NCBI GenBank assembly: GCA_014763895.1
Contig: JACXUM010000018.1
Span: 1-36,002 of the forward strand
Direction of reading: 5' to 3'
Length of the DNA stretch: 36,002 bases
Origin: Campylobacterales bacterium
GTDB lineage: Bacteria; Campylobacterota; Campylobacteria; Campylobacterales; Sulfurovaceae
The position numbers and the translations under genes are program-made. Each line of letters begins with the position of its first letter. Position 1 is the first letter of the stretch. Of this stretch, positions 1-36,002 are shown one piece after another. The notes below the pieces were generated by a model. The model was not told the origin of the DNA. It saw only the letters and a program-made list of their open reading frames with translations, and did no database searches.

Positions 1-113
1 GCATCATCTGAAATCCCTGTAAATCTTGGCAATGCTACTGCTGCCAAAATACCGATAATAACGATTACGAAAACCAATTCGATCATTGTAAATCCGCGTC
101 TCATGTTTGTCAT
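1..113 (-). CDS. Type IV pilin / pseudopilin-like protein, N-terminal part only
   Basis: The gene runs off the left edge of the window; only about 37 N-terminal residues are visible. They form a class III (prepilin) signal: a short basic leader MTNMRRG followed by FTMIELVFVIVIIGILAAVA. A prepilin peptidase would cut after the Gly, leaving a methylatable Phe and the conserved Glu5 at the start of a hydrophobic helix. The family assembles into type IV pili or type II secretion pseudopili at the inner membrane. The start is chosen because AAGGAG lies seven bases before this ATG. Which pilin it is cannot be told from this fragment. Confidence 0.85.
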   Translation of the reverse strand, partial: MTNMRRGFTMIELVFVIVIIGILAAVALPRFTGISDD

Positions 114-239
114 GATTAACTCCTTAAAAAATTTCTTGATACAAAACTCCTGTATCTTTGAAAATTCTACTCCACCAAACCTTTAATAAATATTAAACCA
201 ATAGACATTATTTTTTCACAATTCACAAGTGTATTATTG

Positions 240-245
240 TATAAT
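240..245 (+). promoter_or_regulatory. Promoter -10 box (TATAAT)
   Basis: A perfect TATAAT lies 36 bases before the ATG at 282. It overlaps the only in-frame upstream start (TTG at 237), which argues that TTG is not used. No good -35 is seen, as is usual for housekeeping promoters in Campylobacterota. Confidence 0.5.
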
Positions 246-281
246 GATTTCATTAGATATAAAATCATAGAAAGGAATCAC

Positions 282-1247
282 ATGAGAGGATCATGGCCAA
301 AATCTCAAATTACCCTACTGCTCTATCTTATTGTCTTTTTAATACCGGTTGGTTTTTTCACCGTTTCAAAATCATTTGATACCGTTTACAAAGATGCACA
401 GATGATGCAAAAGGCCGCATGGCTTAAAGAAATAGTGCCTCTGTTTTTTGAATCGAAGGATCTTGAAACTTCCGATATAGTGATACAAAAAATAGATCAG
501 ACCCTTCAAGAGATCTCCCTATGGATATCAAAAAATGGCAAATATTCCGCACTCGGTGAGAACCGTCAAGTTCTCGAAGAGGATTTTCTTGATGCGTCTG
601 CGTGTTGGAATATATATAAACAAGACAGATCAAAACACAACCTGCTTCTTTGCAAAGAAAAGTTCATTCATTTTGCAGCTTTTTTAGAAGATCGCATCTT
701 GGCCGAACAACGCCAACTTGCAAATCTTTTTTATCTTAGTCTTGCCTTCTTGATGCTTTTTGTGCTCTTTTTGATCTATTTTGTCAGACTCTATATGCAC
801 ATCCAGCACAAAAAGCATTCCATTTATGATCATGACACCATGCTGTTTAATAAAAAATACTTTGACAGCCAGCTTGCTCTTGCTTGCGACCAATCGAAAC
901 GATACAAGACCCACCTATCGCTACTGCTTGTCTCTGTAAAAGGTTTTGACAACAAAACATACAGTAGTCGCTCAAAAAGAAATTTTTTACAAAGTGTCGG
1001 ATATATTTTTCATACCTCGGCCCGTACGAGCGATATCGTCTGTAGATACAATGAAAAGCTGATCGGAATACTATTGCCTTTTACATCAAAGGAAAATGCT
1101 AGCGTACTGACAGAAAGAATTAAAAAAACGTTAAAAGAATATGAATTCGGCCTTTCACCCAAAATCGAATACTCTTTTATAGAAACTGAATATTCCCCTG
1201 ATGAAACAGCTGAAGAGTTTATAGCACGCAGTTTGAGCCTACTATAA
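282..1247 (+). CDS. Membrane protein with degenerate GGDEF-like domain
   Basis: A 321-residue inner-membrane protein. Visible parts: TM helix at about 11-29, a periplasmic region of about 120 residues, a second TM helix at about 149-168, then a cytoplasmic domain with the layout of a GGDEF (diguanylate cyclase) domain. The start HDTMLFNKKYFD resembles the family's D-x-LT-x-L-x-NRR entry, and SDIVCRYNEKLIGILLP at about 249-265 sits where RxGGDEFxxLLP is expected. The catalytic GG(D/E)EF signature is replaced by NEKLI, so cyclase activity is unlikely; it may be a c-di-GMP-independent sensor or scaffold. I chose ATG 282 because GAAAGGA precedes it and a -10 box covers the upstream TTG. The periplasmic region has no motif I recognise. 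Confidence 0.6.
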   Translation: MRGSWPKSQITLLLYLIVFLIPVGFFTVSKSFDTVYKDAQMMQKAAWLKEIVPLFFESKDLETSDIVIQKIDQTLQEISLWISKNGKYSALGENRQVLEEDFLDASACWNIYKQDRSKHNLLLCKEKFIHFAAFLEDRILAEQRQLANLFYLSLAFLMLFVLFLIYFVRLYMHIQHKKHSIYDHDTMLFNKKYFDSQLALACDQSKRYKTHLSLLLVSVKGFDNKTYSSRSKRNFLQSVGYIFHTSARTSDIVCRYNEKLIGILLPFTSKENASVLTERIKKTLKEYEFGLSPKIEYSFIETEYSPDETAEEFIARSLSLL

Positions 1248-1256
1248 ATCAAAGAA

Positions 1257-1293
1257 GATGGACAGAAGAGATTTAGCTCTTCTTAACTCCATC
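1257..1293. terminator. Bidirectional terminator-like hairpin
   Basis: Two nested stems: GATGGA (1257-1262) pairs with TCCATC (1288-1293), and AGAAGAG (1264-1270) pairs with CTCTTCT (1277-1283) around loop ATTTAG. It lies between two convergent genes and is flanked by moderately T-rich sequence on both strands. Confidence 0.5.
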
Positions 1294-1298
1294 GTTTA

Positions 1299-1520
1299 TT
1301 AGAGGTTATCAAGTGTCTCTATGAGCAGTTCGATCTCGTCTTCGTAGCTGGTTGCCTGTTTTGCTAATCTTAGATAGGCTTTGAGCAGTTTATCGGGGGT
1401 ATTGTCCTTGTTTAATTCTACCCCTGCCTCCTTGAGGTCCCTGTTCACAAAATCTGCAAACGCATCCTCAAGCTTGATCTCATACCGTTTACCGCAAACG
1501 GTCAATCCTACATCTTTCAC
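1299..1520 (-). CDS. Small ZapA-like protein
   Basis: A 73-residue protein. The N-terminus (KDVGLTVCGKRYEIKLEDA) resembles the start of ZapA, the FtsZ-ring-associated protein: a short strand with a V-x-x-x-G-x-x-Y pattern followed by a helical region. The C-terminus is a predicted helix rich in E and L. The start is GTG, preceded by AAAGGA at a suitable distance. It follows the ZapB-like gene by about 20 bases in the same direction, so the two are probably co-transcribed. The ZapA assignment is by pattern only; the protein is shorter than typical ZapA (about 90-110 residues), so confidence in function is modest. Confidence 0.55.
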   Translation of the reverse strand: MKDVGLTVCGKRYEIKLEDAFADFVNRDLKEAGVELNKDNTPDKLLKAYLRLAKQATSYEDEIELLIETLDNL

Positions 1521-1540
1521 GTGGAATCCTTTAGATTTTA

Positions 1541-1759
1541 TCAGGCAAGAAGGGCTTCAACCTGCGCGATGATCTTTTCGATCTCGGCATCTTTTTGGGC
1601 CAACTCGCTTCTAAGGGCCTCTATCTGTGCAGCCTGCTCGTGTTGCGATCCCGCACTGTTTTCAAGCTGGCGCTTCAGCTCTGCATTCTCCTGTTTCAAT
1701 GCTTCATGATCCTGCTTCCACTCTGTGATCTTCTCTTGTAGTCTGATTAATGCCGACAT
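1541..1759 (-). CDS. Small coiled-coil protein (ZapB-like)
   Basis: A 72-residue, almost wholly coiled-coil protein with heptad leucines and charged residues (for example LKQENAELKRQLENSAG). Size and composition match ZapB-type division proteins, but coiled coils look alike and the call is weak. GTG 1762 and ATG 1759 are adjacent; ATG 1759 is preferred because it lies seven bases after AAGGAG. It is the first gene of a two-gene unit with the ZapA-like gene, which is the main reason to suspect a division role. Confidence 0.6.
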   Translation of the reverse strand: MSALIRLQEKITEWKQDHEALKQENAELKRQLENSAGSQHEQAAQIEALRSELAQKDAEIEKIIAQVEALLA

Positions 1760-1787
1760 CACTCTTCTCCTTGATATATAGTTTTGA

Positions 1788-1793
1788 TATAAT
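1788..1793 (+). promoter_or_regulatory. Promoter -10 box ahead of the heptamer element and uvrB
   Basis: TATAAT within TTGATATAATAG. Transcription would begin at about 1800, two bases before the first heptamer of the repeat element, so the whole element would be the 5' leader of a transcript carrying the S23-like ORF and uvrB. No clear -35. Confidence 0.45.
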
Positions 1794-1801
1794 AGCGCAA
1801 A

Positions 1802-2120
1802 AATTAGGAATTAGGAATTAGGAATTAGGAATTTCGGTATGTTTTTCGGTGAAAAACTTCTATTTTTTATGATTAAAGCAGCACAATGAGTCAAAACAAC
1901 AATATCCTTTGTGAGATAAGCAGGCAGATATTAAGATCAGAAACTGCCATCGGCGCTTTGGTTGGCGAATCAAAATATGCACACTCAAAAGAGATACACA
2001 AAAGTCTCTATAATGACATAGATGAAGTGCTCAGTTTGCTTATTTCCATCACTAAAATTATCAAAAAAAGCGCATTACCCCATAATGCAAACCATCATTT
2101 CTAACTCCTAATTTCTCACT
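1802..2120 (+). repeat. Heptamer-palindrome element, copy A (with internal ORF)
   Basis: The left arm is four perfect tandem copies of AATTAGG (1802-1829) followed by AATTTCGGTAT. A perfect hairpin comes next: GTTTTTC (1841-1847), loop GGT, GAAAAAC (1851-1857), then the T-rich tract TTCTATTTTTT. The right arm is inverted heptamers TCTAACT, CCTAATT, TCTCACT (2100-2120). The interior carries a 72-codon ORF whose stop codon lies in the right arm. The element ends 13 bases before the uvrB start. The same architecture recurs at 4122-4263 and, inverted, at 29578-29675. Mobility is inferred from the repeated structure, not shown. Confidence 0.75.
1886..2104 (+). CDS. Shortened S23-type four-helix-bundle protein inside the repeat element
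   Basis: A 72-residue [26 protein letters not shown] closely follows the signature of the S23 / 23S rRNA-intervening-sequence four-helix-bundle family as I remember it (QLLRSGTSIGA...EA..A.SK), and [18 protein letters not shown] resembles that family's last helix. Family members are about 115-125 residues, so the first helix and much of the middle appear to be missing. It may be a degenerate copy or a miniaturised protein. The ribosome-binding site is weak, and a TAA lies in frame just upstream of ATG 1886, so no longer start exists. The host function of S23-like proteins is poorly understood. It lies wholly between the element's arms. Confidence 0.5.
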
Positions 2121-2133
2121 CACAAGGAGACCC

Positions 2134-4110
2134 ATGTCAACCTTCACCGTAAAGAGTCCCTATCAACCTTCCGGTGACCAGCCTGAAGCGATCGAGCAGA
2201 TCAGCCGTTCGATCATAAAAGGCAACCAGTACCAGACCCTGGTAGGGGTAACAGGTTCGGGGAAGACCTATACGATGGCGAAGGTCATCGAAAAGACCCA
2301 GAAGCCTACCCTTATCATGACACACAACAAAACGCTTGCTGCACAGCTCTACAGTGAATTTAAAAGTTTTTTTCCCAATAACCACGTCGAGTATTTTATC
2401 TCCTATTATGACTACTATCAGCCCGAAGCCTACCTTCCAAGGCAGGATTTGTTCATCGAAAAGGACAGCTCCATCAATGAAGAACTCGAACGGCTGCGCC
2501 TGAGTGCGACCGCTTCACTGCTCAGCCACGACGATGTCATCGTGGTCGCGTCTGTTTCGGCCAACTACGGTTTGGGTTCGCCTGAAGATTACCGCTCCAT
2601 TGTCCAAAAACTCACCCTTGCAGAAGAGTACAACCAAAAAGCCCTGCTCCTAAAACTGGTCGATATGGGATACAAACGCAACGATGCCTATTTTGACCGG
2701 GGGGATTTCAGGGTGATGGGAGAGGTGATCGACATCTACCCTGCCTACTCTGAAGAGTTTGCTGTCCGTATCGAGTTTTTCGGTGATGAAGTGGAAGCGA
2801 TCTATACGTTCAACTCGCTTACCGGGGAGAAACAGGAAGATAAAAAAGAAGTCACGATCTATGCTGCCAACCAGTTCATCGTAGGCAAAGAGAAGCTCGC
2901 CCTTGCAATCAAAAGCATCGAAGAGGAACTGGGAGAGCGTCTGGCATTTTTACAAAAAGAAGACCGCCTGGTCGAGTACCAGAGGCTTAAACAGCGTACC
3001 GAGTTCGATCTTGAGATGCTCGAGGCAACAGGGATGTGCAAGGGGATCGAGAATTATTCCAGGCACCTCACGGGTAAAAAACCGGGCCAGACGCCTTACT
3101 CGATGATGGATTATTTTGAAGCGATGCATGGAAATGACTATCTGGTGATCGTGGATGAATCCCACGTTTCCCTGCCGCAGTTTCGCGGCATGTATGCAGG
3201 AGACAGAAGCCGGAAAGAAGTTTTGGTAGAACATGGATTCAGGCTACCTTCTGCATTGGACAACCGTCCCTTGATGTTTAATGAGTATATCCATAAAGCG
3301 CCCCATTTCCTCTTTGTCTCTGCTACGCCGAGTGAACTGGAGTTGGGGCTTTCTGCAACCGTAGCCGAACAGGTGGTACGGCCAACCGGCCTGCTTGACC
3401 CATTGATAGAGGTAGTGGACAGCACCCATCAGGTAGAACACCTCTATGACAGGATGAAACCCGTGATCGAACGCGGCGAAAGGGTGCTCATCACCGTATT
3501 GACCAAGAAAATGGCCGAAGAGCTGACCAGCTACTACAATGATCTTGGACTCAAAGCACGCTATATGCACTCAGAGATGGATGCGATCGAACGAAATCAG
3601 ACCATTCGTGCCCTCAGGCTGGGAGAATTTGACATCCTTATAGGGATTAACCTGCTCAGGGAAGGGCTTGACCTGCCTGAAGTGAGCCTTGTGGCGATAC
3701 TTGATGCGGACAAGGAAGGATTTTTGCGCTCAGAAACCTCTTTGGTCCAGACAGCCGGAAGAGCGGCAAGAAATGCAAACGGACATGTGTTGATGTATGC
3801 CAAAAAAATGACCAGATCGATGCAGGCGACCATCGATGTCACTCAGCACAGACGCGAAAAACAGATCGCCTATAACAAAAAGTACCACATTACACCCAAA
3901 ACGACGCTAAGAGCCCTTGATACTGACCTTAAAGTGGAAGATGCGGGGGAACTTTACAACAAACAAAGCAAACTGGACAAAATGCCAAAAGCAGAACGCC
4001 AAAACCTCATCAAAGAGCTCAAGGCAAAAATGCTTGCAGCAGCCAAGAACCTTGAGTTTGAAGAAGCTGCAAGACTGCGTGACGAGATCGCCAAGATCAA
4101 AAAGTTATGA
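2134..4110 (+). CDS. uvrB: UvrABC excinuclease subunit B
   Basis: DNA-damage-recognition helicase-like subunit of nucleotide excision repair; it receives damaged DNA from UvrA and recruits UvrC. 658 residues, the usual length. Walker A GVTGSGKT at 38-45, the beta-hairpin region beginning [15 protein letters not shown] at about 90, Walker B-type DESH at 341-344, helicase motifs including [12 protein letters not shown] and QTAGRAARN, and a C-terminal UVR domain ([13 protein letters not shown]) that contacts UvrC. ATG 2134 is preceded by AAGGAG. It is probably transcribed from the -10 box at 1788, with the heptamer element as leader. The end of the gene forms a perfect 10-bp hairpin across the stop codon. 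Confidence 0.98.
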
Positions 4111-4120
4111 CTTTTTGATC
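4095..4120 (+). terminator. Hairpin across the uvrB stop codon
   Basis: GATCAAAAAG (4095-4104), loop TTATGA containing the stop, CTTTTTGATC (4111-4120): a perfect 10-bp stem. There is no T-tract after it on the + strand, so termination may be partial. It abuts the next heptamer element. Confidence 0.5.
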
Positions 4121-4121
4121 T

Positions 4122-4263
4122 AATGAGGAGTTAGGAGTTAGAAATTAGGAATATCGGTAGGCACTTTTGCAAAGTGCTTTTATTTTTGATATAATCACCC
4201 TGATTTAGTAAAAGTGGAGCCACTGCACCATATACAAAAATTCCTAACTCCTAATTCCTAACT
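4122..4263 (+). repeat. Heptamer-palindrome element, copy B (no ORF)
   Basis: Left arm AATGAGG, AGTTAGG, AGTTAGA, AATTAGG (4122-4149), then AATATCGGTAG, a perfect 7-bp hairpin GCACTTT (4161-4167), loop TGC, AAAGTGC (4171-4177), T-rich tract TTTTATTTTTG, and a right arm of inverted heptamers CCTAACT, CCTAATT, CCTAACT (4243-4263). The order and spacing match copy A; the hairpin stem sequence differs but remains complementary. The interior (about 60 bases) holds no ORF but has a TATAAT at 4188. The element ends 15 bases before the ppk1 start. Confidence 0.75.
4188..4194 (+). promoter_or_regulatory. Possible ppk1 -10 box inside repeat element B
   Basis: GATATAATC inside the element, about 85 bases before the ppk1 ATG. 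If used, the element supplies the ppk1 promoter and its right arm forms the leader. No convincing -35. Confidence 0.35.
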
Positions 4264-4278
4264 TAAAAAAGGGTTTTT

Positions 4279-6366
4279 ATGTCGCCGAATCTGGATTCAT
4301 CACAACTCTACTTCAACCGTGAACTCTCCTGGTTACAGTTCAATTCACGCGTTTTGGCTCAGGCGATGGATGAAACGCTTCCGCCGCTTGAACGGCTGAA
4401 ATTCCTTGCGATCTACGGAACCAATCTGGATGAATTCTATATGATCCGTGTTGCCGGGCTTCGAGCCATTTTTAAAGCCCGTATCCAGGAAACCGGTGCG
4501 GACAAGCTCTCACCTGCCGAGCAGCTTGAGCATATCCACCAATACCTGCATGAAGAGCAAAAAGTCGTGGAGGCATGCTATCTATCCATTATTTCCGAGC
4601 TTCATTCCAATGGGGTGCATATCAAACGTTTTAACGCTCTTGATCCTGAGGAGCAAGAAGAGGTCGGAGATATTTTTATCAATGAAATCTACCCGGTGAT
4701 CATTCCCATCGCAGTCGATGCCACGCACCCTTTCCCGCATTTGAACAATCTCAGTTTCGGTCTGGCGATCACACTTCAAGATGATTCCGGTCATATCAAA
4801 CACGGTCTTGTACGTATCCCGAGGATCCTTCCGCGTTTTATACAGATGGGGCAGACTTTTATTCCTATTGAAAGTATCGTCAAGCATTTTGTTTCAGAAC
4901 TTTTTCCGGGATTTTCAGTCGTTGCTTCGACACCGTTTCGGGTCACGCGTAATGCCGATATCGAAATCGAAGAGGAGGAAGCCGACGATTTCCTTGAACT
5001 GCTTCAAGAGGGGTTAAGATCGCGCAACAAGGGTTCCCTGATCCGGCTTGAGCTCATTGACGGGAGTGATCCGCAGCTGATCCATTTCCTACGTTCACAT
5101 CTTAATCTTGATGATCGGGATATCTTCAGCTATAAGAATATTCCTTTAAACCTTGGAGGATTTTGGCAAATTGTAGGGGATCAGGCACTCTCTCATCTGG
5201 TCCTGCCTACCTTTAGCCCCAAGATACTCCCGCCGCTTGATAGTCAGAATTTTTTTGCCATCCTGGACAAACAGGATGTTGTCCTTTACCACCCTTTTGA
5301 CAGTTTTGATCCGGTCGTAAAATTTATCGAACAAGCCGCTATGGACCCTGAGACGCTGGCTATCCGCATGACACTCTATCGTGCCGGTCAGAAATCCCCC
5401 ATTATCAAAGCGCTTATCGATGCGGTCAGGGACGGAAAACAGGTTACCGTACTGGTCGAACTCAAAGCGCGTTTCGATGAAGAGAACAACCTTCGGTGGG
5501 CAAAGGCACTCGAAGATGCAGGGGCGCATGTCGTCTACGGTATCCCCGGGCTCAAAGTCCATGCCAAGATCGCTCAAGTCATCAAGCGGCAAAACAGAAC
5601 GCTTAAAAGCTATGTTCATTTGGCAACGGGAAATTACAACCCGAGTACTGCCAAGATCTATACCGATATCTCTTATTTTACATCCAAGGAGAATTTTGGA
5701 AAGGATGCAACACGCTTTTTCCATTTTCTTACCGGTTTTTCGACCTACACCAAACTGGACACCCTTTATATGTCTCCAACCCAGATAAAACCTCAACTGC
5801 TTAAACTGATCACCGAAGAGGCAACACATAAAAATGAAGGGCATATCATTCTCAAAGCCAATTCTCTCGTTGATACCGATATCATCAAAGCACTTTATAC
5901 TGCTTCGATGCAAGGCTGCAAGATCGATCTGATCGTTCGCGGGATCTGCTGCCTCAAACCCGGGATCAAAGGGGTCAGCGACAATATCCGCGTCTATTCG
6001 ATCATCGGTAAATATTTGGAGCACCCGCGTATCTACTTTTTCAAGCACCAAAAGCCAAGGTGCTACATCGCCAGTGCCGACCTGATGCCGCGCAACCTGG
6101 TAAGGCGGATTGAGCTGATGACGCCAATCCTTGAGGCAAACCTTGCACAAAAGATTGAACAGATTTTGATGCTTCAGCTTGCGGACAATCAGCTTAGATG
6201 GGAACTCCAGGGAGACGGAACCTATATCAAAGTTTCTGCAATCGGAAGAGCTATCAACAGTCATCTGATCATGGAAGAGTACGTGAACAAAATTCATGAT
6301 AAAACAAAAAAAGAGACACCCGATTATGTCAGCCGTCTGACAAATCGTATCTTAAAGGAGAGTTAA
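4279..6366 (+). CDS. ppk1: Polyphosphate kinase 1
   Basis: Reversibly transfers the terminal phosphate of ATP onto polyphosphate; membrane-associated, linked to stress and energy storage. 695 residues, the normal size. N-terminal domain FNRELSWLQFNSRVL followed by NLDEFYMIRVAG; the phospholipase D-like catalytic half contains VELKARFDEENN, an H-x-K motif (His428 in GLKVHAK) and a second conserved histidine (His582 in YLEHPR), the positions expected for the phosphorylated and assisting histidines. ATG 4279 follows AAAGGG. It heads a run with the carbonic anhydrase-like gene, two bases downstream. The repeat element immediately upstream probably forms its leader. Confidence 0.96.
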   Translation: MSPNLDSSQLYFNRELSWLQFNSRVLAQAMDETLPPLERLKFLAIYGTNLDEFYMIRVAGLRAIFKARIQETGADKLSPAEQLEHIHQYLHEEQKVVEACYLSIISELHSNGVHIKRFNALDPEEQEEVGDIFINEIYPVIIPIAVDATHPFPHLNNLSFGLAITLQDDSGHIKHGLVRIPRILPRFIQMGQTFIPIESIVKHFVSELFPGFSVVASTPFRVTRNADIEIEEEEADDFLELLQEGLRSRNKGSLIRLELIDGSDPQLIHFLRSHLNLDDRDIFSYKNIPLNLGGFWQIVGDQALSHLVLPTFSPKILPPLDSQNFFAILDKQDVVLYHPFDSFDPVVKFIEQAAMDPETLAIRMTLYRAGQKSPIIKALIDAVRDGKQVTVLVELKARFDEENNLRWAKALEDAGAHVVYGIPGLKVHAKIAQVIKRQNRTLKSYVHLATGNYNPSTAKIYTDISYFTSKENFGKDATRFFHFLTGFSTYTKLDTLYMSPTQIKPQLLKLITEEATHKNEGHIILKANSLVDTDIIKALYTASMQGCKIDLIVRGICCLKPGIKGVSDNIRVYSIIGKYLEHPRIYFFKHQKPRCYIASADLMPRNLVRRIELMTPILEANLAQKIEQILMLQLADNQLRWELQGDGTYIKVSAIGRAINSHLIMEEYVNKIHDKTKKETPDYVSRLTNRILKES

Positions 6367-6368
6367 AT

Positions 6369-6896
6369 ATGTTAATCCAATTTAAAGAGTGGACCCCAAA
6401 ACTTGGAAGAAATGCCTGGATAGCCCAAGGATCTTCTGTGATCGGACGTGTAGAGATGGGAGAAGACAGTGCTGTTTGGTTTGGCTGTGTCGTAAGGGGA
6501 GATGTGCATTACATCAAGATCGGGGAGAGGACCAACATTCAGGATCTCAGTATGATCCATGTGACCCATCATAAAAAAGAGGATATGAGCGACGGCCATC
6601 CTACGATCATAGGAAATGACGTGACTGTGGGGCACCGGGTTATGCTTCACGGCTGTACGATAGAAGATGCCTGCCTGATAGGTATGAGCGCCACGATTCT
6701 TGACGGTGCGGTGATCGGTAAAGAATCCATCGTCGGGGCCGGCGCTTTGGTCACCAAGAACAAAAAGTTTCCCCCGCGAAGTCTGATCATGGGAAGCCCG
6801 GCTAAAGTGGTGAGGGAACTGACCGATGAAGAGGTGAAGGACCTCTATGCTTCAGCATCGCGTTATGTCGCTTTCAAAAATGAATACCAATCATAA
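6369..6896 (+). CDS. Gamma-carbonic anhydrase family protein (YrdA/PaaY-like)
   Basis: A 175-residue left-handed beta-helix protein made of hexapeptide repeats (IGRVEMGEDSAVWFG..., IGMSATILDGAVIG), expected to form a trimer with Zn-binding histidines at subunit interfaces. Candidate ligands are His64 (MIHVTHH), His89 and His94 (VGHRVMLHGC). Family members include CO2 hydratases and proteins of unknown substrate; activity cannot be decided here. Start ATG 6369 follows AAAGGAGAG, which overlaps the end of ppk1, so the two genes are translationally close and co-transcribed. The C-terminal helix (LTDEEVKDLYASASRYV) is typical of the family. Confidence 0.88.
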   Translation: MLIQFKEWTPKLGRNAWIAQGSSVIGRVEMGEDSAVWFGCVVRGDVHYIKIGERTNIQDLSMIHVTHHKKEDMSDGHPTIIGNDVTVGHRVMLHGCTIEDACLIGMSATILDGAVIGKESIVGAGALVTKNKKFPPRSLIMGSPAKVVRELTDEEVKDLYASASRYVAFKNEYQS

Positions 6897-6957
6897 TCAA
6901 CTTTTCTTCTTTGTGCTTTAAACTGCCAACACCGAAGAATCGTTCAAAAGAGGAATA

Positions 6958-7614
6958 ATGCAGGAGATTATCACAAAAAGTTTAAGAGACACCCTTTCAA
7001 AAGATGTTCTGTTTTTTGTATTGAAGATTGCTTTTGGTGCACTGGCCATTACGCTTATCGTGAGTTGGTTCTTATGGGACAGCCTATCTGCTTTTATTGC
7101 CTCTTACTTGTCTTGGATTCCCTGGGCATGGCTTCAAACTTCAGGGAGTACGCTTGCTGCGCTGGCCCTTGGCTATATGTTTTTTATCATATCCATTACC
7201 TTGCTCACATCGCTCTACAGCGAATCCTTGCTTGTGCAACTGGCACAAAAACATTATCCCAAGGTACCTAGGATCGGCGAAGCTGGGATCACAACTTCTT
7301 TCTTTATCACACTCAAATCAAGTATGATTTTTTTGATACTTTTTATGATTTTTATTTGGGCATTATTTATCCCCGTTTTGGGGCAGATTGCCATGTTGTA
7401 TCTTTGGTCTGTCCTCATCAAGGAGACAACCGTTTATGATGTAGGTTCGCTCTTTATAAGAGACAAAAATCTACTCAAGGAAAAAAACAAAAAAGCAAGA
7501 ATGATCGCCATGATCGCTTCACTTTTTAACTACATTCCCCTTTTGAATATTTTCAGCCCCATCTTTGCACAGATACTTTTTTTGCACCACCTTTTATACG
7601 ATAAACAGCGGTAA
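6958..7614 (+). CDS. EI24 / CysZ-like integral membrane protein
   Basis: A 218-residue membrane protein with about four to six hydrophobic segments (about residues 20-45, 60-85, 120-150, 185-210). The arrangement, the SLLVQLAQKHYP stretch and the C-terminal FNYIPLLNIFSPIFAQILFLHHLL follow the EI24 domain family, to which the sulfate permease CysZ belongs. Substrate is unknown; no sulfur-assimilation genes lie nearby. ATG 6958 is preceded by AGAGGAAT. It may be co-transcribed with ppk1 and the carbonic anhydrase-like gene across a 61-base gap. Confidence 0.75.
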   Translation: MQEIITKSLRDTLSKDVLFFVLKIAFGALAITLIVSWFLWDSLSAFIASYLSWIPWAWLQTSGSTLAALALGYMFFIISITLLTSLYSESLLVQLAQKHYPKVPRIGEAGITTSFFITLKSSMIFLILFMIFIWALFIPVLGQIAMLYLWSVLIKETTVYDVGSLFIRDKNLLKEKNKKARMIAMIASLFNYIPLLNIFSPIFAQILFLHHLLYDKQR

Positions 7615-7641
7615 AATGAAGCAAAAATCATTCTTCATTTT
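7613..7641. terminator. Convergent terminator hairpin
   Basis: AAAATGAAG (7613-7621) pairs perfectly with CTTCATTTT (7633-7641). It lies between convergent genes, overlaps both stop codons and provides T-rich 3' ends in both directions. Confidence 0.6.
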
Positions 7642-8452
7642 GCGAAGGATGAAGGGGTGCGGCTGTCTGCTTCTTTTTGATAGTTCTGTTTTTTTTGCTG
7701 GATGTCGAAAACTGTATCAGATCATCAGCGGTCTTGACATATGCCGGAAGCGTTTCAAAACTCTTTTCCATCACTTTGGCTGCAGACAAGGCATCGCTGT
7801 ATGCCCGGTGGTGTATCGCCGTTTCGATCTGCAGCGATTCGATCAGATAGGCAAGCCCGTAACGTTCGCTCTCAAAGGTACGCTTGGCCAGGTCGATCGT
7901 GCAGAGTTTCGGATTGCCTATCGAACCCAATCCGAAACGTTCAAAAGAGGCACTCAAAAAACTATGGTCAAAATCCGCATTGTGTGCCACAAAGACCGCA
8001 TCTTTCATAAACTGTTTCAAACGCATCAACGCTTCACGCCTGCTTGGAGCACCTATCAGGTCAGTCGGTTCGATACCGGTTATCTTGGTGATATATTCGG
8101 GCAAAAAGGCACATTCGACAAAGGTTTCCATGCTTTCTAGGATCTTCCCGTCCTGGATCATCACCGCACCGATCTCGATCACCTGGGAAGTTCCCGGTTT
8201 ACTCCCGTTGGTTTCGATATCTACGACACAATAACGCTGTTGTTCATAAGGGGTGAAACAGGTCTCCAGTCTATAGGTGCCGTCTTCTAATTGTTCGATC
8301 GGGTATCCTGAAGCCTGCAGCAAAAGAAAAATCGTATCACTGTCTTCCAAAAGCGTGGTATGTCTGGTTACGATCTTTTCGTAGCGTTCATTGGAGAGTA
8401 TGCCTTTATTTTTTCGAAAGGCATCGGTAAGTTCGCTAAAGACGTTTCGCAT
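7628..8452 (-). CDS. DnaQ-like 3'-5' exonuclease
   Basis: A DEDDh-family exonuclease domain at about 73-235 of 274 residues. Catalytic residues are visible: Asp78 and Glu80 (VVDIETNG), Asp160 (AHNADFDH), and His215-x4-Asp220 (HHRAYSD). This fold proofreads in DNA polymerase III (epsilon subunit) or acts in RNA/DNA trimming. The 70-residue N-terminal extension has no motif I recognise. It could be the replicative epsilon subunit or a related accessory exonuclease; the DnaQ-like gene next to rpe and rpmB is also found in C. jejuni, as I remember it. It overlaps the end of trpF by 17 bases, so the two are co-transcribed. The RBS is weak. Confidence 0.85.
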   Translation of the reverse strand: MRNVFSELTDAFRKNKGILSNERYEKIVTRHTTLLEDSDTIFLLLQASGYPIEQLEDGTYRLETCFTPYEQQRYCVVDIETNGSKPGTSQVIEIGAVMIQDGKILESMETFVECAFLPEYITKITGIEPTDLIGAPSRREALMRLKQFMKDAVFVAHNADFDHSFLSASFERFGLGSIGNPKLCTIDLAKRTFESERYGLAYLIESLQIETAIHHRAYSDALSAAKVMEKSFETLPAYVKTADDLIQFSTSSKKNRTIKKKQTAAPLHPSQNEE

Positions 8453-9029
8453 TTGCTATAAACTGCGCTACTTTATAAGGATCTTTTTTACCTTTGATCG
8501 CTTCAACTCCGGAACTGACATCAACACCGTAAAAACCAAAACCTTTCAGCTCTTTGATATTGTCAGGTGTCAAACCGCCTGCCAAGATCATCTTGGAACA
8601 CTCTCTGCCTTTGAACCATTCAAGGTCAAGACGTTCACCCGTTCCTCCGTATGCATCACTATGAACATCGATGATACGGTATCGATCCTTGAATTTATCC
8701 AAATCCTCGGAACTTTTGGCTCTGACCACCGGCAAGGTCTTTTGATCGATGATATCCAAAGATTCCTCATCTACGTCAAAATGGATCTGCGCCAATGAGA
8801 TATTCGTATATTTACATACCATATTGATCGTTTCAACCCCTTCATCCACGAACAATCCCACACGTTCGACGAACGGAGGCAGTTTATCGATGATCTGTTT
8901 TGCTTTGGCAGGAGTGATATAACGCGGAGATTTGTTGTAAAAAACAAACCCCAATGCATCCGCACCACACTCAACGGCATATAAAGCATCTTTCAGATTT
9001 GTTATCCCGCATATTTTAACCCTCATCAT
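8436..9029 (-). CDS. trpF: Phosphoribosylanthranilate isomerase
   Basis: Converts N-(5'-phosphoribosyl)anthranilate to CdRP in tryptophan synthesis; (beta/alpha)8 barrel. 197 residues, normal length. KICGIT carries the catalytic Cys7, IIDVHSDAYGGTG the catalytic Asp121 and phosphate loop, and LAGGLTPDNI and GVDVSSGVE the second phosphate-binding region. Two adjacent ATGs (9029, 9026) are possible starts. It stands outside a trp operon, between rpe (15 bases upstream) and the exonuclease gene, which is usual for scattered trp genes in this group. Confidence 0.96.
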   Translation of the reverse strand: MMRVKICGITNLKDALYAVECGADALGFVFYNKSPRYITPAKAKQIIDKLPPFVERVGLFVDEGVETINMVCKYTNISLAQIHFDVDEESLDIIDQKTLPVVRAKSSEDLDKFKDRYRIIDVHSDAYGGTGERLDLEWFKGRECSKMILAGGLTPDNIKELKGFGFYGVDVSSGVEAIKGKKDPYKVAQFIANAKRL

Positions 9030-9044
9030 TTCCCCTCTTTCCCA

Positions 9045-9686
9045 TTATTTTAACGTTGCAATCGCTTCTGCAATCCCTTTGGGATGTCCATAAACATAAG
9101 AACCTGCAACCACTATATCCACGCCGGCCTCTTCAAGAAGCTTAACATTTTCGCCGTTAACCCCTCCATCGACTTCTATCAGACATTTTGGGTTTTTTTG
9201 CAAGATAAGCTGTTTAAGACGTTTTGCCTTCTCGATTACCGATGGGATGAACTTCTGACCGCCAAATCCCGGATTCACACTCATCAATAAAACCATATCG
9301 ATATCCTCAAGAAAAAACTCTAATGCTTCAGGAGGCGTATGAGGGTTGAGTACGATCGCAGGGCGGATACCCAAAGAACGGATTTTCTGTACCAACCGAT
9401 GCGGATGCTTCTCCTCTTCAATGTGAAAAGAGATAAATTCCGGTTTTAACGGTGCAAACAGATCCACGAAAAAACTGTTGTTCTCCACCATCAAATGGAT
9501 ATCAAGCGGTTTGGTCGCTGCCTTTGCGACTGCTTCGACAACGACAGGTCCTATCGTCAGATTAGGAACAAAATGCCCATCCATCACATCAACATGGACA
9601 AGATCACATCCGCCGTTACAAATAGCTTCCACATCCGCTGCCAAATGTCCAAAATCTGCCGAAAGTATACTCGGGGCAACTAACAT
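9045..9686 (-). CDS. rpe: Ribulose-phosphate 3-epimerase
   Basis: Interconverts ribulose 5-phosphate and xylulose 5-phosphate in the pentose phosphate/Calvin pathways. 213 residues, a complete TIM barrel. APSILSADF at the N-terminus, metal ligands His31 and Asp33 (VHVDVMDGHFVPN), His64 (DIHLMV), and the distal Asp in IEVDGGVN; MSVNPGFGGQKF is the mobile loop. ATG 9686 is preceded by AGGAAAG. It heads the rpe-trpF-exonuclease unit, divergent from rpmB. Confidence 0.97.
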   Translation of the reverse strand: MLVAPSILSADFGHLAADVEAICNGGCDLVHVDVMDGHFVPNLTIGPVVVEAVAKAATKPLDIHLMVENNSFFVDLFAPLKPEFISFHIEEEKHPHRLVQKIRSLGIRPAIVLNPHTPPEALEFFLEDIDMVLLMSVNPGFGGQKFIPSVIEKAKRLKQLILQKNPKCLIEVDGGVNGENVKLLEEAGVDIVVAGSYVYGHPKGIAEAIATLK

Positions 9687-9841
9687 AAACTTTCCTGTCT
9701 CTCATTTATTTGACATGATTATAACATAGCCAAGGTTTGCATTGCCCATTATTTTCGAAAAAATCGCCTTTTAAAGCTTGATTGAATGAATCTGCTTTAA
9801 ATCACATTTTTGTTTTAAGCAAGATTTATGCATTTTTTATC

Positions 9842-9847
9842 TATAAT
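9842..9847 (+). promoter_or_regulatory. rpmB promoter -10 box
   Basis: TATAAT in a very A/T-rich region 66 bases before the rpmB ATG; no clear -35. Confidence 0.5.
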
Positions 9848-9913
9848 CGCAAAAATTTTTCGAGGTTTCATGCCCACAGAGTATGAAGTCTACATTACAC
9901 AGAAGGTATTATC

Positions 9914-10120
9914 ATGTCAAGAAAATGTTCAGTTACAGGCAAAGGCCCACTTTCTGCGAACAACGTTTCGCATGCAAACAACAAAACAAAAAGAAGACAG
10001 CTTCCAAACCTTAGATCCGTAAAGATCACATTGGAAGACGGTACAGCTAAACGTATCAAAGTTGCAGCTTCTACACTTAGAACAATGAAAAAGAAAGCTG
10101 CACAAGCTGCAGCGAACTAA
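9914..10120 (+). CDS. rpmB: 50S ribosomal protein L28
   Basis: A 68-residue L28 of the large ribosomal subunit. [12 protein letters not shown] and the downstream [16 protein letters not shown] are the family signature, with a Lys-rich tail. The N-terminal cysteine is a remnant of the zinc-binding forms; only one Cys is present, so this is a zinc-free version. The frame is supported by the family match, not by an overlapping ORF starting at 9828. A hairpin follows the stop codon directly. Confidence 0.97.
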
Positions 10121-10138
10121 TATCCCGACCCGGGATAT
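10120..10138 (+). terminator. Hairpin after rpmB
   Basis: ATATCCCG, loop ACC, CGGGATAT: a perfect 8-bp stem starting in the rpmB stop codon. The T-tract after it is weak (ATTTT), so it may be an attenuator or mRNA-stability structure before the K+ channel gene. Confidence 0.5.
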
Positions 10139-10144
10139 AGCATT

Positions 10145-11275
10145 TTGGGTGCTATAGCAAAACTAAAAGCGTTTCTCGGCTGGAGAAGCGCGCCAAAACC
10201 GCATATTACGCTAAATGACGAATATTATTCTCATTTAGCCCCTTTCAGACTTCCCCTTATTCTAACTGTTTTAATGATGCTCATAGGCAGCATAGGCTAT
10301 ATGGTCATCGATGATTTTCCATTGATGGATGCGATTTATCAGACAGGGATTACCTTTACAACGGTTGGATTTGGTGAAATACGTCCTATCTCCGATCTGG
10401 GAAGGATCTTTACCATAACCTTGATCATCTTCGGATTCGTTGTCTTTTCCATCGCGATCGGGATTATCACAGAAGTGGTAAAAAAGGGTGAATTCCAAAA
10501 AACCGCCAAGGAGCGAAAAATGCTTTATGAAATCGCCAGATTGAAGCACCATTTTGTTGTCTGCTACCACAATGAATTTACAATACAGGTAACTAAACAG
10601 CTTCGCGCAAACCATATCCCTTTCGTTGTCGTTGATCCGAGGGAAGACCTTGAGGAGATAGCAAAAAAATACCATTATCCCTATTTTGTATCTGCTCAAC
10701 CGCACACGCAGGAAGGGATACTCAAATCGCATCTTTCCAGTGCAAAAGGCGTTATCACACTTGCAGACAACGTGGCTGACAATATTGCTACCGTTGCCTC
10801 TGCCCGTCTTTATGAAACAGAGATACGGCGCGGAAAAAAATTTCTGGTCATCTCCAGTGCACAAGGCCAGGAGGATGACCAGAAACTGCTCAAACTTGGA
10901 GCGGACAAAGTGGTCACCGCAACCACTCTGCTGGCACAGCGTATCAATGCCATGGCGGCCAGACCCGATATGGAAAACCTTCTTCAGGAGTTTCTTTACA
11001 GAAAAGATACCCCACTGGATATGGAAGAGGCAAAAGTATCAAAAACATCATGGCTTGCGCTTAAAATGATCAAAACAGCACGTTTTAGAGATATCGCAAA
11101 TGTTACGATCATCGGGATCAGGCAAAAAGACGAAAAATTCATACCGATGCCAAAGGGAGATACGATTATCATGCCAGAATCAAAACTTTTGCTGATAGGC
11201 ACAAGCGAAGGTATTGACAAAGCCAAAAAAATTATCCGTAAAAAAGAGAAACCCGAAGAGTTAAAATATGTATAA
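10145..11275 (+). CDS. Two-TM potassium channel with RCK-like cytoplasmic domain
   Basis: A 376-residue ion channel. TM1 at about 35-55, pore helix and selectivity filter TTVGFG at 72-77 (the K+ channel TVG(Y/F)G signature), TM2 at about 86-110, then two regions resembling an RCK_N (TrkA-N) and RCK_C domain. The tail (KFIPMPKGDTIIMPESKLLLIG) fits RCK_C. The usual Rossmann glycine motif after the first strand is missing: HHFVVCYHNEFTIQV where GxGxxG is normal, so nucleotide binding at that site is doubtful. The start is uncertain: TTG 10145 has a poor RBS, but the next ATG lies within TM1, so TTG is preferred. Confidence 0.85.
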   Translation: MGAIAKLKAFLGWRSAPKPHITLNDEYYSHLAPFRLPLILTVLMMLIGSIGYMVIDDFPLMDAIYQTGITFTTVGFGEIRPISDLGRIFTITLIIFGFVVFSIAIGIITEVVKKGEFQKTAKERKMLYEIARLKHHFVVCYHNEFTIQVTKQLRANHIPFVVVDPREDLEEIAKKYHYPYFVSAQPHTQEGILKSHLSSAKGVITLADNVADNIATVASARLYETEIRRGKKFLVISSAQGQEDDQKLLKLGADKVVTATTLLAQRINAMAARPDMENLLQEFLYRKDTPLDMEEAKVSKTSWLALKMIKTARFRDIANVTIIGIRQKDEKFIPMPKGDTIIMPESKLLLIGTSEGIDKAKKIIRKKEKPEELKYV

Positions 11276-11310
11276 TATTATTTCATACATATTTTTATGA
11301 TTGATTTTAT

Positions 11311-11382
11311 CAATGCAACAAGTTGCATTGACCGACTGCCGAAGTTGATACGGCGTAGTTAATGCAGAGTTGATCTCTGCAT
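11311..11382 (+). promoter_or_regulatory. Three-hairpin leader upstream of argJ
   Basis: Three stem-loops in a row. CAATGCAAC-AA-GTTGCATTG (11311-11330) is a perfect 9-bp stem. GCCG...CGGC (11338-11354) encloses AAGTTGATA. ATGCAGAG-TTGAT-CTCTGCAT (11362-11382) is a perfect 8-bp stem. An AGTTG core recurs in all three. It ends 38 bases before the argJ start. It could be a regulatory leader, or a decayed repeat; it matches no riboswitch I know. Confidence 0.45.
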
Positions 11383-11419
11383 GCGTTCAAGTAAATATAA
11401 ATACCAGAGGAACCCAAAT

Positions 11420-12625
11420 ATGTTTAAATTATCCCCCCTTGAAGGCGGTCTTGAAAATGTACAAGGCTTTTATTTCGGTGCTACAAATGTAGGAATGAGA
11501 AAAAAATCCCCCAATGAAGATCACGTTGCGGGAGATGTCGCATTTATACGCAGCGAAGTTCCATGCGATATCAGTGCAGTCTTTACGACCAACGTTTTTC
11601 AGGCTGCGCCTATCAAACATTTTCAAAAATATCCTAAAGGTTTTCAAACAAACTTTGTTTTGATGAATGCCAAAAATGCCAATGCCATGACGGGCCAAAA
11701 AGGCATCGAAGATATCGATACGATCATGTCTATACTCTCACAAAAGATCAATGTTCTAAACCCTGTGATGAGTTCAACCGGTGTCATCGGATACCGGTTG
11801 CCTATCGATAAGATCACTTCTGCATTTGATGTGCTTGATTTCAATGCACGAAATTCAGATCAAACGGCACGCGCGATCATGACAACTGACAGTTTTAAAA
11901 AAGAACTGGCTTACAAGATCGAACTTGAAAACGGGGAGGCATTCCATATCGCAGCGGTCTGCAAAGGGGCCGGAATGATCAACCCTGCCATGGCAACGAT
12001 GCTCTGCTTTATCATCACAGATGCGGCGATTCCAAAAACCGATATGGATGAGCTTATCAAAGAGGGAAGCGAAAACTCTTTCAACCGTATATCGGTCGAT
12101 GGGGATACTTCGACTAACGATACGGTTATGCTGCTTGCAAACAAGCAAAGCGGGCACTATCATAAAGAGGCATTCAAAGAGGCTCTTGAAAAGATTATGT
12201 TCGAACTGGCCATGATGATCCTCAAAGACGGAGAAGGGGCAAACAAACTGGTTGCTTTTGAAGTCAAAGGAGCCAAGACCCAAGAAGAGGCTAAAAAAGC
12301 TTCCATGGCACTGAGCAATTCCCTACTGGTCAAAACGGCACTTTTTGGGGAAGATCCAAACTGGGGACGTATCGCTTCCACGATAGGTGCCAGCGGAATT
12401 GCCTGTGATGACAATACTTTGACGATCCACTATGATGATCTCTTGATCTACTCCAACGAACACAGAGAGTTGGATAAAGCCAGAGAAGAAAAAGCCTATC
12501 AGGTCATGAAACAAGACAGTTTCAAGATCACTTGTGACCTAGGTCTTGGGCATGGAGCTTATACTTCCTACGGATGTGACCTCAGCTACGAATATGTTAA
12601 GATCAATGCAGAATACAGAACCTGA
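11420..12625 (+). CDS. argJ: Glutamate N-acetyltransferase / amino-acid N-acetyltransferase (ArgJ)
   Basis: Transfers acetyl from N-acetylornithine to glutamate (recycling arginine pathway), and in bifunctional forms also uses acetyl-CoA. 401 residues from ATG 11420. The autocatalytic cleavage motif KGAGMINPAMATML is present, with the cut expected between Ala192 and Thr193 to give alpha and beta chains. Also visible are MTTD (154-157), DGDTSTNDT and GEDPNWGRI. I chose this start because AGAGGAA precedes it and the protein there matches the family; an in-frame ATG at 11381 lies inside the leader hairpin. Whether it is mono- or bifunctional cannot be read from sequence. Confidence 0.95.
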   Translation: MFKLSPLEGGLENVQGFYFGATNVGMRKKSPNEDHVAGDVAFIRSEVPCDISAVFTTNVFQAAPIKHFQKYPKGFQTNFVLMNAKNANAMTGQKGIEDIDTIMSILSQKINVLNPVMSSTGVIGYRLPIDKITSAFDVLDFNARNSDQTARAIMTTDSFKKELAYKIELENGEAFHIAAVCKGAGMINPAMATMLCFIITDAAIPKTDMDELIKEGSENSFNRISVDGDTSTNDTVMLLANKQSGHYHKEAFKEALEKIMFELAMMILKDGEGANKLVAFEVKGAKTQEEAKKASMALSNSLLVKTALFGEDPNWGRIASTIGASGIACDDNTLTIHYDDLLIYSNEHRELDKAREEKAYQVMKQDSFKITCDLGLGHGAYTSYGCDLSYEYVKINAEYRT

Positions 12626-12642
12626 TAGAAGGTTCTTATTTT
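12617..12642 (+). terminator. argJ terminator
   Basis: AGAACC (12617-12622) and GGTTCT (12631-12636) form a 6-bp stem across the stop codon, followed by TATTTTAA. Short, so moderate strength. Confidence 0.5.
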
Positions 12643-12674
12643 AATTCGATTCTAAACGCAAAAAAGATAAAATA

Positions 12675-12680
12675 TATAAT
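12675..12680 (+). promoter_or_regulatory. Promoter -10 box (TATAAT)
   Basis: AAATATATAATC, 21 bases before the ATG at 12701; typical -10 with no clear -35. Confidence 0.45.
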
Positions 12681-12700
12681 CAATTTATCAGGAGCTAACG

Positions 12701-12925
12701 ATGCTACACGAATATAGAGAAGAAATCAGCAAACTTAAGCAGGAAAATGCACATTTTGCAAAAATCTTTGAAAAACATAACGAGCTTGACCAAAAAGCAA
12801 CCGATGCGGATGAAGGACGTCTTGCATTGACTGACATTGAACTTGAGAACATCAAGAAAGAAAAGCTCAGACTCAAAGACGAAGCTTATCAAATGATCAT
12901 GGAATACAAAAAAGCAAACGCGTAA
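12701..12925 (+). CDS. YdcH family (DUF465) small protein
   Basis: A 74-residue, highly charged helical protein: MLHEYREEISKLKQENAHFAKIFEKHNELD, then a second helix EKLRLKDEAYQMIMEYKKAN. The pattern (HFxKLFExHNELD and KKEKLRLKDE) matches the DUF465/YdcH family, predicted helical hairpins of unknown function. ATG 12701 is preceded by CAGGAG. It is a single-gene unit with its own -10 box and a strong downstream terminator. Confidence 0.85.
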   Translation: MLHEYREEISKLKQENAHFAKIFEKHNELDQKATDADEGRLALTDIELENIKKEKLRLKDEAYQMIMEYKKANA

Positions 12926-12942
12926 GTATCCCTATTCTCCGT

Positions 12943-12972
12943 CCCGGTTCCAACCGGGGTCCCTCTTTTTTT
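12943..12972 (+). terminator. Rho-independent terminator
   Basis: CCCGGTT (12943-12949), loop CC, AACCGGG (12952-12958), followed by a run of seven T (12966-12972). The clearest terminator of the window. Confidence 0.85.
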
Positions 12973-13003
12973 ATAACTCAATCCCTTTAAATCAGTTTTA
13001 TCC

Positions 13004-13009
13004 TATAAT
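13004..13009 (+). promoter_or_regulatory. Promoter -10 box (TATAAT)
   Basis: TATAAT 31 bases before the OB-fold gene's ATG; no clear -35. Confidence 0.4.
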
Positions 13010-13039
13010 AATCTTTATCAAAAAATGTAAGGATAATCT

Positions 13040-13771
13040 ATGCGATTATTGGTTTTATTCATTGCTGTACTATTTTGGGCCTATGCTGCTTCAGACATGC
13101 CCACATCAACACCGCCTGCAAAAAGCGATAAAAAAATCTATTACGGTACGGTTCTGGAGACGAAAGAAGCAATGGGCTATACCTATCTTAAAGTCGATGA
13201 AAACGGAACCCAACGCTGGGTCGCCATCATCAAAGCGCCTGTATTCAAAGGTGACAAAGTCGGATATGACAAAACCACCGTGATGCGGGATTTTGAAAGC
13301 AAAAGTCTCCATCAAACCTTCAAGGAGATCATTTTTGCAAACGAGGTCTATCTTCCCCAAAAAACAGCCAAACCTCAAAGTATGAAATCGATGCTGAATC
13401 CTGCCAATCTCACCGATCGACCCATGCAAAATTCAGACGTAAAAAATACTAAACCGTTTGTAAAAAAAGAACGTTACACCATAGAAGAGATCCACGCCTA
13501 TAGAAATGAGCTCAAAGATCAAAATGTGACCCTGGAAGGAACCGTTTATAAAGTATCCAAACAGATTATGCAGCGTGACTGGGTTCATATCGGTGATGGG
13601 ACAGGGGATGAACAGGCACTCACCGATGATCTTGTCGCTACGTTGCCGATGACTGATGTAAAAGCAGGTGACAAAATCACACTCAAGGGTAAAGTGACTG
13701 TGGATAAAGACTTTGGATACGGATATTTTTATAAAGTGATCATCGAAGATGGTACGATAGAGGAGCGATAA
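13040..13771 (+). CDS. Secreted protein with two OB-fold/NrfJ-like domains
   Basis: A 243-residue exported protein. The signal peptide is short (MRLLVLFIAVLFWAYA, about 17 residues). Two similar beta-rich segments are visible: about 33-105 (YYGTVLETKEAMGYTYLKVDENG) and about 150-243, the second with the typical VTLEGTVYKV...WVHIGDGTG...VKAGDKITLKGKVTVDKDFGYGYFYKVIIEDG. This resembles the OB-fold / NrfJ-like periplasmic family. A ligand is not known. The first segment ends in a linker of about 45 residues rich in Lys, Asn and Pro. ATG 13040 is preceded by AAGGATA. It is followed by dbpA after one base, so it is in the same operon. Confidence 0.7.
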   Translation: MRLLVLFIAVLFWAYAASDMPTSTPPAKSDKKIYYGTVLETKEAMGYTYLKVDENGTQRWVAIIKAPVFKGDKVGYDKTTVMRDFESKSLHQTFKEIIFANEVYLPQKTAKPQSMKSMLNPANLTDRPMQNSDVKNTKPFVKKERYTIEEIHAYRNELKDQNVTLEGTVYKVSKQIMQRDWVHIGDGTGDEQALTDDLVATLPMTDVKAGDKITLKGKVTVDKDFGYGYFYKVIIEDGTIEER

Positions 13772-13772
13772 T

Positions 13773-15134
13773 ATGACAACATTTGAAAGTATAAAAGAAC
13801 TGCCTCAAGCACTTTTGGACACACTTAATGCCCTTAATTTCACTACGATGCGCAAGATACAGGAGAAAGCCATCCAACCTATTTTGGAAGGGAAAGATAT
13901 CCTGGCACAGTCCAAGACAGGCTCCGGGAAGACTTTGGCATTCGGACTTCCATCTATTATGCGTACAGATATGAATGCCAATAAACCTCAAACGATTATT
14001 ATCACCCCTACACGGGAACTTGCAGACCAAATTGCTGTTGAACTTCGTAAAGTTGCAGCTTATAAACCCAATTTAAAAATACTGACCTTATATGGCGGCG
14101 TACCGCTTCGTGCCCAGGCAGACTCACTCGCCAAAGGTGCGCATATACTCATAGGAACACCCGGACGGATACAGGACCATCTTGCAAAGGGAACGCTAGT
14201 ACTTGATAGTATCAAAATGCTTATTCTTGATGAAGCAGATCGTATGCTGGATATGGGTTTTTATGACGAGATAGTGAAGATAGGTTCCAATATGCCAAGC
14301 GCTAAACAAACCCTCCTCTTCTCCGCAACCTTCCCTGAAAAAATCGAAAAATTGGCTAAAATGCTCTTGAAACATCCACTCACCATCAAAGTGGATACGC
14401 ATATAGAGGCCGACAGGATTGAAGAGATAGTCTATGAGACTTCCGATAAACTAAAATCGCTTATTGCGATCATACAATCCTATAAGCCTCAATCCCTGCT
14501 TATTTTCTGCAATACAAAAGCCCAAGTTATAGCTTTGAGCGATACGCTGCATGAGCTTGGCCATTGCGTTATAGATATCCAAGGCGATCTGGATCAAAAA
14601 GAGCGCAATGAAGCCCTTATTGTTTTTTCCAATGGTTCCAAACGTATTCTGGTTGCAACGGATGTTGCTTCAAGAGGACTGGATATCAAAGATATTACCT
14701 TGGTCGTTAATTACGATCTTCCATTTGACCAGGAAGTTTACACCCATCGTATCGGACGTACCGGTCGTGCTGGTTCTACAGGTACTGCAATCTCATTGTA
14801 TGATCCGAAAGAAAGCGCCAAATGTGCCTATATTACATCTCAAGCCGATATCGGTTATGAAAAGAATTTAAACCCCGACAGCAGATTTAAAATGATCTCC
14901 AAATATGGCACGATCTGTATCAACGGGGGCAAAAAAGAAAAACTCAGGGCAGGAGATATCTTAGGGATGCTTTGTCAGGAGATCGGTATAGAACATCAAA
15001 GCATTGGCAAGATCACGGTTACTGAAAACCGATCTTATATCGCACTTGAAAAGAGTGTGATAGATAAAGTTTTAAAGGCATTGAAAACGGCAAAAATCAA
15101 AAAAAAGAAATATGTCGCCTGGAAAGTAGCCTAA
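13773..15134 (+). CDS. dbpA: DEAD-box RNA helicase, DbpA type
   Basis: A 453-residue ATP-dependent RNA helicase. Motifs in order: Q-motif region ([16 protein letters not shown]), Walker A SKTGSGKT at about 48-55, [20 protein letters not shown] (DEAD), [18 protein letters not shown], and [10 protein letters not shown]. The C-terminal 75 residues (from about 378) resemble the DbpA RNA-binding domain (RRM-like), which directs the helicase to 23S rRNA helix 92 during 50S assembly. That target is family knowledge. ATG 13773 is preceded by GAGGAG, which overlaps the previous gene's end. The last four bases overlap the convergent dedA gene. Confidence 0.88.
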
Positions 15135-15745
15135 TCTTCAATGATCTCTTTTCTTCTTTTTGCACGAACAATGTAAAAAAAGGTGATAAATAAAACACAG
15201 AGTAATGCGATCAATGTAGCACTTTGGAGATATTCGGAGATCAGTGTTTCATTGGATCCCAAAAGATATCCGAGTGCAACCAGCACGATGATCCATATCC
15301 CTGCTCCCAATGCAGAATAAACAGAAAATGTTGCCAAATTCATACGGGCCAGACCGGCTGGGAGAGAGATAAGCTGTCTAATACCCGGGATCAACCTTCC
15401 GTTAAAGGTAGAAATCTCTCCATGTTTTTGAAAGAAATCTTCCAGTTTTTCCAAAGTATGCTCTTTGATGAAAAGATATTTACCATATTTGAGAAAAAAA
15501 CTTCTACCGAATTTTAGAGCAAAATAATAATTAAATAATGCACCTGCCAATGATCCCAGCACTCCGGTCAAAATGATCAAAGAAAGATCCATCTCACCTT
15601 TATATGCCAAATAGCCCGCAGGTATCATAATCACTTCACTGGGGAATGGGAAGAATGTACTTTCAAGAAACATGAGAAGAAAGATACCCAAATATCCCCA
15701 CTCACCAATCGTTGCAACAAGTGTTTGGGCTATCTGATGTATCAT
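15131..15745 (-). CDS. DedA family membrane protein
   Basis: A 204-residue inner-membrane protein of the DedA family, which includes flippases for undecaprenyl phosphate and phosphatidylethanolamine. Signature residues: [17 protein letters not shown] (about 28-44), the re-entrant glutamate region; [18 protein letters not shown] (about 114-131), with the conserved Arg residues. Five or six hydrophobic segments are visible. It lies 11 bases after accA on the same strand and is probably transcribed with it. No strong RBS was seen before ATG 15745. It converges with and overlaps dbpA by four bases. Confidence 0.88.
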
Positions 15746-15756
15746 GAAAGAAAAAA

Positions 15757-16692
15757 TTACTCTTCGTATGCGCCTACTGCGACCAACTTATGATAACGCT
15801 TTTCCAGCATTTCATCAACTGTAAGTTCTCTCAGTGCACTGACACTCTCAAGGAAATAAGCTTTAAGCACTTGGGCTGCCTTTTCCTTGTCACGATGAGC
15901 CCCGATCAACGGTTCGTCAAGAACATCGTCAACCAGTTTATGTTCAAGCAGGTCACCGGGTGTGATCTTCAAGGCTTTGGTTGCTGCTTCAACCTTGCTT
16001 GGATCATTCCAGAGGATTGCAGAACAGCCTTCAGGCGAGATAACCGCAAAGATCGAATAACGCATCATCGCAAGCTTGTCTGCAACACCGATTGCCAATG
16101 CCCCTCCTGATCCTCCTTCACCGATGACAACTGATACCATAGGGACTCTGGTAGAAGCAAATTCAAAAAGGTTTTTTGCAATCGCTTCACTCTGTCCTCT
16201 CTCTTCTGCACCAAGTCCCGGATATGCGCCCGGGGTGTCAATCAGCATTAAAATCGGAATGTCGAATTTTTCTGCCAAACGTACGGCACGGAGGGCTTTT
16301 CTGTATCCTTCAGGATTTGGCATACCGAAGTTTCTTTTGATCTTATTCTTAACGCCCCGCCCTTTTTGTTCACCGATCACCATCGTCTTTTGGCCGCCGA
16401 TATAACCAATATAACAAAGAATCGCAGGATCATCCCTAAATGCTCTATCTCCGTGTATCTCATATGCATCTTCCATGATCAAACGGATGTAGTCAAGCGC
16501 ATACGGCCTGTCAGGATGGCGTGCAAGCTGAAGTTTTTGATAGTCACTTAAAGAACCAAAAGTCTTGGCTACTTCTTTTTCCAGATCTTTTTCAAGCTTG
16601 GCGACCGCACTGCTATTTGAAACCGCCTTCGCTGATTCTATCTCTTCCTCAATCTTTGCGATTTTTTGTTCAAAGTCTAGATATGTTGCCAC
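15757..16692 (-). CDS. accA: Acetyl-CoA carboxylase carboxyltransferase subunit alpha
   Basis: Transfers carboxyl from biotin-carboxyl carrier to acetyl-CoA, giving malonyl-CoA; works with AccD. 311 residues. N-terminal coiled coil (1-45), then the carboxyltransferase fold with [17 protein letters not shown] (about 151-167) and [15 protein letters not shown] (about 188-202), the oxyanion-hole region. Start is GTG 16692 with AAGGATA upstream. It follows fabF by nine bases in the acpP-fabF-accA block. Confidence 0.97.
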
Positions 16693-16701
16693 TATCTATC
16701 C

Positions 16702-17919
16702 TTATATTTTTTTAAAGATGACAACACCGTTAGTACCACCAAAACCGAATGAGTTACTCATCGCGATATTGATCTCTGCTTTTCTGGCTACATTTGGAAC
16801 ATAATCCAGATCACAGTTCTCATCCGGTGTCGTATAGTTGATCGTCGGCGGCAATATGCTGTCTCTCATCGCCATCAATGTAATCACCGCTTCTATCGTA
16901 CCGGCTGCACCCAGACAGTGACCTGTCTGTCCTTTTGTCGAACTCACCGGCGGACAGTTCTCTTTACTGCCAAATAGTTCTTTAAGCGCTGCTGTTTCAT
17001 TTTTATCATTGACAGGTGTAGATGTACCGTGGGCATTGACATAATCAACTTTCGGTTCACCAGCCATTTTATAAGCACCTCTCATAGCTCTGAGTGGGCC
17101 ATCCATTGTCGGAGTCGTGATATGGTTTGCATCACCGCTTTCGCCAAATCCGATCAATTCTCCATAGATCCTTGCGCCTCTTGCAACCGCATCCTCATAG
17201 GTCTCAAGCACCATTGCAGCAGCACCCTCACCCATGACAAATCCATCACGGCCTGCATCAAACGGTCTTGATGCAGATGCAGGATCTTCATTTCTGGTCG
17301 AAAGCGCTTTCATAGCCGCAAATCCTCCGATCCCGACCGGACAGATAGCAGCCTCTGCACCTACAACCAGCATTTTATCCGCAGTCCCTACCATAATGCT
17401 TTTTGCCGCTTCACCGATCGCATGTGTACCTGCAGCACATGCCGTAACAGAGGCAAGGTTCGGCCCCTTAAGGTTTTGATAGATCGAGACAAAACCGCCC
17501 AGCATGTTGACGAGAGAAGAAGGAATAAAGAAAGGAGAAATTCTTCTTGGACCTCTGGTTTCACATACAACGGAATTGATCTCGATATTAGGCAAGCCGC
17601 CGATTCCCGAAGCTGAAGCGATACCAAATCTATCCCGATCCACATCCTGAGGAAGATTTGCATCTTCCATTGCTTCAGCAGCAGCTTTTAAACCAAGCTG
17701 GATAAAACGGTCCGCTTTTTTTACTTCTTTTGGATCAAGCACAGTAGTAGGATCAAAATTTGTGATCTCTGCTGCGATTCTTGCCGTTTGGTTCTCCGTA
17801 TCGAATGATTCGATCAGCTTAACACCTGTTTTTCCTTCTAGAATGGCAGAAAATGCACTCTCTTTATCAAGCCCCAAAGCATTAATCATCCCCAAACCTG
17901 TTACTACTACTCTTCTCAC
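16702..17919 (-). CDS. fabF: Beta-ketoacyl-ACP synthase II
   Basis: Condenses malonyl-ACP with acyl-ACP in fatty-acid elongation. 405 residues, thiolase fold. Catalytic triad visible: Cys161 (VTACAAGTH), His297 (NAHGTSTP) and His334 (GHCLGAAG). Start is GTG 17919, preceded by AGGAG. It is downstream of acpP and upstream of accA on the same strand; two hairpins separate it from acpP and may lower its expression relative to acpP. Confidence 0.97.
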   Translation of the reverse strand: MRRVVVTGLGMINALGLDKESAFSAILEGKTGVKLIESFDTENQTARIAAEITNFDPTTVLDPKEVKKADRFIQLGLKAAAEAMEDANLPQDVDRDRFGIASASGIGGLPNIEINSVVCETRGPRRISPFFIPSSLVNMLGGFVSIYQNLKGPNLASVTACAAGTHAIGEAAKSIMVGTADKMLVVGAEAAICPVGIGGFAAMKALSTRNEDPASASRPFDAGRDGFVMGEGAAAMVLETYEDAVARGARIYGELIGFGESGDANHITTPTMDGPLRAMRGAYKMAGEPKVDYVNAHGTSTPVNDKNETAALKELFGSKENCPPVSSTKGQTGHCLGAAGTIEAVITLMAMRDSILPPTINYTTPDENCDLDYVPNVARKAEINIAMSNSFGFGGTNGVVIFKKI

Positions 17920-17950
17920 TGCTTCTCCTATCTAAAAGTATCTATGTAAG

Positions 17951-17998
17951 ATATATATTAAAACTTCTGCCTTTTCTAAAAGTTTTAACATATATATT
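17951..17998. other. Long A/T-rich hairpin between acpP and fabF
   Basis: ATATATATTAAAACTT (17951-17966) pairs with AAGTTTTAA-CA-TATATAT (17980-17997), a 16-bp stem broken by a 2-base bulge, loop of about 13 bases. It may process the acpP-fabF transcript or terminate part of it. Confidence 0.45.
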
Positions 17999-18002
17999 AA
18001 AC

Positions 18003-18018
18003 GATCCCTGTAGGGATC
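18003..18018 (-). terminator. Hairpin after acpP
   Basis: GATCCC, loop, GGGATC: perfect 6-bp stem just after the acpP stop. On the acpP strand it is followed by GTTTAATATA. It probably explains extra monocistronic acpP message, with read-through to fabF. Confidence 0.5.
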
Positions 18019-18024
18019 ATTGTT

Positions 18025-18255
18025 TTATTTTACGTTTTCGATAAACTTGATCGCGTCCGCAACTGTTGCGATAGACTCTGCCTGATCATCAGGAATTTCG
18101 ATATCAAATTTCTCTTCAAGAGCCATAACCAACTCAACAACATCAAGACTGTCTGCTCCAAGATCCTCTACAAATCTTGACTCTTCTTTTACCTCATCCG
18201 GGCTTACGTTCAGTTGCTCTACAACTACCTCTTTTACATCGTCAAACAATGCCAT
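18025..18255 (-). CDS. acpP: Acyl carrier protein
   Basis: A 76-residue acidic four-helix carrier of fatty-acyl chains. The phosphopantetheine site is Ser36 in [15 protein letters not shown] 18255 is preceded by AAGGAG. It has its own promoter (TTGGTT and TATACT upstream) and a hairpin directly after the stop, consistent with expression well above that of fabF. Confidence 0.98.
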
Positions 18256-18288
18256 TGTTACTCCTTCTTTTGGTTAAATATACGCGTA

Positions 18289-18316
18289 AGTATAACAAAA
18301 AAATGATAAAAACCAA
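18289..18316 (-). promoter_or_regulatory. acpP promoter
   Basis: On the minus strand TTGGTT (18316-18311), 16-base spacer, TATACT (18294-18289), about 33 bases before the acpP ATG. Confidence 0.5.
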
Positions 18317-18356
18317 TTATTTTGTTATATTCTGACTTTAACCCGCCAGTATCTCT

Positions 18357-19745
18357 TTAAAATGCTACATCCTGTTTCAAAAAATCATTCAAACGCTTTT
18401 CTATTTTGAAAATTGATTCCTGCTGAAAAGTTTTCAAATCAGGTATCAATCTTGTCCGAAGCAGATATACAATTTGCGGCTGCGTTGCTTCATTGCGTTC
18501 AAACCAACTACCCAACATCATCTGTGCTTGATGGGTATCATGTATCTGGCCCAGTCTATCTTGTATCGTTTTAACCCTTGCAAGCATTTTTCTGATCTTT
18601 TTCTTACTGTAGAACGGTCCAAATACTTCCAAAAGATAGCGTAATCTTTTAAACAAGATACGCAAGCGGTGCAGTACGTCAAGGTCTTGCATCTTTTCTT
18701 TCTTGAGTTGATAAATTTTCTTCCCGACTTGTTTATGAACCTTCTTAAGAATGTAACCTGAAACGGATTCGATCGGATAATCAGCATAGAATGTCAGATG
18801 TTTTCGATACGCTTTCTCTATAAAATCTTTCCAGTGCTTCAAAATAGAACCGCAATGGCCACTCTTTAAATATTTTTCAATGTTTTGATTTTCCTCTTTG
18901 GATAATCTTTCGATATCATGCTGCAATATCTCTAATGCGCCTTGAAACGGAACGATCTCTCTTGAAATATCCATCTGCCCCAATCCATCCAACAGAACAT
19001 CAAAATCTCTTTGTGAATTGGTTATCGATAGTATTTTTTTCAACTCTTTTCGATGTTTATCAAGTATCCCATCCCCAAATAAAAATGCAGCCGCATCCAT
19101 TAATACGATCGTTTTTCGTAAATGAACGCGCAATTGATGCATATCCTCTGCTTCTTTATTTTCAAGCCATTTTCTGCGATACGTTTCAATCTGATCATAA
19201 AACTTTTGAAATTCTTCCATCACGGCTTCCCCGCTTTGGGCACCTTGTACCTCTTTATCCCGAAGAGGCAATCCGAACAATGCCAGATTTTTGTTTTTAT
19301 AGGCTTCATCCTCTGTTACTTCTTTTTCCACATAGGGAAGCAGAACATCCGGCAGGCTAAACGCCTCATATGCCTTGAGGGTATCAAATTCCACTTCCAA
19401 AACCGTTAAGGGTTTGAACGGTTTTTTATAGACATCGATACTATACAAGATGTTATCCAACTTTACATGATACCGTTTTTTTCGAATAGGCTCACCTACT
19501 GCTTTGGAACGGTTTTTTTGGTAGATTTTTTTTGAAATCTGCATTTCGACCTCATCCCGTATCCCCCCTTTGCCTATTTTGACTGTTTTAAAATAGTGAT
19601 CTGACGACTTCCTGTAACGTATACTCTTTGTAGGGGTTGCTTTCGTATAATATTGAATGAGCTTTTCTATGGAGACATCTTCTTGATGTTTTAAAAAGGT
19701 AAGGATTGATGCATCCAACAGATATTTACGCTCAATCTCTTTCAT
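18357..19745 (-). CDS. CYTH-CHAD domain protein
   Basis: A 462-residue protein. The N-terminal CYTH (triphosphate tunnel) domain at about 1-160 starts with the signature EIERKYLL (3-10) and alternating charged strands (SIRYRKSS, DEVEMQISKK, VLEVEFDT). The C-terminal CHAD domain at about 190-455 is a helical domain with conserved histidines and arginines (MHQLRVHLRK, LHRLRILFKRLRYLLEVF). CYTH domains hydrolyse triphosphates and CHAD domains bind polyphosphate, so a role in polyphosphate metabolism is likely; ppk1 lies in the same window. It is a single gene; ATG 19745 follows a poor RBS. The N-terminal Lys/Arg-rich basic patches suit anionic substrates. Confidence 0.88.
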   Translation of the reverse strand: MKEIERKYLLDASILTFLKHQEDVSIEKLIQYYTKATPTKSIRYRKSSDHYFKTVKIGKGGIRDEVEMQISKKIYQKNRSKAVGEPIRKKRYHVKLDNILYSIDVYKKPFKPLTVLEVEFDTLKAYEAFSLPDVLLPYVEKEVTEDEAYKNKNLALFGLPLRDKEVQGAQSGEAVMEEFQKFYDQIETYRRKWLENKEAEDMHQLRVHLRKTIVLMDAAAFLFGDGILDKHRKELKKILSITNSQRDFDVLLDGLGQMDISREIVPFQGALEILQHDIERLSKEENQNIEKYLKSGHCGSILKHWKDFIEKAYRKHLTFYADYPIESVSGYILKKVHKQVGKKIYQLKKEKMQDLDVLHRLRILFKRLRYLLEVFGPFYSKKKIRKMLARVKTIQDRLGQIHDTHQAQMMLGSWFERNEATQPQIVYLLRTRLIPDLKTFQQESIFKIEKRLNDFLKQDVAF

Positions 19746-19839
19746 ATTTTATCCCTTGTGTTTAACGAAAAACATGACACTGACAAATATTATATCACTA
19801 ATTGGTAACAGAATAAAATTTTTTGGAAAAAAGAAATGT

Positions 19840-19877
19840 AGAGACTGGGATACCCTTCGAATGGGTAACCCGTCCCT
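19840..19877 (-). terminator. Terminator of the copper receptor operon
   Basis: On the minus strand AGGGAC pairs with GTCTCT, then GGGTTACCC with GGGTATCCC (one T-T mismatch) around loop ATTCGAA, followed by a T-rich run containing six T. A strong hairpin of about 15 bp. Confidence 0.75.
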
Positions 19878-19886
19878 ATGGAAAGA

Positions 19887-21887
19887 TTAGAATTTATATT
19901 TGATGTTAGTATAGATATAGCGTCCGGGTTCATTCATCAGCATGGTATCTGCTTCAATACCGCTTCCTGTCAGCAAAGTCAAATCTTTATAGGTATTGGA
20001 GAGCGCATAGGTTTTATCAAAAACATTATCCACGCCTACGGTTACTTCCAGGTTTTTATTGATCGATTTTGTACCTTTTAGATTTAACACCGCATAAGCA
20101 TCCAGCTCCTGTTCTCCGTTATCATAGTCAAAGTGTACCCATTTATCTGCAGCAACCACTTCAGCCCTCAGCAACAGGCTCTCATCATACTGATAATTCA
20201 GCGCTGCGTTGAACTTAAATGGTGGGATTTCCGGCAAATCTTTGTCTGTCTGTCCTGACAATGGATGCTTCTTTTCACCTTTTTGTTTGGATGCCGCAAA
20301 ATCTACATAAAATGATTCACTCAATACATAGGTTCCGCTGATCTCAAAGCCCCAGATCGTGGCATCCACGTTTTCAAAGTTATTTTGTGTTTTGCTGCTG
20401 TTGTAAGCGATAAAATCTTTCAGAGTGCTGTAAAATACTTTCCCTTTGAGTGTTGCATTTTCAAATTTCTTTTCAGCGCCAAGGTCAAACTCGTAATTGA
20501 TTGTATTGTTTAAATCCGGATTACCTACCGTTTTCCCTTTCATTTTGATGTAAAGCTCTCTTGCATCAGGAACCCTCGATGATTTTCCTACACCTGCAAA
20601 GTACTTTGTCGTCTCATCAGCATGATAAGTTCCAAATACATAACCTGTCAGCTCATTATAATCGTTACTTTGCAAGGTCGAATCTGCTGTCGTGATCTTT
20701 GTATCGTCGTATCTTATTCCAAGGTCCAACTCAAATTGATTCATTTTGATATTGTCTTTGGCAAAAAAACCATAGTCCTTCGTATCGGCATCCCAGATTG
20801 TCCTCATTCCCGGGGTTCCGTTCATATACATTCTGCCATCCCAGTTTCTTAAAGAGTAGTCGATCCCTGCCGTGATTGTATGGTTGTCAACATCAAAACT
20901 GTTCTTGATCTTTGCTCCCTGCATTTTTGTATCTAACTTATGCGTTTTTTCTTTGGTAGGATCAGATGCTGCCATTCGATAGATCGTTGACATAGGGTGT
21001 TCGACAGTTGACTGGTAAATCTGAAGATCCAATGTTTTGGAGTATTTGCCAAGATCCTTGGCGCTATATTCGATATTGAAAAGATCCGAATCATCATAAA
21101 TCGCATCCATCGATGAACTCGGATAGAGCACATCATCGCTTCTATTGCCTGTGTAGCTGAGTCTTAACTCCTGATTATCGGCAATCTCCCAAAAAAGTTT
21201 ACCCATCACTGTTTTTTTGCTATAGGCATCCAAATCCTGATACTGTGGCTGAAACTGTGCCATTGCCGGGGCAGTACCCTCATCGATGTTTCTTTGGATC
21301 TGACCCACAAAATCATTGCCGTCACCATCTTCATACTGTCCGCTTGTCTCAGCAGAGGCGCTAAGCAAAAATCTTACTTTATCTCCTCCGCCGCTGACAT
21401 TGAACGCGCCTTTTTTATATCCCCAGCTTCCAAATCCAAGGTTGAATTCACCGGTAGTCTCTTCTGAAGGCTTGAGCGTATGGATCTTTACATCTGCACT
21501 CAGGACACCAAAATCTTCCACACTGAACGGCCCATCGTTAAGTTCTATATAGTCAACGTTATTGGTCAACACATGAGAAATAGGCGGGTCCATTCTGTTT
21601 GGGCAGGCACCATAGATCTTCATACCGTCTATCGTGACGTTGATATTGTCTTTCTTCTGCCCTCTGACGATAATATCGTTGGCAACACCGCTTCTTCGAA
21701 CCATTGAAACAGTGGATGACTGTTTAAATAACGCTTCGCCAAGATCGGCAGACTTGATATCCTCACCGCTCACATCCTTGACCACTTCCGTATCGACTTT
21801 TTCTTCAACATCGATCGTTCCCAGCTCTGCTCCTGCCGCATGCAGTCCAAGCACACAAGCAAAAGAAAGCGAAATGATTTTATTCAT
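19887..21887 (-). CDS. TonB-dependent copper receptor, OprC/NosA-like
   Basis: A 666-residue outer membrane receptor: signal peptide 1-19 (ends HAAGA), N-terminal plug, then a beta-barrel ending with the C-terminal aromatic YTNIKYKF. A plug motif, GACPNRMDPP, includes Cys95-x3-Met99, and EHPM supplies His297-x-Met299; in Pseudomonas OprC the equivalent CxxxM and HxM residues bind copper. The same family includes NosA, needed to supply copper to nitrous oxide reductase. This suggests copper import, but no nos genes are in this window. It is the last gene of the RR-HK-TonB-receptor operon, 49 bases after tonB. Confidence 0.88.
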   Translation of the reverse strand: MNKIISLSFACVLGLHAAGAELGTIDVEEKVDTEVVKDVSGEDIKSADLGEALFKQSSTVSMVRRSGVANDIIVRGQKKDNINVTIDGMKIYGACPNRMDPPISHVLTNNVDYIELNDGPFSVEDFGVLSADVKIHTLKPSEETTGEFNLGFGSWGYKKGAFNVSGGGDKVRFLLSASAETSGQYEDGDGNDFVGQIQRNIDEGTAPAMAQFQPQYQDLDAYSKKTVMGKLFWEIADNQELRLSYTGNRSDDVLYPSSSMDAIYDDSDLFNIEYSAKDLGKYSKTLDLQIYQSTVEHPMSTIYRMAASDPTKEKTHKLDTKMQGAKIKNSFDVDNHTITAGIDYSLRNWDGRMYMNGTPGMRTIWDADTKDYGFFAKDNIKMNQFELDLGIRYDDTKITTADSTLQSNDYNELTGYVFGTYHADETTKYFAGVGKSSRVPDARELYIKMKGKTVGNPDLNNTINYEFDLGAEKKFENATLKGKVFYSTLKDFIAYNSSKTQNNFENVDATIWGFEISGTYVLSESFYVDFAASKQKGEKKHPLSGQTDKDLPEIPPFKFNAALNYQYDESLLLRAEVVAADKWVHFDYDNGEQELDAYAVLNLKGTKSINKNLEVTVGVDNVFDKTYALSNTYKDLTLLTGSGIEADTMLMNEPGRYIYTNIKYKF

Positions 21888-21936
21888 AATTTACTCCTCT
21901 TCCCTAAAAATGATGAGGCATTATGGAGTATTTGTG

Positions 21937-22656
21937 TTAATTTTGTGTTAAACGGTATTGCAATGCAAGATTGACTTGAAGGGGAAAAGAGAATGTTTGA
22001 TTGGAAGTATCAACAGGAAACGCTTTTTGAATCGCTTCTTTTGCCGATGAGTAAAAGATCTTCGGCCCGTTTAAGACAATATCAGAAACCTTTCCGTCTG
22101 CCGAAATGGTAAAATGAACCTGGACAACTCCCTGCATTCCTCTTCTTTTGGCAATACCCGGATAGCTTTTAGCTTGGTTGATTCTCTCTCTGATTTTGGC
22201 TAGAAAAGCATTTTTCTGAGCTACGATATTTTTGGCTGCCGTTCCCTTTTTTTCTGTCACCTTTTTTACGGATGCCCCGCTTTTTGGAGAACTTGTTTTT
22301 TTGCAAGAAGGTTTTGAGGATGTTTGCTTTTGTACTTTTTTATGGATTGGCAGAATTTTCATCGGTTTTGATTTAATGATCTCTGGTTCGGCCGGCTCTG
22401 GCTCCAAAACCGTTTTGTGTTCTACGATAGGTTCTGGAACTTTTTCTATAAGAGGTTTTTCAACCGTTTGTTGTGTTTTGATCTCTGTAGGTTCAAGCTG
22501 CGAGACGAACTCGTGAAGACAAAGATGTATCGTTTGGGCTGTAGATTGCTGTTGCGATATAAAAAAAGTTTGTTGAAAAAAGAAAAAAAATCCTGCGCCT
22601 AAAAGGTAAAAAAGTGTTGTACTAAAAAAGGAGACTACATAGCGATGCTCTATCAA
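21937..22656 (-). CDS. TonB family protein
   Basis: A 239-residue energy-transducing protein. N-terminal TM helix (about 9-30, unusually Phe-rich), a long Pro/Glu/Lys-rich linker (about 50-145) with EPEPAEPE, then a C-terminal TonB domain (about 155-239) with SYPGIAKRRGMQGVVQVHFTIS and SSAKEAIQKAFP. It connects the proton-motive force at the inner membrane to the receptor encoded immediately downstream. Start is TTG 22656, preceded by AAAGGTGG; the ATG at 22640 would cut the N-terminus by five residues. No exbB or exbD is seen nearby, so it must borrow them. The A-tracts at 22561-22590 are slippage-prone. Confidence 0.85.
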   Translation of the reverse strand: MIEHRYVVSFFSTTLFYLLGAGFFFFFQQTFFISQQQSTAQTIHLCLHEFVSQLEPTEIKTQQTVEKPLIEKVPEPIVEHKTVLEPEPAEPEIIKSKPMKILPIHKKVQKQTSSKPSCKKTSSPKSGASVKKVTEKKGTAAKNIVAQKNAFLAKIRERINQAKSYPGIAKRRGMQGVVQVHFTISADGKVSDIVLNGPKIFYSSAKEAIQKAFPVDTSNQTFSFPLQVNLALQYRLTQN

Positions 22657-22736
22657 GTTCCACCTTTTAACGCAAAATTTTACAAGAGGGTAAAGAAAGT
22701 ATGACGCAAAAGTGTTAAATTTGTGTTAAGAGAATT

Positions 22737-23579
22737 TTATCGATGAATGACTTTACCCAAATGCAAGACCACCTTGGTTCCTTTATCTTTTTGGGACTGT
22801 ATCTGTATCTCTATCCCTGCTTCGTTGCAATAGTTTTTCACAAGTGCAAGCCCGATGCCTTCCCCAGCTTGTTTTTTATCGGCCTGATAATAACGTTCAT
22901 ACACACGAAGAAGATGCGTTTCATCCATACCGACACCTTTATCTTCGATCGTTAATATACCGTCTTTCAATGTCACTGTAATCGGCTCTGTTTTTGGCGA
23001 GTATTTCATCGCATTCATCAAAAGATTGTCTATGATCTTTTCAAATCCTATTTTATCTATCCTGACACTGCAAGGTTCCAGTTCTAACGCAAAGGGGTTC
23101 CGTTCAAATGCCTTGAATATCTCTACCCTCTCCTTCAGTAGCTTGTCTAAGACAACAATCTCTTTGGATATTGGATGCAGCTCTTTTTTGATGCCGTAGA
23201 CCAACTCTTTATAAAGCCTTTGTAGTCTCTTTGAAGCTTCCTCGATCCGTTCGATACGCTTTAAAAGCTTTTCGTCTTCTACCCTTTTTTTGAGCAATGT
23301 GGTATTGGCTTCTATCGTGGAAAGGGGAATATTGAGTTCATGGATAATCTCATCGGTCAGTTCCAAAAGCGTTGCATCGATATGGGCCTTGGGTGCAAGC
23401 AGATGCGTTGTGAGGATATGGCCTATTCCCAGCGCAAGGATCACGATTACTCCGCCTATGATCAGGAAATTCTCTTCATTAAACCCGCTATCCCACATAA
23501 AAAGGTACATTAGCCCTAAACAAAACGCGATACTCAGCACATAGACCAGTGTTGCAAACCAAACCTGTTTACGCATCAT
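22737..23579 (-). CDS. Sensor histidine kinase, short-loop type
   Basis: A 280-residue histidine kinase. Two TM helices (about 9-28 and 38-60) with only about ten periplasmic residues between them (MWDSGFNEEN), so it lacks a classic sensor domain and may sense within the membrane or via a partner. The HisKA-like dimerisation region has His80 in DEIIHELNIPLSTIEAN; the ATPase domain has N-box NLLMNAMKYSP, G1 DKGVGM, F-like region YERYYQ, G2 GEGIGLALVK. It overlaps the response regulator gene by 11 bases and precedes tonB by 80 bases, so it likely controls the copper receptor operon. Confidence 0.9.
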   Translation of the reverse strand: MMRKQVWFATLVYVLSIAFCLGLMYLFMWDSGFNEENFLIIGGVIVILALGIGHILTTHLLAPKAHIDATLLELTDEIIHELNIPLSTIEANTTLLKKRVEDEKLLKRIERIEEASKRLQRLYKELVYGIKKELHPISKEIVVLDKLLKERVEIFKAFERNPFALELEPCSVRIDKIGFEKIIDNLLMNAMKYSPKTEPITVTLKDGILTIEDKGVGMDETHLLRVYERYYQADKKQAGEGIGLALVKNYCNEAGIEIQIQSQKDKGTKVVLHLGKVIHR

Positions 23580-24231
23580 TTAACTCAAAACGGTATCCGA
23601 TACCTCTTATGTTCGATATGGCATCTGGGAAAATTTTTTTAAGCTGTGCGATGTAAACCCTAAGAGCACCTTCGCTTGGCATCTGCCCTGCTGCCCACAG
23701 CCTGTCTTTGATCATTTCACTGCTTACAACCTCTCCTCTTGATTCGAAAAACAATATAAGAAGTTCGACAGCTTTTTGCGTTATCTCTAGTGGCTCATCA
23801 TCTTTATAGATCTTCTTAGCGATCGTATCAAGATGATACGATCCCACCTCCAAACGGTTCTGCCTAACCTGCCGGCGCAGCAACGCCTCGATCCTGAAAA
23901 GCAGTTCATCCAGATCGATCGGTTTTTTCATATAATCATCTGCGCCAACTCCAAAACCTTTTACCAAAGAGGACTTGTCCTCTCTTGAGGTCAAAAAAAT
24001 TGCGGGCGTCATATCCCCGCTTTTGCGGAGTTTTTCCAAAAGATCAAAACCGTTCTCATACGGCAGATTCACATCCAAAAGATACAGATCATATTTGGAA
24101 GCATAGGTTAGATCCAGCGCACTATAAGGGTCGAGCGTACAATCGATAGCATACCCCTCCTCTTCTAAAAAATCCTGAAGGGTCTCATTGAACAATCGAT
24201 CATCTTCAAGCACCAAAATGCGTATAGACAT
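23569..24231 (-). CDS. OmpR/PhoB family response regulator
   Basis: A 220-residue regulator. Receiver domain 1-115 with acidic pocket Asp10/Asp11 and phospho-acceptor Asp53 (YLLDVNLP), conserved Thr/Ser and Lys (TSRED, KKP). C-terminal winged-helix DNA-binding domain about 125-215 (LEITQKAVELLILFFESRGEVVSSEMIKDRLW, SNIRGIGYRFE). I chose ATG 24231, which is preceded by AAAGGAAG, over an ATG 28 codons upstream; the receiver fold starts right after it. Divergent from the 24351 gene and first gene of the copper operon. Confidence 0.92.
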   Translation of the reverse strand: MSIRILVLEDDRLFNETLQDFLEEEGYAIDCTLDPYSALDLTYASKYDLYLLDVNLPYENGFDLLEKLRKSGDMTPAIFLTSREDKSSLVKGFGVGADDYMKKPIDLDELLFRIEALLRRQVRQNRLEVGSYHLDTIAKKIYKDDEPLEITQKAVELLILFFESRGEVVSSEMIKDRLWAAGQMPSEGALRVYIAQLKKIFPDAISNIRGIGYRFELNDA

Positions 24232-24259
24232 CCGCTTCCTTTGAACAAATTTCCTGCCT

Positions 24260-24265
24260 ATTATA
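24260..24265 (-). promoter_or_regulatory. Promoter -10 box for the RR-HK-TonB-receptor operon
   Basis: TATAAT on the minus strand, about 30 bases before ATG 24231. No clear -35. Confidence 0.4.
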
Positions 24266-24322
24266 GCAAAAACTTCATCAACCATTTCAGCTTGACACAT
24301 CATACTGCCATCCACATTTGGC

Positions 24323-24328
24323 TATAAT
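24323..24328 (+). promoter_or_regulatory. Promoter -10 box for the 24351 gene
   Basis: TATAAT 22 bases before ATG 24351. A TTGACA at 24292-24297 lies too far upstream (25-base spacer) to be its standard -35. Confidence 0.4.
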
Positions 24329-24350
24329 AAACATTACCATAGGAGTTTGA

Positions 24351-25025
24351 ATGCTGCAGCATAAATTTTTATCACACACGGAAGGGCGTATTTTGGGTAT
24401 GGGCCTTTTCTTGCTTGTATTGCTTTTAATTTTTTTAGCTTACTGTGCACTTGAGAGACCGGATGATTTCAATGTACTCCTTAGTATCACCGCATCTAAC
24501 ATCCTCTTTGGAAGAATGGCCGGTCTTTCTATCGGTATCGCTTCCCAAATGAATACCTTTTGGCTGATCTTTTTCAATCTGTGCATAGAAACCATTATGG
24601 TACTCATCTTTTATGCGCTTTTCGTGATGAGCTGGAAAAGCCTTCATGTCATTACGTATGGCCCATTGAACGATTTCTTTCAAAAAGCACAGGCCAGTGC
24701 AGAAAAATACCAACCTCTGATCCAAAAATACGGTGTTTTGGGGTTGATCCTTTTTGTACTTACCCCATTTGCCATGACAGGCCCTGTCGTAGGAAGTTTT
24801 GTAGGCTATCTCATGGGACTGTCTCATTTAACAACACTCATTTCGGTACTTGCAAGCACACTCATGGCCATTATTGCCTGGACCTATGTGATCAAAAATT
24901 TTGAAGCCACATTGATTGTTTACAGCGACACTTTAATGACCTTTGTTATGATAGCGGTTGTCATTTTTTTGGCATGGTATCTGATCAAAAGAAAATTTTT
25001 TAATGAAGGCAAAAAAGAAGATTAG
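24351..25025 (+). CDS. COG2426-like (small multidrug export family) membrane protein
   Basis: A 224-residue membrane protein with about five hydrophobic segments (about 15-33, 62-92, 125-150, 155-180, 185-210). The centre, KYGVLGLILFVLTPFAMTGPVVGS, resembles the loop-helix signature of the small multidrug export family (COG2426), a predicted membrane family distantly like DedA. Substrate is unknown. ATG 24351 has AGGAG upstream. It is divergent from the response regulator and convergent with fabG. Confidence 0.6.
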   Translation: MLQHKFLSHTEGRILGMGLFLLVLLLIFLAYCALERPDDFNVLLSITASNILFGRMAGLSIGIASQMNTFWLIFFNLCIETIMVLIFYALFVMSWKSLHVITYGPLNDFFQKAQASAEKYQPLIQKYGVLGLILFVLTPFAMTGPVVGSFVGYLMGLSHLTTLISVLASTLMAIIAWTYVIKNFEATLIVYSDTLMTFVMIAVVIFLAWYLIKRKFFNEGKKED

Positions 25026-25029
25026 ATTT

Positions 25030-25124
25030 ACTGCAAACGTAAGGTTCACCCTACCTTCGGCGGTGCATAAATGCCCATCGCCTTTGGTTTCGCAGCTAAA
25101 ATCGACACGCAGGTGTCTATTTTT
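25030..25124 (+). terminator. Hairpin cluster ending in terminator-like stem
   Basis: Three small stems in about 90 bases: AAGG...CCTT, GGCG...CGCC enclosing GCAT-AA-ATGC, and GACAC-GCAG-GTGTC (25104-25117) followed by TATTTTTT. The last is a usable terminator for the 24351 gene, between convergent genes. The earlier stems do not look required for termination. Confidence 0.55.
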
Positions 25125-25132
25125 TACGCTGC

Positions 25133-25876
25133 TCACATATACATTCCGCCGTTGACTTTGAGGGTTTCACCCGTGATATAAGAGGCATGGTCTGAAAGCA
25201 GAAAGGCTACTGCATCTGCCACCTCTTTTGGTTCGCCAAATCTCCCCAACGGAATCTTTGCAGTAAACGCTTCTTTGATCTCATCTTTGAGTACATCTGT
25301 CATCTCTGTAGCGATGAAACCCGGGGTGATCGTATTGTACCTGATATTTCTTGAAGCAGCTTCGATGGCAAAACTCTTCGTCATCGCGATCGTCCCGCCT
25401 TTACTCGCAGAATAGTTTGTCTGTCCGGCATTCCCTGTTTCACCAACGATCGATGCGATATTTACCACTGATCCAAAACGTTTCTTCCCCATTACTTTCA
25501 AGGCTTCCCTGCACCCGATAAAAGTTGACTTGAGATTTGCCTCGATCACAGACATGAACTCTTCAGTTTTCATACGCATTGCCAGTTTATCGTTGGTAAT
25601 ACCTGCATTATTGACAAGGTAAGAGAGTTCGCCGTCACTCTCTACGATTGTCTTAATTGCTTCAACAAATGCATCTTCCGCACTGACATCAAATCCGATC
25701 ACTTCAGCTTTCCCGCCTACAGCCTCGATCTGTGATTTGACTTCCTTGGCCTCAGCTTCGCCGCTTCTATAATTGATCCATACCTTTAGACCCATTTGGG
25801 CAAGGGTTTTGGCGATCTGGGCACCAATCCCTCTGCTTCCTCCAGTCACCAGTACATTTGAACCTGAAAACTTCAT
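25133..25876 (-). CDS. fabG: 3-oxoacyl-ACP reductase
   Basis: NADPH-dependent reductase of the fatty-acid elongation cycle; short-chain dehydrogenase fold. 247 residues. Cofactor motif TGGSRGIG at 11-18, NNAG at 89-92, catalytic Asn114, Ser142, Tyr155 and Lys159 (YSASK). C-terminal GGMYM is typical. ATG 25876 follows AAAGGGG. In this window it stands about 7 kb from acpP-fabF-accA, with the copper operon between them. Confidence 0.96.
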   Translation of the reverse strand: MKFSGSNVLVTGGSRGIGAQIAKTLAQMGLKVWINYRSGEAEAKEVKSQIEAVGGKAEVIGFDVSAEDAFVEAIKTIVESDGELSYLVNNAGITNDKLAMRMKTEEFMSVIEANLKSTFIGCREALKVMGKKRFGSVVNIASIVGETGNAGQTNYSASKGGTIAMTKSFAIEAASRNIRYNTITPGFIATEMTDVLKDEIKEAFTAKIPLGRFGEPKEVADAVAFLLSDHASYITGETLKVNGGMYM

Positions 25877-25927
25877 TTAACCCCTTTTCCTCTTTACTGA
25901 ATTTTATATTGTAATATTTTATTGCAA

Positions 25928-26269
25928 CTAATCACAATTAAAAAGCCTCTTTTTAATATCTTCAAAAATTTCATAGTCCTGCGGCGTAATTTTGTCCGAA
26001 TAGATCACATGATTGAGCTGTTCAAGCAGATGCAGCTTTGAAAGCCTATCGTCACACAGCGCTTGATTGATGATCTCAATATGTTCATTCAGATCATAAG
26101 GCTCATTGATGACCCTTTCAAGAAATGCTTTTGCCTCTTCATGACTGCATTGGAAATCCTGTCCCATGATTTCGCAAAAAAGAGGGGCCTCTTTTTCAAT
26201 ATTCCTCTGATCTACCTTAATAATATGGGCCAATAGTGTTCCAACTGATTCTTTAATCTTCTTTTCCAT
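25928..26269 (-). CDS. TerB-like small helical protein
   Basis: A 113-residue acidic, all-helical protein. LLAHIIKVDQRNIEKEAPLFCEIMGQDFQCSHEEAKAFLER follows the pattern of TerB / DjlA N-terminal domains (a helix pair with an acidic, metal-like site), seen in tellurite-resistance and co-chaperone proteins. The match is by pattern only. ATG 26269 is preferred because AAGGAG lies seven bases upstream; ATG 26275 sits only one base after it. It is followed by fabG after 51 bases on the same strand. Confidence 0.55.
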   Translation of the reverse strand: MEKKIKESVGTLLAHIIKVDQRNIEKEAPLFCEIMGQDFQCSHEEAKAFLERVINEPYDLNEHIEIINQALCDDRLSKLHLLEQLNHVIYSDKITPQDYEIFEDIKKRLFNCD

Positions 26270-26440
26270 TCCCATTCTCCTTCTTAAGAAGGGAAAAACC
26301 CCCCTCTTGTTTTATCTTTTTCCTTTGCGTTTTTGCATAACAACATATCACTGGATCGGAAGTTTTACGATTAGTTTTTTATCATACTAGGAAATAGACA
26401 TTTAGTCAATATCACTCCGTATAAAAAACATACGAAATCT

Positions 26441-27922
26441 TTAAATCAAAGGTTCATCCATCTCTTCAGGAATACTAAGCCCCATGATCTTTAGAACGGT
26501 TGGCGCTACATTGTTCAGGCCACACCCCTCTTTGACCTTTTCGACACCACGGGCAAGAACAAAACACCATACCTCACCGACAGTATGGTTCGTCAAAATA
26601 TGCCCCGCCTGGTCCCTCATCTCTTCGCAGTTCCCGTGATCACTGGTCAATACAATCGCATAATCATTTTCTTTCGCTTTTTGAATGATCTTTCCAAGCT
26701 GGGTATCTACTGCATGGACTGCCTGGCGTGCCGCTTCATAATTACCGGTATGCCCGACCATATCCCCATTGGCAAAGTTGACGATGACAAGGTCATATCC
26801 TTCATCGATCCCCTTGATAACAGCCTCTCCTACTTGGGGTGCAGACATTTCGGGTTTAAGATCATAGGTCCTTACATCCGGACTTGGGATAAGAACCCTG
26901 CTTTCTCCGATCATAGGCTCTTCGATGCCGCCGTTCATGAAAAAGGTCACATGGGCATATTTTTCGGTCTCTGCAGTATGAAGCTGTGTCAATCCCGCAT
27001 CACTGACAACCTCTGCCAACGTATGTTTTGGAGATTCTTTAGGGAAAAGAACCGGATAGGGGAATGTCTTGTCATATTGCGTCATGGTAACGATATGCAA
27101 CGGAATATAGGGTCTTTGGAATGCATCAAAATCGTTATCGCCCAGAGCAGTCGTGATCTCTCTTGCTCTGTCTGAACGGAAATTGGTCATGATAACCATA
27201 TCGCCTTCCTTTACTCCTTCATATCCTTCAAATGCAGCAGGTTCTATAAATTCATCCGTCTCATTTTTCGCATAACTTGCATCCACATACTCTTGAGGTC
27301 TCAAAGCACTCAAAGGTTTAGCCTGTGCGATCGCTCTATAACCTTTTTCAACCCTATCCCAGCGATTGTCCCTGTCCATTGTGAAAAAACGGCCGCCGAT
27401 GGTTGCGATAGAGATATCTTCATCACAGATCGCCTGAATCTGTTCAATATACTGTTTTGCAGAAGTAGGACTGACATCCCTTCCGTCCGTGATCAAATGC
27501 AAAAAGACTTTTTTGCCTCTCTCTTTCGCAAGCTTGGCAAGCCCCATCATATGCTCGATATGCGAATGAACCCCTCCATCGCTCAAAAGGCCGATCAAAT
27601 GCACGCTGCCGCTCTTGTGCAAAGCCTCGTTCAATACAGCATTTTTAGCTATGCTTCCATCTTCCAAGGCTAACGATATCTTGACCAGATCCTGATACAA
27701 GATACGTCCTGAACCGATGGTCATATGCCCCACTTCAGAGTTCCCCATTTGTCCTTTGGGCAATCCTACACTGAGTCCATGAGTAGAGATCAGCGCTTTT
27801 GGCGCCGTTTGAAAAAGCATATCGTAAGTAGGTTTGATGGCATCTTCAAAAGCATTGCAGCTGCTCTCAGGCTTGTATCCTATCCCATCCGTGATGATCA
27901 ATACTGTTTTTTGTCCATCCAT
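26441..27922 (-). CDS. gpmI: 2,3-bisphosphoglycerate-independent phosphoglycerate mutase
   Basis: Interconverts 3- and 2-phosphoglycerate using two Mn ions. 493 residues, alkaline-phosphatase superfamily. Metal/catalytic residues: Asp12 (IITDGIG), nucleophile Ser62 (GNSEVGH), [28 protein letters not shown] and [13 protein letters not shown] 27922 follows AAAGGAT. Divergent from mraY. Confidence 0.97.
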
Positions 27923-28041
27923 ATATATCCTTTAGCCGTTCTCTCTATATTTTAGTCTATCGTTTGATTGCTATCAAAGTCTTAATTTTATTGAAATAAT
28001 AGTAAAATAACCTTTTCTAAATCTTTAATGAAAGAAATACG

Positions 28042-29100
28042 ATGTTGTTTGAACTCTCCCAACTCTTGCATATCAATCTTTTCGGTTACATTACCGTACG
28101 TGCGGGTTTTGCATTTTTTGCTGCTTTCATTTTAACACTTTTGATCATGCCGCGATACCTGGCATGGGCCATTTCAAAAAAAGCAAACCAGCCTATCAAC
28201 AAATATATTCCTGCCCATGAAGGGAAAAAACATACCCCTACCATGGGAGGGGCCATGTTCATTATCGCTTCTTTGGCAGCCACACTCTTCTCTTGCGATC
28301 TATCCAATCTTTATGTATGGGGAGGGATCATCACGCTTTTGGGGTTTGGCTTTGTAGGCTTTAAAGACGATATCGGGAAGATCCTTTCGGGGAACAACCT
28401 TGAGGGGTTGACTCCAAGAGGGAAAATGGCACTTTTGATCCTTATCTCCCTTTTGGTTGCCGGCTTGCTTTTAACTGCCGGGTTCCCGACAACATTCTAT
28501 GTGCCGTTTGTTAAAACGCCTCTCTTTGACATGGGATATTTCGCGATCCCTTTTTGGGTCCTCGTTTTTTTAGCCACGACCAATGCGGTCAACCTCACGG
28601 ACGGTCTGGATGGGCTGGCGACGGTCCCTTCGGTGATTGCGCTTGTTTCTTTTGGGGTTATACTTTATGTCACCGGGCATGCGATCTTTAGCGGCTATTT
28701 GCTCGTACCCCATATCAAAGGAATCGGGGAGATGACCATTATGGCGGCTGCTTTGGCGGGAGGCCTGCTTGGTTTTCTTTGGTATAACTGCTATCCTGCA
28801 GAGGTTTTCATGGGCGATACAGGGAGTTTAGCCATCGGCGGTTTTCTTGCCTACCTTGCGATACTGGGCAAAAGCGAGATCCTGCTTGTATTGATCGGCT
28901 TTATCTTTGTCATCGAAACGGTTTCTGTGATCCTGCAGGTAGGCAGCTACAAGATCCGTAAAGAACGCATCTTCCTGATGGCGCCGATCCACCACCATTT
29001 TGAACTCAAAAAATGGGCAGAGAACAAAATCATCGTACGTTTCTGGATGATCTCATTCCTTGCCAACCTGCTTGCGCTCATTTCATTCAAGTTCAGATAA
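28042..29100 (+). CDS. mraY: Phospho-MurNAc-pentapeptide transferase
   Basis: First membrane step of peptidoglycan synthesis: moves phospho-MurNAc-pentapeptide onto undecaprenyl phosphate, making lipid I. 352 residues, ten predicted TM segments. Conserved Asp pair 109-110 (FKDDIGK), [21 protein letters not shown], and the histidine motif [10 protein letters not shown] near residue 318. The RBS is weak (GAAAGAA). It is followed by murD after 225 bases that hold a repeat element. Confidence 0.97.
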
Positions 29101-29104
29101 AAGA

Positions 29105-29308
29105 TAATGGGTAACGGGCAATGAGCAATGAGCAACCGAAAAAACAATGATCCCTTAAAAGCATCAATGAATAGCTCAAATTGCTCGCCTCTAGCACAAA
29201 GACCGTAAAACAAGGAAGTCTATGAAAAACACCAACCACTCATTACGCATTACGCATTATTCATTACGCATTATTCATTACTCATTACTCATTACTCATT
29301 ACTCATTT
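29105..29308 (+). repeat. Heptamer-palindrome element, copy C
   Basis: Left arm of 7-base units AATGGGT, AACGGGC, AATGAGC, AATGAGC (29106-29133). The right arm is ten tandem inverted units of the form (C/T)(T/G)CATTA (29239-29308), including four with CTCATT at the end. The arms are reverse complements in phase. The interior (about 105 bases) has no clear ORF. The conserved TCGGTA box and 7-bp hairpin of copies A, B and D are not seen, so this is a divergent type. It ends 17 bases before the murD ATG. Confidence 0.7.
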
Positions 29309-29325
29309 GATAAACGGAGTTTTTC

Positions 29326-30624
29326 ATGAAACCGACACTTTTTGGATACGGACTGACCACCAAAGCCATTGCCCATGCTTTAGGGGGAGGGTGTACCTTC
29401 TTTGATGATACGCTCAAAGAGCCTTTTACGGATGAAGAAGGCAATCACATCCTTCCGTCACACCTTTTCGACCCTGATGCCAGCAGCTTGGAAGTGACAA
29501 CACCTAGTCTTCCTCCACAGCATCCGCTTATTAAAAGTGCAAAAAACCTTTTAAGTGAATATGACTACTTTCTCGGTAATGAGCAATTAGCGGCGAGTAG
29601 CGAGCAGCCAAAAACAGAAGTATCGCAAAGCGATACATACCGAAACTCCTCACTCCTCACTCCTCACTCCTCACTATCCAAACCTTTCACGATTTGGATC
29701 AGCGGCACCAACGGCAAAACCACCACCACGCAAATGCTTACCCATCTTTTGAAAAAACGCGGAGCCCTCAGCGGCGGCAATATCGGTACGCCATTGGCCC
29801 AGCTCGATCCCGATGCCCCTATCTGGGTGCTTGAAACCAGCTCTTTTACCCTGCATCATACCACTAGTGCATCGCCTGATATCTATCTCCTGCTTCCCAT
29901 CACACCCGATCACCTGGACTGGCATGGTACTGCGGAGGCTTATGAAGCAGACAAACTAAGACCTCTTTTGACGATGAAAGAGGGGGAACTGGCCTTGGTC
30001 CCAAAAGGGCTGACCCTGCCAAAAACGAATGCCTATGTCGTAGAGTATGACTCCAACGAATTTTTGGCGGAGTATTTCAACCTTGATAGTTCAAAAATAC
30101 GTTTCAAAGCGGCTTTCCTGCAGGATGCGCTGTTAGCGCTTGCCGTAGCCAAAGTACTCTTTGATGAGGCGGACTATGAACTGATGAATGCTTTTGCGAT
30201 TGATGCCCACCGGCAGGAAGAGTTCAAAGATGCCAAAGGCAGACTCTGGGTGAACGACTCCAAAGCGACCAACATCGATGCCACAGTCCAGGCCCTCAAA
30301 GGCTATAGCGGCAAACATATCCACCTCATCCTCGGAGGCGATGACAAAAGGGTCGACCTGACGCCGCTTTTTGAAAGCATGGCGCCTCTTCCTATCACGA
30401 TCTACGCCATCGGGGCAAACCAGAACAAACTGCTCGATCTTGCAAAAACATTCGGCATCGAAGCGGTTAACACACAGACGATCGACAAAGCCGTTGAAGC
30501 GATCGACAAAGTACACACCCACGAAAGCATCGCCCTGCTCTCTCCTGCCGCAGCGAGCCTAGACCAGTTTACCTCCTACAAACACCGGGGCGAGACCTTT
30601 ATGGAGCTGGTCAAGACACTCTAG
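29326..30624 (+). CDS. murD: UDP-N-acetylmuramoylalanine-D-glutamate ligase with in-frame insert
   Basis: Adds D-Glu to UDP-MurNAc-L-Ala in the cytoplasm. 432 residues. ATP-binding ISGTNGKTTTTQM at about 125-138, the central-domain LLPITPDHLDWHG, and WVNDSKATNIDAT and the C-terminal LSPAAASLDQFTSYKHRGETF. Residues about 84-118, between SEYDYFL and KPFTIWISGTNG, are low-complexity (SSLLTPHSSLS) and are encoded by a heptamer-palindrome element; in the family these flanks are nearly adjacent, as I remember it. The reading frame continues and no catalytic motif is disturbed. ATG 29326 is preceded by CGGAG. Confidence 0.95.
   Translation: MKPTLFGYGLTTKAIAHALGGGCTFFDDTLKEPFTDEEGNHILPSHLFDPDASSLEVTTPSLPPQHPLIKSAKNLLSEYDYFLGNEQLAASSEQPKTEVSQSDTYRNSSLLTPHSSLSKPFTIWISGTNGKTTTTQMLTHLLKKRGALSGGNIGTPLAQLDPDAPIWVLETSSFTLHHTTSASPDIYLLLPITPDHLDWHGTAEAYEADKLRPLLTMKEGELALVPKGLTLPKTNAYVVEYDSNEFLAEYFNLDSSKIRFKAAFLQDALLALAVAKVLFDEADYELMNAFAIDAHRQEEFKDAKGRLWVNDSKATNIDATVQALKGYSGKHIHLILGGDDKRVDLTPLFESMAPLPITIYAIGANQNKLLDLAKTFGIEAVNTQTIDKAVEAIDKVHTHESIALLSPAAASLDQFTSYKHRGETFMELVKTL
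29578..29675 (-). repeat. Heptamer-palindrome element, copy D, in frame inside murD
   Basis: Read on the minus strand this has the same order as copies A and B: four perfect AGTGAGG units, AGTTTCGGTAT, a perfect 7-bp hairpin GTATCGC-TTT-GCGATAC, TTCTGTTTTT, then inverted heptamers GCTCGCT, ACTCGCC, GCTAATT, GCTCATT. On the murD strand the CCTCACT repeats (29648-29675) contain no stop codon in any frame. AATGAGC at its left end is the same unit found in copy C 450 bases upstream. Confidence 0.8.
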
Positions 30625-30638
30625 CTTTTTTTCTCCTC

Positions 30639-30657
30639 AAAATTATCGATAATTTTT
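30639..30657 (+). terminator. murD terminator-like palindrome
   Basis: AAAATTATCGATAATTTT followed by TT: a self-complementary A/T-rich hairpin 15 bases after the murD stop. Very small loop, so only moderate confidence. Confidence 0.35.
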
Positions 30658-30680
30658 TGATATAAACCCGATAAATCTTC

Positions 30681-30708
30681 TTGCTTTATTCCCTCTTTAT
30701 GTTATAAT
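30681..30708 (+). promoter_or_regulatory. Promoter of the 1077-residue protein
   Basis: TTGCTT (30681-30686), 16-base spacer, TATAAT (30703-30708). Start of transcription would be about 30715, giving a leader of about 110 bases. Confidence 0.5.
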
Positions 30709-30714
30709 GATCGT

Positions 30715-30825
30715 TATCGGCAAGAGAATAAGAGATAGTTATTGTCTTTGTGGAAACGGGAAAGATGGAGGCAATTCATAGTATGAAGATGTCTCTTCGG
30801 TCTAAACAAATAGAGGAGGAAAAAG
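30715..30825 (+). promoter_or_regulatory. Unidentified 5' leader
   Basis: About 110 untranslated bases. Possible short stems: TCTTT...AAAGA around GTGGAAACGGG and GAAG...CTTC further down. It does not match any riboswitch I know. The last bases hold GAGGAGGAA, a strong RBS, before ATG 30826. Confidence 0.3.
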
Positions 30826-33800
30826 ATGAAGTCAAACATTATAAACAGTTGGCTTAGTCAACTGAAAAAGCGTGGAAAAGAGGTTGTGCTTGGGGCATCG
30901 CTTCTGATGATGGCCACAACGGCGAATGCCGGAACATTCAAACTTGATCTGCAAGGTTGTATACAAAGCCCTGACAATGGATACCATGTAGAGTCGCTTC
31001 CAAGCGTACAGAATCCCGGAGAGTACATTAACATGTATATGTGTAATACGGATTCCTATGTGCAGGGGAACCTCAAACAATGGGCAGAACTTGATATGGT
31101 GCCCCATCATATCGTCTTTTCCAATACTACAGGAGCAGATCAAAACCTTACGTTTCGTGTAGTCGGTGATTATATATGGGGATCAACTCCCGGACTTCGC
31201 GGTTGGGATTACATTTCGGAATTGACACTGGACGTAAATGCAACCATAGCAGAAGGTGGTGACCCTGCCGTGTGTGCGCAGATTGGGAATTTTGCAGCAC
31301 AATCACTGATCATTTCGGATGACGAGACGACGATCGAACGACGTGTTGATGTCAATGGTTATCCGGATGGTGCGATCTGTGTCGCGGTCTATAATGTAAG
31401 GCTCGCGATCGGTTCAAGTCTCTACACAGGTGCTTCTCTTCAGGACTATCTGCAAGTTGTAGAAGGCAGTATCCATGTCGGGAAGCAGACATTACCTTTG
31501 CCTGTTCCTGCTATAGCAGATTTAAGCAAAACCATGACTGCCGTGCAAGGGGGTCAAAGAACATGGACGGTCAACAAAACTTCGTCACCTGCATCCATTA
31601 ATTTTGGAAATACCTGTGATGATGCAACCCCGTTGCAAAAAGATGTCAATATCACAGTTAATTGGGTAAAAGGTCCTGTTACGCCTGCTGGGAACGTGAA
31701 CGTAACGACCGTGATCAGTGCTTCCAACACCTCCCACCGTGATATCAATATCAGTGTAACCGACAGGCTCTACAGCGGTATGAGCCTTTTGCAAACACAT
31801 CTTTGTGATCCGGTTACGATGGCGGCAAATTTCAGCGGTGTGGTCTGTAGCCATACATTTACCATCCCTTCAGCATCTGCGATACAACTGAACGATAAAG
31901 CAACTGCTGTCTATATCGATCTTGATACAAATCAGTCTATTTTGGGTGAGAAGAACGCGACAGCAAGCGCTACCTTGCAAGGTGGTGGTACTGTTACTGA
32001 TGAAAATGCGACGGTCAAGGACCATGAGTCGATCACAGGAAGCTATTTGAGCTATTCTGTCGCAACACCGGATAGCGGTTCATTTAACAACTATACTGCT
32101 GGAACACCTACAACCGGTGATGTAAACTGGACATCTGGTTTGGTAGCGGATAGTGGAAGCATTATCTTCAAAAAAACCGTATACACTCAGGCTGGAAGAG
32201 AAGTTTCGGGAATATTATCGGATTTGGCAACTGTTACAACCGCAAGCGGTGTTACTTCCAATAGCGGTATCATGAGCATTAATCTTAACGCTTCGCCGAC
32301 GGTAACATTAACTATTGTCAAAGAGATGAATGCTTCCATTATTCCTTCAGAAGGAGTGGATTTTAACTTCACGGTCATAAACGCGGAAGATTTTAATGAA
32401 ACGTTCACGATCGAGCTAAATCAAACGAATCCAACCGCTTCTATCACGATTTCAGGTTTATCGCCTGCCATTTATCATATTCAGGAAGAGGCAATAACAG
32501 GATATGCTGTCGATGGGAATGCTACAAGGGTTGTTGATCTAAGGCTGCCAGTATGTGAAGCTACTGAGAAATTTACAAATATTTTGGCAAATAGACCTGC
32601 TGTCAAAGTAAGAAAACTGACATTGCCTGAGATCTTTGAGGGGTCATCGACAGATGACGGTTGGGAAATGACGCTTTACAAATTAGCCGATGATAATATA
32701 ACATGGGGTATTGTTGAGACGAATACAACGACAGCCGGTGGAGATTGGATCACATTGGCAGATAGAGATACTCTACTCTCAGGTACCTATAAGATAGAAG
32801 AGACCATGAAAAACGGATGGTATCTCTATGGAAAGAGTGCTGACTGTACTTTTACATATGATGAGGTTGTAGATGCCAATCGTTCAGACTTTGAATGTAC
32901 CTATGCAAATGCAAAATACAGTACTATTATTATCCATAAAGAACTTGAACCAGGTTCATCGGATCATACTTTTACCTTTACGCAGGATATCAATGCATCC
33001 GATCCGTTAAGTTTAGGTGACGGAGATGACAAAACCTATGATAACCTCATGCTAACAACGTACCCACGATTCTATCATGTCACTGAAGATGCAACAGATG
33101 ACTACGATCTGATAGGATTGGAATGTCAAGAATATTTTGGTGAAAGCGAAGTATATGACAACAATGATACCGATACGGATTTGGCAAGCCGTGAAGCAAT
33201 TATCGCTATAGAGCCGGGGGAAACGGTAGAGTGTACCTTTACCAATAGAGAGCGTGGCAGAATAGAGGTGCTCAAACTTCAAGATGGTAATACATCGACT
33301 AATGTATGGACATTCAGACTAACCGGACCTGAAGGGACGTTCACAAGCGATACCAATACTAGCAATCCTGTGTTTACCGATCTTAGACTCATTCCGGATG
33401 AAAACCATACATTATGTGAGTTAAACACTCCTATAGCATGGGATGCAAACTGGACATTGAACAGTGCACCGGTAACACCAACTGTAACCATTCATGATAC
33501 CAATCTTGTTGACAGATGTTATACATTTAGTGTAGGGGTAGGAGAAACAGCAGCATTTGAGATCGACAATATTTCACCAAAAACCATTGAGATCGGTGAT
33601 TATGTCTGGTACGATGATAACAACGATGGCATCCAGGATCAAGATGAAGAAGCTGCAGGAGGATTGACCGTAGAGCTTTTAGAGACCAATGGTACGGTAG
33701 TTGCAATAGATATAACCGATATAAACGGAAACTATCTATTTGAGAACGTTGTCCCCGGAGAATATCAAGTAAGATTCTCAGGTCTTCCGACGCAATACGC

Positions 33801-34059
33801 TTTCACCAAAATGAATCAAGGTAGTGATGATGCGATTGATTCTGATGTAGATAGTGATGGTTATACTCCAGTCATCAACTTTACACAGAGTGACCTGACT
33901 ATCGATGCGGGGATCTATTGTACGTGTATCGATACTGTCGAGGCAAAAAGCGATAGCGGTTCTGCATTCAATACCATCACAGCTGCCGGTATGGTATTGC
34001 TGACACTATTGTTCGGTCTATACTTCGCAAGAAGAGAAGAACTATCTGAACAAAGATAA
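30826..34059 (+). CDS. Large secreted multi-domain protein rich in N-glycosylation sequons
   Basis: A 1077-residue exported protein. Signal peptide (cleavage after TTANA, about residue 35), N-terminal domain 36-225 with paired Cys, a DUF11-like region about 230-490, several SpaA/prealbumin-like repeats (about 495-910), and an SdrD B-like domain (about 925-1010) with IGDYVWYDDNNDGIQD. The C-terminus has SDSGSAFNT, a hydrophobic helix, then RREE, resembling C-terminal sorting signals. It has 23 D/E-X-N-X-S/T motifs, the acceptor of bacterial PglB. RBS GAGGAGGAA is strong. A downstream barrel gene follows after 15 bases, so it may be exported or presented with it. No function is known; adhesion or a surface layer are guesses. 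Confidence 0.7.
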   Translation: MKSNIINSWLSQLKKRGKEVVLGASLLMMATTANAGTFKLDLQGCIQSPDNGYHVESLPSVQNPGEYINMYMCNTDSYVQGNLKQWAELDMVPHHIVFSNTTGADQNLTFRVVGDYIWGSTPGLRGWDYISELTLDVNATIAEGGDPAVCAQIGNFAAQSLIISDDETTIERRVDVNGYPDGAICVAVYNVRLAIGSSLYTGASLQDYLQVVEGSIHVGKQTLPLPVPAIADLSKTMTAVQGGQRTWTVNKTSSPASINFGNTCDDATPLQKDVNITVNWVKGPVTPAGNVNVTTVISASNTSHRDINISVTDRLYSGMSLLQTHLCDPVTMAANFSGVVCSHTFTIPSASAIQLNDKATAVYIDLDTNQSILGEKNATASATLQGGGTVTDENATVKDHESITGSYLSYSVATPDSGSFNNYTAGTPTTGDVNWTSGLVADSGSIIFKKTVYTQAGREVSGILSDLATVTTASGVTSNSGIMSINLNASPTVTLTIVKEMNASIIPSEGVDFNFTVINAEDFNETFTIELNQTNPTASITISGLSPAIYHIQEEAITGYAVDGNATRVVDLRLPVCEATEKFTNILANRPAVKVRKLTLPEIFEGSSTDDGWEMTLYKLADDNITWGIVETNTTTAGGDWITLADRDTLLSGTYKIEETMKNGWYLYGKSADCTFTYDEVVDANRSDFECTYANAKYSTIIIHKELEPGSSDHTFTFTQDINASDPLSLGDGDDKTYDNLMLTTYPRFYHVTEDATDDYDLIGLECQEYFGESEVYDNNDTDTDLASREAIIAIEPGETVECTFTNRERGRIEVLKLQDGNTSTNVWTFRLTGPEGTFTSDTNTSNPVFTDLRLIPDENHTLCELNTPIAWDANWTLNSAPVTPTVTIHDTNLVDRCYTFSVGVGETAAFEIDNISPKTIEIGDYVWYDDNNDGIQDQDEEAAGGLTVELLETNGTVVAIDITDINGNYLFENVVPGEYQVRFSGLPTQYAFTKMNQGSDDAIDSDVDSDGYTPVINFTQSDLTIDAGIYCTCIDTVEAKSDSGSAFNTITAAGMVLLTLLFGLYFARREELSEQR

Positions 34060-34074
34060 GGAAGGAGCAAAAAG

Positions 34075-34761
34075 ATGAAAAAGATTATAAATACACTCGC
34101 TTTAGGTGCTCTTTTGGGTACAAGTTCTCTTTTTGCAGGAGGCGATATCGCTCCTGCAGAAGTAATCGTGGCTCCGATACCAGATGAAGGAAAACCCAAC
34201 CCTTTTTATATAGGAGTGGGGATTAACTGGGTAGGTGTGAGCAGGGATTGTATCTGTTACTATATAGACAGGCCGGATGTAGTGCGCTCTGTCACAAGAG
34301 GAAAAGATTCACTCTATGGTGGTATCATCAGAGCTGGCTTTGATTACAATCAGTACTTTGGTATCGAAGCACGTGCACTTAAAACATTCTGGGATAAAAA
34401 TTCCGCAGAAGTCACACACTACGGCCTCTATCTCAAACCGATGATGCCTATCAATGACCGGACAAATATCTACGGATTGATCGGTTATGGCCATACAGAG
34501 GTTATTACGGATTGTTCACCTTTATTGTATGAAAAATTCACACATAACGGTCCAAGTTTCGGTATAGGACTTGAATATGATCTCTCGGATCCTGAAGCCG
34601 ATCGTGAAGAAGGCGTCCACTATGACAGACCGTTTGACGGCCATGGCGACCAGGAAAAAGGATGGGGACTCTTTGTCGATTATCAAAACCTCATGCATGA
34701 CGAAGGTCCTGATAAGTACAGAGTCAATGTTGTAAGCTTCGGTGTAACCTACGACTTCTAA
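34075..34761 (+). CDS. Outer membrane beta-barrel protein
   Basis: A 228-residue protein with a signal peptide ending LFA (about residue 21), mature N-terminus GGDIAPAE, and alternating-hydrophobicity strands, ending in the C-terminal aromatic GVTYDF, typical of small OmpX/opacity-type barrels. DCICYY near residue 58 carries a CxC. AAGGAG precedes ATG 34075. Probably co-transcribed with the 1077-residue protein upstream. The mature N-terminus matches that of the porin at 35265. Ligand or partner unknown. Confidence 0.7.
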   Translation: MKKIINTLALGALLGTSSLFAGGDIAPAEVIVAPIPDEGKPNPFYIGVGINWVGVSRDCICYYIDRPDVVRSVTRGKDSLYGGIIRAGFDYNQYFGIEARALKTFWDKNSAEVTHYGLYLKPMMPINDRTNIYGLIGYGHTEVITDCSPLLYEKFTHNGPSFGIGLEYDLSDPEADREEGVHYDRPFDGHGDQEKGWGLFVDYQNLMHDEGPDKYRVNVVSFGVTYDF

Positions 34762-34768
34762 CATAAAA

Positions 34769-34793
34769 GTAAGGGAGATATTCGCTCCCTTAC
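34769..34793 (+). terminator. Terminator hairpin after the barrel gene
   Basis: GTAAGGGAG (34769-34777), loop ATATTCG, CTCCCTTAC (34785-34793): a perfect 9-bp stem. The T-tract is weak (ACATATATTT). Confidence 0.65.
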
Positions 34794-34863
34794 CCTACAT
34801 ATATTTAAATGATTCATTTTTTATTTTAAAATTATATTTAAGCAATATATAAGTTTAAACAGC

Positions 34864-34869
34864 TATAAT
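34864..34869 (+). promoter_or_regulatory. tRNA-Phe promoter -10 box
   Basis: TATAAT 16 bases before the tRNA 5' end; no clear -35. Confidence 0.45.
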
Positions 34870-34885
34870 TTCATCCACTTCAAAC

Positions 34886-34961
34886 GGCTCTGTAGCTCAG
34901 TTGGTAGAGCAAAGGATTGAAAATCCTTGTGTCGGCGGTTCGATTCCGTCCAGCGCCACCA
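34886..34961 (+). tRNA. tRNA-Phe (anticodon GAA)
   Basis: 76 bases with encoded CCA. D-arm GCTC...GAGC, anticodon stem AAGGA/TCCTT with loop TTGAAAA (anticodon GAA), T-arm GGCGG-TTCGATT-CCGTC (one G-U pair). Acceptor GGCTCTG pairs with CAGCGCC except for U4 against C69; GGCGCTG would pair fully, so position 4 appears changed from G to T. Functional effect unknown. Confidence 0.95.
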
Positions 34962-35204
34962 CTTTCTTAAATATAACCTCATTTTCAACACTTACATGCA
35001 TATGTATAAGCTCTCAAAAACAAATTGATCAAAAATAGCTATCAAAATCTTCAAAATTCATTTACTTTTCTTAAAAAAGAGACCCAAAAAACAAAAAATT
35101 CCTTTTTTTATCTTGTTTTCCAGATATCAAAAACCTTCACAACCCGCGTATTTTAGGGCTTTGCAAGGCATGATTAATATTTTGTTAACTTTTCGTTTAT
35201 TTTA
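34962..35204. other. Long A/T-rich intergenic region
   Basis: Between tRNA-Phe and the porin promoter I see no ORF, no clear hairpin and no known RNA. The sequence contains runs of A and T that could bend the DNA upstream of the strong porin promoter. Confidence 0.4.
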
Positions 35205-35234
35205 TTGACATTGTTTAATATTATGTGATATACT
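35205..35234 (+). promoter_or_regulatory. Porin promoter with consensus -35 and extended -10
   Basis: TTGACA (35205-35210), 18-base spacer, and TGATATACT (35226-35234; TG extension of -10 TATACT). The leader to ATG 35265 is about 24 bases with AAGGAG. This is the strongest promoter seen here, fitting an abundant outer membrane protein. Confidence 0.7.
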
Positions 35235-35264
35235 TTGGTTGTATTCAAAAACAAGGAGATTACA

Positions 35265-36002
35265 ATGAAAAAGACTCTATTGCTTTCAGTAGTAGCATCT
35301 ACAATGATTATGGCGGGCGGAGATATCGCTCCAGTTGAGCCGGTAGTAGAAACTCCAGCTCCAGCAGCTTCAGGATGGGAATTCTCAGGAACTGCAAAAG
35401 TTTATTATCAAACTGACGATACAGCAGGTCTTACATCTAGAGGTGTAACTTCATCTACAGATGATAGCCTATTTTCTCAAGGTGCATCAGCAGCTGATGC
35501 TGGTATCCAACTTAGAGCAATGAACTCTGACGTAGTTGCAGGGATCGGTGCAGGTGTAGAAGTTAGCGCTCTTGCTACTCTTGGTCTTCAACACTGGATG
35601 GTAAGTGATGTAATGCAAGCTACTGCAAATGCAGGATATGATGTTGATGATATCATCCACGGTGGTTGGGTTTCTCAAGCTTACTTGACTTACGGTTTCG
35701 GTAATACATCTATCAAAGTTGGTAGACAAGAGCTTCCAAAATCACTTTCTCCATTTGCATTCTCAGAAGATTGGAATGTATTTAAAAACACATTTGATGC
35801 AGTATTGGTTGTAAACACTGACCTTCCAGAAACTACTTTGGTAGGTGCATGGGTACTAGAAGAAAATGCTAACTTTATGCATGCAAATATGGCTGACTTT
35901 AATAAGCTAAATGGAAATGACGGTGTATTCATGTTGACTGCTCAGAACAAGTCTATCGAGAACTTGACATTGACTGGTAGTTGGTACTATGCAGCTGATT
36001 TC
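35265..36002 (+). CDS. Major outer membrane porin-like protein, 5' part
   Basis: Runs off the right edge; 246 residues are visible. Signal peptide about 1-17 (MKKTLLLSVVASTMIMA), then GGDIAPVEPVVE, a short Ala/Pro-rich linker, then strands typical of a 16-18-stranded porin of Campylobacterota (WEFSGTAKVYYQTDD, VSQAYLTYGFGNTSIKVGRQELPK). The L-x-Y...IKVGRQ-x-L pattern is common in these porins. ATG 35265 follows AAGGAG. The promoter upstream is near consensus. Substrate unknown; likely general diffusion. Confidence 0.85.
   Translation, partial: MKKTLLLSVVASTMIMAGGDIAPVEPVVETPAPAASGWEFSGTAKVYYQTDDTAGLTSRGVTSSTDDSLFSQGASAADAGIQLRAMNSDVVAGIGAGVEVSALATLGLQHWMVSDVMQATANAGYDVDDIIHGGWVSQAYLTYGFGNTSIKVGRQELPKSLSPFAFSEDWNVFKNTFDAVLVVNTDLPETTLVGAWVLEENANFMHANMADFNKLNGNDGVFMLTAQNKSIENLTLTGSWYYAADF

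Follow-up and report, generated by a model that had tools for sequence, protein, structure and literature searches.

An intact murD gene carries a repeat element in its reading frame

The locus raises the question of how a DNA repeat comes to lie within the reading frame of an essential enzyme, and whether it arrived there once or repeatedly. The window, that is, the whole 36,002-nt stretch of DNA analysed, belongs to a Sulfurovum-type genome (Campylobacterota), and the closest named relatives of its MurD are found in Sulfurovum bins. The murD gene encodes a UDP-N-acetylmuramoyl-L-alanine--D-glutamate ligase of 432 amino acids without an internal stop, and the product matches the TIGR01087 murD equivalog with 303.6 bits (cut-off 212). 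It starts 225 bases past the end of a 352-codon ORF (28042-29100), which we take to be a putative mraY, judged by its C-terminus. Codons 84-118 of murD are occupied by a repeat element, exactly where an earlier note on this DNA had placed it. A broken frame or a murD pseudogene, which that note had weighed against its own reading, was not found. Both a pseudogene and an extra copy are ruled out, since the gene is the only one of its kind in the source genome (G000), is intact and matches TIGR01087; the protein downstream of the insert is conserved. The features of the gene and its insert are as follows.

29326-30624, + strand: murD, intact, single copy, TIGR01087 match
29575-29679, + strand: in-frame repeat element, codons 84-118 (GNEQLAASSEQPKTEVSQSDTYRNSSLLTPHSSLS), in the linker that joins the N-terminal to the central (ATP-binding) domain
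29575-29609, + strand: left arm of degenerate heptamers (TAATGAG CAATTAG CGGCGAG TAGCGAG), stop-free in frame
29620-29636, + strand: core hairpin GTATCGC-AAA-GCGATAC, 7-bp stem and 3-nt loop, stem pairs covarying
29637-29641, + strand: ATACC motif adjoining the hairpin (GGTAT on the opposite strand), present in most copies (26 compared by eye)
29645-29675, + strand: right arm, perfect ACTCCTC x 4.4

The insert of 105 nt is composed of a worn heptamer arm, a 7-bp hairpin, ATACC and 4.4 copies of ACTCCTC. The perfect lag-7 run reaches 24, against a longest run of 10 among 100 dinucleotide shuffles of the window, and a scan of the window at periods 3-6 and 8-13 revealed no array comparable to the one of period 7. 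The element had been described as a full palindrome built from heptamers. The repeat unit stands, but pairing of the arms is rejected for this copy: the left-arm heptamers are worn and belong to a different series from the right-arm ACTCCTC, and the core hairpin alone folds (folding z of -7.4 for the 37-nt core and -1.2 for the whole insert). A GTAG or CGTC tag is absent from the foot of the hairpin, which is flanked by AGAA and ATACC.

Because the Mur ligase middle domain (Pfam Mur_ligase_M) starts at residue 125, the insert lies in the linker between the N-terminal and ATP-binding domains. AlphaFold modelling with 40 MurDs gave a mean pLDDT of 84.7, and the only stretch below 50 comprised residues 90-117. 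The predicted fold agrees with solved structures of MurD (TM about 0.76 against 5a5f of E. coli). As the earlier note had anticipated, the insert is modelled as a loop, namely a disordered one between domains.

The MurD linker is filled by different repeats across the genus

We then compared the SEYD-to-IWI linker across 70 MurD genes from this genus. Extra codons at the site number 0-2 in 33 genes and 3-40 in the other 37. The segment measures 16 codons in 31 genes (SEYDYFAKEMPFSIWI and similar), 17-18 in two and 19-56 in 37, and orthologues without the insert thus exist (33 MurDs with a segment of at most 18 codons). The near adjacency of the flanks expected in relatives was confirmed, SEYDYF and MPFSIW being 3 codons apart in 31 of the 70. 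An alignment of 40 MurDs shows linkers of 4 to 42 residues, no length change at all across residues 119-360, and length differences of 2 residues within the first 83 and of 17 at the C-terminal end; large length variation is therefore restricted to the linker, the C-terminal end aside.

The fillings are diverse. Classes were assigned by inspection, in a sample in which many genomes are metagenome bins, and comprise about 23 inserts of heptamer type, 10 of GTAG-REP type and 4 of neither. A perfect period-7 run of at least 16 nt occurs in 21 of the 37 inserts, and a run of any other tested period (4-12) in only one. An insertion unique to the source genome is rejected, as its insert recurs nearly letter for letter in G033 and G007. 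Other MurDs carry the hairpin unit with other heptamers (AGGGAGC, GGGAAAA, ACTCTTC, CTACCTC and ACTCATT) or bare arrays, e.g. AACGCTC x 4 in G022. GTAG-type REP pairs occupy the site in G002, G004, G046 and G050, in the REPIN-like form of GTAG, then a hairpin, then a second unit inverted; the pair of G004 reads GTAGGGTGCTGTCCCCCGACGGCACC ... GGTGCTGTGAGGGCACAGCACCCTAC and is slightly changed in G002. The inserts of G045 and G048 have a worn tag, and an automatic rule placed these two in the heptamer group on the MurD tree. Lone REP-like hairpins are found in G040, G044 and G049. In G023, a REP-like pair lies beside an apparent remnant of a heptamer unit, and in G047 (locus L017) the right heptamer array is broken in frame by a stretch of approximately AGAAGGTGAATTGCGAAGCAAGAGAAACTCCCCTGGGGGA; these two inserts suggest nesting or replacement of repeats. 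Two genomes of a sister genus, both rich in core copies, show CATCTTC-type repeats at this position of MurD. Judged from these many different repeats, the MurD site appears to be used recurrently and not to have been filled in one event.

The alternative is one ancient insertion that produced a long-linker MurD allele, followed by loss and interspecies exchange, the contents then changing by drift and slippage. Filled and empty states are scattered on a MurD core tree built with the linker removed: the empty state requires 12 changes (23.6 when shuffled), the starred branches alone force 4, and the empty G065 is nested among the filled G015, G020 and G064. The residue after PF tracks the state of the insert, being T in 36 of 37 filled and 3 of 33 empty MurDs, which supports some shared descent of the long alleles and hints that long and short alleles are partly inherited or exchanged blocks, as opposed to many fresh insertions. 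This T/S residue lies in the first codons of the central domain, and either shared history or a role as structural partner of the linker could explain it. Consistent with exchange, the right ends TTGAAAGGCAAAAGCC and CTATCCAAACC are each common to distant species, and in the inserts of G000, G033 and G007 the left arm resembles that of G010 and G070, and the right half that of G055 and G053. However, exchange of longer flanks along with the insert is not evident, the test giving only a weak effect, and GTAG-REP pairs and heptamer-hairpin units are separate families that drift would not convert into each other. We regard a single ancient origin as possible but doubtful.

Other proteins carry repeats at recurrently used sites

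The earlier note had proposed looking for SSLLTPH-type repeats in other proteins, and they exist. The source genome has further in-frame copies of the element, one in PriA and one in a PF14907 nucleotidyltransferase; the peptide search that yielded the first cases used one reading frame, and a frame preference is not to be judged from it. Elsewhere, an SdhA/FrdA-like (succinate dehydrogenase/fumarate reductase-type) flavoprotein carries it, and AnmK of G063 carries the unit.

PriA and the flavoprotein were read in 17-18 genomes. The PriA site is the linker from the 3'BD domain to the helicase core, and its content changes with almost every species read: the heptamer element fills it in G000 and the same element reversed in G063, with heptamer arrays (including GCGTTCA) in G003, G012 and G053, remnants in G007, G010 and G033, GTAG REP pairs in G001, G036, G037 and G055, and CGTC REPs in G065. 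Nothing recognisable was found in the PriA linker of G017, G027 and G077. The flavoprotein contains the element in G040, G047, G055 and G062 and other heptamers in G053 and G074, and is empty in at least six genomes (G000, G002, G010, G027, G033 and G036). This mixture in both proteins is the same as in MurD and counts further against a single ancient MurD allele. The occupation of the MurD site by unrelated repeat families, and the matching picture in PriA and the flavoprotein, show repeated arrival of new material.

In 0.8 Mb of unselected sequence from G053 and G055, 33 arrays were counted, seven of them inside long ORFs; protein family matches were obtained for six of these ORFs (MurG, CysQ, CysN, RfbB, a sugar epimerase and a D-cysteine desulfhydrase-like enzyme). 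MurG, AnmK, CysN, CysQ and RfbB are single cases. In G053, the genes for CysQ, CysN, RfbB and the sugar epimerase are clustered on one strand within about 8 kb (L349:9459-17646), each with an in-frame array and each with a different heptamer.

Inserts are in frame and stop-free

With 7 and 3 being coprime, every frame of a heptamer array runs through one and the same set of seven codons; an array of three copies or more is therefore either stop-free whatever the frame or closed in each of them. Tandem ACTCCTC has no stop in any of the three frames, whereas GAGGAGT and AATTAGG have stops in all three, which bears out the claim that the insert in this murD lies in the only stop-free orientation. 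In MurD, the absence of stops from the pyrimidine-rich strand accounts for the length of the right arms; the left arms consist of T-free heptamers (GGGAGCA, GGGAAAA), or are short, or worn. All 37 filled MurD inserts are in frame and stop-free, and the PriA and flavoprotein inserts read are likewise multiples of three without stops. Over 107 nt, the intergenic copies of G055 are open in 23% of forward frames and 9% of reverse frames. With intergenic copies mostly closed, the coding copies represent a filtered set.

These data bear on whether the inserts reach the protein. Untranslated inserts, removed by ribosomal bypass or RNA processing in the manner of mitochondrial byp elements or introns, would fit the core hairpin and the position in essential genes. 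Bypass needs neither frame nor openness, yet the coding copies are filtered for both while their intergenic relatives are closed in most frames, which argues against it; we consider bypass very improbable. The insert appears to be translated, as far as its reading frame tells.

Adaptive inserts are a further alternative, in which the arrays tune linker length or stability in MurD, PriA and others, or act as phase-variable switches. The same sites are indeed reused in essential enzymes, and slippage could alter the length of an array. On the other hand, contents and lengths vary widely among sister species (4-42 residues), the presence of an insert follows no visible pattern, and a slip of one heptamer frameshifts an essential gene, making a poor switch. 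Such a role is improbable in our judgement, and the inserts would be nearly neutral for enzyme function.

The heptamer-hairpin unit and its spread

The repeat family occurs both intergenically and in frame within conserved genes. Copies of the core pattern were found in 37 of 78 genomes of the genus, with up to 26 per genome, and a control pattern gave almost none. The three free stem pairs covary over 143 listed copies (Fisher p 1e-14 to 1e-19, values that overstate independence because the copies share ancestry). In the 26 copies of G055, the unit follows the plan ATAAAA or AGAA, hairpin, ATACCRA, heptamers, or in the opposite direction heptamers, GGTAT, hairpin (7 bp, 3-nt loop), TTTTAT, and some copies consist of two inverted units with the heptamers outermost. 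Two of the 26 lie within conserved proteins (MurD and the flavoprotein), and the others are intergenic or near gene ends. The window itself has further intergenic heptamer units at 1802-2125, 4126-4268 and 29118-29307, the last of which stops shortly before the murD start.

1802-1862, no strand: intergenic unit, AATTAGG x 4.6 - TTTCGGTAT - hairpin GTTTTTC/GAAAAAC
4126-4268, no strand: intergenic heptamer remnants of AGGAGTT/AGGAATT type, flanking a spacer at both ends
29118-29307, no strand: intergenic heptamer element upstream of murD, with a CAATGAG arm at about 29118-29136 and an ACTCATT array to 29307

Two pattern matches elsewhere in the source genome (C35:31995 and C39:3980) were judged to be chance. 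In an order-wide sample, many core copies were present only in G102 and G247 of the sister genus, and outside the family of Sulfurovum the core did not rise above chance. Elements across the wider order were rejected, the few single matches, mostly with unpaired stems, looking like chance.

A Y1 transposase (PF01797) scores above the cut-off in 56 of 78 genomes, with no match in G012, G036, G033 and G037, all of which have copies of the unit. Presence and absence across genomes thus give no support to this enzyme as a required mover. G012 is 100% complete and has 7 copies without a match, so copies can persist in a genome that has no Y1 transposase at present.

Tandem heptamers set this lineage apart. 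The loci fetched via the element contained 107 perfect period-7 arrays of at least 21 nt, with 0-1 arrays at every other period counted (5, 6 and 8-11); in the unselected 0.8 Mb there were 33, against 0-1 at other periods. Near the hairpin unit, perfect arrays peak at 29-33 nt (about 4.1-4.7 units) with many different heptamers. A sharp four-unit ruler is not claimed, as the unselected sequence gives a mild peak with a long tail. Most of the heptamers are without G-tracts, so that the G-quadruplex explanation offered for Xanthomonas and Nostoc, where four units are preferred, would not hold here.

A second class of arrays, 38-136 nt long, was observed in G053 (L348, L350, L353, L359, L363 and L365), with TGCTCAC, GCTACCT, CCCGCTA, TCTACCT and other heptamers. 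Most of them begin directly after a similar sequence of the form AAGCTTCACTTCAAGCAATCTATGCAAAATT; the start point of the array is fixed and the heptamer differs from copy to copy.

Relation to known repeats

Protein-coding palindromes have been described in Rickettsia (RPE-1 and others; Ogata 2000, 2002) and Wolbachia (PMC2229807, PMC3733652). Like the Rickettsia palindromic elements, the repeats described here are small and hairpin-prone, occur intergenically and in frame in conserved enzymes, and encode tens of residues at tolerant places. By this analogy, the Sulfurovum inserts would work like Rickettsia palindromic elements in their mode of action. They differ in having a free-living host of the Campylobacterota and arms made of heptamer arrays, with a heptamer that is not the same from copy to copy; in addition, several unrelated repeat families use the same protein site.

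Intragenic REPs of free-living bacteria are already known: GTAG and CGTC REPs occur in frame, many in DNA repair or replication genes (PMC3733652), and both classes have been reported in Sulfurovum NBC37-1 (Di Nocera and colleagues 2013, PMC3733652). The earlier note had likened the insert to Rickettsia elements in an unrelated group; the likeness holds, and coding REPs had already been reported in free-living bacteria. Some of the MurD and PriA fillings look like such REPs, while the insert of the source genome belongs to neither type, and the main text of PMC3733652 mentions neither murD nor heptamers. In recB of two Xanthomonas, different REPs lie at about one site (PMC3733652); the present case goes beyond this, with different families at the same site in three proteins of one genus.

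Bacterial precedents also exist for dispersed tandem heptamers, both mainly intergenic or over-represented outside genes: TAACTGA in Beggiatoaceae (PMC4679880), and GGGAATC/GGGGAYT in Xanthomonas and Nostoc, with a four-unit preference (PMC4692102). Unlike these, the Sulfurovum heptamers have many sequences, are tied to a conserved hairpin unit, lie in frame in core enzymes and mostly lack G-tracts. The searchable literature, which leaves out most subscription papers (e.g. on cyanobacterial small repeats), holds no description of heptamer-hairpin units translated in core enzymes; the family and the use of the same site in several proteins seem undescribed there.

Proposed course of events and implications

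We propose, with a probability of roughly 0.87, that the insert is a copy of a genus-wide repeat family, and that recurrent insertion and turnover, filtered by selection, concentrate such copies at disordered linkers. Small repeats (a heptamer array, GGTAT, a hairpin and TTTTAT, often with a second arm) would be spread or copied around Sulfurovum genomes, and copies landing in genes would mostly be purged by selection. Those surviving would sit in disordered interdomain linkers, with a length that is a multiple of three and the stop-free strand as sense, and the ribosome would read them as a flexible spacer. An occupied linker may then become a landing pad, in which heptamers undergo homogenisation or exchange, GTAG or CGTC REPs take the place of the insert or nest in it, or the insert is lost. 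As for the source of the diverse arrays, a dedicated templated addition of repeats at a fixed end of the hairpin unit, rather than ordinary slippage, might make them and seed Sulfurovum genomes, the linkers serving as neutral docking sites where families succeed one another; we think this unlikely, though it merits mention.

Most discussion of protein-coding palindromes has concerned intracellular bacteria whose genomes are reduced. The lineage studied here is free-living, and in it nature has run the experiment dozens of times at the same linkers in MurD, PriA and the flavoprotein. Because sister species hold empty, worn and fresh alleles, it becomes measurable how selfish DNA turns into protein, which linkers are tolerant and how fast the contents turn over. 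The inserts also record where essential enzymes naturally permit insertion, and show how working proteins of free-living bacteria can tolerate selfish DNA.
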